In this document: in pieces, positions 1 through 64,000 of the stretch
Numbering within the stretch: the stretch's first letter is position 1
Layout: every line of letters starts with the position of its first letter
Assembly (NCBI RefSeq): GCF_002871795.1
Contig: NZ_PNHL01000005.1
Span: forward strand, 205,196-269,195
Source: Brachybacterium sp. UMB0905
Lineage (GTDB): Bacteria > Actinomycetota > Actinomycetes > Actinomycetales > Dermabacteraceae
Length of the DNA stretch: 64,000 bases
Direction: 5' to 3'
Position numbers and translations under genes: made by a program
The notes under the pieces: generated by a model
What the model saw: the letters and a program-made list of their open reading frames with translations, nothing else
The model's database searches: none
Told to the model about the DNA's origin: nothing

Positions 1-105
1 GTTGCCGACCTTCTCCACGGCGTCGGCTGCGAGCACGCGCGCGGTGTCCACCGCCGTGCGGTCCAGCTCGGTCCAGCCTTCGGGTGCCTTGAACGTGGTG
101 CTCAT
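1..105 (-). CDS. tkt: Transketolase, N-terminal fragment (runs off the window)
   Basis: The first 35 codons of a gene read leftward from ATG at 105, with AGGAAG about 9 nt upstream. The visible protein includes DRTAVDTARVLAADAVEKVGN, which matches the conserved opening helix of actinobacterial transketolases just before the GHPG thiamine-binding region. Transketolase moves two-carbon ketol units between sugar phosphates in the pentose phosphate pathway. It is divergent from ctaB, a common actinobacterial arrangement that supports the call. Only the N-terminus is in the window, so completeness cannot be judged. Confidence 0.85.
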   Translation of the reverse strand, partial: MSTTFKAPEGWTELDRTAVDTARVLAADAVEKVGN

Positions 106-381
106 GAGGTGATGCTTCCTTTCGCCGGTGACGGTTCCACCTTAGTCGTGCGACGGGAGATCGCCAGGATCGCTCCCGTCTGTTGCCGTCGCGCTGTTGC
201 CGTCCCGACTGTGCGGTGCTCACGATCACGGGCAGCGCTGCGACCTGCGGCCGGGACCTTCGCCTAGACTGGCCTGGTCCATGAGGTCTATCGACCGCGA
301 CAGCATCTGCGCTTGCTGCCGATGCTGCAGTCTCCGCGATAGCCGGACTGAGACCGACAGTCAGAGGAAGGACGGTGGGCG
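106..381. promoter_or_regulatory. Divergent tkt-ctaB intergenic region
   Basis: 276 nt between two divergent genes, which must hold both promoters. A TAGACT hexamer near 265-270 (within 'cgcctagactgg') is a plausible -10 for ctaB transcription, leaving a leader of about 100 nt. GAGGAAGGA at 364-372 is the ribosome binding site that selects the GTG start of ctaB at 382. I see no RNA gene or clear operator. Confidence 0.4.
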
Positions 382-1326
382 GTGACCGCCACCGAGGAAG
401 CTCGCCTCCCGGGCACCGGGCAGACGTCGCCCCACCGCAGCGGCGCGAGCGTGCTGCGCGCCTATGTGGCGCTGACCAAGCCGCGCATCATCGAGCTGCT
501 GCTGATCACCACGATCCCCACCATGTTCCTCGCCGCCGGGGGCTTTCCCTCCCCGCTGCTGATCCTCACCACCATCATCGGCGGGTACCTCGCCGCTGGC
601 GGGGCGAACGCGCTGAACATGTACCTGGACCGGGACATCGACGCGAAGATGAAGCGCACGCGGAACCGTCCGCTCGTGACGGGGGAGATCTCCCCGCGCA
701 ACGGGCTGATCTTCGGGCTCGTGCTCTCGGCGATCTCCGTGCTGTGGCTGGGCCTGCTGGTGAACTGGATGTCTGCGGCGCTGGCGGCTCTTGCGATCGC
801 GCTGTACGTCGTTTTCTACACGATGATCCTCAAGCGCCGCACCAGCCAGAACATCGTCTGGGGTGGGATCGCCGGATGCATGCCGGTGCTGATCGGCTGG
901 TCGTCCGTCACCGGCTCCGTCTCCTGGACCGCGGTGCTGCTGTTCGCCGTCATCTTCTTCTGGACCCCGCCGCACTATTGGCCGCTCGCGGAGAAGTTCT
1001 CCCGCGACTATGAGCGCGCCGGGGTGCCGATGCTCCCGGTCGTCTCGACCCGCCGGAATGTCGCGCTGCAGATGATCGGCCACACCGCCGCGATGATCGC
1101 CGCGAGCCTGGCGATCATCCCGCTGGGCCACACCGGCTGGGTGTACGGCACCGTTGCGGTGCTGGCCGGTGCCTGGTTCGCCTACCTCGTGGTGCGCTAC
1201 GCCCTGCGGGTGCGCCGCGGTCTGGTCGGCAAGGCGCTCGGTCCGATGACCGTCTTCCACGGCTCCATCACCTACCTCACAATCCTGTTCGTCGCCCTCG
1301 CGATCGACCCCTTCGTCCAGCTGTGA
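382..1326 (+). CDS. ctaB: Protoheme IX farnesyltransferase (heme O synthase)
   Basis: 314 residues, an integral membrane UbiA-family prenyltransferase that adds a farnesyl group to heme B to make heme O for heme-copper oxidases. The first Asp-rich motif ([18 protein letters not shown], residues about 76-93) is intact and is followed by the conserved RNRPL. The second signature, [13 protein letters not shown] (about 155-167), is also present. There are eight or nine hydrophobic segments. The GTG start at 382 is chosen because GAGGAAGGA lies just upstream. The stop overlaps the next start by 4 nt (GTGA), so translation is probably coupled to xerD, which is unrelated in function. Confidence 0.95.
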
Positions 1327-2309
1327 GCCGGACCGGCGCCTCCTCCGGGCCGCCGGATCCCCTGCGCCCGCTGGACCGGCGCCTCCTTGAGCAGTACCTC
1401 GGGCATCTGCGCGTCGAACGGGGGCTGTCCGACAACACCCTGGCCGCCTACCGCCGGGACCTGACCCGGTACTTCACGCACCTCGCCACCGAGGACCTCG
1501 ACGTCAGCACGGTGGATCCCGGGGCGCTCGGCAGCTGGGTGCAGGTGCTGCGCAGCGGGGGAGACGGGCGTCCGGCCCTCGCCGCCGCGTCGGCCGCGCG
1601 GAATCTTGCAGCGGTGCGCGGCCTGCATGCCTTCCTCGATGCTGAACGGGTCTCCTCCACCGGCGACCCCTCCCGGCTCGTGCCCAGTCCCGCGCTGCCC
1701 CGTCGGCTCCCGCATCCGCTGACCATCGACCAGGTCGAGGCGCTGCTGGAGGCCGCGGGACGGCCGGGCACCGGACGCGATGCGACCGAGCGGGCGCTGC
1801 GCGACCGGGCCCTGCTGGAGCTGCTGTACGGCACGGGCGCCCGGATCTCCGAGGCCACCGGCCTGGACGTCGATGATGTCGACCATGCCGCCCGCTCCGC
1901 GGTGCTGCACGGCAAGGGGGATAAGCAGCGCGTGGTCCCCGTGGGCAGCTACGCCCTCGACGCGCTCGAGGCGTATCTGACCCGAGGGCGCCCGGCGCTG
2001 GCCGCGCACGGGAAGGGCACCCCCGCGGTGTTCCTCGGCTCCCGCGGCACCCGGCTGACCCGCCAGGCCGCCTGGCAGGTGGTGCAGCGCGCCGCCCGCG
2101 ACGCCGAGCTCACCGACCTGCCTGAGCCGATCAGCCCCCACACCCTGCGCCATTCCTATGCCACGCATCTGCTGCACGGCGGCGCCGATGTGCGCAGCGT
2201 GCAGGAGCTGCTGGGTCACGCCTCGGTGACCACCACGCAGCTGTACACGCAGGTGACCGTTGACAGCCTGCGCGAAGCCCACGCGGCCGCTCATCCGCGT
2301 GCCCGGTGA
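1323..2309 (+). CDS. xerD: Site-specific tyrosine recombinase XerD
   Basis: 328 residues. An N-terminal SAM-like core-binding domain (about 20-115) precedes the catalytic domain. The full catalytic set is visible: Arg174 (GTGARISE), Lys near 198-201 ([10 protein letters not shown]), His273 and Arg276 ([12 protein letters not shown]), His299 (LLGHASV) and Tyr308 (TTQLYT). With XerC it resolves chromosome dimers at dif. It starts with GTG overlapping the ctaB stop. Position directly before a ParA ATPase and rluB is the standard actinobacterial context. Confidence 0.95.
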
Positions 2310-2445
2310 GGGGCGTAGACTTGCCCGGCACGACGATGCGCCCCGGCCGCCAGCCGGAGCTCCCGGGCTGGGACCGCAGATCCGCCGGCCCCCGGGACAC
2401 GGCGCACGTGCTCGCATCACCGAACGCCGACGACAGGACAACCTC

Positions 2446-3318
2446 GTGAGAGAGACCTCCTCCCAGCAGCTGGACATCGACCTCGGCCCCACCGGCCGTC
2501 CGATGCCGGAGCTCCCGGAGCCGGCGCCCCTGGACTCCCACGGTCCCGCGCGTGTGATCTCGATGGTCAACCAGAAGGGCGGGGTCGGGAAGACCACGAG
2601 CGTCATCAACCTCGGGGCCGCCCTCGCGGAGCTCGGGCGCAAGGTGCTGCTGGTGGACCTCGATCCTCAGGGCGCCCTGAGCGCCGGAACGGGCATCAAC
2701 CCCTACGACCTCGAGGTCACCGTCTACAACCTGCTCATGGAGCGCGGGCATGACGTGCGCGAGGTGATCCAGGAGACCTCCACCGAGCGTCTGGACGTGC
2801 TGCCGGCCAACATCGACCTCTCCGCCGCGGAGGTCACCCTCGTCAACGAGGTGGCGCGCGAGATGGCGCTCGCCCGGGTGCTGCGCCCGGTCACCGATGA
2901 CTATGACGTCATCATCATCGACTGCCAGCCTTCGCTGGGCCTGCTGACCGTCAATGCCCTGGCCGCGAGCCACGGTGTGATCATCCCGTTGGAGGCGGAG
3001 TACTTCGCGCTGCGCGGTGTGGCACTGCTGGTGGAGACCATCGAGAAGGTGCAGGACCGCATCAATCCGCGGCTGGATCTCGACGGCATCCTCATCACGA
3101 TGTTCGACCCGCGTACCCTGCACGCCCGCGAGGTGTGCCAGCGCGTCGTGGAGGCGTTCCCGGACAAGGTCTTCCACACCACGATCAACCGCACGGTGAA
3201 GTTCCCCGACGCCTCGGTGGCTGCGGAGCCGATCATCTCCTACGCCTCCTCCACCAAGGGCGCCGACGCCTACCGCCAGCTCGCCCGCGAGCTCATCTCC
3301 CGCGGCGCCGCAGCCTGA
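2446..3318 (+). CDS. ParA/Soj-type ATPase downstream of xerD
   Basis: 290 residues from GTG at 2446. A disordered N-terminal stretch of about 35 residues precedes the deviant Walker A KGGVGKTT (44-51). VDLDPQGALS and VIIIDCQPSLGLLT are the A' and Walker B motifs. Family members bind DNA as ATP dimers in chromosome segregation. The reading frame continues upstream to 2260, but that would overlap xerD. A TAGACT hexamer about 2327 could be a separate promoter. In related genomes this gene sits before scpA and scpB; here its TGA overlaps the rluB ATG directly. No ParB is adjacent. Confidence 0.85.
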   Translation: MRETSSQQLDIDLGPTGRPMPELPEPAPLDSHGPARVISMVNQKGGVGKTTSVINLGAALAELGRKVLLVDLDPQGALSAGTGINPYDLEVTVYNLLMERGHDVREVIQETSTERLDVLPANIDLSAAEVTLVNEVAREMALARVLRPVTDDYDVIIIDCQPSLGLLTVNALAASHGVIIPLEAEYFALRGVALLVETIEKVQDRINPRLDLDGILITMFDPRTLHAREVCQRVVEAFPDKVFHTTINRTVKFPDASVAAEPIISYASSTKGADAYRQLARELISRGAAA

Positions 3319-4319
3319 TGTCCTCCGAGCAGGGACGCCGACGCGGACGCGGGCGCAGCAGCGGAGCCGGCAAGAGCAGCAGCGGCGCGGGCACGGGCGG
3401 CAGCCCTCGCGCCGGGGCGTCGGGGCCTCGCACGGGGGCCGACGGGAGCGCTCGTCCCGCGAAGCAGCGTCACAGCCGCCGCCGCAGCGCTTTCACGCCG
3501 CCGCGCCGTGTGCAGCTGCGCGATGGGGACGGCGCGCCGCGACCGGCCGCCGCACGCGACGCGGACGGCATGGCCGATGTTCACGTCGAGGACGGGGAGC
3601 GGCTGCAGAAGGTGCTGGCCCGCGCGGGCTTCGGCTCCCGCCGCGCCTGCGAGGCCCTGATCGCGACGGGCCGTGTGCGCGTGGACGGTGCCGTGGTGCG
3701 TGAGCAGGGTGTGCGGATCGACCCGGCGCAGCAGGTTATCCACGTCGATGGGCGGCGTCTGCAGCTGGATGACACCAAGCTCACCGTCGCCCTCAACAAG
3801 CCCCGCCATGTCGTCTCGGCGATGAGCGACCCGGAGGGACGGCGCGACCTCACCGAGTTCACCGCCGCCTATGACCAGCGGCTCTACCATGTGGGGCGCC
3901 TGGACTATGAGACCGAAGGGCTGTTGCTGCTGACCAATGACGGCGAGCTCGCGCATCGTCTGACCCACCCCAGCTTCGAGGTCGAGAAGACCTACGTGTG
4001 CCGCTTCGACGCCCCCGGCGGGCCGCCCCGCTCGCTGGTGCGCTCCCTCAAGGACGGCATCGAGCTCGAGGACGGTCCCGCACGTGCCGATCGTGCCCGC
4101 GTCATCGCCCAGGATGGTCAGGAGGCCATCGTCGAGGTGACGCTGCACGAAGGCCGCAACCGCATCGTGCGACGCATGTTCTCCGCCCTCGGCTTCGAAC
4201 TGACCGCCCTCGTGCGCACCCGCATCGGCCCCGTCCTGCTCGCGGATCTCGCCCCCGGCGACACCCGGGAGCTGAGCAGCAAGGAGCTCGGCACCCTCAT
4301 GGCGGAGGTGGGGATGTGA
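3318..4319 (+). CDS. rluB: 23S rRNA pseudouridine synthase, RluB/RsuA family
   Basis: 333 residues. The first 90 are a disordered, Arg/Ser/Gly-rich basic extension that probably binds RNA. An S4 domain follows (ERLQKVLARAGFGSRRACE, from about 94), then the catalytic domain with GRLDYETEGLLLLTNDGE (193-210), in which Asp196 is the expected catalytic residue. The ATG at 3318 overlaps the parA TGA (TGATG). The frame is open upstream to 3135, but that part lies inside parA. The C-terminal GRNRIVRRMF motif is typical. It modifies a uridine of the large-subunit rRNA. Confidence 0.92.
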   Translation: MSSEQGRRRGRGRSSGAGKSSSGAGTGGSPRAGASGPRTGADGSARPAKQRHSRRRSAFTPPRRVQLRDGDGAPRPAAARDADGMADVHVEDGERLQKVLARAGFGSRRACEALIATGRVRVDGAVVREQGVRIDPAQQVIHVDGRRLQLDDTKLTVALNKPRHVVSAMSDPEGRRDLTEFTAAYDQRLYHVGRLDYETEGLLLLTNDGELAHRLTHPSFEVEKTYVCRFDAPGGPPRSLVRSLKDGIELEDGPARADRARVIAQDGQEAIVEVTLHEGRNRIVRRMFSALGFELTALVRTRIGPVLLADLAPGDTRELSSKELGTLMAEVGM

Positions 4320-5431
4320 GCACCGGCGGCCTGGTCCCGCAGACGGTGCGGATCATCGGCACCGGCCTCATCGGCGGCAGCCTCGGGATGGCCCTCGGGG
4401 CCGCCGGAGCGAACGTCCAGGTGGAGGACATCTCCCCGGGCACCACCGCGCTCGCGGTCGAGCTCGGCGTGGGACATGCCGCTGCCGATGACGAGGCCGA
4501 GCCGGACCTCGTCATCGTCGCCGCGCCCCCGGATGCCACCGCGCAGCTGGTCAGCCGGGCCCTCACCACCTGGCCGACGGCACTGGTCACCGATGTCGCG
4601 AGCGTCAAGAGCGTCGTCCTCGACGCAGTGGCGCGCGCGGTCGAGCCCGCGCAGCTCACCCGTTACATCGGCGCTCATCCCATGGCCGGACGCGAGATCT
4701 CCGGGGTGATCGCCGCCCGCGGCGACCTGTTCCGCGGCCGCCCCCTGGTCGTCGTCCCGCACCCCACCACCGCGCCGGAGGCCATCGGCGTGCTGCAGGG
4801 CCTCGCGACCGCCATCGGCTCCGTGCCGGTGACGATGTCTGCCGCCCAGCATGATGCCGCCGTCGCGCATGTCTCCCACGTCCCGCAGGTGCTCTCGAGC
4901 CTGCTCGCGACCACGCTGCTTCAGCCGGATGACGCGGCTCTTGCCCTGGCCGGTCAGGGGCTGCGGGACACCACCCGCATCGCCGACTCCGATCCGCGCC
5001 TGTGGATGGAGATCCTGGGGGCGAACGCCGAGGCCGTCGGCCAGGTGCTGGGGCAGGTCCGCGACCGGCTCGAGGAGATCCTCGCCGCCCTCGAGACCCT
5101 GCCGGGGGACCCCGATCCGGCGATCGGCTCCCGGCGCGCCCTCGCAGCACTGGTCGCCGATGGGAACCGTGGCGTGCGCCGCATCCCCGGCAAGCACGGC
5201 GGTGCCTCCGATGCCTTCGCGACCGTCACCGTGCTCGTCCCAGACCGGCCCGGTGAGCTCGGTCGACTGTTCACTGAGATGGGCGAGATCGGCGTGAACC
5301 TCGAGGATTTCCGGCTCGAGCACAATCTGGGCCGCCAAGTGGGCCTGGGGCACCTCGCGGTGGACAGCGCCCGTGAGGAGCTGCTCACGCGAGAGCTCAC
5401 GGCGCGCGGCTGGAGCGTCGTCGGATCCTGA
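4316..5431 (+). CDS. tyrA: Prephenate dehydrogenase with C-terminal ACT domain
   Basis: 371 residues. The Rossmann motif GTGLIGGSLG (15-24) binds NAD(P). DVASVKS and the conserved GAHPMAGREISG segment of the prephenate site are present, followed by the helical dehydrogenase domain. An ACT domain (about 290-371, beginning VTVLVPDRPGELG) suggests feedback control by an aromatic amino acid. The enzyme oxidatively decarboxylates prephenate on the way to tyrosine. The GTG start at 4316 overlaps the rluB stop by 4 nt and has GGAGGTGGGG upstream; the open frame extending back to 3998 lies within rluB. Confidence 0.93.
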   Translation: MSTGGLVPQTVRIIGTGLIGGSLGMALGAAGANVQVEDISPGTTALAVELGVGHAAADDEAEPDLVIVAAPPDATAQLVSRALTTWPTALVTDVASVKSVVLDAVARAVEPAQLTRYIGAHPMAGREISGVIAARGDLFRGRPLVVVPHPTTAPEAIGVLQGLATAIGSVPVTMSAAQHDAAVAHVSHVPQVLSSLLATTLLQPDDAALALAGQGLRDTTRIADSDPRLWMEILGANAEAVGQVLGQVRDRLEEILAALETLPGDPDPAIGSRRALAALVADGNRGVRRIPGKHGGASDAFATVTVLVPDRPGELGRLFTEMGEIGVNLEDFRLEHNLGRQVGLGHLAVDSAREELLTRELTARGWSVVGS

Positions 5432-5449
5432 TCCGCCGCACTCGGCACG

Positions 5450-5455
5450 TATCCT
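5450..5455 (+). promoter_or_regulatory. Candidate -10 (TATCCT) immediately before cmk-der
   Basis: TATCCT ends 6 nt before the ATG at 5462, with GGAGGA filling the gap. This spacing would put the transcript start at or next to the initiation codon, giving a leaderless message in addition to read-through from tyrA, for which GGAGG would be the ribosome site. No clear -35 is visible. Confidence 0.4.
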
Positions 5456-5461
5456 GGAGGA

Positions 5462-7708
5462 ATGCACAGCACCGCGCCCCTGACCGCCCCCGCGGGCATC
5501 ACCATCGCGATCGACGGCCCGGCCGGCTCCGGCAAGTCCACCGTCTCCCGCCTGGTCGCCGAGGCTCTGGACGGCGGCATCCTCGACACCGGCGCCATGT
5601 ACCGCGCGGTGACCTGGTACTGCCTGGATCGTGACGTGCCGCTCGAGGACCGGGAGGCCGTCGCCGACGTCGCCGAGCATCTGGACCTCGAGCTCGGCAC
5701 CGACCCGTCGGGCGCCACCGTGGTGGTCGCGGGCACCGATATCACCGAGCAGATCCGCACCGAGCGCATCAGCCAGCAGGTCTCCGCCGTCGCCACCAAC
5801 ACGCTGGTGCGGGCGATCCTGCAGCGCCGCCAGCGCGAGCTGCTGTTCGCCACCGCTGCCGAGCGCGGATTCTGCGTCGCCGAAGGCCGGGACATCACCA
5901 CCGTCGTCGCTCCCGACGCCTCCCTGCGGATCCTGCTGACCGCCTCCGATGAAGAGCGCATGCGCCGCCGTGCCGCCGAGCTGCAGCTCGAGGACAGCCC
6001 GGAGACCCGCGAGCGCATGGCCGACCAGGTGCTGCGGCGCGACCGGGATGATGCGACGGTCTCCGAGTTCCACACCGCCGCTGATGGCGTGCACACCCTG
6101 GACACGACGGGCCTGGATCTGCCCGATGTCGTCGAGGCGGTGCTCGCGCTCGTCGCCGCGGCAGAAGCAGAGCTCGACGACCGCACCGCCGAGGAGCAGG
6201 AGACGATGGCCGATGAGGAGGCGCCGACGCTGGCACCCTCCGCGGCCCCGGCGGATCCCGCCCCCGCCGAGGGGCCGACGGATGCGGAGATCGAGGCGGC
6301 GCTGCGCGCGGGCCTGGACGACTACGACCTCGACGAAGAGGACCTCGCGCTGCTGGCCGAGGAGCTCGGGGAGGAGCAGCTGCACGCCCCCGAGCGCAAG
6401 CTTCCCGTCGTCGCCGTCGTGGGCCGACCGAACGTCGGCAAATCCACCCTGGTGAACCGGATCATCGGTCGCCGCGAGGCCGTCGTCGAGGACGTGCCGG
6501 GCGTGACCCGCGACCGCGTGTTCTATGAGGCCGAATGGGCGGGGCAGGACTTCTGGCTGGTGGACACCGGTGGCTGGGAGGACCGTGTGCAGGGCATCGC
6601 CTACCGGGTAGCCGAGCAGGCCGAGGCAGCCGTGGGCCTGGCTGATGTGGTCATGTTCGTGGTCGACGCGAACGTCGGCATCACCACCACCGATGAGCAG
6701 CTGCTGAAGGTGCTGCGCCGCGCCCAGGTCCCGATCGTGCTGGTCGCCAACAAAGTCGATGATGAGCGCGGCGAGCTCGAGGCCGCGGCCCTGTGGAATC
6801 TCGGACTCGGGCAGCCGCACCCCGTCTCCGCCCTGCACGGCCGCGGCTCCGGTGACCTGCTGGATGCCGTGCTCGAAGCCCTCCCGGAAGAGGGCAGCGG
6901 CAAGCCCGTGGATCACGGTCCGCGACGCGTGGCGCTCGTCGGCCGCCCCAATGTGGGCAAATCCTCGCTGCTGAACCGGCTGGCGAAGGAGACCCGCGTG
7001 GTGGTCGACGATGTGGCCGGCACCACCCGTGATCCGGTGGACGAGAAGATCACCCTCGGCGGCAAGGAATGGACCTTCGTGGACACCGCGGGGATCCGCC
7101 GCCGCGTCGGCCAGTCCCAGGGCGCGGACTACTACGCCTCTTTGCGCACCCGCGCAGCGCTGGATCGCGCGGAGGTCGCGGTGGTGCTGCTGGAAGCCCA
7201 GGAGCCGCTGTCCACGCAGGACCTGAAGATCATCGACATGGTCCTCGAGTCCGGGCGCGCCCTCGTGCTGGCCTTCAACAAGTGGGATCTGCTGGATGAG
7301 GACCGACGGGCCGCACTCGAGCGCGAGATCGAACGGGACCTGGGGCATGTGGCCTGGGCGCCGCGGGTGAACCTCTCCGCCCTCACCGGACGCCACGCCG
7401 ACAAGCTGGTGCCAGCGCTCGAGACCGCCCTCGAATCCTGGGACCGCCGCATCCCCACGGGCCGACTCAACGCCTTTTTGGGGCAACTCGTGGCGGCGCA
7501 TCCGCATCCGCTGCGCGGCGGCAAGCAGTCCCGCATCCTGTTCGCCACGCAGGCCCGCACCCGCCCGCCGCGGTTCGTGATCTTCGCCAGCGGCTTCTTG
7601 GAGCACGGCTACCGCCGCTTCATCGAGCGGCGCCTGCGGGAGGACTTCTCCTTCCCGGGCTCGCCGATCGTCATCGGGGTGCGGATCCGCGAGAAACGCC
7701 GCCGCTGA
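5462..7708 (+). CDS. der: Bifunctional cytidylate kinase / GTPase Der
   Basis: 748 residues in one frame. Residues about 12-225 are cytidylate kinase: P-loop [10 protein letters not shown] (18-27), GAMYRAVT and the [12 protein letters not shown] segment, which phosphorylates CMP/dCMP. An acidic linker (about 230-310) follows. The rest is Der/EngA, a double GTPase for 50S ribosome assembly: G1 [10 protein letters not shown] near 320 and [10 protein letters not shown] near 493, G3 DTGGW and DTAGI, G4 NKVD and NKWD, and a C-terminal KH-like domain ending [11 protein letters not shown]. Such cmk-der fusions are known in Actinobacteria, so this is normal, not an error. Confidence 0.96.
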
Positions 7709-7796
7709 ACCGCCGCACGACACCTCGCTCAGCGCGGTGACGGCACCGGGTGGAGCGGCCGATGGGCGCGGTGTGCGCGCAGGCGAGCGCACCCCG

Positions 7797-7802
7797 TATC
7801 GT
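7797..7802 (+). promoter_or_regulatory. Candidate leaderless -10 (TATCGT) of the TM2 gene
   Basis: TATCGT lies 7 nt before the ATG at 7810 and no Shine-Dalgarno sequence is present in 'ggggcct'. This is the geometry of actinobacterial leaderless genes. It favours 7810 over the upstream in-frame start at 7750. Confidence 0.4.
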
Positions 7803-7809
7803 GGGGCCT

Positions 7810-8616
7810 ATGAGCAACCCCGGTGACAGCACCAACTGGAACGACGCCCAGCCCTCCCAAGATCCGTGGGCCCAGCCTCCTGGTGAGCAGGAGAGCCAGG
7901 CACCGCAGGATGCCGCGGACCAGCAGGCCGCCGCAGACCCGTATGGCCAGCAGTCCTACCCCGATCCCTACGGGCTCCAGTCCACCGGACAGGACTTCGC
8001 CGAGCAGCCGTCCTCTTCCGACCCGTACGGTCAGAGCTCTGCGCTGCAGCCGCCCGCCGCGGATCCGTATGGTCAGCAGCCAGCCGGGCAGGACGCTGCC
8101 AGCCAGCAGCCGTCCGCCGATCCGTACGGGCAGGGCTCCGCGCCGCAGCAGCCGTCCGCCGATCCGTTCGGCCAGCAGCCATCCGCGGATTCCTACGGGC
8201 AGAGCTCCGCATCGCAGCCGTCGGCCGCAGACCCCTATGGTCAGCAGCCCTCCGATCCGTACAATCAGGGCGGCCAGCAGTGGTCGCCGGCCTCCGGTGC
8301 CTCCGCCGCGACGCCCTACGGCGCCCCAGCCGGTCAGCCCGCCGGCGCAGCGCCCGGTGCCCCGGCCAGCCAGCCCGCCGGTGGACCCGGGGAGCCGCAG
8401 AGCCGACTGGTGGTGGGTCTGCTCGGCATCTTCCTGGGCGGCTTCGGTGTGCACCGCTTCCTGCTGGGATACACCACCATCGGCATCATCCAGATCGTCG
8501 TCACCCTGGTGACGTGCGGTGTCGGCACCTGGTGGGGGCTGATCGAAGGCATCATGATCCTCGCCAAGGCGGATGCCTTCCGGACCGACGCCCACGGGCG
8601 CGAGCTCAGGGACTGA
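7810..8616 (+). CDS. TM2-domain membrane protein with Q/P/Y-rich repeats
   Basis: 268 residues. The first 190 are low-complexity and made of imperfect repeats around the core DPYGQ (at least eight copies), rich in Gln, Ser, Ala and Tyr. The C-terminus is a TM2 domain with two hydrophobic helices (LVVGLLGIFLGGFGVHRF, then IIQIVVTLVTCGVGTWWGLIE) and the signature GGFGVHRFLLG. TM2 proteins are poorly characterised; the cytoplasmic Q/Y-rich arm may mediate protein contacts. Followed 33 nt later by another small membrane protein, so they may be co-transcribed. Confidence 0.8.
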   Translation: MSNPGDSTNWNDAQPSQDPWAQPPGEQESQAPQDAADQQAAADPYGQQSYPDPYGLQSTGQDFAEQPSSSDPYGQSSALQPPAADPYGQQPAGQDAASQQPSADPYGQGSAPQQPSADPFGQQPSADSYGQSSASQPSAADPYGQQPSDPYNQGGQQWSPASGASAATPYGAPAGQPAGAAPGAPASQPAGGPGEPQSRLVVGLLGIFLGGFGVHRFLLGYTTIGIIQIVVTLVTCGVGTWWGLIEGIMILAKADAFRTDAHGRELRD

Positions 8617-8649
8617 CGTCCAGCGTCAGGGGAGAGGGGACAGCAGACG

Positions 8650-8937
8650 ATGACCTATCCGGCGGGGGGCTATGCGCCCGACCGTAGCGCGATCCAGCGC
8701 AGTGCGATCACGCTGATCGTCGTGGGATTCCTGTGCGGTGGGACGATTCCTGCCGTGATGGGGATCATCGCGCTCGTGCTGATGGACTCGGACCCGGCGT
8801 CCGCACGGACGATGAACAAGGTGGGGTGGATCCTCTTCTGGGTGATCTTCGGCCTGCTGCTGCTGTTCCTCCTCGTGTACTTCGGGTTCTTCGTGCTCAT
8901 CATGGGGGCCGCGTTCATCCCCCTGCTGGGCACCTGA
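8650..8937 (+). CDS. Small two-helix membrane protein, function unknown
   Basis: 95 residues from ATG at 8650 with GGGAGAGGGGA upstream. There are two hydrophobic helices (about 18-43 and 59-90) separated by a short DSDPASARTMNK loop and preceded by a short soluble arm containing YAPDRSA. The topology resembles DUF/CD225-like small membrane proteins often encoded next to TM2 genes, but I recognise no specific family. It probably forms a unit with the preceding TM2 gene. Confidence 0.65.
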   Translation: MTYPAGGYAPDRSAIQRSAITLIVVGFLCGGTIPAVMGIIALVLMDSDPASARTMNKVGWILFWVIFGLLLLFLLVYFGFFVLIMGAAFIPLLGT

Positions 8938-8950
8938 ACGGAGGCCCGTC

Positions 8951-9427
8951 ATCTCGACCCCGGAGTTCATCCTTTCCCTGCGCGAGCACATCGGCCACGC
9001 CCCGCTGTGGCTCACCGGCGTGAGCGCGATGGTGGTGGACCCCGCACGCACCCAGCTGCTCGTGGTGCGTCGCGCGGACAACGGCGCCTGGACCCCGGTG
9101 ACCGGCATTCTGGACCCCGGGGAGGAGCCCGCCCGCGCCGCAGCCCGGGAGGTCACCGAGGAGACCGGCATCGTGTGCACCCCACTGCGCCTGGCCGATG
9201 TCCGCACGCTCCCGATGGTCACCTACACCAATGGTGACCAGGCCCAGTACCTGGACCTGTGCTTCCTGTGCGAGGCGGACCCGGCCCAGGAGCCGTATCC
9301 CGCAGATGGCGAGAACACCGCGGCACGCTGGGCGCCGCTGACAGACCTGCCGCCGTTGAATCCTCGTTTCCGCGAGCAGCTGCAGATCGCGCTGTCCGAC
9401 GACCCGGCGGCACGATTTCGGTGGTGA
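8951..9427 (+). CDS. NUDIX hydrolase, probable ATC start
   Basis: A NUDIX pyrophosphatase with the complete box GX5EX7REX2EEXG in GILDPGEEPARAAAREVTEETGIV (written in parts: GILDPGEEPARAA, REVTEETG). The first in-frame canonical start is GTG at 9020, which has no ribosome site. Upstream the frame encodes TPEFILSLREHIGHAPLWL, the typical N-terminal strand and helix of this family. GGAGG at 8940-8944 sits 6 nt before an ATC codon at 8951, so I place the start there (158 residues). Family members hydrolyse nucleoside diphosphate derivatives; the substrate is unknown. The stop overlaps the next gene (GTGA). Confidence 0.75.
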   Translation: MSTPEFILSLREHIGHAPLWLTGVSAMVVDPARTQLLVVRRADNGAWTPVTGILDPGEEPARAAAREVTEETGIVCTPLRLADVRTLPMVTYTNGDQAQYLDLCFLCEADPAQEPYPADGENTAARWAPLTDLPPLNPRFREQLQIALSDDPAARFRW

Positions 9428-10038
9428 ACGGCCTGCCCTTGCCGGGCACCCGCGTGCGGATCCCCCTGTCCGATCGCCCCGGCGATGAGGCTGTCGTACG
9501 GGTGCTCGCGGCACCGCGGCGGGACCTCGTGCGCGCCGGTCAGCTCCCTGGCCCGCTGCTGCCCTTCGCTGACGCTGTGCTGGTGGATGTGAGCTGCGGG
9601 GGACGGATGCTGCTGCCGGGTGCCTGGGTGGATGCCGAGGTGCTGCAGCGCGGCACCCCGATCGCCCCTGCCCCCGTCGGCCCCGCGGATCTGCGCTTGC
9701 CCGCGGTGATCATCGGCAGCCCCGAGGATTGTGCCCTGCACTGGGGCGAGACGGTCTGGCCCTTGGACCTCGGCGGCACCCTGACGATCCCGGATGCCGC
9801 GCGCCCCTCACCGCACCCGCTGTCGCGGCTGCGCCGGCTCGCCCTCGTCGCGGCGGGGCGCCGTGAGGAGATCGCCCTGACCCTGTGGCAGGGGGAGGAC
9901 TTTGAGATCCCCTGGCAGGACGTGCGGCTGCTGCCGCGGGCCGCGGCCTGGTTCGAGCTCGCCCAGGTCCCCGCCGGGATGCGCTACGCCGATGCCGAGC
10001 GTGCTCAGGGCGTCGGCCGCGCCGCCCGACGCGACTGA
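9424..10038 (+). CDS. Hypothetical protein, unknown family
   Basis: 204 residues, GTG start at 9424 overlapping the NUDIX stop; a second GTG at 9421 is equally possible. The protein is soluble and all-beta in appearance at its N-terminus (LPGTRVRIPLSDRPGDEAVVRVLAAP) with a helical C-terminal part containing LSRLRRLALVAAGRREE and WQDVRLLPRAAAW. I recognise no motif. The overlap with the NUDIX gene implies joint expression. No function is proposed. Confidence 0.6.
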   Translation: MNGLPLPGTRVRIPLSDRPGDEAVVRVLAAPRRDLVRAGQLPGPLLPFADAVLVDVSCGGRMLLPGAWVDAEVLQRGTPIAPAPVGPADLRLPAVIIGSPEDCALHWGETVWPLDLGGTLTIPDAARPSPHPLSRLRRLALVAAGRREEIALTLWQGEDFEIPWQDVRLLPRAAAWFELAQVPAGMRYADAERAQGVGRAARRD

Positions 10039-10178
10039 CCGACCGCTCTGCCAGATCGCCCCCCGCCGAGAGGATCACCTCGCCCCTGCCGCGCTGTCGG
10101 CGTCCATACGCCGTCCCCTCCGCTGTGACCGGCGTCTCATGACGTAGGGTGCAACGTACCCGATCCCAGGAGGTGCTC

Positions 10179-11567
10179 GTGCATCCCGCTACGCCACCCC
10201 GGTCCGGCCCGGACCGTCGCTCCTTCCTCCGCTTCACCGCGGGGGCAGCGGCACTGCTGCCGCTCACGGCGCTGGCCGGCTGCAGCGGCAGCCGCGATGC
10301 GAACACGATCCGCATCGCGTTCCAGCAATTCGGCTCCGGCACCATCAAGCAGGAATGGATCTCCACCGCCGCCCAGGAGTTCTCTGCCGAGAACCCCGAG
10401 CTGGTCGTCGATCTGGTGCCCATCGTCGCCGCCGAGAATGACTACTTCACGAAGAACGAGCTGCTCATGAGCTCGCCGCGCACCAGCCCGGACCTCGTCT
10501 ACGAGGACTCCTTCATCCTGCTGTCCGACGTCGGCGCCGGATACCTCCAGCCCATCACCGACCTCGTGGAGGGCTTCGAGAACTGGGATGACATCGCCGA
10601 TGCCTCCAAGGAAGCCGTCACGGGGGAGGACGGCGAGATCTACGGCATCCCGATCACCACCGACACCCGCGCCCTGTGGTTCCAACGCGAGGTGTTCGAG
10701 CAGGTCGGCCTGCCCGATGACTGGCAGCCCACCAGCTGGGAGGAGATCCTCGAGGCCGCCCGAGCCATCCGCGACTCCGACTCCGAGGCGATCCCGCTGT
10801 TCATCTTCGCCGGGACCCCGCAGGGCGAGAAAGCCTCCATGCAGGGCTTCGAGATGCTGCTGTACGGCACCGGAGACGGCACCGGCCTCTACGACAAGGA
10901 CGCCGAGAAATGGGTCCTGGGCAGCCAGGGCTTCATCGACTCCCTGACCTTCCTGAAGACCCTCTTCGAGGAGGACCTCACCGCGAGCACCGCCCAGCAC
11001 CTGGACCCCAACATCTCCGAGAGCATCTACACCTCGCTGCTGCCGGACGCCAAGCTCGGCATCCTCCTCGATGGCTCGTGGATCTCCCAGAACTGGGGTG
11101 AGGGCGCCGGTCGGCCCTGGCCCGAATGGACCGACGTGATGGGGCTCGCCGACATGCCCACCCAGGACGGCGGCGGTACGAAGACCGTCACCCTCGCCGG
11201 CGGCTGGGGCCTGTCCATCCCCGAGCACGTCACCGATCGCGAGGTCGCCTTCCGCTTCCTCGAGAAGCTGGTCTCCACCGAGACCCTCGTGAACTATGCG
11301 ATCGCCGACAACCACATCACCGTGCGGGCCGACGTCGCCGAGGACGAGCGTTACCGCTCCTACTCCCCGGCGGTCGAGTACTTCACAGAGCTGCTTGAGA
11401 CCGCGTACTACCGCCCGGCCCTGCCCGCCTACCCCGAGGTGTCCTCCGCCATCCAGGAGGCGATGGAGGCGGTCATGACCGGCAGCACCCCTGAGCAGGC
11501 CGCGGCGGAGTACGACGCCAAGGTCACCGACATCGTCGGCCCCGAGAACGTGCAGGAGGCCAGCTGA
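10179..11567 (+). CDS. ABC sugar transporter, solute-binding lipoprotein
   Basis: 462 residues from GTG at 10179 with AGGAGG 7 nt upstream; the open frame from 10149 is not used. The N-terminus has a twin-arginine-like DRRSFLRF followed by a hydrophobic stretch and the lipobox LAGC with Cys35, so it is probably Tat- or Sec-exported and lipid-anchored. The mature part is a family 1 extracellular solute-binding protein (IRIAFQQFGSG, then YGIPITTDTRALWFQREVFEQVG). It delivers an oligosaccharide or glycerophosphodiester-type substrate to the two permeases encoded next. A TAGGGT hexamer at 10145-10150 is a candidate -10. Confidence 0.88.
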   Translation: MHPATPPRSGPDRRSFLRFTAGAAALLPLTALAGCSGSRDANTIRIAFQQFGSGTIKQEWISTAAQEFSAENPELVVDLVPIVAAENDYFTKNELLMSSPRTSPDLVYEDSFILLSDVGAGYLQPITDLVEGFENWDDIADASKEAVTGEDGEIYGIPITTDTRALWFQREVFEQVGLPDDWQPTSWEEILEAARAIRDSDSEAIPLFIFAGTPQGEKASMQGFEMLLYGTGDGTGLYDKDAEKWVLGSQGFIDSLTFLKTLFEEDLTASTAQHLDPNISESIYTSLLPDAKLGILLDGSWISQNWGEGAGRPWPEWTDVMGLADMPTQDGGGTKTVTLAGGWGLSIPEHVTDREVAFRFLEKLVSTETLVNYAIADNHITVRADVAEDERYRSYSPAVEYFTELLETAYYRPALPAYPEVSSAIQEAMEAVMTGSTPEQAAAEYDAKVTDIVGPENVQEAS

Positions 11568-12499
11568 TGAGCACCGCCTACGCCGAGGCTCCGAACCGGA
11601 CCGCCCCGCAGCGGCGCAGCCGGCTCGGCGACCGTCTGACCCCGATCCGGGCCCTGCCCATGCTGCCGGCGGCCCTGCTGCTGCTCGGCTTCATGCTGGG
11701 CCCGATCCTGTACTCCCTCTACCTCGCCTTCACCGACTCCGCGATCCGCGGCGACGGCGCCGCGAACACCTCCTTCGTCGGCTTCCAGAACTTCACCGAC
11801 GCCCTGACCGATGGGGACTTCTGGAACTCGGTGCTGCTGACCCTGATGTTCACCATCATCTCTGCGGTGATCGGCCAGAACGTGCTGGGCATGCTGCTGG
11901 CCCTGCTCATGGAACGCGCGAACCGTGTGGTGACCTTCGTGGTGACCTCCATCGTGATCGCCGCCTGGATCCTGCCCGAGGTCGTGGCCGGCTACCTGCT
12001 GTACACGTTCTTCGCCGACGAGGGCAGTCTGAACCTGATCCTCACCTCGGTGGGACTGCCCGCGCAGGATCTGCTGTTCAGCGCCCCGATCATCGCGGTC
12101 TCCTTCGCGAACATCTGGCGCGGGGCCGCGTTCTCCATGCTGGTGTACTCCGCGGCGCTGAGCTCCGTGCCCGGGGACGTGTATGAATCGGCGGCCCTGG
12201 ACGGCGCTGGGCCCGTGCGGCGCTTCCGCTCCGTGACCGTGCCGCTGCTGCGGCCCGCGATCGCCACCAACCTGATGCTGACCACGCTGCAGACCCTGTC
12301 GGTCTTCGGGCTGATCTTCATCATGACCGGCGGCGGACCGGCCCGGCAGTCCCAGACCCTGCCGCTGTACATGTACGAGCAGGCCTTCTCCTACGGCCAG
12401 CTGGGCTACGGCACCGCCGTGGCGCTCCTGCTGCTGCTGATCGGGGCCGCGGCCTCGCTGGTGTACCTGCGCCTGCTGCCGGAGGAGGACAAGCGATGA
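11567..12499 (+). CDS. ABC sugar transporter permease, MalF/UgpA type
   Basis: 310 residues with six hydrophobic helices. The EAA loop that contacts the ATPase is YESAALDGAGPVRRFRSVTVPLL (split here as YESAALDGAG and RRFRSVTVPLL). ATG at 11567 overlaps the stop of the binding-protein gene and its own stop overlaps the next ATG, so three genes form one operon. No ATPase is encoded nearby; in actinobacteria a shared MsiK-type ATPase elsewhere commonly serves such importers. Confidence 0.9.
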   Translation: MSTAYAEAPNRTAPQRRSRLGDRLTPIRALPMLPAALLLLGFMLGPILYSLYLAFTDSAIRGDGAANTSFVGFQNFTDALTDGDFWNSVLLTLMFTIISAVIGQNVLGMLLALLMERANRVVTFVVTSIVIAAWILPEVVAGYLLYTFFADEGSLNLILTSVGLPAQDLLFSAPIIAVSFANIWRGAAFSMLVYSAALSSVPGDVYESAALDGAGPVRRFRSVTVPLLRPAIATNLMLTTLQTLSVFGLIFIMTGGGPARQSQTLPLYMYEQAFSYGQLGYGTAVALLLLLIGAAASLVYLRLLPEEDKR

Positions 12500-13392
12500 G
12501 CACCGCCACCACACCGGAGACCCCGACGACGAACACCTCGAGCTCCACGACCCTGCGCTCGCACCGCGGCGGGCGGGCGAGTGGGGCGGCGCTCGCGAGC
12601 ACGATCGCGATGCTCGTGATCGGCCTGAGCTTCCTCATCCCGCTGCTGTGGGTGGTGCTCGCGAGCTTCGACACTGAAGCTTCGCTGGCCATCTCCTGGC
12701 CGACAAGCTGGAGCCTGGGGAACTTCCAGGCGATCTGGAACGCCGAGACGACGTTCCGCCCGCTGCTGAACTCGCTGATCCTGTGCGGCGGCGCGACGCT
12801 CGTGACGATGAGCGCGGCGATCCTGTGCGCCTACCCGATGTCCCGCTACCGCTTCCGGGCCAAGCGGCCGCTGCTGCTGACGATCATCTTCTCCACCGGC
12901 CTGCCGATCACGGCGATCATGATCCCCGTCTACTCCCTGTTCGTGCAGGTGAACCTGATCGACTCGATGCCCGGGGCGATCCTGTTCCTGGGCGCGAGCT
13001 CCCTGCCATACGCCATCTTCCTCACCAAGGGGCTCATGGACGGTGTGCCGGTGGAGATCGAGGAATCCGCGTGGACCGAGGGAGCCGGCGTGCTCCGGGC
13101 CCTGTGGTCGGTGGTGATCCCGCTGATGCGCTCCGGCTTGGCGGTCGCGACGATCTTCACCTTCGTGAGCATGTGGGGGAACTTCTTCGTCCCCTTCATG
13201 CTGCTGCTGAGCCCGGAGAACCTGCCCGCGGCGGTGACGCTGTACACGTTCTCCTCGCAGTACGGGCAGGTGGCTTACGGGCAGCTCGCCGCGTTCTCCA
13301 TCTTCTATTCGATCCCCGTGGTGGCGCTGTACCTGTTCTTGGGCCGGAGTCTCGGCCAGGGCTTCGCCGCCGCCGGCGGTGTCAAGGGCTGA
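12496..13392 (+). CDS. ABC sugar transporter permease, MalG/UgpE type
   Basis: 298 residues, six hydrophobic helices after a Thr/Ser-rich cytoplasmic N-terminus of about 35 residues. The EAA loop reads EIEESAWTEGAGVLRALWSVVIPLM, in which the usual Ala-Ala-x-x-Asp-Gly is replaced by Ser-Ala-Trp-Thr-Glu-Gly, a tolerable variant. Last gene of the importer operon; a strong hairpin follows the stop. The substrate cannot be read from sequence. Confidence 0.9.
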   Translation: MSTATTPETPTTNTSSSTTLRSHRGGRASGAALASTIAMLVIGLSFLIPLLWVVLASFDTEASLAISWPTSWSLGNFQAIWNAETTFRPLLNSLILCGGATLVTMSAAILCAYPMSRYRFRAKRPLLLTIIFSTGLPITAIMIPVYSLFVQVNLIDSMPGAILFLGASSLPYAIFLTKGLMDGVPVEIEESAWTEGAGVLRALWSVVIPLMRSGLAVATIFTFVSMWGNFFVPFMLLLSPENLPAAVTLYTFSSQYGQVAYGQLAAFSIFYSIPVVALYLFLGRSLGQGFAAAGGVKG

Positions 13393-13413
13393 GCATCCCG
13401 TCTCGGACCCCGC

Positions 13414-13447
13414 AGGGCCGGTGACGTCGCACGACGTCACCGGCCCT
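13414..13447 (+). terminator. Perfect 16-bp hairpin after the sugar importer operon
   Basis: Two 16-nt arms (13414-13429 and 13432-13447) pair perfectly around a 2-nt CA centre. The core GTGACGTCG/CGACGTCAC is flanked by GGGCC/GGCCC. The T-tract is poor (CTTA), as often in high-GC actinobacteria. Its place 21 nt after the last permease stop supports a terminator; the near-perfect dyad could also bind a regulator of the next gene. Confidence 0.65.
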
Positions 13448-13545
13448 TACTGCATAAACCGACCAGTCGATCGCGAGCGATGGTGACAGGGCGCTGCGGT
13501 GCTCCTAGCGTGGGAGGTCCACCCCGAGATTCACGGAGGCCCCGC

Positions 13546-14514
13546 ATGATGACCCCTCAGGACTCATCGCACCCCGCCCCTCAGTCCGACGACCCCGCCT
13601 CGGTGCTGCACCCTGCCGTGCAGGAGAGCGCAGTGGCCTTGGGCACCGAGCAGGGAGAGCCCTCCTTCCCCGCCCAGAACCAGGATCCGCCCGGCTCCAC
13701 GGCCGCCATGATCCCCGTCCCCGACCACGGCGAGAGCTCCTACCGCGGACATGGGCGGCTGCAAGGACTGGTCGCTCTGATCACCGGCGGCGACTCCGGC
13801 ATCGGCCGGGCCGTCGCGATCGCGTATGCCCGCGAGGGCGCCGATGTCGCGATCTCCTATCTCCCTGATGAGCAGGACGATGCCGAGGAGACCCGGCGCT
13901 GGGTCGAAGACGCCGGGCGTCGCGCTCTTCTGCTGCCCGGCGACATCCAGGACGAGGAGCTCGCCCGCTCCCTGGTCCGCGAGACGGTCGAACGGCTGGG
14001 ACGGCTCGACATCCTCGTCAACAATGCCGCGTTCCAGTGGGGGCGTGGGGAGCCGCAGGGCATCGACGGCATCGATTCGGTGCGCCTGCACCGCACGCTC
14101 ACCACGAACCTTGAGGCGCTGTTCTGGATCACCCAGGAGGCGGCGCGGCATCTGCCCGCCGGGGGATCGGTCATCAACTGCACCTCGATCCAGTCCTACG
14201 ACCCCTCGGTCCCGTTGATGGACTACGCGGCGACGAAGGCGGCGATCAACAACGTCACCGTCAACCTCGCAGCTGACCTCGGCCCGCGCGGGATCCGCGT
14301 CAACGCGGTGGCTCCAGGGCCGATCTGGACGCCGCTGAACGTCGCCACGCGCACGGCCGAGGACTACACGGCATTCGGCGGGAACACGCCGCTTGGTCGC
14401 GCCGGGCAGCCCGCGGAGGTGGCGGGCGCCTTCGTGTTCCTCGCGTGCCCCGCGGAGGCCAGCTACGTCTCCGGCACGGTGCTGGGGGTCACCGGTGGGC
14501 GGCCCGTCTTCTGA
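13546..14514 (+). CDS. SDR family oxidoreductase (general-stress-protein type)
   Basis: 322 residues. A hydrophilic N-terminal extension of about 70 residues (rich in Gln, Pro, Ser) precedes the Rossmann fold with TGGDSGIG (80-87). NNAAFQWG, the catalytic Ser region (INCTSIQSY) and YAATKAA (Tyr-x-x-x-Lys) are intact. The extension plus this fold is typical of YhdF/GSP39-like dehydrogenases linked to stress responses. ATG at 13546 is chosen for GGAGG at 13535-13539. Monocistronic between two hairpins. Confidence 0.88.
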   Translation: MMTPQDSSHPAPQSDDPASVLHPAVQESAVALGTEQGEPSFPAQNQDPPGSTAAMIPVPDHGESSYRGHGRLQGLVALITGGDSGIGRAVAIAYAREGADVAISYLPDEQDDAEETRRWVEDAGRRALLLPGDIQDEELARSLVRETVERLGRLDILVNNAAFQWGRGEPQGIDGIDSVRLHRTLTTNLEALFWITQEAARHLPAGGSVINCTSIQSYDPSVPLMDYAATKAAINNVTVNLAADLGPRGIRVNAVAPGPIWTPLNVATRTAEDYTAFGGNTPLGRAGQPAEVAGAFVFLACPAEASYVSGTVLGVTGGRPVF

Positions 14515-14527
14515 CCTGCCGACGGCA

Positions 14528-14568
14528 GGCGGCGCGGCACGTCACCGGTCACGGCTCGCCGCGCCGCC
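14528..14568. terminator. GC hairpin between convergent SDR and MMPL genes
   Basis: Arms GGCGGCGCGGC (14528-14538) and GCCGCGCCGCC (14558-14568) are perfectly complementary with a 19-nt loop. The right arm lies inside the last codons of the leftward MMPL gene. It follows the SDR stop by 13 nt and may stop transcription in both directions. There is no T-tract, so efficiency is uncertain. Confidence 0.45.
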
Positions 14569-16744
14569 ACAGTGCTGAGGGCGACCACACCACCTTGCCG
14601 AAGTCCAGCACCAGAGCAGGGACCAGCAGGGTGCGCACCACGAAGGTGTCCAACAGCACGCCGAAAGCGACGATGAACGCCAGCTGCACGAGGAACAGGA
14701 TCGGGATCACGCTGAGTGCCGCGAAGGTCGCGGCCAGCACGATCCCGGCCGAGGAGATCACCCCGCCGGTCACCGCGAGACCGCGGATCACGCCCTCGCG
14801 GGTGCCATGGATGAGCGATTCCTCCCGGACCCGGGTCATGAGGAAGATGTTGTAGTCGATCCCGAGGGCCACCAGGAATACAAAACCGTACAGCGGCACC
14901 GCCGGATCCGCGCCCGGGAAGTCCAGCAGGTGGTTGAACACGAGGGCGGAGACGCCCATCGCGGTGCCGAAGGACAGCACCGTGGTGGCGATCAGCAGCA
15001 GCGGCGCCAGGATTGAGCGCAGCAGCAGCATGAGGATCAGCGTGATGACCACCAGCACCACCGGGATGATGAGCGCCCGGTCCGCTGCGGAGGTGTCATT
15101 GGTGTCCACCCCGGTGGCTGTCTCCCCGCCCACCAGGGCGTCATGGCCCTGGGACGCGAGCTCGGTGCGAGTGCTGCGGACGACGTCCTCCGCTGCCGCG
15201 GAGTCGGGCGCAGCGTCGAGCGTGGCCTGCAGCAGCACGTGTCCGTCGACGACGGTCGGCTCCGGGGCCGGGGTGCCGGGCGGGCCGAGCGGCTGGATCC
15301 CATCGGCGGTCACAGGGGCCGCTCCGCTGGGGGAGTCCGCCGCGGTCACGGACACATCGCTCACGCCGTCCATCTCCCGCAGCAGATCCGCGATCTCCTG
15401 CAGCTCCTCCTTCGGGGCGATGACCTGCATGGGCGAGCCGGCACCGCCTGGGAAGTGCTCGGACAGGGCCGCCTGTCCCTCGCGGGCCGCTGAGCTGCCG
15501 AGCACGAACTCGGACTGCGGGACCCCGTCGGCCTTCAGCTGCAGCGCCCCGGCGCAGCCGATCGCGAGGACCAGCGCGGTGAGGATCCACAGGGGGCGGG
15601 GGCGCCGAGGCACCCACTGGGCGATCCTGCCCCAGATCCCGTGCTCGGCCGGGTCGGTGGAATCGGACCCGAGCTCCGGATCGAAGCGGGGCCGACGGGG
15701 CCAGAACGCCACCCGCCCGGTGACATAAAGCAAAGCGGGCAGGAAGGTGAGCGCCGATGCCATCGCGAAGACGATCCCGATCGCGGCCACCGGGCCCAGG
15801 GTGGAGTTGGAGCGCAGATCGGACAGCAGCAGACACAGCAGGCCCGCGATGACTGTCCCACCGGAGGCGAGGATCGGCTCGAGCACGCCCTTGATGGACC
15901 GGTTCGTGGCGGTGAACCGATCACGGGCGTGCCGCAGCTCGTCGCGGTAGCGCGCCACATACAGCAGCGAGTAGTCCGTGGCCGCGCCGATCACCAGGAT
16001 GAACAGGATGCCCTGGGTCTGCCCGGACAGCAGCAGGACGTCCCGCGCAGCGAGCTGCCACACCACGAGCAGCGCCACGCACAGGGCGAACATCGAGGTG
16101 GACAGCACGAGGATCGGCAGCAGCACCGAGCGGTAGACGATCACGAGGATGATCCCGACCGCTACCAGCGCCACCACGAGCAGCAGCCCGTCGATACCGG
16201 CGAAGGCATCGGAGAGGTCTGCGCTGAGCGCCGCGGGCCCGGCGACGTGCACCGCGAGGGACGTCGGCAGGTCCTCGGCGAGAGATCCCTGCACCGCCTC
16301 GATGCCCTCGCCCGGATCAGCCTCGGCATCCAGCGGCACGATGATCTGCGCCGCGAGGGCGTCCTCGGAGGGCAGCGGCGGGGAGACGTCCTCGGTCACG
16401 AGCTCGAGATCCGCGAGGTTCTCCGCGGCCGCAGCGAGCTCCTCGAGGATCTGCTCATCCAGCTCCTGGTCGCTGGTGATCACGACGAACAGCGGCAGGG
16501 CATCGCTGTCTCGGAAGTCATCGGCCAGCTCCTGCACCTGGGTGGCCTCTGCCGACTCGGGCAGGTAGGTGGTGCGGTCATCGCTCGAGACCTCGCCGAC
16601 GCGGCCGAACAGGGGGCCACCGAGGGAGGCGCCGATCAGCCACACGAGGATCAGGACAGTGGGGATGACGATCCGCAGCCAGCGAGGGGGAGCGAGTTTC
16701 TGCACCCGGTGGGTGGGCCCGTCGGGGCGGGTGCGCTTGGACAT
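14549..16744 (-). CDS. MMPL/RND family membrane transporter
   Basis: 731 residues. It has two homologous halves, each with one helix, a large extracytoplasmic loop and a five-helix bundle, the MmpL/SecDF-like design. The second half includes GIDYNIFLMTRVREE, and the first GAATDYSLLYVARYRDELRHA, both conserved signatures with proton-relay Asp-Tyr. The start at 16744 has a purine-rich site upstream. Such pumps export lipids, siderophores or drugs using the proton gradient. It is divergent from a MarR regulator 101 nt away, which probably controls it. Confidence 0.9.
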   Translation of the reverse strand: MSKRTRPDGPTHRVQKLAPPRWLRIVIPTVLILVWLIGASLGGPLFGRVGEVSSDDRTTYLPESAEATQVQELADDFRDSDALPLFVVITSDQELDEQILEELAAAAENLADLELVTEDVSPPLPSEDALAAQIIVPLDAEADPGEGIEAVQGSLAEDLPTSLAVHVAGPAALSADLSDAFAGIDGLLLVVALVAVGIILVIVYRSVLLPILVLSTSMFALCVALLVVWQLAARDVLLLSGQTQGILFILVIGAATDYSLLYVARYRDELRHARDRFTATNRSIKGVLEPILASGGTVIAGLLCLLLSDLRSNSTLGPVAAIGIVFAMASALTFLPALLYVTGRVAFWPRRPRFDPELGSDSTDPAEHGIWGRIAQWVPRRPRPLWILTALVLAIGCAGALQLKADGVPQSEFVLGSSAAREGQAALSEHFPGGAGSPMQVIAPKEELQEIADLLREMDGVSDVSVTAADSPSGAAPVTADGIQPLGPPGTPAPEPTVVDGHVLLQATLDAAPDSAAAEDVVRSTRTELASQGHDALVGGETATGVDTNDTSAADRALIIPVVLVVITLILMLLLRSILAPLLLIATTVLSFGTAMGVSALVFNHLLDFPGADPAVPLYGFVFLVALGIDYNIFLMTRVREESLIHGTREGVIRGLAVTGGVISSAGIVLAATFAALSVIPILFLVQLAFIVAFGVLLDTFVVRTLLVPALVLDFGKVVWSPSALWRRGEP

Positions 16745-16792
16745 CGGGGCCTCCTGGAACGGCGGGGGAGCGGCCCCAGTCTCCCATAGGTC

Positions 16793-16809
16793 TCTCTCCC
16801 GGCGAGAGA
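16793..16809. promoter_or_regulatory. Candidate operator between mmpL and marR
   Basis: TCTCTC at 16793-16798 and GAGAGA at 16804-16809 form a 6-bp inverted repeat around CCGGC. Just right of it, TACCGGGCTGGTA (16813-16825) is another short dyad (TACC/GGTA). Both lie in the 101-nt divergent region, where a MarR dimer could repress both genes. The arms are short, so this is tentative. Confidence 0.35.
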
Positions 16810-16845
16810 ACTTACCGGGCTGGTAGGCCTGGGTAGGATCCCGCC

Positions 16846-17454
16846 ATGATGACCCCCTCCGCTGGCGCCGATGAGGACCGTGCCCCGACGGCGCCCGCGG
16901 AGTACACCCTGGGCGGAAGTGACCCGGCGGGCCTGCTGAGTGCAGCCCATGGGCTGCGGCCCAAGGACATCGAGAGCGTGGACCGCCTCATGGGCGCGAT
17001 GGCGCAGCTGCGGGACGCCGAACGCGAGCTCAGCGAAGCCTCCTCGCGCTACATGCAGCTCGGCTCGACGGATATGCGCGCCCTGCACTTCCTCATCATG
17101 TGCGAGAACACCCGTCAGCTCGCCACGCCCGGTGCGATCTCGCGGCGCCTGGAGCTTTCGAGCGCAGCGACCACCAAGCTTCTGGACCGCCTCGAGGCGG
17201 CTGGCCATGTGGCGCGTGAGCCGCACCCCTCGGATCGGCGAACCGTGGTAGTGCGGATCAGTCCCTCCACCCGCGCGGCCGCGGAGCGGACCGTCGGCGC
17301 CGTGCAGTCCCGACGGGTGGAAGCCGTCAGTCGCTTGACCCCTGCCGAGCGCGAGACCGTCACCGCGTTCCTCCTGGACCTCGCACGCCTGCTCGACGTG
17401 AGCGATGTCGACTGGGCGCAGGGGCCGACGGCGCCGTCGCCCACGGATCCCTGA
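16846..17454 (+). CDS. MarR family transcriptional regulator
   Basis: 202 residues. The winged helix lies in the centre: LRALHFLIMCENTRQ helix, then the recognition region ISRRLELSSAATTKLLDRLEA and the wing with EPHPSDRRTVVVRIS (D-x-R motif). An N-terminal arm of about 45 residues is not conserved in small MarR proteins. It is divergent from the MMPL transporter and is probably its ligand-responsive repressor; the ligand is unknown. ATG at 16846 is directly followed by a second ATG. Confidence 0.88.
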   Translation: MMTPSAGADEDRAPTAPAEYTLGGSDPAGLLSAAHGLRPKDIESVDRLMGAMAQLRDAERELSEASSRYMQLGSTDMRALHFLIMCENTRQLATPGAISRRLELSSAATTKLLDRLEAAGHVAREPHPSDRRTVVVRISPSTRAAAERTVGAVQSRRVEAVSRLTPAERETVTAFLLDLARLLDVSDVDWAQGPTAPSPTDP

Positions 17455-17470
17455 GCGGCACCAGACGACA

Positions 17471-17513
17471 AAGGCCGCCGACCAGTATTTCAACTGGTCA
17501 GCGGCCTTCTTTT
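17471..17513. terminator. Strong bidirectional terminator between marR and tRNA-Pro
   Basis: Arms of 16 nt (17471-17486 and 17493-17508) pair with one C-A mismatch around the loop ATTTCA, followed by CTTTT on the + strand and preceded by ACAAAG (CTTTGT on the - strand). It ends marR on one side and the leftward tRNA-Pro on the other. Confidence 0.85.
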
Positions 17514-17516
17514 GCG

Positions 17517-17590
<74 letters not shown>

Positions 17591-17773
17591 CGGATTCTCC
17601 GTCGCCGGAGAACCAGGGGATACCTTACCCCCGCAGCGACGCGAAAAGCGAATCGACGAGCGCGTGACCTGCGGCACCTGTGTCGTCCCCAGCGGCGCGG
17701 GGCGCGGTGCGATAGTGAGGTTCGTGAGCCCGGTGCACATCCCGTGCGCCGCACGCCACCGCAGGAGGAGCCG

Positions 17774-18601
17774 ATGGTCGACGAGAACGCACTGCAGCAC
17801 TGGCGGGACGCTCTCGCCGAGCAGCCCTCGGGCTGGGACTTCTCGAGCATCACCGGCTACCGGGAGGGCCAGCTGCCCTGGCGCTGGGAGACCCAGGTGG
17901 AGAACCTCGCCGCAATGGCGGATCGCGTACTGGACCTGGGAACCGGCGGGGGAGAGATGCTCGCGCAGCTGGCCCCGCTGCTGCCCGACGGCACACTCGC
18001 CACGGAAGGCTGGGAGCCGAACCTCCCCATCGCCCGCGAGCGTCTCGCGCCGCTCGGCATCGAGGTGGCGCGCTATGACGCCGACCAGCCCGGCGCGCTG
18101 CTGCCGGTCGAAGCGGGGGCATTCGACCTCATCCTCGCGCGGCATGAGCCCTACGACCCCGCCGAGATCGCCCGCGTCCTGCGGGCCGACGGCGTGCTGC
18201 TGACCCAGCAGGTCGGCGCCGATGACCTCCATGAGATCCGCGCAGCCTTCGGAATGCCGCCGCACGAACAGGAGGTGAGCCTCGAGAGCGCGGTGCGCGA
18301 GCTCACCGCGGCAGGACTGCGCGTGGACCGGGCCGAGCCGTTCCATGGCCACTACGAGTTCGACGATGTGGCGAGCCTGCTCGCCTATCTGCGGCGCGTG
18401 CCCTGGGATGCTCCCGCGGACCTTGATGTCGACCGCCACCGCGAAGTCCTCGAATCCCTCCATGAACAGATGCGGCACGGCCCGCTCACCGCAACGCTGT
18501 CCCGCTTCCAGATCCTGGCCCGGGCGCCGCAGGCGCCCGATGAAGGGCGCACGGACTTCTCGATGCTGCTTGGGGAGGACCTCGATGTCCCGCAGGTGTG
18601 A
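17774..18601 (+). CDS. Class I SAM-dependent methyltransferase
   Basis: 275 residues from ATG at 17774 with AGGAGG 5 nt upstream. Motif I is VLDLGTGGGEML (about 52-63) and motif IV is FDLILARHEPYDPAEIARVLR, where the post-I region and LRADGVLLTQQVG match small-molecule methyltransferases of the Methyltransf_11 type. The C-terminal part carries the VEPFHGHYEF-like segment of a substrate domain. The substrate is not known. It stands alone between tRNA-Pro and the DUF881 cluster. Confidence 0.8.
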   Translation: MVDENALQHWRDALAEQPSGWDFSSITGYREGQLPWRWETQVENLAAMADRVLDLGTGGGEMLAQLAPLLPDGTLATEGWEPNLPIARERLAPLGIEVARYDADQPGALLPVEAGAFDLILARHEPYDPAEIARVLRADGVLLTQQVGADDLHEIRAAFGMPPHEQEVSLESAVRELTAAGLRVDRAEPFHGHYEFDDVASLLAYLRRVPWDAPADLDVDRHREVLESLHEQMRHGPLTATLSRFQILARAPQAPDEGRTDFSMLLGEDLDVPQV

Positions 18602-18659
18602 TGTCCGGCGGCGTGGACCTCTGCCCGCGGTTCGACCCACGCTGCTGCGCATCCCGGCC

Positions 18660-18665
18660 TAGTCT
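18660..18665 (+). promoter_or_regulatory. Candidate leaderless -10 (TAGTCT) of the DUF881 operon
   Basis: TAGTCT ends 6 nt before ATG at 18672, and the intervening 'gctggt' is no ribosome site. The geometry fits leaderless initiation of the DUF881-sbp-DUF881 operon. Confidence 0.4.
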
Positions 18666-18671
18666 GCTGGT

Positions 18672-19586
18672 ATGCGCGCAACTGGGTGGAGGTCGCGGCC
18701 GACGCGGACCACATTGCACGGTGAGACGCCGTACTCGCCGACGTCGCTGCTGCGCGCCCTTACCGCCGACCCCTACCAGGTCGATCCGCTGCGCGCGCAG
18801 AACGATCCCGCCGCGGAGCCGACGCCTCCGGACACGCCCGCTACTCGCACGGTGACGTTGCTGCTGGCCATCGCCCTGGGATTCACCGTCGTCATCGCGG
18901 TGGCCGATCTGCGGGCCGAGGCCACCTCCGCCGATGGGCCGCGGGCCCTGCTCGAGCAGGAAGTGCGCGACAGCCGCGCCGAGGTGGCGGAGCTCGAGAC
19001 GCTGCAGGAAGAGCTCGAAGGGCAGATCGCTGAGCACCAGCAGACCGTGCTCGAACGGGAGGACTCCGGTTCCGCCGAACGACTCGCCGAGGCCGAGGGC
19101 TCCGGCGCGGCCGTCGCCATGGAAGGCCCCGGCGCCGTCCTCGTGCTCGAGGACTCCGCACCGCTGCCCTCAGCCTCCGGCTCCGGGGTGATCAATCGCG
19201 TCATGGACGCCGATGTGCAGGTCGCGGTGAACGGCCTGTGGGCAGCGGGGGCGGAAGCGATCGCAGTCAACGGCCAGCGGATCTCTGCCACGAGCGCGAT
19301 CCGCACCGCAGGGTCCGCGATCCTCGTGGACTTCCGCCCCTTATCCCCGCCGTACCGCATCACCGCCCTCGGCGAGACGACCGCGCTGCAGGAGGCCTTT
19401 ACCGCCGGCGAAGCGGGCGCGTACTTCGATGAGCTCACCACGCGCTACGGCATCTCCGTCAGCTGGGAGACACCGGACCAGCTGACCGTTCCCGCCCGCC
19501 CCATCGGGACGCTGCGCGAAGCTGCGCGGGTCCCGGAGGCCGGGGATCAGCCCGCCCCCGACCAGACTCAGGAGGACCCCTCGTGA
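18672..19586 (+). CDS. DUF881 membrane-anchored protein (first copy)
   Basis: 304 residues. A cytoplasmic arm of about 55 residues is followed by one helix (TVTLLLAIALGFTVVIAVAD), a coiled coil (LEQEVRDSRAEVAELETLQEELEG, written in parts) and the extracytoplasmic DUF881 domain with GPGAVLVLEDS and AEAIAVNGQRISATSAIR. The fold resembles FtsQ/POTRA-adjacent coiled-coil proteins; the role is undefined but linked by context to cell division or envelope regulation. It overlaps sbp by 4 nt. Confidence 0.88.
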   Translation: MRATGWRSRPTRTTLHGETPYSPTSLLRALTADPYQVDPLRAQNDPAAEPTPPDTPATRTVTLLLAIALGFTVVIAVADLRAEATSADGPRALLEQEVRDSRAEVAELETLQEELEGQIAEHQQTVLEREDSGSAERLAEAEGSGAAVAMEGPGAVLVLEDSAPLPSASGSGVINRVMDADVQVAVNGLWAAGAEAIAVNGQRISATSAIRTAGSAILVDFRPLSPPYRITALGETTALQEAFTAGEAGAYFDELTTRYGISVSWETPDQLTVPARPIGTLREAARVPEAGDQPAPDQTQEDPS

Positions 19587-19915
19587 TCGCCATCATCGGA
19601 TTGGTGCTGGGTGTGCTGCTCGGCATCTGGCTGCAGCCGGATGTACCGGTCTTCCTGCAGCCGTACCTGCCGATCGCCGTGGTCGCCGCCCTCGACACTT
19701 TGGCCGGGGGTCTGCGCGCGAGCCTGGACGGCGCCTTCGACGCGCACGTGTTCATCACCTCGTTCCTGTTCAACGTCCTCATCGCAGCATTCCTGGTGTT
19801 CCTCGGCGACCAGCTGGGGGTGGGACCGCAGCTGTCCACCGCCGTGATCGTAGTGCTGGGCATCCGCATCTTCTCCAACGCTGCGGCGATCCGCCGACAG
19901 CTGTTCCGGTCATGA
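19583..19915 (+). CDS. sbp: Small basic family protein (DUF1290)
   Basis: 110 residues, GTG start overlapping the preceding stop. There are three hydrophobic helices. The conserved signature PYLPIAVVAALDTLAGGLRA (28-47) and the C-terminal GIRIFSNAAAIRR identify the Sbp family, which in Bacillus lies in the ylx-ftsA region and in actinobacteria is always between two DUF881 genes. The molecular role is unknown. Its stop overlaps the second DUF881 gene (ATGA). Confidence 0.92.
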   Translation: MIAIIGLVLGVLLGIWLQPDVPVFLQPYLPIAVVAALDTLAGGLRASLDGAFDAHVFITSFLFNVLIAAFLVFLGDQLGVGPQLSTAVIVVLGIRIFSNAAAIRRQLFRS

Positions 19916-20664
19916 GCGACGGGACGCGGATCCCGGCGGACCGGGAACAGCAGCGGCTGGTGTGGCGGCGCCTGCGCGGCACCCTGGCGCCGCGTGCGAA
20001 CTGGTCGCAGGCCATCGTGGGAATCCTCTGCCTGCTGCTGGGGATGACGTTCGCGGTGCAGGTCAGTCAGGATGATGACTCCCTCGAAGGGGTCTCCCAG
20101 CAGGAGCTCGTGCGATTGCTGGACGAGTCCGGGCGGCACGTCTCCGACCTCGAGGTGGAGAATGCGGAGCTCGACAGCACCTTGCGCACCCTGCAGAGCG
20201 ATGACGAAGGGGCCGTGGCCGCCCGCGAGGCCGCTCGCAAACGCCTGGACGATCTCGAGATCCTCGCCGGCACAGTGCCTGCCCAGGGCCGCGGCGTGAT
20301 GGTCTCCATCGCGGACCCCGAGCGGGCCGTGAAGGCCTCAACGCTGCTGGGTGTCGTGCAGGAGCTGCGCAATGCCGGTGCGGAGGTGATCCAGATCGGC
20401 GAGGTCCGGGTGATCGCCTCGACCTCCATCACCACCTCACCGGATGGCGCGCTGCTGGTGGATGGGGTCTCTATCGCATCGCCGTACACGGTGCTCGCCA
20501 TCGGTGATCCGGCCGTGATGGAGCCCGCCCTGCGCATTCCAGGTGGCGCCGCGGACTCCGTGGCCTCCGACGGGGGGACCCTCGCCGTGGCGGCCGAGGA
20601 GGAGATCCAGATCGACGCCGTGGTGACTCCCCAAAAACCGGAGCACGCCAGCCCGGTCAAATGA
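19912..20664 (+). CDS. DUF881 membrane-anchored protein (second copy)
   Basis: 250 residues. A short basic N-terminus precedes one membrane helix (QAIVGILCLLLGMTFAVQV), a coiled coil starting DLEVENAELDSTLRTLQ, and the DUF881 domain (GRGVMVSIADPERAV, NAGAEVIQIGEVRVIAS). It overlaps sbp. The two DUF881 proteins and Sbp probably form one membrane complex. Confidence 0.88.
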   Translation: MSDGTRIPADREQQRLVWRRLRGTLAPRANWSQAIVGILCLLLGMTFAVQVSQDDDSLEGVSQQELVRLLDESGRHVSDLEVENAELDSTLRTLQSDDEGAVAAREAARKRLDDLEILAGTVPAQGRGVMVSIADPERAVKASTLLGVVQELRNAGAEVIQIGEVRVIASTSITTSPDGALLVDGVSIASPYTVLAIGDPAVMEPALRIPGGAADSVASDGGTLAVAAEEEIQIDAVVTPQKPEHASPVK

Positions 20665-20791
20665 TCGTCAAGGCTTGGCCTGTCCTCGCTGTTGAGGGAC
20701 CAATGCCCGGGCCCGACATGCGAGGATAGAGGGGCTCGACCCCGCGGTGAGGATGACCCGGGCGCGTGGCGATGAAGGAAAGGGGTGCGCG

Positions 20792-21235
20792 GTGGCAGAC
20801 AACACCGAGTGGAACGACGCGAATCTCGACCACACGTCGAAGCTCAGCGCGATCTCCCCCAGCGACCCGCTGGAGGAGCAGGAGCCGAGCCTGTCGGCGC
20901 AGGATCACCGCGCCATCGACAACCTCCCCCCGCGCACCGCCCTGCTGATCGTGCGCAAGGGCCCGAACCTGGGCGCACGGTTCCTCCTGGACTCCGACAC
21001 CACCGTGGCCGGGCGGCACCCCAAGAGCGAGATCTTCCTCGATGACGTGACGGTCTCTCGCAAGCATGCCGCCTTCGTGCGCGATGGCGAGGGCTTCGTC
21101 GTGCGGGACCTGGGCTCCCTCAACGGCACCTATGTGCACGGTGAGCGCGTGGATGAGGCTCGCCTGGAGTCCGGTCAGGATGTCCAGATCGGCAAGTACC
21201 GGCTGACGTACCACCCGTTCCACGGGACGGCCTGA
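20792..21235 (+). CDS. garA: FHA-domain protein GarA/OdhI-like
   Basis: 147 residues from GTG at 20792, with AAGGAAAGGGG upstream. The FHA domain has GRHPKSEIFLDD (74-85), VSRKHAAF (88-95) and LNGTYV (110-115), so Arg75, Ser89 and the Asn-Gly are all present. In mycobacteria and corynebacteria this protein is a phospho-switch that inhibits 2-oxoglutarate dehydrogenase and activates glutamate dehydrogenase. The usual N-terminal ETTS phosphorylation motif is not visible; HTSKLSAISPSD (14-25) may replace it. It directly precedes ftsR. Confidence 0.85.
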   Translation: MADNTEWNDANLDHTSKLSAISPSDPLEEQEPSLSAQDHRAIDNLPPRTALLIVRKGPNLGARFLLDSDTTVAGRHPKSEIFLDDVTVSRKHAAFVRDGEGFVVRDLGSLNGTYVHGERVDEARLESGQDVQIGKYRLTYHPFHGTA

Positions 21236-21239
21236 GCCG

Positions 21240-21929
21240 GTGGCGGCATCCGCCTCGCGGCAGAGCGCGGCCGGTGGTGCCCGGCTGAGCATCGGCCAGG
21301 TGCTGCAGCTGCTGCGCGATGAGTTCCCCGACCTCGCGCACTCCAAGCTCCACTACCTGGAGTCCGAGGGCCTGATCCAGCCCTCGCGCACCCCATCGGG
21401 CTACCGCAAGTACTCGCGCGAGGACGTGGAGCGCCTGCAGTTCGTGCTGCGGGCCCAGCGGGATCGCTTCTGGCCGCTCAAGGTCATCAAGGAGCATCTG
21501 CTCGAGCACGGCGTGGACAGCGAGGTCACCTCGATCGCCTCCCGTCCCGGCCCCAGCGCCACCCTGCAGCCTGTGCGGTTGGACCGGCGCGGTCTGCTGC
21601 GTGAGGCCGCCGTGGAGGATGATTTCCTCACCGAGCTCGAACAGTTCGGGATGCTTCAGGCCGATGCCCTCTTCTACGGCGCGGCCGAGCTGGAGATCGT
21701 GCGGGCGGCTCGCGCGCTGGCCGACGTCGGGCTGCATCCCCGGCATCTGGTGATGGTGCGCACCTCCGCGGAGCGCGAGGCCCATATGATCCGCTCGGTG
21801 GCCCGGCCGCGCAGCCGTTCCGGTGACGCTGCGGCCCGCGGGGAGGCGGAGGACCTCGCGCGTGACCTCGCCGAATCGATGAACTCCCTGCATGCCGCAC
21901 TACTGCGCACTACGCTGCGACAGCCCTGA
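21240..21929 (+). CDS. ftsR: MerR family regulator FtsR
   Basis: 229 residues, GTG start 4 nt after garA. The MerR winged helix is near the N-terminus: LSIGQVLQLLRDEFPDLAHSKLHYLESEGLIQP (parts 16-48) and the wing SGYRKYSREDVERL. FPDLAHSKLHYLESEGL is diagnostic of FtsR, shown in Corynebacterium to activate ftsZ. The C-terminal half is helical and lacks metal ligands. Confidence 0.9.
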   Translation: MAASASRQSAAGGARLSIGQVLQLLRDEFPDLAHSKLHYLESEGLIQPSRTPSGYRKYSREDVERLQFVLRAQRDRFWPLKVIKEHLLEHGVDSEVTSIASRPGPSATLQPVRLDRRGLLREAAVEDDFLTELEQFGMLQADALFYGAAELEIVRAARALADVGLHPRHLVMVRTSAEREAHMIRSVARPRSRSGDAAARGEAEDLARDLAESMNSLHAALLRTTLRQP

Positions 21930-22092
21930 CCCGCCGCGCGCCGTCCCGGAGGATCCGGTGTCAAGCTGCCTGCCCGTCATCTGTCCGTGACCTTCAGTGG
22001 GCGTGCCGCGCCCCCGCGCCTGCCTGCGCGCGCTACCCTGGCCTGAGTGCTCTCATCCTTCCCCCTCGGAGAGCCCAGACCCGGAGGTAGCT

Positions 22093-22677
<585 letters not shown>

Positions 22678-22698
22678 GCACCACCCGCATCACTCGCC

Positions 22699-22734
22699 GA
22701 CGCGGCCCGTCCCGGGGAAGGGACGGGCCGCGTC
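22699..22734 (+). terminator. Terminator after the merR gene
   Basis: Perfect 15-bp stem: GACGCGGCCCGTCCC (22699-22713) and its complement (22720-22734) around GGGGAA, followed by GCTGTTGTCGATGTTG, a mildly T-rich tail. It closes the garA-ftsR-merR unit; the next gene is convergent. Confidence 0.8.
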
Positions 22735-22813
22735 GCTGTTGTCGATGTTGTCGGCGCCGTGCCTGGGCGGCGCCGCGTCTGCGTGGTGCCGTGTCTGGTG
22801 CCGCGACGCCACC

Positions 22814-23605
22814 TCAGGAGTGCTGTCGCGAGTCCAGCACCGTGCGCAGCAACGCATCGAAGTCCGCGGTGAGCCGCTTGCCCGATGCCCCCTCGTAGCG
22901 GTGCAGGGGAACGGCGCCGCCCTGCGCCTGCTGCAGGCCCACGCGCTCCTCGATCACCGGCTCCAGCACGGCATCGCCGAACAGCTCCCGCAGCTCCGCC
23001 AGACGGTACTGGTGCTCGACCGACCGCGGCCGGTACCGGTTGACGACGATTCCCAGCGGCAGCAGGCGCGGCGCAATGCCGTCCTCCCGCATCTCTCGGG
23101 TTAGCTTGAGCGCCCGATCCGCCGCGGTGACGGCAAAGAAGCCGGGCTCCGAGACGACCATCGACCGGTCCGAGGCAGCCAGCGCCGTCTGCGTCAGCCC
23201 ATTCAACGACGGCGGGCAGTCGATGATCACGAGGTCGTACTGGTGCGTGCGCTTATCCAGTGCCTGGTGCAGGCGCAGCAGCTCCTTCGTGGTGGGCGTG
23301 GGGGAGTCCAGCACCGCCGAGCGCCCGCTGCCGGGAATGATGTCCAGGTGGCTCGCCGCATCATCCGCCCACGGGGTGGATTGGATCGCGCGATCCACGG
23401 TCTCGGTGCGCGGCGAGGAGAGCACCTCGGCGACATCCAGGCCCGTGGCCGGCTCGCCCATCAGACCGAGGGTCGAATCGCCCTGCGGGTCCAGGTCGAT
23501 CACCAGGGTGTTCACCTCCTGGTGCAGCGCAGCGGACGCCAGGCCCAGGGTGACGGACGTCTTGCCGACCCCGCCCTTGAGAGAACACACACTCACGATG
23601 AACAC
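22814..23605 (-). CDS. Orphan ParA-family ATPase
   Basis: 263 residues from GTG at 23605. The deviant Walker A is KGGVGKTS (10-17); VIDLDPQGDSTLGL and YDLVIIDCPPSLNGL follow. No ParB or cognate cargo gene is adjacent. Orphan ParA proteins position cargos such as chemosensory arrays or plasmids or control cell polarity. It shares a 92-nt divergent region with an RNA methyltransferase and is convergent with merR. Confidence 0.85.
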   Translation of the reverse strand: MFIVSVCSLKGGVGKTSVTLGLASAALHQEVNTLVIDLDPQGDSTLGLMGEPATGLDVAEVLSSPRTETVDRAIQSTPWADDAASHLDIIPGSGRSAVLDSPTPTTKELLRLHQALDKRTHQYDLVIIDCPPSLNGLTQTALAASDRSMVVSEPGFFAVTAADRALKLTREMREDGIAPRLLPLGIVVNRYRPRSVEHQYRLAELRELFGDAVLEPVIEERVGLQQAQGGAVPLHRYEGASGKRLTADFDALLRTVLDSRQHS

Positions 23606-23697
23606 ACCGCGAGTCTACCGACCCCGAGGACCTCGCCGGACCGCCGTGACGATAGGGTGCCCACGCGGGGCCCGGCAGCCCCCGGAACGGAGGGAAG

Positions 23698-24711
23698 ATG
23701 CGCCACGACCTGGTGCTCGAGGTGCTCGACGGCTGCGGAGACAGCGCCCTCACCGAAGCGGAGCAGCTCGGACCGGCGCAGAGCATCGGCCCCACCGAAC
23801 TCACACTCAGCGCGGAGGACCTCGACGCGGTGCGCACCCTGCGCCGCGTGGTCGCCGCGTACAGCACCCTGAGCATTCCGGCCAGGCGCCCCCGGGAGCT
23901 GCTGGAGACCTCCGTGCAGCAGCGTCTGGGAGAGATTCTGCAGGACATCGCCCGGCAGCGACCCCGCCAGCGCTTCCACGGCCTGCGTCTGGAGGCCGCC
24001 GGGGCGGACACTCCGGACATGCAGCGCCTCGTCGCAGCCCTCACCGAGCGGGCTGGTATCCCTCAGGATCCCGATGACGGGGACCTGGTGGCGCGCGTTC
24101 GCCGTGGGCCGACGGGCGATACCTGGCAGGTGCTGCTGCGCACCACGCCGCGGCCGCTCGCGACCAGGGCCTGGCGGACCGTGAATTACCCGGGCGCGGT
24201 CAACGCCACCATCGCCGCGACGGTTCTGGATCTGCTGCACGTGGGCGCCGACGATGACCTGCTGGACCTGACCTGCGGCTCGGGGACGTTCCTCATCGAG
24301 CAGCTGCACCAGGTGGCCCCGGCCAGGGCGGTCGGCGTGGACCTGGAGGCGGTGGCGCTCGATGCCGCCCGGACCCATCAGCGCGCCGCTCGGCGCAAGG
24401 GCCGGATCGACTGGATCGAGGGCGACGTGCGCGAGGTGCCGCTCGAGGGCGGTTTCACGCGCCTGGTGACGAACCCGCCCTGGGGAACGCTGCACGGTGA
24501 GCACGCCACGAATGAAGATCTGCTCGCGGATCTGCTCGAGCGCGCCGCGCAGCTGGCCGCCCCGACCGCGCGCCTGGGGGTGCTCACCCACGAGATCACC
24601 CGCATGCACCGGGTGCTCGAGGAACGCGCCGCGGGATGGCGGTCGCTCCGCGAACACCGCTTCTTCCAGAAGGGCCACCATCCCCGGCTGTTCCTGCTCG
24701 AGCGCCCGTGA
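23698..24711 (+). CDS. THUMP-type RNA (guanine-N2) methyltransferase
   Basis: 337 residues from ATG at 23698 with GGAGGGAAG upstream. An N-terminal region resembling THUMP/NFLD folds (about 1-150) precedes the catalytic domain: NYPGAVNATIAATVL, motif I DLTCGSGTFL (about 191-200), GVDLEAVALDAA and motif IV NPPW (about 259-262). This layout matches the TrmN/Trm14/RlmL families that make m2G in tRNA or rRNA. ATAGGGT near 23651 is a candidate -10. Which RNA is modified is not known. Confidence 0.78.
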   Translation: MRHDLVLEVLDGCGDSALTEAEQLGPAQSIGPTELTLSAEDLDAVRTLRRVVAAYSTLSIPARRPRELLETSVQQRLGEILQDIARQRPRQRFHGLRLEAAGADTPDMQRLVAALTERAGIPQDPDDGDLVARVRRGPTGDTWQVLLRTTPRPLATRAWRTVNYPGAVNATIAATVLDLLHVGADDDLLDLTCGSGTFLIEQLHQVAPARAVGVDLEAVALDAARTHQRAARRKGRIDWIEGDVREVPLEGGFTRLVTNPPWGTLHGEHATNEDLLADLLERAAQLAAPTARLGVLTHEITRMHRVLEERAAGWRSLREHRFFQKGHHPRLFLLERP

Positions 24712-24712
24712 G

Positions 24713-24758
24713 GTGCCGTAGGCGTTCGTGAGGCTCTGCTTGAACGCCTGTGCGGCAC
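24713..24758. terminator. Hairpin between convergent genes
   Basis: A two-part stem: GTGCCG (24713-24718) with CGGCAC (24753-24758), and AGGCGTTC (24720-24727) with GAACGCCT (24742-24749), around a 14-nt loop. It begins just after the methyltransferase stop and faces the leftward TIGR03085-like gene. Confidence 0.6.
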
Positions 24759-24848
24759 AGAACGCGCCCGTGCCGCTCCGGGCGCGCCCGCGACCGCTGA
24801 GCCACCCGAGCTCTCAGCAGCTCCAGCCGCCCCGGAATGCCCAGACCT

Positions 24849-25523
24849 TCACGCTCCCCGTCGGCCCTCCGTGAGCGCCTGCAGACCCACCGGATCCCCG
24901 TGGATGCGCACCCGCGCGACCTCATCGCGCCCGCTGACCCACAGCAGCAGCTCCATCACGTCCCCGTGCACCCGCAGCGACCCGTCCCGCCAGCGAGATC
25001 CCAGACGCAGACCGCCAAGCGGAGAGACGAGCGTCACCTGAGCCGGGATATGCGCCATGACCGGCGCCATCCGCCGGACCGTCCGCCACACGTCGGCGCT
25101 GCGCCGAGCAGACAGGCGGCGCGGCTCCCAGCCGCTCTGCGCGCGTCGCAGATCCTCGTGGTGGATCAGCAGCTCCCCATCCCCGGTGAGCTGATCGATC
25201 CGCCCGGTGGGGGAGAGGGGCCCGGGGCCCTCGCGCAGCAGCTGCACCCGCTCGCTGAAGGACAGCTCCGCCAGCTGCCGCCGACGGCGCTGCAGCGCGA
25301 AGCCGGTCAGCGGCCCGGGCACAAGAGAGCCGGCGAGCGCCAGGGCATGCCGCTCACGCAGCAGCAGATGCTCGAGCAGCTCGCTCGCACCCCAGCCCGG
25401 CAGGATCGTCGGCGCCTCGGGGCCGAGCTGCTCGAACGAGTCGGCGATCTGCTGGCGCTCCGTCGGTTCCTCCTGGCGCTCTGTCGGTTCGTGCTGGTGC
25501 ATGGTCGGTTCGTGATCCCGCAT
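24849..25523 (-). CDS. TIGR03085-like protein, mycothiol-dependent maleylpyruvate isomerase superfamily
   Basis: 224 residues from ATG at 25523. A short charged N-terminus carries the repeat EPTERQ, then a helical DinB-like domain with GWGASELLEHLLLRERHALAL, TGFALQRRRR and LIHHEDLRRAQ. The His in HHEDLRRA and the Glu in LLLRE fit the metal-binding positions of this superfamily. An ATG at 25502 is an alternative start within the repeat. The open frame back to 25703 overlaps the neighbouring gene and is rejected. The stop of the isomerase gene upstream is 4 nt away, so they may be co-transcribed. Confidence 0.72.
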   Translation of the reverse strand: MRDHEPTMHQHEPTERQEEPTERQQIADSFEQLGPEAPTILPGWGASELLEHLLLRERHALALAGSLVPGPLTGFALQRRRRQLAELSFSERVQLLREGPGPLSPTGRIDQLTGDGELLIHHEDLRRAQSGWEPRRLSARRSADVWRTVRRMAPVMAHIPAQVTLVSPLGGLRLGSRWRDGSLRVHGDVMELLLWVSGRDEVARVRIHGDPVGLQALTEGRRGA

Positions 25524-25527
25524 GGGG

Positions 25528-26529
25528 TCAGCTCTGGTTGCTGAAGGCGTCGTCGAAGGACCCTTCCGCCGGCGGGTAGTCCAGGGACCGGAGCACCTCG
25601 AGCGCCTCCTGGGCGCCGTGCAGGCGGTCCATCCCGGCGTCCTCCCACTCGATCGAGATCGGCCCGTCGTAGCCGATCGAGCGCAGCGCCCGGAACGCCG
25701 CATCCCATGGCACGTCCCCCCGGCCGAAGGACACGAAGTCCCAGCCGCGTCGCGGATCGCCCCAGGGCAGATGGGAGCCCAGCCGGGTGTTGCGCCCGGT
25801 GATGTTCACGCGGATGTCCTTGCAGTCCACGTGGTAGATGCGGTCCGCGAAGTCGGTGATGAAGGAGACCGGGTCGATCTGCTGCCACATGAAATGCGAG
25901 GGATCCCAGTTCAGGCCGAAGGCCGGCCGATGGTCGATCGCCTCCAGCGTGCGCTGCGTCGTCCAGTAGTCATAGGCGATCTCCGAGGGATGCACCTCAT
26001 GGGCGAAGCGCACCCCGCACTCGTCGAACACATCGAGGATCGGATTCCAGCGGTCCGCGAAGTCCTGGTAGCCCTCGTCGATCACGTCCTGGGAGACCGG
26101 CGGGAACATCGCCACGTACTTCCAGATCTTCGATCCGGTGAACCCGACGACGGTCTTCACACCGAGCTTCTGCGCGAGCCGCGCGGTGTTCTTCATGTCC
26201 TCGGCGGCGCGCTGCCGCACCCCTTCAGGGTCGCCATCGCCCCAGACGGCCGAGCCGACGATCGCCTGGTGGCGGAAGTCGATGGGGTCATCGCAGATCG
26301 CCTGGCCCTTGAGGTGGTTGGAGATCGCCCAGACCTTGAGGCCGTGCTTGGCGAGGATCTCCTGACGCTCGGCGATGTAGTCGTCATCGTCCCAGCGGCT
26401 GGCGTCCAGGTGCTCGCCGGAGACGGCGATCTCCAGCCCGTCGTAGCCGAAGCGGGCGGCGTGCCCGGCGACCTCGTCGAGGGTGAGGTCAGCCCACTGG
26501 CCGGTGAACAGAGTATGGGGGTGCGGCAT
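25528..26529 (-). CDS. Sugar phosphate isomerase/epimerase, TIM barrel
   Basis: 333 residues. An AP-endonuclease-2-like TIM barrel: GYDGLEIAVSGEHLD, TVVGFTGS, FAHEVHPSEIAYDY, FGLNWDPSHFMWQQ, YHVDCKD and ISIEWEDAGMD supply the Glu, His and Asp metal ligands. Family members act on keto sugars or inosose. It lies downstream of a Gfo/Idh/MocA dehydrogenase (41 nt gap) and likely shares its operon and pathway. Confidence 0.88.
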   Translation of the reverse strand: MPHPHTLFTGQWADLTLDEVAGHAARFGYDGLEIAVSGEHLDASRWDDDDYIAERQEILAKHGLKVWAISNHLKGQAICDDPIDFRHQAIVGSAVWGDGDPEGVRQRAAEDMKNTARLAQKLGVKTVVGFTGSKIWKYVAMFPPVSQDVIDEGYQDFADRWNPILDVFDECGVRFAHEVHPSEIAYDYWTTQRTLEAIDHRPAFGLNWDPSHFMWQQIDPVSFITDFADRIYHVDCKDIRVNITGRNTRLGSHLPWGDPRRGWDFVSFGRGDVPWDAAFRALRSIGYDGPISIEWEDAGMDRLHGAQEALEVLRSLDYPPAEGSFDDAFSNQS

Positions 26530-26569
26530 GGTCTCTCCTGGTAGTGGTAGGCCGGGGGTGGTGGCGGGG

Positions 26570-27715
26570 TCACAGGCTGACGGTGGCGCCGTCGGCGGCG
26601 TCAGAGGCGATCACCGCATCCAGCACGCGCTGCAGCGCCAGACCGTCCTCGAAGGTGGGGGTGAAACCGGTGGGATCGCCGTCACGGATCGCCAGCAGCA
26701 GGTCCCGGGCCTGATTCGTGAAGGCGTTCTCCCATCCCAGCACGTGGCCCTGTGGCCACCAGCCCTCGAGGTAGGGGTGCTCCGGTTCGGTGACCAGCAC
26801 CCGGGTGAAGCCCTGCTGGGCGATCGGCGCGGTGGCATCGAGGTACCACAGCTCATTGGGGTTCTCGAGGTCGAAGCGCAGCGCCCCGTCGGTGCCGTAC
26901 AGCTCGAGGCGCAGCTGGTTCTTCGCACCGGTGGCCATGCGGGAGACCTCCACCGAGGCGAGCGCCCCGCCGGAGAGCTCGAGGGTCGCCCAGGCGGCAT
27001 CATCCACGGTGACCGCTTCGGGGCCCGATTCGCCGGGGCGCTCGGGAACCATGGTCGCAAGGCGCCCGCGCACCGTGGTGACCTGCTGTCCGGTGAGGTG
27101 CTGGACCTGGTCGATGGCGTGGGAGGCGATGTCGCCGAGCGCCCCGGAGCCGGCGGTCTCCTGCCGCAGACGCCAGGTCATCGGTGCGTCCTCATCGACC
27201 AGCCAGTCCTGCAGGTAGCTTGCACGGACCTGGCGGATCGTCCCGAGCTTCCCCTGTGCGCACATCTGCTGGGCAAGAGCCAGGGCGGGAACGCGGCGGT
27301 ACGTGAAGCCCAGAGCCGCGACCTGCCCGCGCTGGCCGGCCACGCGGGCTGCCGCAGCCATGCGCTCAGCCCCGGCCGTGTCATTGGCCAGCGGCTTCTC
27401 GCACAGCACATGCTTACCGGCCGCGAGCGCTGCGATCGCGATCTCCTCGTGGAGGAACCCGGGGGTGCAGATGTCCACGATGTCCACGTCCTCACGGGCG
27501 ATCACCTCCCGCCAATCGGTCGCATGCTCCTGCCAGCCGAGCCGCTCAGCGGCCTGCGCCACGGCCTGCTCATCGCGGCCGACGATGACGCGGCGCTCCA
27601 CCGCTGGGACGTCGAAGGCTGCCGCGACGCTGCGCCAGGCCTGGGAGTGGGCGCGGCCCATGAAGGCGTAGCCGATCAGGGCCACGCCGAGCGGACGATC
27701 GGTGGGATTGGTCAT
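26570..27715 (-). CDS. Gfo/Idh/MocA family oxidoreductase
   Basis: 381 residues. The N-terminal NAD(P) domain begins VALIGYAFMGRAHSQAW, an altered GxGxxG where the first Gly pair is Gly-Tyr-Ala-Phe-Met-Gly. The signature CEKPLAND is present and the C-terminal domain has DIASHAIDQVQHLTG with the catalytic-region His. These enzymes oxidise or reduce sugar or inositol hydroxyls. Neighbours on both sides are TIM-barrel sugar isomerases, suggesting a pathway with a keto-sugar intermediate. Confidence 0.9.
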   Translation of the reverse strand: MTNPTDRPLGVALIGYAFMGRAHSQAWRSVAAAFDVPAVERRVIVGRDEQAVAQAAERLGWQEHATDWREVIAREDVDIVDICTPGFLHEEIAIAALAAGKHVLCEKPLANDTAGAERMAAAARVAGQRGQVAALGFTYRRVPALALAQQMCAQGKLGTIRQVRASYLQDWLVDEDAPMTWRLRQETAGSGALGDIASHAIDQVQHLTGQQVTTVRGRLATMVPERPGESGPEAVTVDDAAWATLELSGGALASVEVSRMATGAKNQLRLELYGTDGALRFDLENPNELWYLDATAPIAQQGFTRVLVTEPEHPYLEGWWPQGHVLGWENAFTNQARDLLLAIRDGDPTGFTPTFEDGLALQRVLDAVIASDAADGATVSL

Positions 27716-27811
27716 CGCAGTGCTCCTCAGATCAGGCTGGCACGGGGCCGACGGTGTGCGGCGCCGGGCCCAGGCGGTCGGTGGGCTCAGTCGTGGGCTC
27801 AGTCGGTGGGC

Positions 27812-28561
27812 TCAGTCGCGGCCGTCGCGGATCATGTCCACGAGGTTCTTTCGGGAGCGCTCCACGGCCTGAAGGACGTCACCGTCGTAGTCGTCGAACT
27901 CGATGACGCCCACCTCGAGCCACGGCGCGGCCGAGAGGATCGCGGGCGCGTCCATCGCGCCTTCGCCGAGCGGCAGCTGGTCCTTCGTGGTCGTTGTGAG
28001 CGGGCCGTCCTTGAGGTGGACCAGCTGGACGCGCTGTCCCAGGGTGCCCAGCAGGGCGGCGGGATCGGTGCCGCCCACCGCGCACCAGAAGGTGTCCAGC
28101 TCCAGCACCACCCGGGGATCCAGGCGGTCGGCGAGGATCTCCAGGCCGCAGCGGCCGTCGGCGTGCGGGCGGGTCTCCGCATCGTGATTGTGGTAGCCCA
28201 CCCGGACACCGTGGATCGCGGCGATGCCTGCGAGCTCGTTCAGCCGCTCTGCGGTGGCGGCGATATCGGACTCCTCCTGCCAGGCCTCGCGGTCGTGGTA
28301 GGGCTCGATGATGGTGGTGATGCCCATCGCGGCGGCGGTGCGCAGCACGGCTTCAGGATCCTCGGCGCCCAGCAGGGAGGCATGCGTGGAGGGGGCGCGC
28401 AGGTCATGCTCGCGCAGCAGTGGTCGCAGCACCTCGGCATGCTCCATGAGGCCGAAGGGCTCTACGGCCGTGAATCCCATCGCAGCCAGGCGCGCGATGG
28501 TGGCGGCGGGATCGGCGGCGAGCGCCTCGCGGACGCTGTACAGCTGGACGGAGATCTCCAC
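27812..28561 (-). CDS. Sugar phosphate isomerase/epimerase, TIM barrel (second)
   Basis: 249 residues from GTG at 28561. The barrel shows MEISVQLYSVREALAADP, GFTAVEPFG, IIEPYHDRE, VGYHNHDAE, VVLELDTFWCAVGG, VHLKDGPL and VGVIEFDDYDGD, placing Glu, Asp and His ligands as in xylose-isomerase-like epimerases. It is the first gene of the leftward three-gene sugar operon, 96 nt before the dehydrogenase. Confidence 0.88.
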   Translation of the reverse strand: MEISVQLYSVREALAADPAATIARLAAMGFTAVEPFGLMEHAEVLRPLLREHDLRAPSTHASLLGAEDPEAVLRTAAAMGITTIIEPYHDREAWQEESDIAATAERLNELAGIAAIHGVRVGYHNHDAETRPHADGRCGLEILADRLDPRVVLELDTFWCAVGGTDPAALLGTLGQRVQLVHLKDGPLTTTTKDQLPLGEGAMDAPAILSAAPWLEVGVIEFDDYDGDVLQAVERSRKNLVDMIRDGRD

Positions 28562-28704
28562 GGCGGGTCACCTCGGATGGCAGCAGAAACGGTGGTCGAG
28601 CAGCCTCACCAGCCTATGTCCTCCGTCACACCCCGGCAACGCGGTGCCCGCCTCGAACTCGGCAGATGGCACCCGGAGGGCGCGTGAGGCGGAACACTGG
28701 AGCT

Positions 28705-29487
28705 ATGGAACGACACGTGCGGGCATGGATGCGGGCCGAGGTGGCTGAGGGAACGGACGTCGCGCTGCTGGTGGCAGTGGCCGATACACCGGTGGGGAAG
28801 GAGAGCCTGCAGGTCACAACGGGGGATGGGCAGACCATCACAGCGCAGGAGTCCCGGGATCGCTACGGCAACCGCATGCATCTGCTCAGCGCCCTGCCCG
28901 AGGGATCGGTGGAGATCGTGTATGCCGCACGTGACATCACCGCGGCCGGTGAACCGGTCGTGGAGGACAGCGATGCGGTGACGTATCTGCGGCCCTCGCG
29001 CTACTGCGAGGTCGACGAGTTCACGCGGGCGGCCGCGGAGGTGGTGGGCACCGCCCAGGGCACCGATGCCGTCGATGCCGTGGTGCAGTGGGTGGCGGAG
29101 CATCTGGACTATGTGCCCGGTTCAAGCACCATCACCGACTCCGCGCGCTCGACATACCTGGCCCGCCAGGGCGTGTGCCGGGACTATGCGCACCTGACCG
29201 CGACACTGCTGCGGGCGAGCGGCATCCCCGCCCGCTGCGTAGCCGTCTATGCGCCGGGTCTGGCGCCGATGGATTTCCACCTCGTGGTGGAGGCGCTCGT
29301 GGAGAACCGCTGGTTGGTGGTCGATGCCACGCACCTCGCCCCGCGGGAGTCGATGGTGCGCATCGCCACCGGGCAAGACGCGGCCGATACCGCGTTCATG
29401 ACCACGCTGAACGGGGATCTGCAGCTCACAGGGATACAGGTCACCGCGGTGGTGGACCCGCAGCTGCCGCGCGAGGATCACGAGTAG
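28705..29487 (+). CDS. Transglutaminase-like cysteine protease
   Basis: 260 residues from ATG at 28705. A beta-rich N-terminal domain (Bact_transglu_N-like) precedes the transglutaminase core with the triad Cys in QGVCRDYAHL, His in MDFHLVVEA and Asp in LVVDATHLAP. No signal peptide, so it is cytoplasmic. Members hydrolyse or transfer at peptide bonds; often near proteasome-related genes. It ends in TAG, which shows TAG is a true stop here. A PAC2 gene is convergent. Confidence 0.87.
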   Translation: MERHVRAWMRAEVAEGTDVALLVAVADTPVGKESLQVTTGDGQTITAQESRDRYGNRMHLLSALPEGSVEIVYAARDITAAGEPVVEDSDAVTYLRPSRYCEVDEFTRAAAEVVGTAQGTDAVDAVVQWVAEHLDYVPGSSTITDSARSTYLARQGVCRDYAHLTATLLRASGIPARCVAVYAPGLAPMDFHLVVEALVENRWLVVDATHLAPRESMVRIATGQDAADTAFMTTLNGDLQLTGIQVTAVVDPQLPREDHE

Positions 29488-29565
29488 CGCCTGGCGCTGC
29501 GCTGAGCAGCGGGGAACCGCTCAGCAGCGAGGCCCTCTGGTCGGCACCTGCTCCCGCGGACGCTG

Positions 29566-30552
29566 TCAGGCGTCGTCGGCGGGCCTGTCCGTCGGTCCGA
29601 GATCCTCATCCGGTGAATCCGGCGGCCCCTGCTCACGTGAGGTGTTCTCCCCGGCGTCAGGGTGCTGCGGATCGTCGTGCTCGAAGCTCGCCAGGTACTC
29701 CTGGACCTCCGCGGCGATGTCCTCGGCCGTCGGCACCTCCGCCCCCGCCCCGGAGGTGATCATCCGGTCGAAGCGCTGCTCGAGCCCGGCCACCATCTCC
29801 TGCAGCGGCGGCTGCGCATCGATCTGGGCCTGCACCGCCTCCCGCACCGTCGTGGCCTGGGACTCGAGCTCACGCAGCGGCAGCTGCGGGCCGTGCTCCT
29901 CGGCGACGGCGCTCAGCAGCGCCAGCGCCGCGTCGGGGTAAGCCATCTCGTGCAGGTACTGCGGGACGTGGACCGTCAGACCCACCACGTCATGCCCGCC
30001 CTCGGCGAGCCGCATCGTGAGCAGCGCCGTGAACGGGGCACGCAGCCGGAACATCCCGGGCATCGGGCGGCGCACCTGGATCGAATCCGGGTCCCCCGCA
30101 TAGCGGGTCACCGGCAGCTCGCGGGTGTGAGGCACCGGGGCGGGGAAGCCCTGCAGCAGCAGCACCTTCTCAATGCCCAGCTGCTCCACCACGATCTGCA
30201 GGGCACCAGCCACGCGCTCCCACTGGAAGGACGGTTCCGGGCCGGTGAGCAGGAAGAACGTCTCTCCGGCGAGGTCGGTGACCTCATGCAGGAGAATCTC
30301 CGGCTTCTCGTAATCCACGAAGTGGTCCAGTTCGAGCGTCACCTCGGGGCGCCGCCCGGCATAGTCATACACCTGGTCCATATCCAGGCGTCCCACGACG
30401 CGGCTGGAGAGGCTGTTCAGCAGCTCATCGTCGATCAGCCGCTGGGCTTCACCGGCATCGGAGTAGGCGCCGAGGGTCACCAGCAGGGTGCGCCCGTTCA
30501 GGGACCGGGAATCCACGTGGCGCTCGTAGCTGAACAGGGTGGTGGGATCCAT
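29566..30552 (-). CDS. PAC2 family protein (proteasome-assembly-chaperone-like)
   Basis: 328 residues. The PAC2 fold covers about 20-250: LLVTLGAYSDAGEAQRL, RLDMDQVYDYAGRRP, LLTGPEPSFQWERV and LTVHVPQYLHEMAYPDAALALLS. The last 60 residues are acidic and disordered. In actinobacteria PAC2 proteins are abundant, their role is uncertain. Starts at ATG 30552 with a purine-rich GGAGGTCTC upstream. Confidence 0.9.
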   Translation of the reverse strand: MDPTTLFSYERHVDSRSLNGRTLLVTLGAYSDAGEAQRLIDDELLNSLSSRVVGRLDMDQVYDYAGRRPEVTLELDHFVDYEKPEILLHEVTDLAGETFFLLTGPEPSFQWERVAGALQIVVEQLGIEKVLLLQGFPAPVPHTRELPVTRYAGDPDSIQVRRPMPGMFRLRAPFTALLTMRLAEGGHDVVGLTVHVPQYLHEMAYPDAALALLSAVAEEHGPQLPLRELESQATTVREAVQAQIDAQPPLQEMVAGLEQRFDRMITSGAGAEVPTAEDIAAEVQEYLASFEHDDPQHPDAGENTSREQGPPDSPDEDLGPTDRPADDA

Positions 30553-30708
30553 GAGACCTCCAGGACAAAGCCGCGCTGCGCGGCGAGACGTACAGCCTTC
30601 TCAACCCCCCACGGCCCGGATCTATTCCCGGGAGCACAGTGGGCGGCGCTACCAGGGCGGGGGAGCAGACAGGGCGGGGACCAGAGCGCGCAGGGGAGAA
30701 GGGACCGC

Positions 30709-31512
30709 TCAGAGCAGCAGCTGCAGGGAGTCCACCGCGAGGCGTAGGGCGAGCAAGCCGGTGACGATGAGGAAAACGGCCCGCACGAACCCGGAGCCCA
30801 GGCGCAGTGCGAGGCGCGCGCCTAGATAGCCGCCCAGGATGTTCGCGAGCGCCAGCAGCGCCCCGAGCAGCCACCACACATGCCCCTGCAGGCCGAACAC
30901 GAGCAGCGCCCCCAGGTTCGTGGTGAGGTTCGCAAGCTTCGCATGCACGCTCGCCTCCAGGAACCCGTAGCCCAGCAGCGAGACCAGCGCGATGATGAAG
31001 AAGCTGCCGGTGCCCGGCCCCAGCACCCCGTCGTAGAACCCGACACCGCCACCGATACCACCCGCACGCAGCCACTGCGCGCTGCCTTGATGGCGCGGGG
31101 CATGCTCGAGTCCGAGGCGCGGCCGCACCACCGTGTACGTGCCGACCCCGAGGACCGCCACCAGCACGACGGGGGTCAGCAGCGGACGGGGCAGCAGGGA
31201 GGCGCTCGCAGCCCCGGCTGCACTGCCGGCCAGTGCACTGAGAACCAGGGGCACCGCCGTCCCAGCGACCGGGGCGATGCGCCGAACGTACGTGCCAGCG
31301 GCCACCGCCGTCCCGGCGATCGCCCCGAGCTTGTTGGTGCCCAGCACTGCGCCGGTCGGTGCGTCGCTCGGCATCGCGGTCAGCAGCGCCGGCAGCTGGA
31401 TCAAGCCGCCTCCGCCCACCACCGCATCTACCCACCCGGCCACGAAAGCGAGGGCCAGGAGCAGCAGCAGGGACGCGAGCGACAGGGTCAGCAGCTCATC
31501 GATCACAGGCAC
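30709..31512 (-). CDS. TauE/SafE family anion exporter
   Basis: 267 residues from GTG at 31512, eight hydrophobic segments. The signature AGWVDAVVGGGGLIQLPAL in the first half and GFYDGVLGPGTGSFFIIALV in the second are the paired motifs of the TauE/SafE (DUF81) family, which exports sulfite, sulfoacetate or related anions. Divergent from a HAD gene with 66 nt between. Confidence 0.92.
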   Translation of the reverse strand: MPVIDELLTLSLASLLLLLALAFVAGWVDAVVGGGGLIQLPALLTAMPSDAPTGAVLGTNKLGAIAGTAVAAGTYVRRIAPVAGTAVPLVLSALAGSAAGAASASLLPRPLLTPVVLVAVLGVGTYTVVRPRLGLEHAPRHQGSAQWLRAGGIGGGVGFYDGVLGPGTGSFFIIALVSLLGYGFLEASVHAKLANLTTNLGALLVFGLQGHVWWLLGALLALANILGGYLGARLALRLGSGFVRAVFLIVTGLLALRLAVDSLQLLL

Positions 31513-31578
31513 GCCCCGCAGTCAACACCCCGTCGCCGCGGCACACCCAATCGGTGCCACCCCTGCCACACTGGGCGC

Positions 31579-32199
31579 ATGCGCGCACTGATCTGGGACC
31601 TCGGCGGCACGCTCGTGGACACCTACCCCGATGTGGACCGGGCCCTGGCCGGGGCGCTCACAGCGCACCCCACGGCGCAGCTCCTGCATGAGGTCGCGAC
31701 CCTCACGCGCATCTCAAGCTCCCATGCCATCAGCACCCTTGCCGCACGGCACGGAGTTCCCGAGCAGGAGCTTCGCGCCGCCTACGAGGCGACCAAGATC
31801 CACTGGCGCACCAGCCCACCACCCGTGGCGGACGGCGCCCGTGACCTGCTCGAGGCGGTGCACCGCGCGGACAGTCTCAACCTCGTGGCGACCCACCGCG
31901 AGCGGCAGAGCGCGCAGTCGCTCCTGGACGCGCTGGAGCTGCCGATCGATGACATGGTGTGCGCGCCCGATGGGTTCGCCCGCAAACCGGACCCGGAGAT
32001 GATCCGCGAGCTTCTACGTCGGCACAGCCTCCCCGCAGACCAGGCGATCGCGGTGGGGGACCGGCCCGCGGACATCGCGGCAGCGGAAGCCGCCGGGGTG
32101 CGGGGCTGGCTGCTCGTGACTCCGGGCATCCCGCTGGAGCCACCGACGGACCGCCCTATCAGCAGCTTGCGGGAGCTGCTGCCGCTGTTCACGAGCTGA
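31579..32199 (+). CDS. HAD-superfamily hydrolase with altered motif I
   Basis: 206 residues from ATG at 31579. Motif I reads IWDLGGTLVD, keeping the nucleophile Asp but with Gly in place of the usual acid/base Asp two residues later. Motif III (ARKPDPEMIRELLRRH) and motif IV (AIAVGDRPADIAAAEAAGVRG) are intact. The cap is the small helical type I. It may be a phosphatase with reduced activity or a phosphotransfer-type variant; the DLGGT form recurs in some HAD families. The long frame upstream to 30880 is shadow. Confidence 0.8.
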   Translation: MRALIWDLGGTLVDTYPDVDRALAGALTAHPTAQLLHEVATLTRISSSHAISTLAARHGVPEQELRAAYEATKIHWRTSPPPVADGARDLLEAVHRADSLNLVATHRERQSAQSLLDALELPIDDMVCAPDGFARKPDPEMIRELLRRHSLPADQAIAVGDRPADIAAAEAAGVRGWLLVTPGIPLEPPTDRPISSLRELLPLFTS

Positions 32200-32270
32200 C
32201 GGCCCCGCAGCGCACCATCGGCCGTAGGGTGCCCCAGCAGACTGCTGCCCGGCCCCGTGCGCCGCGGGAG

Positions 32271-32276
32271 TAGGAT
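32271..32276 (+). promoter_or_regulatory. Candidate -10 (TAGGAT) for the MFS gene
   Basis: TAGGAT lies 58 nt before the GTG at 32335, in the gap after the HAD gene. No strong -35 is visible. Confidence 0.3.
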
Positions 32277-32334
32277 CCCAGCGGTCCGCCACCGGGCGGG
32301 ACGTTGGCAGCACAGGACAGGGTGAGCACAAGCG

Positions 32335-33615
32335 GTGGCAGGACAGCGACGCGGACTTCTCGCGGACACCCGACCCCTGCAGTCCTCCCCGCACTTCCGC
32401 CGTCTGTGGACGGCCAACATCATCACCGTCATCGGGGCGCAGCTGACCGTCGTGTCCGTGCCCGCGCAGATCTTCGTCGATACCGGCTCGAGCGCCTACG
32501 TCGGGCTCGCCGGACTGTTCGGCCTAGTGCCGCTCGTGATCCTGGGCCTATATGGCGGATCGCTCGCCGACCGCTTCGACAAGCGCACCCTGCTGCTCAT
32601 CACCACGCTCGGACTCATCGCCACCAGCGCCCTGTTCACGGTGCAGGCCGCGCTGCCGGAACGGAACGTCTGGCTGTTGCTGTCGCTGTTCGCAATCCAG
32701 CAGGGCTTCTTCGCCCTGAACCAGCCTGCTCGCACCGCGCTGCTGCCGGAGATCCTCGACGAGGACCTGCTGCCGGCCGCAAACTCCCTGAACATGACGG
32801 TGATGAACGCCGGGGGGATCGCTGGCCCGCTGGTCGCCGGGGCTCTGCTCCCTCTCACCGGCTTCACCTGGCTATATGCGATCGACACGGTGACGCTGCT
32901 GGCGACGCTATGGGCCGTCGTGCACCTGCCCGCCCTGCCCGGCGCGGGCTCGAGCGGGACTGTCGGCCTGCGCTCGGTGATCGAGGGACTCGTCTACCTT
33001 GCCGGGCATCGACTGCTGCTCATGAGCTTCGTCGTGGACATCATCGCAATGGTCTTCGGCATGCCCCGAGCCCTGTTCCCCGAGATCGCGCATGTGGACT
33101 TCGGAGGCCCCGCCGCAGGCGGCATCGCCTTCGCACTGCTGTTCGCCGCCATCCCCGTCGGCGCCGTATTGGGCGGGGTGTTCTCCGGCTGGGTCTCCCG
33201 CGTACGCCGCCACGGCCGCACCATCGTTCTGGCGATCGCCATCTGGGGGCTGGGCATCACCGTGTTCGGCGCCGCCGCGATGCTCGCCAACGGCAGCGGT
33301 GGAATCTGGCTCGCGATCGGCGTGGGCGCCCTGGTAGTCGCCGGCGCTGCGGATATGGCCTCCGCAGCGTTCCGGCAGACGATGCTGCTCTCGGCCGCGT
33401 CCCCGGCGGTGCGCGGACGGTTGCAGGGCGTGTTCATCGTGGTCGTCGCCGGGGGACCGCGCATCGCCGATGTCGTCCACGGCGGGGCGGCCGGGATCGT
33501 CGGCACCCCGGGCGGCGCGGCGCCAGTGACACTCATCGGCGGGGTGATCGTGGTCGTGGCGATGGCAGTCATCGCCGTGCTGGCCCGGCGCTTTTGGACG
33601 TATACGCCCCGCTGA
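32335..33615 (+). CDS. MFS transporter, EntS-like
   Basis: 426 residues, about 12 hydrophobic helices. LYGGSLADRFDKRTLLLIT is the cytoplasmic motif A between helices 2 and 3. GPLVAGALLPLTGFTWLYAID and VFSGWVSRVRRHGRTIV match the MFS_3 group that includes enterobactin exporter EntS. A siderophore or drug is a plausible substrate, but no siderophore gene is near. It converges with the GH2 gene. Confidence 0.88.
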   Translation: MAGQRRGLLADTRPLQSSPHFRRLWTANIITVIGAQLTVVSVPAQIFVDTGSSAYVGLAGLFGLVPLVILGLYGGSLADRFDKRTLLLITTLGLIATSALFTVQAALPERNVWLLLSLFAIQQGFFALNQPARTALLPEILDEDLLPAANSLNMTVMNAGGIAGPLVAGALLPLTGFTWLYAIDTVTLLATLWAVVHLPALPGAGSSGTVGLRSVIEGLVYLAGHRLLLMSFVVDIIAMVFGMPRALFPEIAHVDFGGPAAGGIAFALLFAAIPVGAVLGGVFSGWVSRVRRHGRTIVLAIAIWGLGITVFGAAAMLANGSGGIWLAIGVGALVVAGAADMASAAFRQTMLLSAASPAVRGRLQGVFIVVVAGGPRIADVVHGGAAGIVGTPGGAAPVTLIGGVIVVVAMAVIAVLARRFWTYTPR

Positions 33616-33666
33616 CGGTCGCCCGATCGATCCGCCGTCACCCTCGTCGGGCCGGGTTCGGGCCCC

Positions 33667-36537
33667 TCACCACCGTTGGTGGACGTCCTCCGCGAAGCCG
33701 GTGATGCCAGCGATCTCGAGGCGTTCGCTGTCATCGGTCCAGGCGGTCCCGGACCAGGTGCCGAAGCACTGATGCGTGTGCGAGGAGACGAGCCCGAGGT
33801 CCGTGTGGGACTGCTTGAGGTGGAACGGAACCAGGGTGAGGTCCAGCCGTTCACCCCAGATCCGCCACGGCGCCATCCAGTTCTCGGTGTCGTAGTCCCA
33901 CACCAGTTCCTCGCTGATCTTGTGCAGGCGGCCGTCGAGCTGCAGGGCGTTCTCCACGACCCCGGAGCCGTCGGTCCACCGGCCGCCCACCTGGATGCCG
34001 AGCGCGCGGCCGTCGGCCAGGCGCCCGGTCCCGGCTCCCCAGTTCCAGTGCACCCGGTGCGGCCAGCGGCCCCGCCCGTGATCCAGTACCGCCCAGGATT
34101 GTCCGGCCGGGATGGGGTGGGTGATTCCGTCGATGCGCAGCCATCCATCGGCGGGCCGCGCCGCGTCCTTGACCGTGTACTGGAAACGCCGGTCGTCCCA
34201 CGGCACCACGACGCCCAGGGATTCATGGCCCGCGGGCCTGCGCGCGATGACATCCAGCTCGATCCGCGCGGAGCGGGCCCGCAGCCGCGTTCCGCCGGGC
34301 ACCTCATCGACCCCCAGCTGGAAGGCGCGGGTGAGTGCCCGGGCCGAACCGTCCCCGAACGTCGGCGGGAGCGTCATCCCGCGGCCGAACGGGGTCACGG
34401 CTTCATAGGAGATCTCCTCCCCGGTCTCGCGGTCCAGCACCCACAGGCTCGGCACCCCGGCGTAGTCGATATCGGAGATGACCAGGGCCACGATGTGGGC
34501 GTCGGTGGTGATCGCCCAGTACTCCCAGCGTTTGGTGCGCGCCCAGGAGGAGGGGCGGCGGCGCGAGCCGGAGAAGCGGGGTGCGAGGGCATCGGTGCGG
34601 TGCAGGGGCGTGCGCGTGAAGCCGACGGCCTGCGGGTTCAGCAGTCCGGCGGCGTTTGTGAGCGAGACCGGCGCGATGATCTCCTCCTCACTGACCGGCA
34701 CAGGGCGGGGGAGTGGGGCGGTACCGCGGACCGCATGCTCGAAAGCCTCCTGCAGCTGGGCGTGGACGGCGCGGACCCGTTCCCGATCCACCTTCACAAC
34801 CTTCCGGTCATAGGTGACCAGGCCGTTCACCTCAGATTCCACGTCCGACAGCTGCGTGTACACCGCTGCGGCAAGACCCTCGCGCAGCGCCGGGAGCACC
34901 TGTCGGCGCTGCAGATCCATGAAGGCCCGCTGGAACTGGGGAAGGGAGGGGAAGCGGCGATACCCGAACTCGCGATCGCTCCACGCATGCTCGGGCAGAT
35001 GCACGCTATAGCCGCCGTATTCGCTGAGCACCGCCGCGCGGGGGTCGCGGGCATCCGCTGGGGAGAGGCGGTAGGGGCGGAAGTAGACGTGGCGGGAGAC
35101 CATGTCCCCACCGCCCTGGTCGTGCCAGCCGCTCGCATGGTCGATCAGGCGCGTAGGGTCCAGCTCCCGCAGCTCCGCGGTGATGTCGAGGGCGTCGAAC
35201 TGCCCCCAGCCTTCGTTGAACGGGACCCACGCCACGATCGAGGGGTGGGCGCGCAGATGCTGGACCGTGCCGCGCAGCTCCGCCCGGAACTCCGCGCGGC
35301 CCAGCGCGTCGGTGCGCCCGAAAAGGCGATGCCAGCGATCGGGTAGCTGCAGCGGCGTGATGGCCGGAGCGGAGATCACGGCCGGGTGATAGGTGGAGCC
35401 GCCGCTGACCATGTCCTGCCACACGAGCATCCCCAGGCGGTCGCAGTGGTGATACCAGCGGTCCGGCGCGATCGTGATGTGCTTGCGCAGCATCGTGAAG
35501 CCCAGGTCCTTCGCGAGCTCGATGTCGAAGACCATCGCCGCATCGGAGGGGGCGGTCATGAGCCCATCGGGCCAGTACCCCTGATCCAGCAGCCCCAGAT
35601 GCAGGTAGGGCTTTCCGTTCAGCAGCAGCCGGTTGCGGCCCTGCGCATCGGGCCCAAGCCCTACCGAGCGCATCCCGACGTAGGAGTGCACCACGTCATC
35701 GCCGCAGCGCACCTCGACGTCGTAGAGGAAGGGGTCCTCAGGAGACCACGCCCGTACCGGCGTCGTGAGCGGGATCCGGGTGGGGGTGCCGACGGGGACG
35801 TGCGCGGTGACGGCCTGCCCGGTGTCGGGGGCGGTGATCGTCACCTCGGCGCGCAGGCTCGATGGACCGCCGCCGGTCGTCGGCCGGTCCGGTGCATCGA
35901 TCTCGAGGTGCACCTCCACCTCTCCGTCCGCCAGATGTGGCGTGAGCTGCAGCGTTCGGATGAACGTGTGGGGGACTGCTTCGAGCCACACGCTCTGCCA
36001 GATACCGGACTGGGCGGTGTACCACATGCCGTGCGGGCGCGAGGACTGCTTCCCGCGGGAACGATACGAGGTGTCGGTGACGTCGCGGACCCGTACGACG
36101 AGCTCGTGGGCGATGCCGGGGGAGAGGTGCTCGGTGAGCTCCACCGTGAAGGGCAGGTATCCGCCATGGTGAGAGCCGATCTCGACGCCATCCAGCAGCA
36201 CCGTGCAGTCCTGATCCACGGCGCCGAAGTGCAGCAGTACCCGCTGCCCGGTGAAGGACTCGGGCAGGTGCAGGCGGCGGCGGTACCAGAGCACATCCTC
36301 GGGGGTGACGGTGCACTGGACGCCGGAGAGCGCGGTCTCGGGGGAGAAGGGCACGATGATCTCGCCATCCCACGTGCCCGGGATCGTGGCTGCGGCGGTG
36401 CTCCGCGCGGGCGTGATCGCGTACTCCCAGGGCCCGTTGAGCGACAGCCAGGTCTCGCGCTCTAGCTGAGGGCGGGGATGCTCGGGCAACGGGTGCGTGA
36501 GATCCAGGGTCTCGCCCCAGGGGGTCATGAGCGTCAT
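33667..36537 (-). CDS. Glycoside hydrolase family 2 protein fused to DUF2804
   Basis: 956 residues in one frame. Residues about 15-180 are the jelly-roll sugar-binding domain, 190-300 the Ig-like domain and 300-600 the TIM barrel, with acid/base Glu in AWVPFNEGWGQFD (about 440) and nucleophile Glu in VLSEYGGYS (about 504). Residues about 616-956 match DUF2804 by pattern: NPQAVGFTRTPLH, TKRWEYWAITTD, DIDYAGVPSLWVLD, WPHRVHWNWGAG, DGRLHKISEELVWDYD, HQCFGTWSG. It should hydrolyse beta-galactosides or glucuronides in the cytoplasm (no signal peptide). No sugar transporter is adjacent. Confidence 0.85.
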   Translation of the reverse strand: MTLMTPWGETLDLTHPLPEHPRPQLERETWLSLNGPWEYAITPARSTAAATIPGTWDGEIIVPFSPETALSGVQCTVTPEDVLWYRRRLHLPESFTGQRVLLHFGAVDQDCTVLLDGVEIGSHHGGYLPFTVELTEHLSPGIAHELVVRVRDVTDTSYRSRGKQSSRPHGMWYTAQSGIWQSVWLEAVPHTFIRTLQLTPHLADGEVEVHLEIDAPDRPTTGGGPSSLRAEVTITAPDTGQAVTAHVPVGTPTRIPLTTPVRAWSPEDPFLYDVEVRCGDDVVHSYVGMRSVGLGPDAQGRNRLLLNGKPYLHLGLLDQGYWPDGLMTAPSDAAMVFDIELAKDLGFTMLRKHITIAPDRWYHHCDRLGMLVWQDMVSGGSTYHPAVISAPAITPLQLPDRWHRLFGRTDALGRAEFRAELRGTVQHLRAHPSIVAWVPFNEGWGQFDALDITAELRELDPTRLIDHASGWHDQGGGDMVSRHVYFRPYRLSPADARDPRAAVLSEYGGYSVHLPEHAWSDREFGYRRFPSLPQFQRAFMDLQRRQVLPALREGLAAAVYTQLSDVESEVNGLVTYDRKVVKVDRERVRAVHAQLQEAFEHAVRGTAPLPRPVPVSEEEIIAPVSLTNAAGLLNPQAVGFTRTPLHRTDALAPRFSGSRRRPSSWARTKRWEYWAITTDAHIVALVISDIDYAGVPSLWVLDRETGEEISYEAVTPFGRGMTLPPTFGDGSARALTRAFQLGVDEVPGGTRLRARSARIELDVIARRPAGHESLGVVVPWDDRRFQYTVKDAARPADGWLRIDGITHPIPAGQSWAVLDHGRGRWPHRVHWNWGAGTGRLADGRALGIQVGGRWTDGSGVVENALQLDGRLHKISEELVWDYDTENWMAPWRIWGERLDLTLVPFHLKQSHTDLGLVSSHTHQCFGTWSGTAWTDDSERLEIAGITGFAEDVHQRW

Positions 36538-36702
36538 CGGTCAGCCTTCCGGTGGTGGGAGCGCAGCAGGGGCAGGCGGGGTCATCGGCGGCTCCAGGCA
36601 AGGGGACTGGTTCCATCATGCGCGCCGCAGCGGACCAGGGGGAGGAGGACACGGGGCAGGAAGGATTCCCACCCCCCGTACACAATGGCGACACTTGTAG
36701 CC

Positions 36703-36984
36703 ATGACTATCGAATCGGCCATGGCCCTGCGTGACGTGAAGAACCGCTTGTCCGAAGTGGTGGATCACGTAGAGCGGGAGCGTGGGCGCGTGACGATCAC
36801 TCGGCATGGGAAGTCTGCCGCCGTGGTGATCAGCGCCGACGATCTTGCAGCCCTGGAGGAGACGCTGGACATCATGAGCCGACCGCAGCTCATGGGGGAG
36901 ATTCGCCAGAGCCTCACAGAGCTTGCCGCCGACGGCGGGACAGCGCACACGAAGGACGAGATCCTCGACCTACTGCATCGATGA
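36703..36984 (+). CDS. Phd/YefM-family antitoxin
   Basis: 93 residues from ATG at 36703; an in-frame ATG at 36685 is an alternative. The N-terminal DNA-binding Phd fold is clear: ALRDVKNRLSEVVDHVERERGRVTITRHGKSAAVVISADDLAALEETL (parts 8-55). The C-terminal half should wrap the toxin. It overlaps the toxin gene by 4 nt, the usual order of antitoxin first. Antitoxins of this type repress their own promoter. Confidence 0.92.
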   Translation: MTIESAMALRDVKNRLSEVVDHVERERGRVTITRHGKSAAVVISADDLAALEETLDIMSRPQLMGEIRQSLTELAADGGTAHTKDEILDLLHR

Positions 36985-37241
36985 ACGGCGAAACCTTCGG
37001 CATTGAGTGGTCGCCGGCCGCCACGCGTGCCATCCAGAAACTGCCGGAGAAAGTCGCCGTTGCGGCCGTCGAGTTCACCTACGGATCGCTCGCCGAGAAC
37101 CCGCGTCGGGAGGGTAAGCCGTTGCGGTTCGAGCTGGAGGGACTGCATAGTGCTCGACGCGGCGACTATCGCGTGATCTATCGGATCTCCGACGTGGTCA
37201 CCATCGTCGCCATCGATCATCGCTCGACGGTCTACCGGTGA
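36981..37241 (+). CDS. RelE/ParE-family toxin
   Basis: 86 residues, ATG overlapping the antitoxin stop (ATGA). The fold signature EWSPAATRAIQKLPEKV and GKPLRFELEGLHSARRGDYRVIYRI with a C-terminal VAIDHRSTVYR is that of ribosome-dependent RelE mRNA interferases, where the RGDYRVIY arginines and final Tyr are active-site residues. Both genes are intact. Confidence 0.93.
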   Translation: MNGETFGIEWSPAATRAIQKLPEKVAVAAVEFTYGSLAENPRREGKPLRFELEGLHSARRGDYRVIYRISDVVTIVAIDHRSTVYR

Positions 37242-37292
37242 CAGAGGAGGGGTGGCCCGTCTGGAGGGTTGACTCCCTCCACTACACTTTAC

Positions 37293-37306
37293 ATAACGTA
37301 CATTAT
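37293..37306. promoter_or_regulatory. AT-rich palindrome beside a toxin relic
   Basis: ATAACGTACATTAT is a 14-nt palindrome with one mismatched pair, in an unusually AT-rich island (37286-37310) of this GC-rich window. It resembles the operators in front of antitoxin genes. It lies 17 nt from the end of a PIN-domain relic and may be the last trace of the lost toxin-antitoxin locus. Confidence 0.4.
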
Positions 37307-37323
37307 CGGCTCGCTACGGAGAG

Positions 37324-37470
37324 TTATCGAATCTCCGCACCCAACAGCGTCCATCCCACTGCGCGTGCGGCCTTCCGGTCGACGGTCACCACCGCGGATG
37401 CCCCAACGCGGCGCGACGCGCACGAGATCATGGCGCGGGCAAAGTCGGCGCCTGCCTCCGCGCGGTCCAG
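37324..37470 (-). pseudogene. C-terminal relic of a PIN-domain (VapC-like) toxin
   Basis: About 48 codons in frame: DRAEAGADFARAMISCASRRVGASAVVTVDRKAARAVGW (parts). GADFARAMI and VVTVDRKAARA correspond to the third acidic position and the last strand of VapC-type PIN toxins (typically ADFADALI...TFDRKAA). The upstream part, with the first catalytic Asp residues, is gone; the frame instead runs into unrelated sequence that overlaps the end of the exporter gene at 37511. Non-functional. Confidence 0.65.
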
Positions 37471-37510
37471 CGCAGGCGCCAAAAATCTCAGTCCGACGCC
37501 AGCTGGGGAC

Positions 37511-38938
37511 TCAGGCTGTCTCACTCTGAGCCCCTGTCACGTCAGCCGTCACGCTCCCGCGCCCGGCGAGGATGAAGAACAGGATCGACAGCAGCGCGCC
37601 GCCGACCATGACGATCGCCATCGGCAGCGCTGTGTGCGTCCCGCCGAGGCCCACCAGCGGCGCCGCGAACGAGGCCGCGAAGGAGAAGCCCAGCCCCAGC
37701 ATCGCCGAGCCCGTGCCGGCGAACTCGCGCGCTTCGTTCGAGGCGAGCGCCCCGCCGTTGCCGAAGATCAGTCCCTGCGGCGCGACGGTGAAGAAGAACG
37801 CCGGCAGCACGATCCACACCGGCGTGCCGAGGAACAGGCTGCCGATCAGCAGGGCAAAGGATGCGAGCGTCACGACCGTCAGTCCCGCTCGGATCAGGCG
37901 GCGCGGGTGCATCGTGCGCGTCAGATGAGCCGACAGCAGCGACATCGACATCATGCCCACCGAGTTGATCGCGAAAGCGATGGAATACCCGGTGGAGCTG
38001 AAGCCCAGCATCTCCTGGAGCACGAAGCTGGAGGCGGACACATATGCCATCAGCGCGAAGGCCGAGAAGGCGTTCACCAGCATGTAGGCCACGAAGGTGC
38101 GGCGGCGCAGCAGCACGCCCGTGTTGTGCAGGAAGGTGCGGAACCCGCCGGAATGCCGACGAGAGAGCGGCAGGGACTCCGGGATCAGCCACAGCACGCC
38201 CACCAGGGAGATGAGCGACATCCCCGCGATCACCCAGAAGATCTCGCGCCACTGGCCCACCAGCAGAATCATGCCGCCCAGTAAGGGTGCGACGATCGGC
38301 GCGATACCGCCCACGCCCTGCATGATGTTCATGATCCGGAACAGCTCAGGGCCGTCGGTCATATCGATCAGCACCGCGCGTCCCAGCACCATGCCGAATC
38401 CGCCGCCGATCCCCTGCAGCACGCGCATCACCAGCAGCAGCTCCACCGACGGGGCCAGCGCACAGCCGATCGAACCCAGCAGCGCCAGCAGAATGCCCAG
38501 GATCAGCGGTGCACGCCGACCGAGCCGATCCGAGAGCGGTCCGGCGACCACCTGTCCCCCGGCGGCGCCCATGAAGAAAGCGGTCAGGGTCAGCTGCATG
38601 CTCGCCGCGCTGCTCGCCAGATCCGAGGCGACCTGCGGGAAGGCCGGGATGTACATGTCGGTGGCCAGCGGGCCGATCGCGCTCAGCGTGGTGAGCACCG
38701 CGATGACCAAAGCGGTGACCTTCCCGCGCGTGCCCTGCAGCTCATCCTCCCCGGGCAGCTGCGCGAACTCCTGATCCGCGGGATCCTCGAGCACCGGAAT
38801 CGCCCCGGTGATGGTGGGAATCCCGCCGGTGATCGTCGGAATCGACCCGGTCGTGGTGGTCGGGATTGACCCGGTGGTGGTGGGCACGGGGTCCGACGGG
38901 CTGGTGTGCTCGCGCGGGGTGTCGTCGGCGGTGGACAC
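37511..38938 (-). CDS. Bcr/CflA-type multidrug MFS transporter with repeat N-terminus
   Basis: 475 residues from GTG at 38938, AGAAAGG upstream. The first 75 residues are cytoplasmic and contain tandem TTTGSIP/TITGGIP repeats. Twelve helices follow, with ATDMYIPAFPQVASDL in helix 1, GPLSDRLGRRAPLILG (motif A) and GRAVLIDMTDGPELFRIMNIMQGVGGIAP (parts), all typical of the Bcr/CflA drug-proton antiporters. An upstream in-frame ATG at 39025 would add 29 residues without homology. Confidence 0.9.
   Translation of the reverse strand: MSTADDTPREHTSPSDPVPTTTGSIPTTTTGSIPTITGGIPTITGAIPVLEDPADQEFAQLPGEDELQGTRGKVTALVIAVLTTLSAIGPLATDMYIPAFPQVASDLASSAASMQLTLTAFFMGAAGGQVVAGPLSDRLGRRAPLILGILLALLGSIGCALAPSVELLLVMRVLQGIGGGFGMVLGRAVLIDMTDGPELFRIMNIMQGVGGIAPIVAPLLGGMILLVGQWREIFWVIAGMSLISLVGVLWLIPESLPLSRRHSGGFRTFLHNTGVLLRRRTFVAYMLVNAFSAFALMAYVSASSFVLQEMLGFSSTGYSIAFAINSVGMMSMSLLSAHLTRTMHPRRLIRAGLTVVTLASFALLIGSLFLGTPVWIVLPAFFFTVAPQGLIFGNGGALASNEAREFAGTGSAMLGLGFSFAASFAAPLVGLGGTHTALPMAIVMVGGALLSILFFILAGRGSVTADVTGAQSETA
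38798..38890 (-). repeat. Imperfect tandem repeats encoding TTTGSIP units
   Basis: Four imperfect units of about 18-24 nt built on CCGGTGxTxGTGGGAAT (+ strand) lie in the start of the exporter gene and encode (P)TTTGSIP, TTTTGSIP, TITGGIP, TITGAIP. All units stay in frame. This is a length-variable candidate. Confidence 0.7.
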
Positions 38939-39086
38939 GAGGGCCTTTCTACTCGCGCAGGACAGGGTGGGGATGCGTCGAGCCAGGCGGATCCACAGGG
39001 ATCTCGCCCGGCTCGAAGCTCTCATCCTAGGTCCGTCAGCAGCCGATGTTGAAGCGAATTCTCGGAGCTGCTCGTCCCACGCTGTG

Positions 39087-39563
39087 CTACCGGGCGCCGA
39101 GCCCGTTGACGGTGCTCCACAGGTTCCAGAACTGGTCGAGGGGAAGCGGACTGCCCTCGAGCGAGGCCTCGAAGAAGGTCAGGCGGGTGGTCCAGCCCGG
39201 GCCGTAGGAGTCCGTCAGCTCCCCCAGCCCTCGATGCACGAGCTCGAGCACCGTCCCCGTCGTCCCAGCCCGTGCGTGAAGGTGAACCTCGAGGCGCGTC
39301 TCGGGCTCCTCGGGGAACTGCCAGGTCATGGCGAGTCCCTCTCCGGGGTCGACCTCCAGGAGCGTGCTCGTGCACAGCGTGCCGTCCCCGTGGTCGATCA
39401 CGAGCGTTCCGGGGGTGTGCGATGGGCCCTCGAGCGGTGTGCCGAGCCACTCGGGGAGTCTCTCCCGCGCCACCAGGTGCTCCCACACCGTCGCCGGCCC
39501 CGGTGCCAGAGCTCATCGGAGGTGCAGGTCGCGGGCGTCGGCGGTCAGGTCCTGCAGCGGCAT
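39087..39563 (-). pseudogene. SRPBCC/AHSA1-like protein interrupted by TGA
   Basis: One frame from ATG at 39563 (GAGGGAAC upstream) to 39087, 158 codons, with a single TGA at 39515-39513 after residue 16. The first part reads PLQDLTADARDLHLR and after the stop ALAPGPATVWEHLVARERLPEWLG, matching the standard N-terminal strand and helix of SRPBCC (START-like) proteins. LLEVDPGEGLAMTWQF and VLELVHRGLGEL are intact. CGA to TGA would explain it. A GTG at 39488 could restart translation, losing the first strand. Confidence 0.75.
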
Positions 39564-39596
39564 GGGTTCCCTCGCAATGCGTCTCAGGAGCGCGTC

Positions 39597-40544
39597 TCAG
39601 GAGCGCTGACGGCGCTCGTACATCCACACTACGCCGACGGCGAGCAGGTCCACCGCGATGGCCAGGAGCATGAACGGCCCGCCCATGCCCACGGAGCGAT
39701 CGATGACAAGGCCCTGCCCGTCGGCGAACAGCGCGCCCGCCACCATCATGATCACGTTGTTGGTGACGTGGAAGGCGATCGGGGCCTCGAGGCCCCGGCT
39801 GATCACGGCCATCGCCGCCATGCAGAGGCCGAAGGCGGTGTAGTAGCTCAGCAGCCAGGGATCCAGAGACATGTGCACCAGGCCGAAGACGACGCTCGAG
39901 GCGGTCATGCCCACGATCAGCGCGGGCTTGGCGGCGCGGATCCAGCTGGCCACGGTCGGCACCAGCGCGCCGCGGAACATCAGCTCCTCCCCGGCGGCCT
40001 GCAGCGGTGTGGTGAGCAGGGCCACCAGCACCAGGCCGATGGTGGTGCCGGTGATCGCGAAGCCCTTCAGCCCGGCCATCTCGGGCACCAGCAGCGCCGA
40101 CACCCCCAGCATCGCCAGCACCAGCAGCGCGAAGGCCCCGGTGAAGACGCCCCAGCGGCGCATGCTCATCCGGCGCGGGGAGGCGAGGAGGGAGCGCCAC
40201 GGCACACGGGCGATCAGGGCGGTGAACCCGACGGCGAGCGGCCCCATTACGGCGAGGCTGAGATTGACCGCCACCATCATCAGCGGCGAGAGGGTCATGT
40301 CCAACGGATCCCGTCCGAAGGCCGCCGTCTCCACCAGGATCGCCACGAGCGTGGCGCCGAACTGCAGCACGAACATCGCGATCAGCAGCACCGGGATGAT
40401 CACCAGCGGCTTCCACCAGCTCATCCGCAGATGCGCGCCGAAGGGACGGGTGTCCTCGACGGTGGTCGCCGCCGGGCGCGACGGGGAGGTCTCGAGGGGG
40501 TCGATGGCCGGCGAAGGCGCGGGGTGGGGAGTCGTCGTGTCCAT
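39597..40544 (-). CDS. CPBP family intramembrane metalloprotease
   Basis: 315 residues from ATG at 40544 with GGAG upstream; the upstream GTG-like extension to 40595 is not supported. Eight hydrophobic helices. The three CPBP motifs are present: GEELMFRGAL (Glu-Glu-x3-Arg), FGLVHMS and FHVTNNVIMM, giving two Glu and two His for metal. These Rce1-like proteases cleave or modify membrane peptides, including prenylated or bacteriocin-type substrates; here the partner is unknown. Confidence 0.88.
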   Translation of the reverse strand: MDTTTPHPAPSPAIDPLETSPSRPAATTVEDTRPFGAHLRMSWWKPLVIIPVLLIAMFVLQFGATLVAILVETAAFGRDPLDMTLSPLMMVAVNLSLAVMGPLAVGFTALIARVPWRSLLASPRRMSMRRWGVFTGAFALLVLAMLGVSALLVPEMAGLKGFAITGTTIGLVLVALLTTPLQAAGEELMFRGALVPTVASWIRAAKPALIVGMTASSVVFGLVHMSLDPWLLSYYTAFGLCMAAMAVISRGLEAPIAFHVTNNVIMMVAGALFADGQGLVIDRSVGMGGPFMLLAIAVDLLAVGVVWMYERRQRS

Positions 40545-40638
40545 GGCTCCACACTCTCCCGCGCCCGCCGCCTCGCGCCTGCCCGCAACGGTCATCGTCC
40601 GTGCGACCTTCGTCGGTGCGCCCGGCGCTGCGGAGGCA

Positions 40639-41412
40639 TCATCCGTCGAGGCGCTGCACCTCGGCGAGCCGACGCTGGTAGGTGGGGTCGGTGCGCTTCA
40701 GCCAGCGGATCACGGCACTGGTCACCGGGATCATCGCGTACTGAACCAGCACCTTGTACAGAAAGCCCAGCAGTGTGTATTCGAACCACTGCTCGAGGGT
40801 CGTGATGCCGATGGCGACCGACGCGATCGAGCAGAAGATGATCGTGTCCACGAGCTCCCCGAGGCCGCTGGAGGTCAGCAGGCGCCCCACCAGGCCCCGC
40901 TCCCCCATTCGGTTCTTCATCCGCGAGACCACCTGGGAGTTCAGCGTCTGCCCCGCGAGGAAGCCCGCGAGGCCCGCGAGGACCACGATCCACACCGGCC
41001 CGAGCGCGACCTCGAGCGCGGCCTGCTTGGCCAGCCCGTACTCATCGGGGAACGGCGGCAGAGCGATGATCACGTGATAGGAGACAGAGGCCAAGACACT
41101 CACGACGAAGGACGTGAAGATCGCCCGACGAGCGGCCCGTGGCCCGTACAGCTCGGTGATGATGTCCCCCAGCACATACGCCAGGGGGAAGAGGAAGAAG
41201 CCGCCGTCAGTGATGACCTCGAAGCCGATGCCCGGGATGGTGCCGAAGCTGACCCCTTTCGCAGCGCCGATGCCGGAGAGGATCACGACGGTGACCATGG
41301 CGGCCAGGAGGATGTCGAAGTGCGAGGAGCCCCGGTCGGCGTAGACAGCGCCGACCGGGCGTCCAGAGTGCGGTGGAGTCTCGGTCGTAGGAGAAGTGCT
41401 GTGCGAAGTCAC
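40639..41412 (-). CDS. yhhQ: Queuosine precursor (preQ0/preQ1) transporter, YhhQ family
   Basis: 257 residues, six hydrophobic helices. DGGFFLFPLAYVLGDIITELYG and RAIFTSFVVSVLASV are characteristic, as are GFLAGQTLNSQVVSRMKNR and the late SSGLGELVDTIIFCSIA. The family takes up queuine precursors for tRNA modification. No queuosine biosynthesis or tgt gene is in the window. I saw no convincing preQ1 riboswitch in front of the start. Confidence 0.9.
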   Translation of the reverse strand: MTSHSTSPTTETPPHSGRPVGAVYADRGSSHFDILLAAMVTVVILSGIGAAKGVSFGTIPGIGFEVITDGGFFLFPLAYVLGDIITELYGPRAARRAIFTSFVVSVLASVSYHVIIALPPFPDEYGLAKQAALEVALGPVWIVVLAGLAGFLAGQTLNSQVVSRMKNRMGERGLVGRLLTSSGLGELVDTIIFCSIASVAIGITTLEQWFEYTLLGFLYKVLVQYAMIPVTSAVIRWLKRTDPTYQRRLAEVQRLDG

Positions 41413-41497
41413 CGGGGCAGAGTACCCGCCGTGCTCGTCCTTGCGATCCCGAGATGCGTCGCAAGCCGCCGGGCCTGGGAGGAATGCGGTGGGGTGT

Positions 41498-42151
41498 TCA
41501 GCTCTCCCGCAGCGCCACGAAGGCCTTCAGGGTGCCGAGGATCGTGGTGGTTGCCACGTCGGTGACATCGCGCCCTTCGAGCTGCTCACGCAGCATCAGA
41601 TCAATGAAGATCCCGGTGAGCAGCTGGGCGAGATCCGCGGTGGGCAGCAGCGCCCGCTCCCCCGTCTCCGCCATCCGATGTTCGAGCAGTGCCCCGATGC
41701 GCTCGCGCATCCTCCCGAGCTGATGGGCGAGGGCTGCCCGCATCTCAGCGTCGCGCAAGGAGCGGGCGGTCGCCTCGGTGTACAGCAGCGACCACTGTCG
41801 CCCGAAGGGGCGGATCCCCTCGAACACCGCGAGCATCTGCCGCATATCCACGCCCTCCCCGGCCCCATGCGGATCACCCTGCATCGCGCGGCCCACGGCG
41901 GCATCGGCGATCGCCAGCAGTTCAGTGGTGACCTCATCGAACAGCGCCAGGAACACCTCTTCCTTGTGCGTGAAGCTGGAGTAGAAGGCGCCGCGGGTGA
42001 AGCCGGCGGCCTTCACCAGGTCATCGACGGTGGCCGCGTCGATCCCCTTGTCGACGAAGACATCGAGCGAGGCCCGCACCAGGCGGGTGCGGGTGTTCTC
42101 CTTGCGGCGCGTGGCGGCGGATTCCGGCAGCGGCTCAAACAGCTCCGTCAT
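41498..42151 (-). CDS. TetR family transcriptional regulator
   Basis: 217 residues from ATG at 42151, with GGAG 5 nt upstream. The N-terminal helix-turn-helix is TRLVRASLDVFVDKGIDAATVDDLVKAAGFTRGAFYSSFTHKEEV (parts 22-66), the clear TetR pattern. The C-terminal ligand domain is helical. It is divergent from an MMPL pump and is the likely repressor of the mmpL-yhgE operon and of itself. Its leader is a chain of overlapping mini-ORFs described separately. Confidence 0.93.
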   Translation of the reverse strand: MTELFEPLPESAATRRKENTRTRLVRASLDVFVDKGIDAATVDDLVKAAGFTRGAFYSSFTHKEEVFLALFDEVTTELLAIADAAVGRAMQGDPHGAGEGVDMRQMLAVFEGIRPFGRQWSLLYTEATARSLRDAEMRAALAHQLGRMRERIGALLEHRMAETGERALLPTADLAQLLTGIFIDLMLREQLEGRDVTDVATTTILGTLKAFVALRES

Positions 42152-42171
42152 CGCATCTCCAGCTCGGTCAT
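42148..42171 (-). CDS. Leader mini-ORF 3 of tetR (7 codons)
   Basis: ATG at 42171 opens a 7-codon frame reading MTELEMR, ending in a TGA that overlaps the tetR ATG by 4 nt (ATGA). GGAG lies 5 nt before the ATG. The codon string begins with the same MTEL as TetR itself, showing descent by tandem duplication of the tetR start region. Translation would deliver ribosomes directly to tetR. No product function is implied. Confidence 0.45.
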   Translation of the reverse strand: MTELEMR

Positions 42172-42191
42172 GGGTTCTCCACCTCGGTCAT
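42168..42191 (-). CDS. Leader mini-ORF 2 of tetR (7 codons)
   Basis: ATG at 42191, peptide MTEVENP, TGA overlapping the ATG of the next mini-ORF. GGAG sits 5 nt upstream of the ATG. It is the middle link of the chain and matches mini-ORF 3 at 14 of the first 15 bases. Confidence 0.45.
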   Translation of the reverse strand: MTEVENP

Positions 42192-42207
42192 CGCATCTCC
42201 AGATCGG

Positions 42208-42231
42208 TTATGGCGCCCCGCGGTCGGTCAC
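42208..42231 (-). CDS. Leader mini-ORF 1 of tetR (7 codons, GTG start)
   Basis: GTG at 42231, peptide MTDRGAP, TAA overlapping an ATA codon where the next unit would start. The unit at 42188-42211 keeps a stop-overlap frame but its ATG has become ATA, so the chain is broken there. No Shine-Dalgarno is visible. Confidence 0.25.
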   Translation of the reverse strand: MTDRGAP

Positions 42232-42314
42232 AGGGCGGATGCGCGCGCGGCGCATCACAGGGAAAGGAGGTGCCTCACCTCCGGACAGGTGCCGTTGAAG
42301 ACGGCTCGGCAGGG

Positions 42315-42347
42315 CCGATAGTATCGGACCGATACGATCGCGTATCG
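42315..42347. promoter_or_regulatory. TetR-type operator: overlapping TATCGG dyads
   Basis: Four half-sites alternate in orientation: CCGATA (42315), TATCGG (42322), CCGATA (42329), and TATCGA (42343). Adjacent pairs form perfect dyads: CCGATAGTATCGG (42315-42327) and GTATCGGACCGATAC (42321-42335); CGATACG/CGTATCG (42330-42336, 42341-42347) form a third with a 4-nt spacer. It lies between divergent tetR and mmpL, so a TetR dimer (or pair) can silence both. Confidence 0.75.
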
Positions 42348-42434
42348 AATGCATCGTTGTCTCGAGTCTGTCCCGGCGCGGTACCAGCCGCGCCTCGCGG
42401 CGTCTCATCTCTCCCGTCGTGACCTGGAGGTCCC

Positions 42435-45200
42435 GTGTCCTCATCGCTCTACCGCCTGGGCCGCACCATGGCCGCACTGCGCTGGAAGATCGTCGCGGTG
42501 TGGACCGTTCTGCTCCTGCTCAGCGGCGCCCTGGCGGCGGGACTCGGCGGCAGCTTCTCCACCGAGTTCGAGATCCCCGGTACCGAGGGCCAGGAGGGCC
42601 TGGACACCCTCGCCACCCGCTTCCCCGAGCTCGCCGGGACCTCCGGACAGGTCGTGCTCGTGACCCGCGACGGCAGCGACATCGATGATCACCGCGCGGA
42701 GATCACCGAGCTCATGGGAGACATCGCGGAGGTGGACGGGGTTGCCGAGGCACCCGACCCCTTCGGTGAGATCTCCCCCGGCACCCGCAACGACGATGAC
42801 ACCGCGATGGTCGCGCAGTTCCAGATGGACGGTCAGGTCGGGGAGTACCCCGCGACCGCGGTCGAGGAGATCCAGCACCTCGTCTCCCAGGCGGACTCCG
42901 ACGGCCTGGAGATCCACGCGGGCGGGCAGTTCCTCCAGAGCGCAGAGATTCCCTTCGGGGCCGGCGAGATCATCGGCGTCATCGTCGCCCTGATCATCCT
43001 CGCGATCGTGTTCCGGTCCTTCGTCCCCGCGGTCATCCCGATCGTCACCGCCATCACCGGGGTGGGCATCGCGATGCTCTCCCTCATGGCGCTCTCCGCC
43101 GGGATCTCGATCCCCTCGGTCACCACGGCGCTCGGGGCCATGCTCGGCCTCGCCGTTGGCATCGACTACGCCCTGTTCATCCTCTCCCGTCACCGCGACC
43201 AGCTCGCGCGCGGGGATGACGTGCGCGAATCCATCGGCAAGGCCCTCGCGACCTCCGGAAGCGCCGTCATCTTCGCGGGACTGACCGTCGTGATCGCCCT
43301 GGTGGGCCTGTTCATCACCGGGATCCCGTTCCTGACCATCATGGGTGTGGCCGCCGCTGCGACCGTCGCACTGTCCGTGGTGGTGGCGCTGACCCTGCTG
43401 CCAGCGCTCATGGGGATCCTGGGTGAGCGCCTGCGCCCCCGTCGGATCCGCCGTCTGATGGCCCAGCATGACGGCGCCCTGCCTGCCGATGCTGAGGGGC
43501 AGCACTCCCCCGGCGGCTTCAAACTTGCCTGGGTGCGCCTGGTCACCAAGGTTCCCGCGCTCACCATCGTGCTGGTCATCATCGGCATCGGGGCCGTCTC
43601 CGTTCCCGTGAAGGACCTCGAGCTCGCCCTGCCGGACCTCGGCACCGAGCCTTCCGGCTCCCCCGCCCGCGTCACCTACGACCTCATCAGTGAGGAGTTC
43701 GGTCCCGGCTACAACGGGCCGCTGCTCGTGACCGCTGACATCATCAACTCCACCGACCCCCTCGGTGTGGTCGAGGACCTCGAGAACAACATCGTGGATC
43801 TCGGCTCGGTGGAGGAGATCCAGATCGCCACTCCCAACCGTGGCGCCGACATGGCCGTCGTGGTGGTGATCCCCGAGGGCGGACCCACCGACGAGAGCAC
43901 CAAGCAGCTCGTACGGGACCTGCGCGAGAGCGCCCCGGCCTGGGAAGAGGAGCTGCGGATCAGCGAGATCACCGTCACCGGCTCCACCGCCATCGGCATC
44001 GACGTCACCGACAAGCTCTCCGCCGCGCTACTGCCCTTCGCGCTGTTCGTGGTGGGGCTGTCGCTCGTGCTGCTGATGCTCGTGTTCCGGTCCATCTGGG
44101 TGCCGCTGAAAGCCTCGATCGGCTACATCTTCTCGGTGCTGGCCGCCTTCGGAGCCACCGCGATGGTGTTCGAGTACGGCTGGCTGAACGGGCCGCTGTT
44201 CGTGGACGTCAACGGGCCGGTGGTCTCCTTCATGCCGATCATCGTCATGGGCGTGCTGTTCGGCCTGGCCATGGACTACGAGGTGTTCCTCGTCTCGCGG
44301 ATGCGCGAGGAGTACGTGCACACCGGTGATGCGCGCGGCGCGATCGAACGCGGCTTCACCGCCAACGCCCCGGTGGTGACCGCCGCCGCTTTGATCATGG
44401 TGTCCGTCTTCGCCGGGTTCGTCACCAGCGGCTGGTTCATGCTGCAGCCCATCGCGGTCGCCCTGGCAGTGGGCGTGCTCGTCGACGCCTTCGTGGTGCG
44501 CATGACGCTCGTCCCGGCTGTCCTGGCCCTCCTGGGCGAGCGTGCATGGCGCCTGCCGGCCTGGCTGGATCGCCGCCTGCCGGTCGTGGATGTCGAGGGC
44601 GAGGGCCTCGCCGGTGTGCTCGAGCATCGTCGTTGGAGCGCCGAGCACGGCGAGCACGCCCTGCGCCTGGAGGACACCATCGCCCCGCTGATCGGGGAGG
44701 ACGGCACCATCGGCCCCCTCACCGGCACCCTCTCCCCCGGCCAGCTGCTGGTGGCCCGCACCAGCGATGACGCAGCCCGCGCCGCTTTCCTCGCGCTCGC
44801 CGGTGGGCGGCTGCAGCCCACTTCCGGGATCCTCGCCGTACATGACCGCATCGCCCCCGATGACCTTCCGGCCATGCAGGCGCGCGTTCACTGGATCGGT
44901 GCCGGGGCTCCTGTCGCCCGGCGTCTGGCCGCTCTGCCCGCCCGGAACCTGGGCCGCGAGCTCATCATCATCGAGGACCTTGCGGACCTCGCCCATGCCG
45001 CCGCGGCAGAGGATGACGCGCTCGTCGAACGTCTCGATGCGCTGCTAGCCGCCGGCGCCACGATCATCGTCGGCTCCCGCGTCGAGGGCACCTCCCCGGC
45101 CGAGCAGCACCTGCACCGCACGCTGCGTGACCCGCGGCGCCTGACAGCTCTAACCCTCCAGCGCTCCCCCGACCACTCCCGTGAAGGAGCTCTCGTATGA
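42435..45200 (+). CDS. MMPL/RND exporter with degenerate ABC-ATPase-like C-terminus
   Basis: 921 residues from GTG at 42435, GGAGG upstream. Residues 1-740 are a complete MMPL transporter: helix 1, an extracytoplasmic loop, the first bundle with GLAVGIDYALFILSRHRDQLARG, then the second half with LFGLAMDYEVFLVSRMREEYVH. Residues about 745-921 are soluble and follow an ABC nucleotide-binding domain outline (LSPGQLLVA, LALAGGRLQPTSG, RELIIIEDLADL, GATIIVGSR), but the Walker A is absent (RTSDDAARAAF). Its stop overlaps the yhgE-like gene (ATGA). Probably exports an envelope component with the next protein. Confidence 0.88.
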   Translation: MSSSLYRLGRTMAALRWKIVAVWTVLLLLSGALAAGLGGSFSTEFEIPGTEGQEGLDTLATRFPELAGTSGQVVLVTRDGSDIDDHRAEITELMGDIAEVDGVAEAPDPFGEISPGTRNDDDTAMVAQFQMDGQVGEYPATAVEEIQHLVSQADSDGLEIHAGGQFLQSAEIPFGAGEIIGVIVALIILAIVFRSFVPAVIPIVTAITGVGIAMLSLMALSAGISIPSVTTALGAMLGLAVGIDYALFILSRHRDQLARGDDVRESIGKALATSGSAVIFAGLTVVIALVGLFITGIPFLTIMGVAAAATVALSVVVALTLLPALMGILGERLRPRRIRRLMAQHDGALPADAEGQHSPGGFKLAWVRLVTKVPALTIVLVIIGIGAVSVPVKDLELALPDLGTEPSGSPARVTYDLISEEFGPGYNGPLLVTADIINSTDPLGVVEDLENNIVDLGSVEEIQIATPNRGADMAVVVVIPEGGPTDESTKQLVRDLRESAPAWEEELRISEITVTGSTAIGIDVTDKLSAALLPFALFVVGLSLVLLMLVFRSIWVPLKASIGYIFSVLAAFGATAMVFEYGWLNGPLFVDVNGPVVSFMPIIVMGVLFGLAMDYEVFLVSRMREEYVHTGDARGAIERGFTANAPVVTAAALIMVSVFAGFVTSGWFMLQPIAVALAVGVLVDAFVVRMTLVPAVLALLGERAWRLPAWLDRRLPVVDVEGEGLAGVLEHRRWSAEHGEHALRLEDTIAPLIGEDGTIGPLTGTLSPGQLLVARTSDDAARAAFLALAGGRLQPTSGILAVHDRIAPDDLPAMQARVHWIGAGAPVARRLAALPARNLGRELIIIEDLADLAHAAAAEDDALVERLDALLAAGATIIVGSRVEGTSPAEQHLHRTLRDPRRLTALTLQRSPDHSREGALV

Positions 45201-48200
45201 CCCGCCTGGCCCACCCCCGCACCCTGCTCGTCGTTCTGCTGCTGCCCGTGCTGGTGGCGGCCCTGGGCCTGTGGGCCCTCAGCGGACGCGTGGACCGCCT
45301 GGATGCCGTGCCCGCTGCCGTGGTGAACCTCGATGAGGGGGCCGAGGTCACCGACGCCGACGGGAACACCCAGATGGTGCCCTTCGGCCGGCTGCTCGCC
45401 GGTGCGCTTACTCAGCCCGGCACGCTCGAGGACGCCGACGCCCCCGACACCACGGGCTTCGACTGGCAGCTGACCAGCCACGATGATGCGAAGGAGGGGC
45501 TCGCCGATGGCACCTACTCCGCCGTCATCGTGATCCCGGAGAACTTCTCCCGCGACCTCGCCACCATCGGCACCCCCGAGGCGACGCCCGCCATCATCGA
45601 GGTCACCACCAACGACGCCTCCGGGCAGATCAACTCCCTGGTCGGCGCCGCCGTGGCCGAGGCTTCCGCCTCCACCATGGGCGGGCAGATGGCCGAGCAG
45701 TACCTCGATGGGCTGTACCTGGGCTTCAACAAGCTCGGCGATGGTCTGCGGGAGGCCGCCGACGGCTCCGAGGAGCTCGCCGATGGTGCGGGGGATCTCG
45801 CCGATGGCACGGGTGAGCTCGCCGATGGCGCTGATGACCTGGCGGACGGTGCCTCCCAGGCCGCCGATGGCACCGCGGAGTTCCGCGACGGCGTGTGGTC
45901 TCTCGCCGATGGCACGCGTCTGACCGCGAACGGCGCCGATCGTCTCGCCGGTGGTCTGGACACCCTCGCCGATGGCACCGAGGAGCTCGCCGACGGCACG
46001 GCCGCGCTCCAGGACGGGATGCGCGGAACCGCCGAACAGCCCGGTCTCCTGGATGGCGCCCAGCAGCTGGCCGACGGCGTGACCGGCGACGGCACCGCCC
46101 AGAACCCGGGGCTCGAGGGCGGCGCTGAGCAGCTCGCAAGCGGACTGGAGCAGTACGCCGACGGCGTCGCCCAGGCCGGCACGGCCGTGACCGGCGACGG
46201 CACCGCCCAGAACCCCGGACTGCTGCCCACCGCCCGGCAGGTCGCCGGTGGCACCGAAACCCTCGGGGAGGGCGCGCAGCAGGCGGCCGATGGTGCCGCG
46301 GCGCTCGGAGACGGCGCCCAGCAGCTCGCCGACGGCGCGACCCAGCTGGATGAGGGGGCGACGGAGCTCGCCGCCGGCGCCTCCCAGCTGGGCGAGGGTG
46401 CTCAGGACCTCGCGGACGGCACCGCTGAGATGGCCGACGGTGCGAGCGGCATCGCCGACGGCATGAGCGAGCTCGGCGAGGGGGCGCAGCGCACCGCCGA
46501 GGGCACCGCCCAGCTCGCCGAGGGCATCAACGGAGACGGCACGATGCTCAATCCCGGCATGGTCGCCACCGCCCAGGGGCTCGCCGATCAGCTGTGCGGC
46601 GCCTCCCCCGGATCGCCGGAATGCCTGCAGGCCCAGGGCCTGCTGGCCTACGCGCAGGGCGTCGATGAGGGCCTGAACGGGGACGGCACCGCCCAGAATC
46701 CCGGGCTCGTCGCCGGCACCCAGGGGATCGCCGAGGGCCTGAACGGCGATGGCACCGCCGAGAACCCCGGCCTCGTCATGGGAGTGCAGGGCATCTCCAC
46801 CGGCCTGAACGGGGATGGCACCGCCCAGAACCCGGGGCTCGCCGCCGGAGCGCAGGGCATCGCCGAGGGCCTGAACGGGGACGGCACCGCCGAAAACCCC
46901 GGGCTCGTCGGAGGCATCGAGGCGCTCGCCACAGGGGTCACCGGGGACGGCACACCCGAGAACCCGGGCCTTGCCGCCGGGGCGCAGGGCATCGCCGATG
47001 GGCTCAACGGAACCCCAGAGCAGCCCGGCCTGGTGCAGGGCACCCAGCAGCTGGCCGATGGCATCAACGGCACCGCCGAGCAGCCGGGCCTGGTGCAGGG
47101 CACGCAGGGCATCGTCGCCTACGGCGAGGGCCTGCAGCTGGCGTTCGAGGGCGATGGCACCGCCCAGAACCCGGGACTGACCGCCTCCGCGCAGCAACTC
47201 GCCACCGGGGCGCGGCAGAGCGCCGCGGGCGCCGGGCAGCTCGTCGGTGGCGTGACCAGCCTGCGCGATGGGCTCGCCCAGTACGCGGGCGGCGTCGATG
47301 AGCTGGCCGGGGGTACCGGGCAGCTCGCCGAGGGCGCTCGCGCCAGCGCCGATGGTGCCGTGGAGCTCGCGGAGGGCACCGGGGAGCTGTCCCAGGGCGC
47401 CGATGCGCTCGGGATGGGCGCCGACCAGCTCGCCTCCGGCTCCCGCCAGCTCGCGGGCGGCACCCGGGACCTGGCCAATGGCGCCGGAGAGCTCGCGGAC
47501 GGCACCGGGGAGCTCGCCGACGGCTCCGACGAGCTCGCCGACGGGCTGCGAGAGGGCGCCGACGCCGCCCCGTCGTACGACGAAACGGATCGCCAGCGCA
47601 TGGGTGAGATGGCCGCCGACCCCGTCGGCACCTCCCTGACCCGCCAGAACGAGGCCAGCGGCGCGGACACCGCGACGTTCCCCTTCGTCACCGCGCTCGC
47701 GCTGTGGCTGGGCGCGTTCGGCACCTTCCTGCTGCTGCCGGCGCTGCAGCGGCGCCTGCTGGACCGGGCCCTGCCGATGTGGCAGGTGGTGCTGCGCTCG
47801 CTCGCTCCCGCGCTCGCGATCGCCGTGGTGCAGACCGTGGCGGTGCTGGCAGTGCTGACCATCGTCGGGATCTCCCCCGTCTCCCCGGTGTCGGTGGGGC
47901 TGATCGCCCTGGCGGGCGCGCTGATGTTCGCGGCGCTGCACCAGACGCTGCTGGCGCTGCTCGGGGATCGGATCGGCCGAATCGCCTCGGTCGTGCTGAT
48001 GGTCCTGCAGGTAGTGACCCTGGTGGGTATCCTGCCGGTGCAGACCGCTCCGGGGCTGCTGCAGGCCCTCAGCTCCCTGATGCCGCTGTCCTTCGTCACG
48101 GAGGGGCTCGTGCATGCGGCGCTTGGCGGATCCCTCGTGAGCACCTCCGGGACGCTCGCCGCAATCCTCACCGGCGGCCTCGTATGCCTGCTGGTGACGC

Positions 48201-48277
48201 TGGTGGTCTCCCGCGGCGCCCGGCGCAGCGATAAGGCGGACCACATCGACGCCACGGCGCTGCCCGCGGCCGCCTGA
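45197..48277 (+). CDS. YhgE/Pip-domain membrane protein with very long repeats
   Basis: 1026 residues. An N-terminal helix precedes the YhgE/Pip ectodomain (PAAVVNLDEGAEVTDADGN, DAKEGLADGTYSAVIVIPENFS). Residues about 175-790 are heptad-like repeats of the form GAxxLADGxxEL interleaved with nine or so (N/T)GDGTAQNPGL repeats. Six C-terminal helices (about 805-1010) form an ABC-2-like membrane domain, with DRALPMWQVVLRSL. Such proteins are phage-infection or ESX-linked factors and commonly sit with an ABC ATPase; here the ATPase seems replaced by the tail of the preceding MMPL protein. Convergent with dnaE2, 16 nt apart. Confidence 0.9.
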   Translation: MTRLAHPRTLLVVLLLPVLVAALGLWALSGRVDRLDAVPAAVVNLDEGAEVTDADGNTQMVPFGRLLAGALTQPGTLEDADAPDTTGFDWQLTSHDDAKEGLADGTYSAVIVIPENFSRDLATIGTPEATPAIIEVTTNDASGQINSLVGAAVAEASASTMGGQMAEQYLDGLYLGFNKLGDGLREAADGSEELADGAGDLADGTGELADGADDLADGASQAADGTAEFRDGVWSLADGTRLTANGADRLAGGLDTLADGTEELADGTAALQDGMRGTAEQPGLLDGAQQLADGVTGDGTAQNPGLEGGAEQLASGLEQYADGVAQAGTAVTGDGTAQNPGLLPTARQVAGGTETLGEGAQQAADGAAALGDGAQQLADGATQLDEGATELAAGASQLGEGAQDLADGTAEMADGASGIADGMSELGEGAQRTAEGTAQLAEGINGDGTMLNPGMVATAQGLADQLCGASPGSPECLQAQGLLAYAQGVDEGLNGDGTAQNPGLVAGTQGIAEGLNGDGTAENPGLVMGVQGISTGLNGDGTAQNPGLAAGAQGIAEGLNGDGTAENPGLVGGIEALATGVTGDGTPENPGLAAGAQGIADGLNGTPEQPGLVQGTQQLADGINGTAEQPGLVQGTQGIVAYGEGLQLAFEGDGTAQNPGLTASAQQLATGARQSAAGAGQLVGGVTSLRDGLAQYAGGVDELAGGTGQLAEGARASADGAVELAEGTGELSQGADALGMGADQLASGSRQLAGGTRDLANGAGELADGTGELADGSDELADGLREGADAAPSYDETDRQRMGEMAADPVGTSLTRQNEASGADTATFPFVTALALWLGAFGTFLLLPALQRRLLDRALPMWQVVLRSLAPALAIAVVQTVAVLAVLTIVGISPVSPVSVGLIALAGALMFAALHQTLLALLGDRIGRIASVVLMVLQVVTLVGILPVQTAPGLLQALSSLMPLSFVTEGLVHAALGGSLVSTSGTLAAILTGGLVCLLVTLVVSRGARRSDKADHIDATALPAAA

Positions 48278-48293
48278 GCGGTCCTTTCCGGGG

Positions 48294-51200
48294 TCAGCGG
48301 AAGTCCCTGGACCTGCCCGCAGCGGGCAGGTCCAGGGCGGTGACGTCGTCGGCGAGGAGGCTCACCGCCCCGGTGCGGTTCTCCACCACACCCCGCAGGA
48401 CGACGCCCCGCGCGGTACGCAGCAGCGCCCGATGCCGCACCCAGAACCCCTGGGAGCACACCACGTTGAGGATCCCGGACTCGTCCTCGAGGCTGAGGAA
48501 GGTGACGTTCCCGGCGGTCGCGGGCCGCTGCCGATGCGTGATCACCCCGGCGACGCGATGCCGCGAACCGTCCTCCACCTCCTGCAGCGCGGTGATCACC
48601 CGGATCCCCTCCGCACTCAGCTGCGCCCGCACAAGCGCCATCGGATGCTCATCCAGGGTGATCCCGGTGGCCCAGGCATCCGCGGCGGCGAGCTCCGCAT
48701 CGCTCATCCCCGGCAGCATCGGCGCCTGCGCCCCCACCGCCAGATGCGGCAGCGTGTCCGGGGACTCCTGCGCCGCAGCCCCGGCCGCCCACAGCGCCTG
48801 CCGCCGCGAGGAGGCGAGCTGATCCAGCGCCCCCGCGGTCGCCAGGGCCTCCAGCTGCCGCGCCGTGAGGCGCACCCGCCGGGCCAGATCCGGCACCGAG
48901 GTGAAGGGCCCGCCGCGCTCCCGCGCGGTGACGATCTGCTGGGCAGTGTCGGTGGAGATGCCGCGCACCTGATCCAGGCCCAGGCGGATCGCCGGGCCGC
49001 GGGCAGCCTGCTCTCCCTGCACCTGCGGCCCGGGCGGATCCACCCGGTAGCCCGCATGCTCGGCGTCGGTCTCCAGATCGGTGCGGGCCCGGGAGACCAG
49101 GACGTCGGGTCCGCGGGTCACCACGCCGTGGCGGCGAGCATCGGCCACCAGGGACTGCGGGGAGTAGAACCCCATCGGCTGGGAGCGCAGCAGCGCCGCC
49201 GTGAACGCCGCCGGGTAGTGGCATTTGAGGTAGGAGCTCGCGTACACCAGGTACGCGAAGGAGTAGGCGTGGGATTCAGGGAAGCCGTAGCTGGCGAAGG
49301 CCAGGAGCTTGCGGTGGATCGCCTGCGCGTCCTGCCCGGTGATGCCGTGGCGGGCCATCCCGGTGAACAGCGCATCGGACAGCGCCAGCATCTTCTGGGT
49401 GGAGCGCTTGGAGCCCATAGCGCGCCGCAGCTGATCAGCCTGAGCGGGGGTGAAATCGGCGATGTCCACCACCATCTGCATCAGCTGCTCCTGGAACAGG
49501 GGGATCCCCAGGGTGCGGCCCAGGGACTTCTCCAGCCGCGGATGGATGTAGGTGACCGGCTCCTCGCCGGTGCGGCGGCGGATGTAGGGGTGCACGGAGC
49601 CGCCCTGGATGGGACCGGGACGGATCAGCGCCACCTCCACCACGAGGTCGTAGAACTCGCGCGGCTTCAACCGGGGCAGAGTGGAGATCTGGGCGCGGGA
49701 CTCCACCTGGAACACGCCGATGCTGTCCCCGGCGCACAGCATGTCGTACACCGCCGGGTCCTCCTGCGGGAGGGTGCGCAGCTCGAAATGCTGCCGGTGG
49801 TGCTCGCCGATGAGGGCGAGCGCATGATCCAGCGCAGTGAGCATCCCCAGCCCCAGCAGGTCGAACTTCACCAGCCCCGCGTCGGCGCAGTCATCCTTGT
49901 CCCACTGCAGCACCGACCGGTTCTCCATCGCCGCCCACTGCACGGGGCACACCTCGATCACCGGCCGGTCGCACAGCACCATCCCCCCGGAGTGGATGCC
50001 CAGGTGTCGCGGCGCATCGCGGAGCTGCTGGGCGAGCTGCAGCACATCGGCGGGGATATTCGCCTCAGCGAGGGAGGACCAGGAGCGCTCGATCCGCCGG
50101 GAGAAGGCATCCTGCGCCCCGGTGTCGTAGCCGAGGGCCCGGGCGGCATCGCGCACCGCGAGCTTGGAACGGTAGGTGATGACGTTGGCGACCTGCGCGG
50201 CGTTCTCCCGCCCGTAGCGCTCGTACACGTGCTGGATCACCTCCTCGCGACGGTCCGCGGCGATGTCCAGGTCGATGTCCGGCGGGCCATCCCGCTCCGG
50301 GGCCAGGAAGCGTTCGAACAGCAGGTGGTGGGAGACGGGCTCCACCGCCGTGATCCCCAGCGCGTAGCACACGGCACTGTTCGCCGCCGAGCCGCGGCCC
50401 TGCGCGAGGATCCCCTCCCCCGCGCAGAAGTCCACGATCTCGTGGACGATGAGGAAGTAGCCGGGGAAATGCAGATCGGTGATGACCTGCAGCTCATGGT
50501 CGATCTGCGCCCACGCCCCGGGGATCCGCTCGGGCTGCTCACCGCTGGGCCGCGGCCCGTAGCGCTCCCTCCCCTCGATCTCCACCAGCTCGCGCAACCA
50601 GCTGGCCTCGTCATGCCCGGCCGGCACCGGGAAGGGCGGCAGATCGGGGGCCAGCAGTCGCAGGTCCACCGCGCAGTCCCGGCCCAGCCGGGCCGCCTGC
50701 GCAATGGCCGATGGGTAGCGGGACAGCAGCTGGGTCATCTCCTCGCCGCTGCGCAGGTGCCGCGGATGCGAGGGCAGGTACGGGTCGGCCTGTTCGAGCG
50801 GCACCCCGGCGCGCAGCGCGGCATGGACGTCGGCCAGGTGGGTGTCCGACGGGCGGGCGGCGTGCGCGTTCGTACTGGCCACCAGCGGCAGTGTGATCGC
50901 ATCCAGGCCCTGCTCCTCGCGCACCAGGCGGGCGGCCTGGGCGAGGGCGTCGTGCAGCTCATCGGCCTGACCTCCACCGCCGGCCACGAGCTCCACCGCG
51001 ACGTTCCCGGCCCCGAACAGCTCCAGCAGACGCGTGATCTGCGTGGCCGCGGCCTGGGCGGCGCCCTCGAGGTCCCCGATCGCGAGCTGCTCCTGGGCGG
51101 CGCGGGTGACGGCGCCCTTGCGGCAGCCGGTGAGAATCTGCCAGTGGCCCTCGCGGGCGATCCGCGACAGCTCCGCCAGGCGGTAGCGCGGCGCAGCCTT

Positions 51201-51719
51201 GGTGCGGGAGTCCAGGTGGGCGCGGGCGATCGCGGCGGCGAGCTGCCGGTAGCCGGTCTCATCGCGCACGAGCACCAGCAGATGCTCGCCGCCCGGATCC
51301 GGCACCCCGGTGCGGGGCGCGGAGATGACGGGGGTGGTGCTTGCCTGGACGGCGCCGGGCTCGAGTCCCAGGGTCAGCTCCGCGCCGAACACGGTGCCGA
51401 TCCCCTCCTCCCGGGCGGCGCGGGCGAAGCGCACCGCCCCCGGCAGCCCGTCGTGGTCCACGAGCGCGAGGGCCGTCAGCCCCAGGCGGGCGGCCTGCGC
51501 GACCATGTCCTCGGGGCTTGAGGAGCCGTCGAGGAAGCTGAAGTGGGAGTGGGCGTGCAGCTCCGCGTACTCCACCGCGAGGGAGGGCTGATACCCGTCC
51601 TGCGGCGGCGCCCCCGTGTGCTCGACGATGATTGGTGGGCTGACCAGCTCAGCGGGACGGTCCGAGAGGATCGCCTCGAGGTCCTTCCACGCGGGTGGCC
51701 CCAGGAACCAGCCGGCCAT
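48294..51719 (-). CDS. dnaE2: Error-prone DNA polymerase DnaE2 (ImuC)
   Basis: 1141 residues. N-terminal PHP domain (YAELHAHSHFSFLDGSSSPEDM and ALVDHDGLPGAVRFARAA), then the catalytic palm with PPDIDLDIAADRREEVIQHVYERYGRENAAQVANV, which carries the three catalytic Asp. The thumb, fingers and C-terminal OB domain follow; there is no beta-clamp-plus-tau extension, the DnaE2 type. It performs mutagenic lesion bypass with ImuA' and ImuB. 39 nt downstream of imuB, and probably in the same SOS operon. Confidence 0.95.
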   Translation of the reverse strand: MAGWFLGPPAWKDLEAILSDRPAELVSPPIIVEHTGAPPQDGYQPSLAVEYAELHAHSHFSFLDGSSSPEDMVAQAARLGLTALALVDHDGLPGAVRFARAAREEGIGTVFGAELTLGLEPGAVQASTTPVISAPRTGVPDPGGEHLLVLVRDETGYRQLAAAIARAHLDSRTKAAPRYRLAELSRIAREGHWQILTGCRKGAVTRAAQEQLAIGDLEGAAQAAATQITRLLELFGAGNVAVELVAGGGGQADELHDALAQAARLVREEQGLDAITLPLVASTNAHAARPSDTHLADVHAALRAGVPLEQADPYLPSHPRHLRSGEEMTQLLSRYPSAIAQAARLGRDCAVDLRLLAPDLPPFPVPAGHDEASWLRELVEIEGRERYGPRPSGEQPERIPGAWAQIDHELQVITDLHFPGYFLIVHEIVDFCAGEGILAQGRGSAANSAVCYALGITAVEPVSHHLLFERFLAPERDGPPDIDLDIAADRREEVIQHVYERYGRENAAQVANVITYRSKLAVRDAARALGYDTGAQDAFSRRIERSWSSLAEANIPADVLQLAQQLRDAPRHLGIHSGGMVLCDRPVIEVCPVQWAAMENRSVLQWDKDDCADAGLVKFDLLGLGMLTALDHALALIGEHHRQHFELRTLPQEDPAVYDMLCAGDSIGVFQVESRAQISTLPRLKPREFYDLVVEVALIRPGPIQGGSVHPYIRRRTGEEPVTYIHPRLEKSLGRTLGIPLFQEQLMQMVVDIADFTPAQADQLRRAMGSKRSTQKMLALSDALFTGMARHGITGQDAQAIHRKLLAFASYGFPESHAYSFAYLVYASSYLKCHYPAAFTAALLRSQPMGFYSPQSLVADARRHGVVTRGPDVLVSRARTDLETDAEHAGYRVDPPGPQVQGEQAARGPAIRLGLDQVRGISTDTAQQIVTARERGGPFTSVPDLARRVRLTARQLEALATAGALDQLASSRRQALWAAGAAAQESPDTLPHLAVGAQAPMLPGMSDAELAAADAWATGITLDEHPMALVRAQLSAEGIRVITALQEVEDGSRHRVAGVITHRQRPATAGNVTFLSLEDESGILNVVCSQGFWVRHRALLRTARGVVLRGVVENRTGAVSLLADDVTALDLPAAGRSRDFR

Positions 51720-51758
51720 CAGCGGGGCCTTCCGCGCTGACCGGGGCGGGCGGGAGAC

Positions 51759-53609
51759 TCAGTCATAGATCCCCTCCAGACTCCACTGCCCGGTGCGCGA
51801 GAGGGCCAGCACGGCGGTCTCCTCGCCGCTCGCGGCCCGCACCACCAGCTGCAGCCGTGCCCCGCGATGCCCCTCCCGGCTCCACCAGCGCTCATCGATC
51901 ACGGTGGGGGCACTGTGGGCCAGCACCGGATGGGCGGATCCGGCCCGCAGCCCGGCCCGCTGCAGCGGCGGCGCCCCCGGGGCGGGCACGTGCAGCTGCG
52001 CCGGGGCGGCGCTCAGCAGCCCGCGGGCGGTCACCACGACAGCGTCCCCGTCGGCATCCAACAGCTCGATGGGTGGCGGGCTGCGCAGCACGGTGGCGGG
52101 CACCGGGCGGGGCAGGGATCCCGGCCACGGCCCCGGCCGATGCTCCGGCTTCTCGCTGCGCCACGGCACCAGACGCGCCTCCGCAGCCAGCAGCCGCCCA
52201 CCGATCAGTGCCGGGACCTGCACGGCCTCCTCCCCCGCGAGGCCCTGTGCCCGGGCGAGGGCGCGGGCGGCCCGCTCGGCGGACTCCCCCGCCCCGCCCC
52301 ACAGCGCCGGGGCGGCTTGGCCCGCCGGGGTCAGCTGCAGCGGCTGCAGGGTGATGCGGGTGATCGCGCCGGTCGCCGCCCCGCCGAGCCGGGCCCGGGT
52401 GATCCAGCCGTCGCACTGCCAGCGGATGCGATCGACCACGTCGGCCACGCTGAGCGCTCCGTCGTGCCGCCAGGTGCGCTCCATCTCCCCACCGTTCTCA
52501 GTGGTGGCGAGGATCCGCAGCCGCGTGCACACCAGGCCGCGCCCTCCGAGCATCTGGTGCAGCTGCTCGGCGAGGGGCCGGGCTATGAAGGCCGCCTGAT
52601 CGGTGCGCATCAGCGGGGTCTCCAGCACGCTCTCCACCTCGAGCGGCTGGGCGGGATGATGCGCGGCGGGCGGTGCGGCCTCCAGACCCCGGCTGAGCAG
52701 ATGGAGCGCGGCGACATCGGGCCCGAAGCGGTCTGCGACCGCCGCGGGCGGCAGCGCCGCGAGGTCCCCCAGGGTCGTGATCCCCAGGCGCTGCAGCAGG
52801 TCGACGGTCTCGGCGAGGTCCAGCGGCCGCTCCGCTCGGGTGGCGGCAGGCTGGCCGCGGTGCCCCCAGCCGGGGCCGACGGGGGCGTGCACGAGGGCGC
52901 TGATCGGATGCGGGGCCAGGTAGTCGGCGCTGCGGCCCGGGCGGATGATCCGCCCGGGGACGGAGGCGAGCAGGGCGGCGAAGGGCCCATCGGCGATCCC
53001 CACCGAGCAGTCCCAGCCGGTGAGCTCCGCGACCGCATCGAGGATCCGCTCGGCCAGGTGCTCCTCCCCGCCGTGGTGGCGGGCCGGGCCGCGCGCAGCC
53101 ATCAGCAGCACCCCGGGCCGCAGCACGTCCACCCCGGCAGCGACCGTATCCACCGCGGCGGCGACCAGCTCGAACAGGGCGGCCTCCTGCTCCCGATCCG
53201 CCTCCAGCACCACCGCATCCGGGCACGCCGCCCGGGCCGCACGGCGCCGCATCCCCGGTATGGCCCCGGCCGCCCGCGCCGCGGGGCTCGCATGGGTGAC
53301 CCGATGCTGGTCGATGAGCAGCACCGGGGTGATGGCGGGATCCAGCGACGGCGGGAGCGCGGTGCTCTGCGCCCCCGTTCCGTTCTGCTGCGCACCTTTC
53401 TCCGCACCTGGCCGCTCCATGGGCGGGGCGCTCTCCTCGACCCGGCGCTGGTGACGCTCCAGCGCGGCCAGCAGCGGCCAGTCCGGCACCGTCACCGCAA
53501 CCGTGCGGGTCGCAGCGGTCTGCGGAGCGCCCGATGGGTGTGGCGCGGCCGATGGAGCCGGGTGAGCTGGCGCGTCCGGGAGGGTCGGTGCGGCGTCGGC
53601 GCTCATCAT
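51759..53609 (-). CDS. imuB: Y-family polymerase-like accessory protein ImuB
   Basis: 616 residues from ATG at 53609. The Y-polymerase fold is present (TVAVTVPDWPLLAALERH, HASPAARAAGAIPGMRRRAARAACP, EQEAALFELVAAAVDTVAAGVDVL, GITTLGDLAALPPAAVADRFGPDV), but the DxD and SxDE acid residues of active DinB are missing (DWP, and VDTVAA in their places), as expected for ImuB. The tail should bind the beta clamp and ImuA'. The start overlaps imuA' by 4 nt. An open frame upstream to 54113 lies within imuA'. Confidence 0.93.
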   Translation of the reverse strand: MMSADAAPTLPDAPAHPAPSAAPHPSGAPQTAATRTVAVTVPDWPLLAALERHQRRVEESAPPMERPGAEKGAQQNGTGAQSTALPPSLDPAITPVLLIDQHRVTHASPAARAAGAIPGMRRRAARAACPDAVVLEADREQEAALFELVAAAVDTVAAGVDVLRPGVLLMAARGPARHHGGEEHLAERILDAVAELTGWDCSVGIADGPFAALLASVPGRIIRPGRSADYLAPHPISALVHAPVGPGWGHRGQPAATRAERPLDLAETVDLLQRLGITTLGDLAALPPAAVADRFGPDVAALHLLSRGLEAAPPAAHHPAQPLEVESVLETPLMRTDQAAFIARPLAEQLHQMLGGRGLVCTRLRILATTENGGEMERTWRHDGALSVADVVDRIRWQCDGWITRARLGGAATGAITRITLQPLQLTPAGQAAPALWGGAGESAERAARALARAQGLAGEEAVQVPALIGGRLLAAEARLVPWRSEKPEHRPGPWPGSLPRPVPATVLRSPPPIELLDADGDAVVVTARGLLSAAPAQLHVPAPGAPPLQRAGLRAGSAHPVLAHSAPTVIDERWWSREGHRGARLQLVVRAASGEETAVLALSRTGQWSLEGIYD

Positions 53610-54490
53610 CCGGCCCTCCGCAGGGCGGGCACCAGCTGCAGCCCCGAGCGCTCTGCGGCCGCGGCCTGCTCCGGCTGGGCACGCTCGGCCCGCGGGTCGG
53701 CGGCGAGCATGCCCTGCACCTGCGGCAGCAGCACCTGGGCGATGCGCGTCCCGGCGATGCCGCGGCCCTGGGCGGTGATCTCCACCCGACGCTGCCGCAG
53801 CCGCCCGGAGCCTGTGCCGAGCCCGGTCCAGCCCTGGCAGACCCCCTGCAGGGTGATGTCGGCGCGTCCAGGCGGGGCGGCGGCCAGCACCAGGGTGTCC
53901 GCAGTGCGGGCGCGAGAGAGCAGGCTGCGCCACAGGGCCGGGGCGAGCTCGAGGTCTGGGCCCAGCACCAGCACGCCTACCCCGTCGGCCAGGGCCGAGA
54001 GCACCTGCGGGGCCTGCTCCCCCGGAGCCGGGGCGATCGCCAGACGGCAGGGATCCAGCCCCGCATCCAGGGCTGAGCGCAGCCCCAGATCCGCCATCCC
54101 CGCAATCGCGCACCAGGCATCCTCCCCGGCCGCAGCGACGGCGAGGGCCAGCAGCAGCGAGGTGCTCGCCGCACCGCCCACCGCCACAGAGCTGCCCGCT
54201 CGCAGGCTCCCGCGGGGGAACAGGCCGCTGAGCGGCTCCGGCACGGGCAGGCGAGCACCGAGCCCGTCATCGGCCGGCGCCGGGATGAGGGGTGAGCCGG
54301 GGGATGCGGCGGTGCCCGCGGAGCCGGTGCGCGGAAGCGGTCGCAGCGCGGTGCGGTCGATCCGCCCGCCCCAGCGGGCAGCGGAACGCTCGGCTGCTCC
54401 CAGGGCAGCGCGGGCGCGCGCAAGACGCTGCGTGCGGTCTTCGCGCTGCGTGGGCGCCTCCCCAGCCGTGGCCTGCAGGGCAGTGCTCAT
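53606..54490 (-). CDS. imuA': RecA-like mutasome protein ImuA'
   Basis: 294 residues from ATG at 54490 with GGAGGAG upstream; the ORF could extend to 54514, without a ribosome site. A RecA-like core (SVAVGGAASTSLLLALAVAAA as the degenerate Walker A, LDPCRLAIAPAP, ADTLVLAAAPPGRADITLQG) is recognisable but the P-loop Lys is missing, as in ImuA' proteins. It bridges ImuB and RecA/DnaE2 during induced mutagenesis. First gene of the leftward operon, behind two LexA-like boxes. Confidence 0.88.
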   Translation of the reverse strand: MSTALQATAGEAPTQREDRTQRLARARAALGAAERSAARWGGRIDRTALRPLPRTGSAGTAASPGSPLIPAPADDGLGARLPVPEPLSGLFPRGSLRAGSSVAVGGAASTSLLLALAVAAAGEDAWCAIAGMADLGLRSALDAGLDPCRLAIAPAPGEQAPQVLSALADGVGVLVLGPDLELAPALWRSLLSRARTADTLVLAAAPPGRADITLQGVCQGWTGLGTGSGRLRQRRVEITAQGRGIAGTRIAQVLLPQVQGMLAADPRAERAQPEQAAAAERSGLQLVPALRRAG

Positions 54491-54525
54491 CGTGCTCCTC
54501 CTCCCGGTGCTCATCGCTGCTCTCT

Positions 54526-54564
54526 ATCGATCTGCGCCATCGATCGGTGCCATCGGTCTGCGTC
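54526..54564. repeat. Three 13-bp direct repeats in the imuA' leader
   Basis: ATCGATCTGCGCC, ATCGATCGGTGCC and ATCGGTCTGCGTC follow each other without gaps (54526-54564). They lie between the imuA' start and the LexA boxes, so they fall in the 5' leader or core promoter. No function is apparent. Confidence 0.5.
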
Positions 54565-54605
54565 AGTGTTCCCGCGCCATTGACCTCGCATCATCGATCC
54601 CGTGT

Positions 54606-54621
54606 TCGAAAGTCCGTTCGA
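54606..54621. promoter_or_regulatory. LexA box 1 (SOS box) for the imu operon
   Basis: TCGAAAGTCCGTTCGA matches the actinobacterial LexA consensus TCGAAC-N4-GTTCGA with one change (A for C at position 6). It sits inside a 9-bp perfect inverted repeat GTGTTCGAA (54602-54610) and TTCGAACAC (54617-54625). It lies 116 nt upstream of imuA', facing its promoter. Confidence 0.8.
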
Positions 54622-54668
54622 ACACTACGCCGAAGGTGGGTGCCCTACAAGGCGTGCAGCTCATTCCG

Positions 54669-54684
54669 TCGAACATGTATACGA
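54669..54684. promoter_or_regulatory. LexA box 2, weaker
   Basis: TCGAACATGTATACGA matches the consensus at the left half-site exactly, with two changes in the right half (ATACGA for GTTCGA). It is 63 nt from box 1. Together they suggest two-site repression of imuA'B-dnaE2; the adjacent dehydrogenase promoter could also be affected. Confidence 0.5.
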
Positions 54685-54857
54685 AGTCTGGGGGTGGGGT
54701 GTGACAGACGATCGGGGTCATGGGGCGAACGGGTGGTTGAGCGACGCGCGGGTGCATGGAGCGGAGGTGCCGACGAGGGGCGCTGTCGCTCCTCGCCTCC
54801 CCTTCAGGCTGCTATGACAGGCTCAGGGCACGAACCGCTCGAGAGAAGGAGCCCCGC

Positions 54858-55889
54858 ATGCGCGCGCTGGTGCTGCACGAGAAGAACCGGATATCGATCG
54901 AGGAGGTCGAGGCGCCCGGCGCTCCCGGCCCCGGTCAGGTGAGGATCGCGATGCACACCGTCGGCATCTGCGCCTCCGACGTGCACTACTGGACCGACGG
55001 GAAGATCGGCCCGTTCGTCGTCGAGGCGCCGATGATCCTCGGCCACGAGGGCGCCGGCACCGTCCTCGAGGTCGGCGAGGGCGTCACGGATCTCGCCGTC
55101 GGCGACCGCGTGGTCATGGAGCCGGGCATCCCGGACCCCACCTCCCGCGCGGTCAAGGAGGGTAACTACAACGTCGATCCCGGCGTCGAGTTCTGGGCGA
55201 CCCCGCCCGTCCACGGCTGCCTCGCCGACGAGGTTCTCCACCCCGCCGCCTACACCTACAGGCTCCCGGAGTCGATGAGCTTCGCCGAGGGCGCGCTGAT
55301 CGAGCCCTTCGCGGTCGGCATGTTCGCCGCGACCAAGGCGGAGATCTCCCCCGGAGACGTCGCCGCCGTGGTCGGCGCCGGCACCATCGGGATCATGACC
55401 GCGCTCGCCGCGCTCGCCGGCGGTGCCAGCACCGTCTTCATCTCCGACGTCCTGCCGGAGAAGCTTGCGCTGCTCGACGGGATCGACGGCATCGTCACCG
55501 TCGACGCCACCCAGCAGGACCTCGGCGAGACGGTGCGCGACGCGACCGGCGGCTGGGGCCCGCAGGTCGTCTTCGAGGCGACCGGCGCCGCGCCCGCGTA
55601 CAAGGCCCTGTGGTCGCTGCCCGCGCCGGGCGGGCGGATCGTGCTGGTGGGCATGCCGGTGGATCCGGTGCCCTTCGACATCGCCACCGCCCAGAGCCGC
55701 GGCGTCTCGCTCGAGACGGTGTTCCGCTATGCGAACGTGCACCAGAAGGCGATCGACCTCGCCGCGAGCGACGCCGTGGACCTCTCCCCCTTCGTCTCGG
55801 AGACCTTCGCCTTCGACGACTCGGTCCAGGCGTTCGAGCGCTTCCTCGAGGGACGCCCGACGGATGTGAAGATCCAGATTCGGATGTGA
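54858..55889 (+). CDS. Medium-chain zinc dehydrogenase, xylitol/sorbitol type
   Basis: 343 residues from ATG at 54858 with GAAGGAG upstream; the frame upstream to 54756 is not homologous. Catalytic zinc ligands are Cys in VGICASDVHYW and His-Glu in LGHEGAGTV. The four structural-zinc Cys are absent, replaced in PGIPDPTSRAVKEGNYNVDP, as in sorbitol dehydrogenases without the structural zinc. The NAD domain shows VVGAGTIGIMTALAAL. It oxidises a polyol such as xylitol or sorbitol to the ketose. The nearby MFS gene might handle sugars. Confidence 0.85.
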   Translation: MRALVLHEKNRISIEEVEAPGAPGPGQVRIAMHTVGICASDVHYWTDGKIGPFVVEAPMILGHEGAGTVLEVGEGVTDLAVGDRVVMEPGIPDPTSRAVKEGNYNVDPGVEFWATPPVHGCLADEVLHPAAYTYRLPESMSFAEGALIEPFAVGMFAATKAEISPGDVAAVVGAGTIGIMTALAALAGGASTVFISDVLPEKLALLDGIDGIVTVDATQQDLGETVRDATGGWGPQVVFEATGAAPAYKALWSLPAPGGRIVLVGMPVDPVPFDIATAQSRGVSLETVFRYANVHQKAIDLAASDAVDLSPFVSETFAFDDSVQAFERFLEGRPTDVKIQIRM

Positions 55890-56284
55890 GGCGCTCAGGA
55901 GGTCCACCAGGTCCGTCCTGCGCGCACCCCTAACGGCGCCACGTGCGCCAGCCGCCCTACGATGGCGCCATGCAAAACCGCCTGGCGCTCATCACCGGAG
56001 GGACGCGAGGGATCGGGCGGGCCGGATCGATGCCGTGGTGAACAACGCGGGCGCGACCATTCGCGCTGCCGACGGGGGCTGAGCCCGGAGCCGGCACGAT
56101 CGATCCCCGGACGCGAAGCGCGGTCGTCGGCGAGGAGCTGGCCGCCGCCTGGGACGGGCGGCTGCCGAACACGATCAGCCTGCTCGCGCGTCGCAGCTGA
56201 GGGGTGCCCTGGCAGTTCCTTCCGGCGAGGACGGCGGCGGCATAGCGTGCCGGGAGCTCTACCTCCGAACGATGAAGGATCTCC
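55890..56284. other. Degenerate spacer (395 nt) with an SDR relic
   Basis: Between the dehydrogenase and the MFS gene. Only the SDR relic (55970-56082) and a short in-frame tail (GTIDPRTRSAVVGEELAAAW, LLARRS, about 56090-56200) are visible. No promoter or RNA stands out. Confidence 0.5.
55970..56082 (+). pseudogene. Relic of a short-chain dehydrogenase
   Basis: ATG at 55970 opens MQNRLALITGGTRGIGRA, the start of an SDR with its TGxxxGIG motif, and then jumps in another frame to IDAVVNNAGATIRA, the strand-4 NNAG motif normally about 65 residues later, ending at TGA 56080-56082. So an internal deletion with frameshift removed the middle and the rest is lost. Following bases to 56200 encode PRTRSAVVGEELAAAW and LLARRS in one frame, unexplained. 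Confidence 0.75.
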
Positions 56285-57493
56285 ATGCCCTCCGACGCCC
56301 TGCGGCGCCCCCTCGCCTCCTGCCTGCTCGTGCCGTCGGCGGCGCTGCTGTGGGGGCTGCACTCCTCGCTGCTGAGCCCCGCGCTCGCCCTGATCCTCGC
56401 CACGCTGTACGACGCCTCCACCGCCGACATCGGCTGGTCGCTGGCGATCTACAACGCCGGCGGCTTCATCGCCTCGATCGTGCTGCCCGCCTGGGCGGAC
56501 CGGCGTCGCACCTACCTGCCGATGCTGATGGCCGCTGCGGTGCTGACGATCGCGCTGGCCGCAGCGCTCGCCGCGGTGAGCACGCTGCCGCTCGCGACGG
56601 TGGCGCTGGTGGTCCTCGGCGGCCCGGCGGGGCTCGGCACCACGATGCTGTTCGCCCATCTGCGGGACGTCGGCGCGGCCACCTCCACGATCGTCGACAC
56701 CCGCGCGATCATCTCCGCGGCCTGGATGGGCGGGCCGCCGCTCGCGACCGCGATCATCGGCTCGGCCGGGGCACGCGGCATCCTGCTGGCACTGGTGGTG
56801 ATCGCGGTGGTGAACATCGTGACGACCGCGGTGATGATGCGGCAGCACCGCTCCGCCGCCGCGGAGACGCCCGAGCCGACCCGCTCCCCGCACACCCTGC
56901 CGCCCGGCAGCCGGACCGCGACCGTCGTGATCATCGGCGCGTTCGTGCTGTTCCAGGCCACGAATGCGACGGCGATGACGTTCATGGCGCTGTACGTCAC
57001 CGAGACGGTGGGCCTCGGCGTCATGTGGGCGGGGATCGTGCTCGGCGTCGCCGCCGCGCTCGAGGTGCCGGCGCTGATGATCATCGGCCGCCTCGGCGAC
57101 CGCATCTCGCACCTCACCCTGGTCGCGGTTGGCGCCGTGCTCTCGGCCGTCTACTACGCCGGGCTGATGCTGGTCTCCGAGCCGGTGCTGCTGCTCGTGT
57201 TACAGATCCCGAACGCGCTCGGCTTCGCCGCGATCTCCGGGATCGGTCTCGCCCTGTTCCTGGACCTGATCCCGGGCGCGGGGATGTCCACGGGCCTGTT
57301 CATGAACGCCCGGCGCGTCGGTGCGGTGCTGTCCGGACCGATCATCGCCGCTGGTGCGCTGCCGCTGCTGGGCCAGCGCGGGATCTTCATGATCTGCGCG
57401 GTGCTCACCCTGATCGGGCTCGGCATGATCCCGCTGGCGAAGCGCCTCGCGGAGGAGCCCGCGGAGACGCCGAAGGAGGCCGCCGCTAGCTGA
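56285..57493 (+). CDS. MFS transporter, sugar efflux (SetA)-like
   Basis: 402 residues, 12 hydrophobic helices. GWSLAIYNAGGFIASIVLPAWADRRRT (parts) holds motif A (ADRRRTYLPML), and GRLGDRISHLTLVAVGAV is its second-half copy. GLFMNARRVGAVLSGPIIA fits the SetA/SotA sugar-efflux group. No operon partner. ATG at 56285 is 12 nt after GAACGATGAAGGA. Confidence 0.85.
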   Translation: MPSDALRRPLASCLLVPSAALLWGLHSSLLSPALALILATLYDASTADIGWSLAIYNAGGFIASIVLPAWADRRRTYLPMLMAAAVLTIALAAALAAVSTLPLATVALVVLGGPAGLGTTMLFAHLRDVGAATSTIVDTRAIISAAWMGGPPLATAIIGSAGARGILLALVVIAVVNIVTTAVMMRQHRSAAAETPEPTRSPHTLPPGSRTATVVIIGAFVLFQATNATAMTFMALYVTETVGLGVMWAGIVLGVAAALEVPALMIIGRLGDRISHLTLVAVGAVLSAVYYAGLMLVSEPVLLLVLQIPNALGFAAISGIGLALFLDLIPGAGMSTGLFMNARRVGAVLSGPIIAAGALPLLGQRGIFMICAVLTLIGLGMIPLAKRLAEEPAETPKEAAAS

Positions 57494-57589
57494 GGCACGG
57501 ACGCGCTCGACGGACCGTCCTCGTGCATGGTCGGCCCTCGTCGCGCTGCGGGTCTCGGCCCGGCGACGCCCCTGGTCATCGTCGGGCGC

Positions 57590-57595
57590 TACCCT
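57590..57595 (+). promoter_or_regulatory. Candidate leaderless -10 (TACCCT)
   Basis: TACCCT ends 6 nt before the GTG at 57602, with GGCGCG between, no ribosome site. Fits leaderless transcription of the phosphotransferase gene. Confidence 0.35.
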
Positions 57596-57601
57596 GGCGC
57601 G

Positions 57602-58492
57602 GTGACCATTGCGCGAGAGGCCCTCGTTGACGCGGGGATGTCCCGATGGCCGGATTACCGGTGGGCCGAGGGCAGGCTGCATCACGGCGCTTTCCATCTC
57701 GTGCTGACCGCCCCCGACGGTCCGTCGCTCCGCGCCACACTCGGCCGCCGCGGGCGCGAACGCAGCCGGCGGGAGGCGAGCGCGCTCGTGACCCTGGACG
57801 CGTCTCGGCTTCCGCTCACCATCCCGCAGGTCCTCGATGGCCCGCACTGGGCGGAGCCTGCGCGGACATGGATCACCTGCCTCACCACCGTGCCGGGCTC
57901 GCCGGCCGCAGATCTGACGGAGTGCTCGGCCCAGCGGGTCTCCGCCTATGCCGACATCCTCACCTCGCTCCGGGAAGCGTCCTCGGGATGCGGCACGCTG
58001 CCGCCGGTGAGAGCGTGGTGCGGCGGTGACGGCTGGGCAGAGATCGTGCACCGGGACCTGAGCCCGCGACTCGAGCCCTACGGCCGCCGTGTCGCCGCCG
58101 AGCGGGTCGAGGCCGTGCTCGAGGCGGAAAGCCACGTGGAGCCCACCCTCTGCCACGGGGACTTCGGCCCGCACAACATCCTGTGGTCCGAGGGCAGGGC
58201 GGTGTCGGTCATCGACCTCGATCATGCCTGCCTGGGCGATCCCGCGATCGACATCGCGCCGCTGATCAGCTTCCATGGCGTATCCCGCCTGGCACCGCTC
58301 AGCTCAGCGGACACGACACGACGGGCGATGCTCCACCGCGCCACGCTCCCGCTGCAGGTCGCGGCGTCCGCGCACCTCGCCGGGCTCGGTCAGCTCCGGG
58401 ACCACGCGCTGGCGAACTTCACCCGACGAGTTGCCGACGGCACTCTGTTCGACCCCACCGGAGAGACCCCCGAGGGACACGACGCGCCGTGA
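57602..58492 (+). CDS. Aminoglycoside phosphotransferase (APH)-family kinase
   Basis: 296 residues from GTG at 57602. The APH fold shows LCHGDFGPHNILW (catalytic Asp, and Asn) and VSVIDLDHACLGDPAIDIAPL (metal Asp), both intact. The N-terminal ATP lobe is short. Family members phosphorylate aminoglycosides, choline, homoserine or fructosamines; the sequence does not show which. An upstream in-frame start at 57527 would add 25 residues without support. Confidence 0.8.
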   Translation: MTIAREALVDAGMSRWPDYRWAEGRLHHGAFHLVLTAPDGPSLRATLGRRGRERSRREASALVTLDASRLPLTIPQVLDGPHWAEPARTWITCLTTVPGSPAADLTECSAQRVSAYADILTSLREASSGCGTLPPVRAWCGGDGWAEIVHRDLSPRLEPYGRRVAAERVEAVLEAESHVEPTLCHGDFGPHNILWSEGRAVSVIDLDHACLGDPAIDIAPLISFHGVSRLAPLSSADTTRRAMLHRATLPLQVAASAHLAGLGQLRDHALANFTRRVADGTLFDPTGETPEGHDAP

Positions 58493-58505
58493 CGCGGACC
58501 GGAGG

Positions 58506-59381
58506 TCAGAGCTTCTCCACGGCGTCGGTCCGAGTACCCGTTGAGGTCTCCTCCGCGAGGCTGCCCAGCAGCCGCAGCCGCTCCTCGCTCGGCGAGCCGG
58601 GCGCGGCGGTGTACCCGAACATGAACCAGTCGGGATGGGCGGGGAAGTCCATCGCCTCGTAGCCGAGCTCGAGGTCCCCCACCTCGGGGTGGCGGATGCG
58701 CTTGAGACCGGTGCGGTGGTGGCGCACGTCGTGCGCGGCCCAGCGCACCCGGAAGTCGTCGCTGCGGGTGGCGAGCTCGCCGATGAGGTCGCTGAGCCGC
58801 TTGTCGCGCGGGGACTGGCCCGCGTACGTGCGCAGCGTCGCGACGATGCCGGTGGCGTTGTCCTCCTAGTCGGGGAAGAAGGTGCGCGAGGCGGGGCTGA
58901 AGAAGACGAACCTCGCCGTGTTCCCGCGCGCGGCGGGGTCCTCGAGCACCGGGGCGTACAGCGCACGGCCGAGGGGATTCGTCGCCACCGCGTCCATGCG
59001 ACGGTCCCGCACCCACACCGGCACGGAGACCGCGTCCACGAAGCGCTGCAGAGAATCGGGGAAGGGCTGCTCGGCCGGACGAGGTCGACGCCGGGCCGAC
59101 GGCCCCGCGGCCTCGGCAAGGTCGTGGAGATGGTCCGTCTCCGCCTCGTCCAGCAGCAGGGTGCGGGCGAGCGCGTCCAGCACCTCCGTGGAGACGCCGC
59201 GCAGGTCGCCGCGCTCGATCCGGGCGTAGTACTCGACGCTGATCCCCGTAGCTGCGGCGACCTCCTCGCGACGCAGCCCGGACACGCGTCGACGCGTGCC
59301 GCCGAGGATCCCCGCCTGGGAGGGCGTGATCCGGTCACGGCGCGTGCGCAGGAAGTCGCTCACCTCTGCTCGATGGTCCAT
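58506..59381 (-). pseudogene. MmyB-like XRE regulator interrupted by TAG
   Basis: One frame of 291 codons from ATG at 59381, broken by TAG at 58868-58866. The N-terminal helix-turn-helix (VSDFLRTRRDRITPSQAGI, VAAATGISVEYYARIERGD) and the MmyB ligand domain (VSVPVWVRDRRMDAVATNPLGRALYAP, in parts) are typical. The reading continues perfectly after the stop: TRTFFPD-stop-EDNATGIVATLRTYAGQSP, where relatives have Trp (TGG) at the stop. The tail (FMFGYTAAPGSPSEERLRLLGSLA) is intact. Either a nonsense mutation or a base error. Confidence 0.8.
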
Positions 59382-59445
59382 GCGCCCACGGTACGGCGAC
59401 GGGCGGAGCAGAGGGAGGAACTGCCAGGGCACCCCGTCATGGGGA

Positions 59446-59832
59446 TCAGTCCATGCAGGTGCCGGTGTAGTGGTCGGCCAGCGCCTCGCCCGCGGCGTCG
59501 ACCTCGTCGTCCGCGACCTCGATCACGGCGGTCATGTCCGCAGGATCCTCGGACTCGAGCTTCGGGCCGACCTCCTCGAGGAAGCTCTGCCAGGTGGTGA
59601 AGTCCTCCTAGAGCTCCTCGGGCACATCGTCCTGGACCTGCTCGAGCAGTGCGAGCCGCTCGTCCACCTGCTCCGAGGTGACCATCCCCGGGACGACGGC
59701 CGTGTACACCGTCGCCGAGACGTCGGAGTTGTCGGTCAGGGTCGAGCAGTAGGCGCTGTTCCCGCCGCCGCACGCGCTGAGGGTCAGCGCGAGGGCGGGG
59801 ACGAGAAGAACGGCGGCGCGGGCGTGGCGCAT
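59446..59832 (-). pseudogene. Lipoprotein gene interrupted by TAG
   Basis: 128 codons from ATG at 59832. A lipoprotein signal (RHARAAVLLVPALALTLSAC) with lipobox LSAC (Cys21) precedes CGGGNSAYCSTLTDN. TAG at 59610-59608 stops after residue 74; the frame then continues EDFTTWQSFLEEVGPKLE and ends HYTGTCMD. Two further Cys (in AYC and GTC) could form a disulfide only in the full-length form. No family recognised. Same 10-nt stop context as the neighbouring regulator. Confidence 0.72.
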
Positions 59833-59899
59833 GAGGAGTCTCCTGAGGGATGCGGGGTCGCGGGCCGCCCCCTGCGGCCCGGCGGACGTGCTGGTCCGA

Positions 59900-60045
59900 T
59901 CATCCAGTATGCCGTTCCCAGGCCTCCGGGATCTCGCGGGTGAAGGTCTCCAGCGTGATCGCGTCGGGGTCGGGGCCGCCGCGCTCCCCGGTCTCCAGCG
60001 CGTCGATGCGGGCGAGCTCCTCGTCGGAGAGCGCGACGCGGAACA
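59900..60045 (-). pseudogene. C-terminal fragment of an aldo/keto reductase
   Basis: About 48 codons: FRVALSDEELARIDALETGERGGPDPD, then FTREIPEAWERHTG and stop. This is the conserved C-terminal helix and tail of aldo/keto reductases (LSDEE..IDAL). The 5' end is cut at the left terminus of the IS3 element; the missing catalytic barrel is not found on the other side of the element, so the insertion came with a deletion. Confidence 0.75.
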
Positions 60046-60072
60046 TGAAGCACCCTGGGTTTTGTTCCGTGG

Positions 60073-60987
60073 TTAGACGGTCGCGGGCGTAGTCGTCGTG
60101 GTGTGGGTGTGGGACGCTTCGACTTCTGCGGGGGTGCGGTAGCCGAGAGCTTCGTGCAGACGCTCGGTGTTCCACCAGTGGACCCAGCCCATGGTGGCGA
60201 TCTCGACCGCCTGGATGGACTCCCAGATCCGCTGGGAGTGGATCAGCTCGGCCTTGAGCAGGCCGTTGACTGTCTCGGCCAGGGCGTTGTCGTAGGAGTC
60301 TCCGACGGAGCCGACCGATGCGGTGACCCCGGCAGTGATCAGCGCGTCGGAGTACGTCAGGGAAACGTATTGGGCTCCTCGGTCGCTGTGATGGATCAGT
60401 CCGCTCTTGCTGCGGACTGCGCCGCTGGTCAGCAGTGCGTGCTCCAGCGCCAGCAGGGGCAGGCCGTCGGTGTGGAGCGTGGAAGAGACGGCCCAGCCGA
60501 CGATCTTGCGAGTGCATACGTCGGTGATGAACGCGACGTAGCAGAATCCGGCGAGGATCCGCACGTAGGTCATGTCAGCAACCCACAGGCGATACGGTCG
60601 GTCTGCAGTAAAGCGCCGCTCTACGAGGTCCGGGCGGGCATCGGGCACGTGAGTGGGGTATGTGGTGACCGGCTTCCGGCCACGCCGCACGCCCTTCAGG
60701 CCAGCTGCCCGCATGAGGCGGGCGACCTGGTCATGGCCCACGTCCCAGCCCTCCTGGTGCATCGAGTGGTGCATCTTCCGCACCCCGTAGACGCTGTAGT
60801 TCTCGGCATGGATGCGCTGGAGCTCCGGGAGAAGAACCTCATCGCGCAGCGCCCTGGCCGAGGCGGGGCGTGCCTTGGCGGCCCGGTAGCCGCGGGAGGT
60901 GATGAAGCCACATTCTGTCGCGCTGAGCACGCGGCAGATGGCCTCGACCCCGAACTGATCGCGGTGCTCGTCGATGAACCGGATCAT
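60073..60987 (-). CDS. IS3-family transposase OrfB (DDE integrase core)
   Basis: Read from ATG at 60987; in life it would be made as an OrfAB frameshift fusion starting from orfA. The HTH_21 part (IRFIDEHRDQFGVEAICRVL) is followed by the integrase core with the DDE set: Asp in RLWVADMTYV, Asp in SGLIHHSDRGAQYVS and Glu in SYDNALAETVNGLLKAELIH. The C-terminal HWWNTERLHEALGYRTPAEVE motif is intact. 304 residues. The catalytic domain appears undamaged. Confidence 0.93.
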   Translation of the reverse strand: MIRFIDEHRDQFGVEAICRVLSATECGFITSRGYRAAKARPASARALRDEVLLPELQRIHAENYSVYGVRKMHHSMHQEGWDVGHDQVARLMRAAGLKGVRRGRKPVTTYPTHVPDARPDLVERRFTADRPYRLWVADMTYVRILAGFCYVAFITDVCTRKIVGWAVSSTLHTDGLPLLALEHALLTSGAVRSKSGLIHHSDRGAQYVSLTYSDALITAGVTASVGSVGDSYDNALAETVNGLLKAELIHSQRIWESIQAVEIATMGWVHWWNTERLHEALGYRTPAEVEASHTHTTTTTPATV

Positions 60988-61252
60988 CTCGTCGTGGGGC
61001 GGCCTGGTTCCGCGGCGAAAGAGCCGAGGCCGCTTTGAGGATCTCGTTGGCACGGCGAGCTTCAGCCAGCTCGCGGCGCAAGCGCCAGCTCCCCTCCCCA
61101 AGTGAATCGCCGCTGCCGGTGACTGGTTCCGTGGGGCCGTAGCGGTTGCACCAGATCCGCAGGGTCTCCAGGCCGACACCGAGTTGGGGCGCGATGGCAC
61201 GGATCGACTCTGCGCGCGGGCCTCCCTCACGCGCCTGGCGGTCGTAGATCAT
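60839..61252 (-). CDS. IS3-family OrfA (HTH protein), 5' end displaced
   Basis: The frame from 61252 shows RAESIRAIAPQLGVGLETLRIWCNRYG, the helix-turn-helix, and LRRELAEARRANEILKAAS, the leucine zipper. Homologous codons KFSPELRDRAVRMIYDRQ continue upstream to 61292 in the same frame, but the obvious start ATG at 61298 (SD GGAG) is off by one base because of an extra C in CCC; reading ATGCC-TGAGAAG would give MPEKFSPE. The frame also runs past the usual orfA end to 60839. OrfA may be inactive. Confidence 0.6.
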   Translation of the reverse strand: MIYDRQAREGGPRAESIRAIAPQLGVGLETLRIWCNRYGPTEPVTGSGDSLGEGSWRLRRELAEARRANEILKAASALSPRNQAAPRRDDPVHRRAPRSVRGRGHLPRAQRDRMWLHHLPRLPGRQGTPRLGQGAAR

Positions 61253-61363
61253 CCGGACGGCACGGTCACGCAGCTCGGGACTGAACTTCTCAGGGCATAC
61301 TCCGATTCCCCTTGCTGAGACTCGGAACCAAACCCAGGACGCTTCACGCCATGCTCTCGCATC

Positions 61364-61822
61364 TCAATCCAGTCCGAGACGTTCCTGTTCCGCCTGGACG
61401 GCATCGACCAGCTCATCGTCGATCAAGCCGTCATCGAGGGCTGACTCAACCTCTCCCCAACCTCCGGGTTGATCGACCCGCAGTGGGTCCGCCAAGACCT
61501 CAGAACGCACATCTGGTGTGTACGACCACCTCGCCAGCTGGGCGACCACCTCGTCGCGCTCGAGCTCCCCCGCGGTGTACCGCTGGCAAATCTCGTATGG
61601 GCCAGCGCCCGCGAACCCCTCCGGAATGTCCATCAGGCCACTAGCCCGATGCAGTGCTTCACTCACTGACGGCTGAGAGATGCGGACTGTCCGCGCGATT
61701 GCACTCTGCGAGTACCCAGCAGCCGATGCGCGTTTCAGACTGCGGCGATAGTCCAGCGTGGCCACGTTCATCCGCGCGCGGCTCACGATCACCGTGCGCA
61801 GCTCATCACTCGTCGTCGTCAT
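61364..61822 (-). CDS. Sigma-like HTH DNA-binding protein (antitoxin-like)
   Basis: 152 residues from ATG at 61822, AGGAGG 8 nt upstream. A helix-turn-helix with YSQSAIARTVRISQPSVSEALHRAS (parts, about 38-62) is clear; the C-terminal part contains PYEICQRYTAGELERDEVVAQLARWSY, acidic and helical. The closing GLIDDELVDAVQAEQERLGLD resembles antitoxin tails. Its gene ends 18 bp from the IS3 element. A CTATAGG palindrome in front suggests autoregulation. No partner toxin is recognised. Confidence 0.7.
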   Translation of the reverse strand: MTTTSDELRTVIVSRARMNVATLDYRRSLKRASAAGYSQSAIARTVRISQPSVSEALHRASGLMDIPEGFAGAGPYEICQRYTAGELERDEVVAQLARWSYTPDVRSEVLADPLRVDQPGGWGEVESALDDGLIDDELVDAVQAEQERLGLD

Positions 61823-61851
61823 CGCGACCACCTCCTCTCATATCAACCTAG

Positions 61852-61869
61852 CTATAGGGTAGCCTATAG
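61852..61869. promoter_or_regulatory. Palindromic operator CTATAGG-N4-CCTATAG
   Basis: Perfect 7-bp arms CTATAGG (61852-61858) and CCTATAG (61863-61869) around GTAG, in a small AT-rich patch just upstream of the HTH gene. TATAGG within it also fits a -10. The HTH protein itself is the likely ligand. Confidence 0.6.
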
Positions 61870-61899
61870 ATGTGGTGCCGACAATGGCGCGGCCTTGCG

Positions 61900-62532
61900 C
61901 TACTGGAGAGGTAGCCGCGGGGTCTCGAGGTAGCGGTACAGCGTGGATCGACTGATCCCGTAGTCACGCGCGATCTGGGCTTTGGGCTGGCCTTCGAGGG
62001 CGGCGGTGCGGACTTCACGGACTTGCTCGGGAGTGAGGACTCGCTTGCGGCCCACGTACACGCCGCGCTTCTTCGCGGCGTCGATGCCCTCACGCTGCCG
62101 CTGGCGGATCAGCTCGCGCTCGAACTGAGCGAACGCACCCATCATGTTCAGCTGGAACGCTGCCATGGGGTCCACGGCGCCGGGATCGAACCGTAGCCGC
62201 TCCTTCAGGAACTCGATGCTGGCGCCCTTCCTCGGCTCCGCGTCGGTGTGGTCGGCGGGGTCGCCGGTGATCTGCTGGACGATGCTGTTGAGGTCGATGA
62301 CGGAGCGGGCGAGGCGATCCATGGAGGCAACGACAACGAGGTCGCCGGGGCGGACGTGCCGGATGAGGGCGGCCAGCTGGGGGCGGTCCCCGACGTTCTT
62401 GCCGGACTGGTGCTCGGTGAAGATGTGGTCGCACTCCCCCACGGCTTCGAGCTGCCGGGCGGGGTGCTGGTCGATGGAGGAGACGCGCACGTACGCGATG
62501 CGCTGCCCATGTTGGGGATGGTTAGCGTTCAT
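61900..62532 (-). CDS. Serine recombinase (resolvase/invertase family)
   Basis: 210 residues from ATG at 62532, GAGGAGAG upstream. The catalytic Ser is in IAYVRVSSIDQHPARQLEA; DRLARSVIDLNSIVQQI, PMAAFQLNMMGAFAQFERELIRQRQREGI and the C-terminal HTH (ALEGQPKAQIARDYGISRSTLYRYL) are intact. A small resolvase that may move or invert a cassette. Resolvases often accompany transposons; no transposase of the Tn3 type is seen. Confidence 0.93.
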   Translation of the reverse strand: MNANHPQHGQRIAYVRVSSIDQHPARQLEAVGECDHIFTEHQSGKNVGDRPQLAALIRHVRPGDLVVVASMDRLARSVIDLNSIVQQITGDPADHTDAEPRKGASIEFLKERLRFDPGAVDPMAAFQLNMMGAFAQFERELIRQRQREGIDAAKKRGVYVGRKRVLTPEQVREVRTAALEGQPKAQIARDYGISRSTLYRYLETPRLPLQ

Positions 62533-62617
62533 GGCTCTCCTCGCTGCCGGTTTCGCGGGCTGCGCTGCGGGTTGGTGTTGGCTGCGCGGCAGCGCCCCTC
62601 GGACGGTTGGCTGCTCA

Positions 62618-62950
62618 TTAGAACTCCCGTCGGATGGCCGCGATCTCCAGGAACTGCCCGCACCACAGGTCGAGCACACGGCGGTCCAGCGCAAGGATCG
62701 GCCACACCGCCAGCAACGGGTCCTTGTTGATGAACTTCACCAGGTGCTCGGGTCGGCCGTTGGAGAGGATCGACTGGTACGCCCGCTGGAGGTCTTCGCG
62801 GTCCTGGAGGTTGAACGTGGACTGTGGGCCGGACCAGTGGACGTCGACGGGCAGGGTGGCACATCCGGTGCTGGGGCCGGTGAGCTCGTCGAGGGAGTCG
62901 ACGATGGAGTACGGCTTGATGTCGCGGAATCGGACGCGCTGGTCGGTCAT
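62618..62950 (-). CDS. Unknown conserved 110-aa protein of mobile modules
   Basis: 110 residues from ATG at 62950, GGAGG 8 nt upstream; a GTG at 62959 is an alternative. Soluble, mixed alpha/beta. Distinctive segments are RFRDIKPYSIVDSLDELTGP, HWSGPQSTFNLQDREDLQRAY and NKDPLLAVWPILALDRRVLDLWC. I recognise the pattern as recurring beside HTH and recombinase genes in actinobacteria, but know no function. The promoter region in front contains a 14-bp palindrome. Confidence 0.6.
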   Translation of the reverse strand: MTDQRVRFRDIKPYSIVDSLDELTGPSTGCATLPVDVHWSGPQSTFNLQDREDLQRAYQSILSNGRPEHLVKFINKDPLLAVWPILALDRRVLDLWCGQFLEIAAIRREF

Positions 62951-62994
62951 GGTCGCCACCTCCCTACTGTGTCCTAGTGGCTCTTAGAGCTTAC

Positions 62995-63008
62995 GGCACA
63001 GCTGTGCC
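62995..63008. promoter_or_regulatory. Perfect palindrome GGCACAGCTGTGCC
   Basis: A 14-bp perfect palindrome 45 nt upstream of the 110-aa gene, preceded by TTAC. The TTAC-GGCAC half resembles one arm of the dyad at 63899-63924. Candidate operator. Confidence 0.5.
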
Positions 63009-63039
63009 ACTGGGGAGATGTGGACGTTGTGAAACAGGG

Positions 63040-63057
63040 GCGGCGCTTCGGCGCCGC
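63040..63057. terminator. GCGGCGC-TTCG-GCGCCGC hairpin
   Basis: A 7-bp GC stem closed by a stable TTCG tetraloop (63040-63046, 63051-63057). It lies between the HAD gene's 3' end (63137, leftward) and the 110-aa gene promoter, so it may terminate the HAD transcript. No T-tract. Confidence 0.5.
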
Positions 63058-63136
63058 GTGTCTCAGTGGGGTATACCCCACCGTGACGGTGCCGCCCGGA
63101 GCATCATCTCGGGGACTCCCCGACACAGAGCGCGGG

Positions 63137-63772
63137 TCATCCGAACCTGCGTGGGCCGCAGCGTCCGGGTTCGGCGCCTCCCCGCGCAACGAGCTGATGC
63201 TGTGCGAGTGCGGCGCGGAGCGGGCCGATGCCCCTGAAGTGATGGGCGTGCATGCCGCAGGCCTGGGCGCCCTGCAGCGTGCGCTCGGAGTCGTCGGTGA
63301 AGAACACCTCCTGGGCGTCGAGCCCGAGCTGATCGAGCACGTAATGGAAGACGCGTATATCCGGCTTGATGTACCCGATGGCGGAGGAGTTGAAGATCGG
63401 GTCGAAGTGCCTGACCAAGCCGAGTTCAGCGGCTTCCGCGGGGATCGTGTCGGTGCCGTTGGTCAAGATCGCGGTCACGATGCCCGCTGCGCGCAACTCC
63501 GCCGCGAGATCCAGGATGTTTGGGTCCACTTGCGAGGGCTGGGAGCCCCACTCCGCCGCCGCGGCGGCGTTGCCGATGTGCTGGGCGATCATTTCCACCC
63601 AGGCGGCACGCCTGATGCGCCCGGTAGTGACGTCCTCGATCTGGGGCTGCGCGAACGCGAAGGACTCGATTGCACCCTCAGGAACCCCATGGCGACGCTC
63701 TATCGCCCGCACGTGATCGGGATCAAAGTGCCGGACAACGCCGTCCAGGTCAAACACCGCTGCTCGAATCAT
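63137..63772 (-). CDS. HAD-superfamily hydrolase
   Basis: 211 residues from ATG at 63772, GAGGATGGG upstream. Motif I FDLDGVVRHFD (DxDGV, full acid set), TAILTNGTDTIPAEAAELGL (motif II), YIKPDIRVFHYVLDQLG (motif III) and VFFTDDSERTLQGAQACGMH (motif IV) are all intact, with a four-helix type I cap. A phosphatase on a small phosphate ester. Codon use resembles the core genome. Confidence 0.85.
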   Translation of the reverse strand: MIRAAVFDLDGVVRHFDPDHVRAIERRHGVPEGAIESFAFAQPQIEDVTTGRIRRAAWVEMIAQHIGNAAAAAEWGSQPSQVDPNILDLAAELRAAGIVTAILTNGTDTIPAEAAELGLVRHFDPIFNSSAIGYIKPDIRVFHYVLDQLGLDAQEVFFTDDSERTLQGAQACGMHAHHFRGIGPLRAALAQHQLVARGGAEPGRCGPRRFG

Positions 63773-63898
63773 GAACCCATCCTCGCCTAGGACGGAGCCT
63801 GGCCGCGGTCCCGGTTGCGACGTGTGGCCGTTTGCGGTGCAGCTATTCGGCGCGCGGCGGTCCGGAGAGACGAAGCACCAACACGGGCCGCGCGGCCC

Positions 63899-63924
63899 GT
63901 GCCACAAACGACCGTTTACGGCAC
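63899..63924. promoter_or_regulatory. 26-nt inverted repeat in front of the last gene
   Basis: GTGCCACAAACG and CGTTTACGGCAC are 12-nt arms with two mismatches around AC (63899-63924). TAACCT at 63935-63940 follows, 6 nt before ATG at 63947. A similar half-site CGTTTGCGGTGC lies at 63829-63840. It should be an operator overlapping the -35 of the gene that leaves the window. Confidence 0.6.
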
Positions 63925-63934
63925 GCCCGACTGG

Positions 63935-63940
63935 TAACCT
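63935..63940 (+). promoter_or_regulatory. Candidate leaderless -10 (TAACCT)
   Basis: TAACCT ends 6 nt before the ATG at 63947 and no ribosome site is present in between. Downstream of the 26-nt dyad. Confidence 0.4.
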
Positions 63941-63946
63941 CGGCGC

Positions 63947-64000
63947 ATGATGGAGAGTGGCGACCAGCTGACCGAGACCGTGCTTCTGCTGGCGGTGCCC
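63947..64000 (+). CDS. Start of an unidentified gene (18 codons in window)
   Basis: ATG at 63947, protein begins MMESGDQLTETVLLLAVP and continues out of the window. Too short to identify. Leaderless promoter and dyad in front support it as a real start. Confidence 0.45.
   Translation, partial: MMESGDQLTETVLLLAVP

What the first reader, a model, noticed from the sequence alone, without database searches (positions are those of the whole stretch)
42148..42231. Chain of overlapping 7-codon mini-ORFs leading into a TetR gene
Seen directly: on the - strand, 20-bp tandem repeats place a start codon every 20 nt (GTG 42231, ATA 42211, ATG 42191, ATG 42171, ATG 42151 = tetR). Each frame is 7 codons plus a stop that overlaps the next start by 4 nt (peptides MTDRGAP, a broken ATA unit, MTEVENP, MTELEMR). 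GGAG sits 5 nt before each ATG. The peptides begin MTE like TetR, so the start region was duplicated. Inference: a ladder of termination-reinitiation that sets or buffers repressor dose, and whose copy number could change by slippage. I know of no described TetR leader of this form.
Basis: partly seen in the sequence, partly recalled or inferred. Interest (0 to 1): 0.85.

Follow-up and report, generated by a model that had tools for sequence, protein, structure and literature searches.

The report
Relay of mini-genes before a repressor
The start signal of a repressor gene has been copied head to tail so that ribosomes could be passed along tiny reading frames into the gene, and the same layout has arisen independently before other genes in related bacteria.

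Summary
The repeat is real. On the - strand four 20-nt units precede tetR (42231, 42211, 42191, 42171; tetR ATG at 42151). Each mini-frame is 7 codons and its stop overlaps the next start by 4 nt. Only units 42191 and 42171 have both GGAG and ATG; 42211 starts ATA, and 42231 has no SD and is predicted to be paired. None of 37 Brachybacterium tetR leaders read has the ladder; 15 of 37 have exactly GAGGAGCC-ATGACCGA at the start. One window unit equals that 8-nt spacer plus the first 12 coding nt, so the gene's own start was duplicated.

The layout recurs. In samples of about 400 genomes, 13 arrays (12 origins) of SD+RTGA repeats at gene starts have periods 2 mod 3, giving 4- or 1-nt stop/start overlaps, against one with 1 mod 3. 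Two homologous arrays with 0 mod 3 give in-frame starts instead. At one junction copy number is 0, 1 or 6 among related species.

Best reading: start-region duplications kept in tolerable frames and translated as a termination-reinitiation relay. A dose-setting role is unproven. Mycobacterial MIRUs are the closest known kind.

The parts
42331..42346 (.). Probable TetR operator (GATACGCGATCGTATC palindrome) between the divergent tetR and MMPL genes
   Evidence: Palindromes of the form GATAC..GTATC are visible at this place in the relatives' leaders listed; window position. Binding not tested.
42318..42325 (-). GATACTAT, candidate -10 of tetR; transcript start then about 42310 (inferred)
   Evidence: Ends 166 nt before the tetR ATG, against 41-131 nt in the 25 of 37 relatives where a -10-like motif was matched. 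The consensus scan found no sigma-70 site.
42266..42282 (-). GGAGGTG-AGG-CACCTCC hairpin in the leader; role unknown
   Evidence: Read; folds; not seen by eye in the leaders
42212..42231 (-). Unit 1: GTG mini-frame VTDRGAP*, diverged, probably inactive
   Evidence: 11-12 of 20 identity to other units; no SD; GTG predicted paired, P(unpaired) 0.0
42192..42211 (-). Unit 2: start reads ATA; carries the GGAG that serves unit 3
   Evidence: 18 of 20 identity to unit 4
42172..42191 (-). Unit 3: ATG mini-ORF MTEVENP*, TGA overlaps next ATG; likely entry point
   Evidence: most accessible ATG, P(unpaired) 0.80
42152..42171 (-). Unit 4: ATG mini-ORF MTELEMR*, TGA overlaps tetR ATG; carries the tetR SD
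41498..42151 (-). tetR, 217 aa TetR/AcrR-family regulator
   Evidence: Pfam TetR_N 6.8e-12; homologues in 37 of 38 genomes of the Brachybacterium genus sample
42435..45200 (+). Divergent MMPL-family transporter gene, likely target of TetR (inferred)
   Evidence: Pfam MMPL 4.4e-87; the same divergent start is visible in relatives' sequences
45197..48277 (+). ABC2-membrane/YhgE-like gene overlapping the MMPL gene end by 4 nt
   Evidence: Pfam ABC2_membrane_3; coordinates; the name YhgE is recalled

Best explanation
The array arose by tandem duplication of the tetR translation start region: 8 nt of SD and spacer plus the first 12 coding nt, 20 nt in all (shown by comparison with relatives). Because the period is 2 mod 3 and the start reads ATGA, each extra start opens a 7-codon mini-ORF that ends on the next start (shown in sequence). 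Ribosomes most likely load at the start at 42191 or 42171, or directly at tetR, terminate at ATGA, and the same ribosome or 30S subunit restarts one step down until it reaches tetR (inferred). The duplication survived because this frame keeps extra initiations harmless or mildly useful for tetR, whereas a period of 1 mod 3 would send ribosomes out of frame past the tetR start (inferred from the frame bias in other genomes). The two upstream units look decayed (inferred).
For: Origin: GAGGAGCC-ATGACCGA exactly in 15 of 37 Brachybacterium leaders and GAGGANCC before the start in 23 of 37; 0 of 37 have another RTGACCGA in the 130 nt before the start. Leader length: 166 nt from the -10-like motif to ATG; minus 80 it falls inside the relatives' range. 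Recurrence: arrays of SD+RTGA directly before genes for ArgR, ROK and two LuxR-type response regulators, Usp, MCE, metallo-beta-lactamase-fold, CysN-like, ABC permease, NRPS and others. Frame: at gene starts 13 arrays are 2 mod 3 and 1 is 1 mod 3 (p = 0.0009; 12 v 1 counting L170/L176 once, p = 0.0017). With RTGB starts, which cannot make the overlap, 0 of 30 arrays read meet the same test with periods 2 mod 3, against 13 of 40 with RTGA. L168 has periods 20 and 23; the homologous L170 and L176 have 47,47 and 47,35: length differs by multiples of 3 while the overlap stays. Copy number at one permease junction: 6, 1 or 0 units with ATGA kept. Folding: 42191 and 42171 are more open than the tetR ATG (0.80, 0.59, 0.40).
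Against: No expression, ribosome profiling or transcript-start data. No second genome with this tetR ladder. Off gene starts the same split is 3 v 3, and Fisher's test of 13:1 against 3:3 gives only p = 0.06. Raw pattern counts are not strongly above the reversed-pattern control: 2 v 2, 23 v 7 and 13 v 10 genomes. One RTGB array (L178, period 17, 2 mod 3) misses my 90-nt gene-start cut by 4 nt; it lies in open frames in all three frames, so its status is unclear. Two homologous arrays with period 18 (0 mod 3) sit at a gene start and escaped my criterion. One array at a gene start is 1 mod 3 (L079). A single mini-frame with a 4- or 1-nt overlap, no SD or repeat required, is present in 10 of 37 relatives' leaders, so an isolated overlap is common. 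In the ROK leaders the overlap is absent in 9 of 15. The leader is not more folded than shuffles (z 0.73).
Confidence: 0.58

Rival explanations
1. Selected dosage ladder: unit number is a tuning knob that sets TetR level, changes by slippage and is kept for that purpose.
For: Copy number differs between related species at two other loci. Several ladder genes are regulators: tetR, argR, ROK, two response regulators. Diverged copies that keep the overlap in the window, L083 and L091 (copy identity 0.62 and 0.74) and L168 suggest retention beyond recent slippage.
Against: The argR ladder is in 1 of 30 and the recR-linked one in 1 of 30 loci read. Two of four window units have lost a start or SD. 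Many ladder genes are not regulators. No expression data.
Confidence: 0.18
2. Neutral untranslated minisatellite in the leader; the frame relations are an accident.
For: The overlap follows automatically from one duplication length. Raw array counts resemble the reversed-pattern controls in two of three searches. Single overlaps are common in leaders without repeats.
Against: Bias of 13 to 1 for 2 over 1 mod 3 at gene starts and none meeting the test among 30 RTGB arrays, one borderline; unit lengths that differ by multiples of 3.
Confidence: 0.19
3. Inserted mobile repeat of the MIRU type rather than a copy of the gene's own start.
For: Same -4 nt coupling geometry as PMC12548453 describes for MIRUs; 77-bp repeats in senX3-regX3 (PMC9392950) are also 2 mod 3.
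Against: The unit resembles the relatives' own SD plus first codons. The nearest other place in the window has 4 mismatches of 20. Unit sequences differ between the ladder genes printed, apart from the homologous pair L170/L176.
Confidence: 0.03
4. DNA-level repeat used as binding sites for TetR or another protein.
For: The array lies between the operator region and tetR.
Against: A palindromic operator is visible upstream in relatives that lack the array; the unit is not palindromic; several arrays elsewhere lie at operon junctions.
Confidence: 0.02

Closest known systems
Mycobacterial interspersed repetitive units (MIRUs; Supply 1997, not held, known here only through passages of PMC12548453, PMC9392950, PMC3914561, PMC3635867)
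   Same: Short repeats at start codons, an ORF in the repeat coupled to the gene at -4 nt (PMC12548453), variable copy number (PMC3635867), 77-bp unit in senX3-regX3 (PMC9392950), which is 2 mod 3
   Different: MIRUs are 46-101 bp, scattered at 41 loci (PMC3914561) and appear to be mobile (PMC12548453); here the unit is 20 nt, derives from the gene's own start and was found at one place in the window; tetR is the first gene of its transcript as far as the sequence shows
Termination-reinitiation at overlapping ATGA/TGATG gene pairs (PMC6728339, abstract start and passages; PMC10666635, listing and abstract start)
   Same: Identical stop/start geometry and presumed ribosome handover
   Different: There the upstream frame is a full gene; here it is a chain of 7-codon frames copied from the downstream gene
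Short uORF that delivers a ribosome to a gene, and the engineered bicistronic design (PMC12548453 passages; PMC6302717, listing only)
   Same: Tiny first cistron feeding the real start
   Different: One uORF, not a tandem array of the gene's own start
CsrA-regulated iraD leader with short uORF (PMC5574718, listing and abstract start)
   Same: Gene translation coupled to a short upstream ORF
   Different: Single uORF under a known RNA-binding regulator

Membership tests
Termination-reinitiation coupling (ATGA type) | Stop of upstream ORF overlaps next start by 4 or 1 nt | tested here: met
   Four of four unit junctions overlap by 4 nt, though one start is ATA and one GTG lacks an SD
Termination-reinitiation coupling (ATGA type) | Downstream translation depends on translation of the upstream ORF | not testable with these tools
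   Needs reporters or ribosome profiling
MIRU | ORF inside the repeat coupled at -4 nt to the following gene | tested here: met
   geometry only
MIRU | Same repeat dispersed at many loci, apparently mobile | tested here: inconclusive
   No other copy in 64 kb (nearest 4 mismatches of 20); no whole genome is held
MIRU | Unit of 46-101 bp, not derived from the gene where it sits | tested here: not met
   20 nt, resembling relatives' own start region
Variable-number tandem repeat | Unit number differs between close relatives at the same locus | tested here: inconclusive
   Relatives of this tetR have none of the array (0 of 37); shown only for other ladders
TetR/AcrR regulator | TetR_N DNA-binding domain | tested here: met
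   Pfam 45.4 bits, cut-off 24

The most novel reading that the evidence does not exclude
Tandem duplication of a gene's own SD-plus-start is a general, fast route by which Actinomycetes grow ribosome relays before genes. The reading frame acts as the filter (2 mod 3 gives a relay, 0 mod 3 gives multiple in-frame starts, 1 mod 3 is purged), and unit number is a heritable, slippage-prone setting of translation, here of a repressor.
Probability: 0.33. Interest if true: 0.8.

Novelty: new variant of a known kind. Interest (0 to 1): 0.58.

Why it matters
Natural arrays of 0, 1 or 6 coupled mini-cistrons before the same gene in related species would let one measure how reinitiation passes down a chain. 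If it holds up, the frame bias is a cheap genomic sign that such mini-ORFs are translated, and copy number would give bacteria a mutable translation setting outside promoters and coding sequence. Gene callers may also misplace starts in such leaders.

Tried and rejected
Rfam search of the window: one tRNA only. Viral contigs: the exact 20-nt pattern gave 0; the looser pattern gave 13 loci, of which the script listed 10 arrays (it drops arrays whose leading 60 nt repeat; three loci were not listed): nine have all periods 0 mod 3, one (L056) has 31,30, and in none does the last start open 100 codons. tetR in viral contigs: none. Plasmids: 11 records with short matches, none covering 80%. RNA fold of the leader: not stabler than shuffles. 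Sigma-70 and terminator scan: nothing. A TetR-operator role for the repeat was rejected on position. My gene-start criterion (in-frame stop under 90 nt upstream of the first start, last start opening 100 codons or more) is arbitrary and biased against period 0 mod 3; two such arrays at a gene start turned up afterwards, so I compare only 2 with 1 mod 3. The operator regex mixed operator with -10 sequences in several rows, so its operator distances are not used. Two-copy search in 98 genomes: six genomes with one hit each; four of the five printed open frames over 100 codons (three 2 mod 3, one 0 mod 3), the fifth (1 mod 3) opens 41 codons, the sixth (L255) was not printed; similarity of the two copies is 13-18 of 24, mostly too low to call duplications. 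A weak idea that the MMPL C-terminus carries an ATPase-like domain got no Pfam support.

Papers: searches listed no paper whose title or abstract start describes tandem start-region ladders; listings were capped at 12-20 and most listed papers were not opened. Passages were read of PMC6728339, PMC12548453, PMC3635867, PMC9392950, PMC3914561; other papers named were seen as listings with abstract starts only.

Full report
OBSERVATION. The - strand carries units GTGACCGACCGCGGGGCGCC, ATAACCGATCTGGAGATGCG, ATGACCGAGGTGGAGAACCC, ATGACCGAGCTGGAGATGCG and then tetR ATGACGGAGCTG. All four mini-frames are 7 codons and stop 4 nt into the next start. The array is far from chance. U2 and U4 match at 18 of 20 positions and TRF also reports a 40-nt period, which suggests a two-unit duplication (inferred). 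U1 is diverged (11-12 of 20). Upstream SDs: U3, U4 and tetR have GGAG 5 nt before ATG; U2 has GGGG before ATA; U1 has none.

RELATIVES. The closest protein (P0001, 96%) lies on a short contig whose DNA could not be fetched; the next listed are at about 69-73%, those with names mostly Brachybacterium. Leaders were read for 15 loci and for 37 loci, one for each of the 37 of 38 genus-sample genomes with a match (the two sets overlap). None shows the ladder; 0 of 37 has a second RTGACCGA within 130 nt of the start. Of the 37, 15 have exactly GAGGAGCCATGACCGA, 19 GAGGAGCC, 23 GAGGANCC and 25 ATGACCGA at the start. One has a 13-nt repeat further upstream (L047). The window's period is the 8-nt spacer plus the first 12 coding nt, so the origin is a duplication of the gene's own start region. 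Without asking for an SD or a repeat, 10 of 37 relatives also have at least one upstream mini-frame that overlaps the start by 4 or 1 nt: a lone overlap is common; the tandem array is not. A family-wide search added two distant homologues (leaders not read).

SETTING. tetR is divergent from an MMPL gene and a YhgE/ABC2-like gene, and the same divergent MMPL start is visible in relatives. A palindrome GATAC..GTATC and GATACTAT-like sequence lie upstream in relatives and window. They place the likely transcript start near 42310, above the whole array. This is inferred: the consensus scan found no sigma-70 promoter.

DOES THE LAYOUT RECUR? I searched genomes for three SD+start copies without fixing the frame. 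Order sample, N5 ATGA: 2 of 396 genomes, reversed control 2. Class sample, N5 RTGA: 23 of 394, reversed control 7. Class sample, N6 RTGA: 13 of 394, reversed control 10. Raw counts alone therefore say little. Placing the arrays says more: of 40 arrays with loci, 15 meet my gene-start criterion. 13 of these have periods 2 mod 3 only, 1 has 1 mod 3 (L079) and 1 is mixed (L087). Two further arrays listed without loci were fetched later. They are homologous, have period 18 (0 mod 3), and give in-frame alternative starts of one gene; my criterion is biased against that class, so the fair comparison is 13 against 1 (p = 0.0009; 12 against 1, p = 0.0017). Arrays off gene starts split 3 to 3, so the contrast itself is only p = 0.06. 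With RTGB starts, 65 of 394 genomes match; of the 30 arrays with loci, 2 meet the criterion (one 0 mod 3, one mixed) and none with periods 2 mod 3. One (L178, period 17) misses it by 4 nt and is unclear. Further RTGB arrays were not read.

EXAMPLES. An ornithine carbamoyltransferase gene and argR joined by two 32-nt mini-ORFs, the upstream stop overlapping the first; a Brachybacterium gene after recR with three 17-nt units; two histidine kinase/LuxR-type junctions (L083, L091); MCE, Usp and metallo-beta-lactamase-fold genes; six identical 14-nt MRSQR* units between two BPD-type permease genes (L167). L163 has the 1-nt TGATG overlap, the others printed 4 nt. L168 has periods 20 and 23. The homologous ROK leaders L170 and L176 have 47,47 and 47,35: length differs by a multiple of 3 while the overlap stays.

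EVOLUTION. Two ladders were seen in one species only: argR in 1 of 30 and the recR-linked gene in 1 of 30 loci read (two searches found 58 and 37 genomes with homologues). At the L167 junction, of 30 loci read out of 120 genomes with a match, one has 6 units, five have 1, 22 have a plain overlap, one (L227) has an in-frame array instead, and one (L225) lacks the upstream gene overlap. At the ROK leader 6 of 15 have 1 to 3 coupled mini-ORFs by a test that itself requires the overlap, and 9 have none, some with what look like decayed copies. So unit number varies, frames are often kept, and ladders also decay.

MECHANISM. Shown: duplication, frame geometry, recurrence, and a bias against 1 mod 3 in a small sample. 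Inferred: that 42191 and 42171 are used. Folding predicts 42191 (0.80) and 42171 (0.59) more open than tetR (0.40), with U1's GTG closed; overall structure is ordinary. The likeliest flow is entry at 42191, 42171 or tetR itself and handover at ATGA. Whether this raises, lowers or leaves TetR level unchanged is unknown.

COMPARISON. Coupling by termination-reinitiation at ATGA is described in PMC6728339 (abstract start and passages). The review PMC12548453 (passages) says MIRUs insert at start codons, couple at -4 nt, and probably thereby disturb expression little; the 77-bp unit in senX3-regX3 (PMC9392950, passages) is also 2 mod 3. The window's array works like that but fails MIRU membership on unit origin and length. 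I found no account of self-derived start-region ladders in the searches listed under Tried and rejected; most subscription papers are not in that library.

VERDICT. Observation confirmed; origin explained; relay likely but untested; dose control open. New variant of a known kind.

Noticed in passing
window 42266-42282 (-): The leader contains GGAGGTG-AGG-CACCTCC, a perfect SD/anti-SD hairpin; CACCTCCTTTC resembles the 3' end of 16S rRNA (recalled, not tested).
   Followed up: partly
   Followed up: partly
   Followed up: partly
L167/L223 and relatives L224-L252: A 14-nt unit ATGAGGAGTCAGCG between ABC permease genes is present 0, 1 or 6 times among species; a ready natural series for reporter tests.
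   Followed up: yes
L208-L222: ROK-family regulator leader shows what looks like an expanding and decaying array of about 47-nt start units, near a TTAGTCTA..TGGACTAA palindrome.
   Followed up: partly
L019, L020, L021, L023, L027, L028, L043, L045, L050, L052: Leaders of 10 of 37 tetR relatives hold at least one upstream mini-frame whose stop overlaps the tetR start by 4 or 1 nt; chance level not tested.
   Followed up: partly
window 45677-47564: YhgE-like protein gene with long 42- and 66-nt repeats.
   Followed up: no
window 44640-45197: The C-terminal ~180 aa of the MMPL protein has no significant Pfam match and looks like a separate domain.
   Followed up: partly
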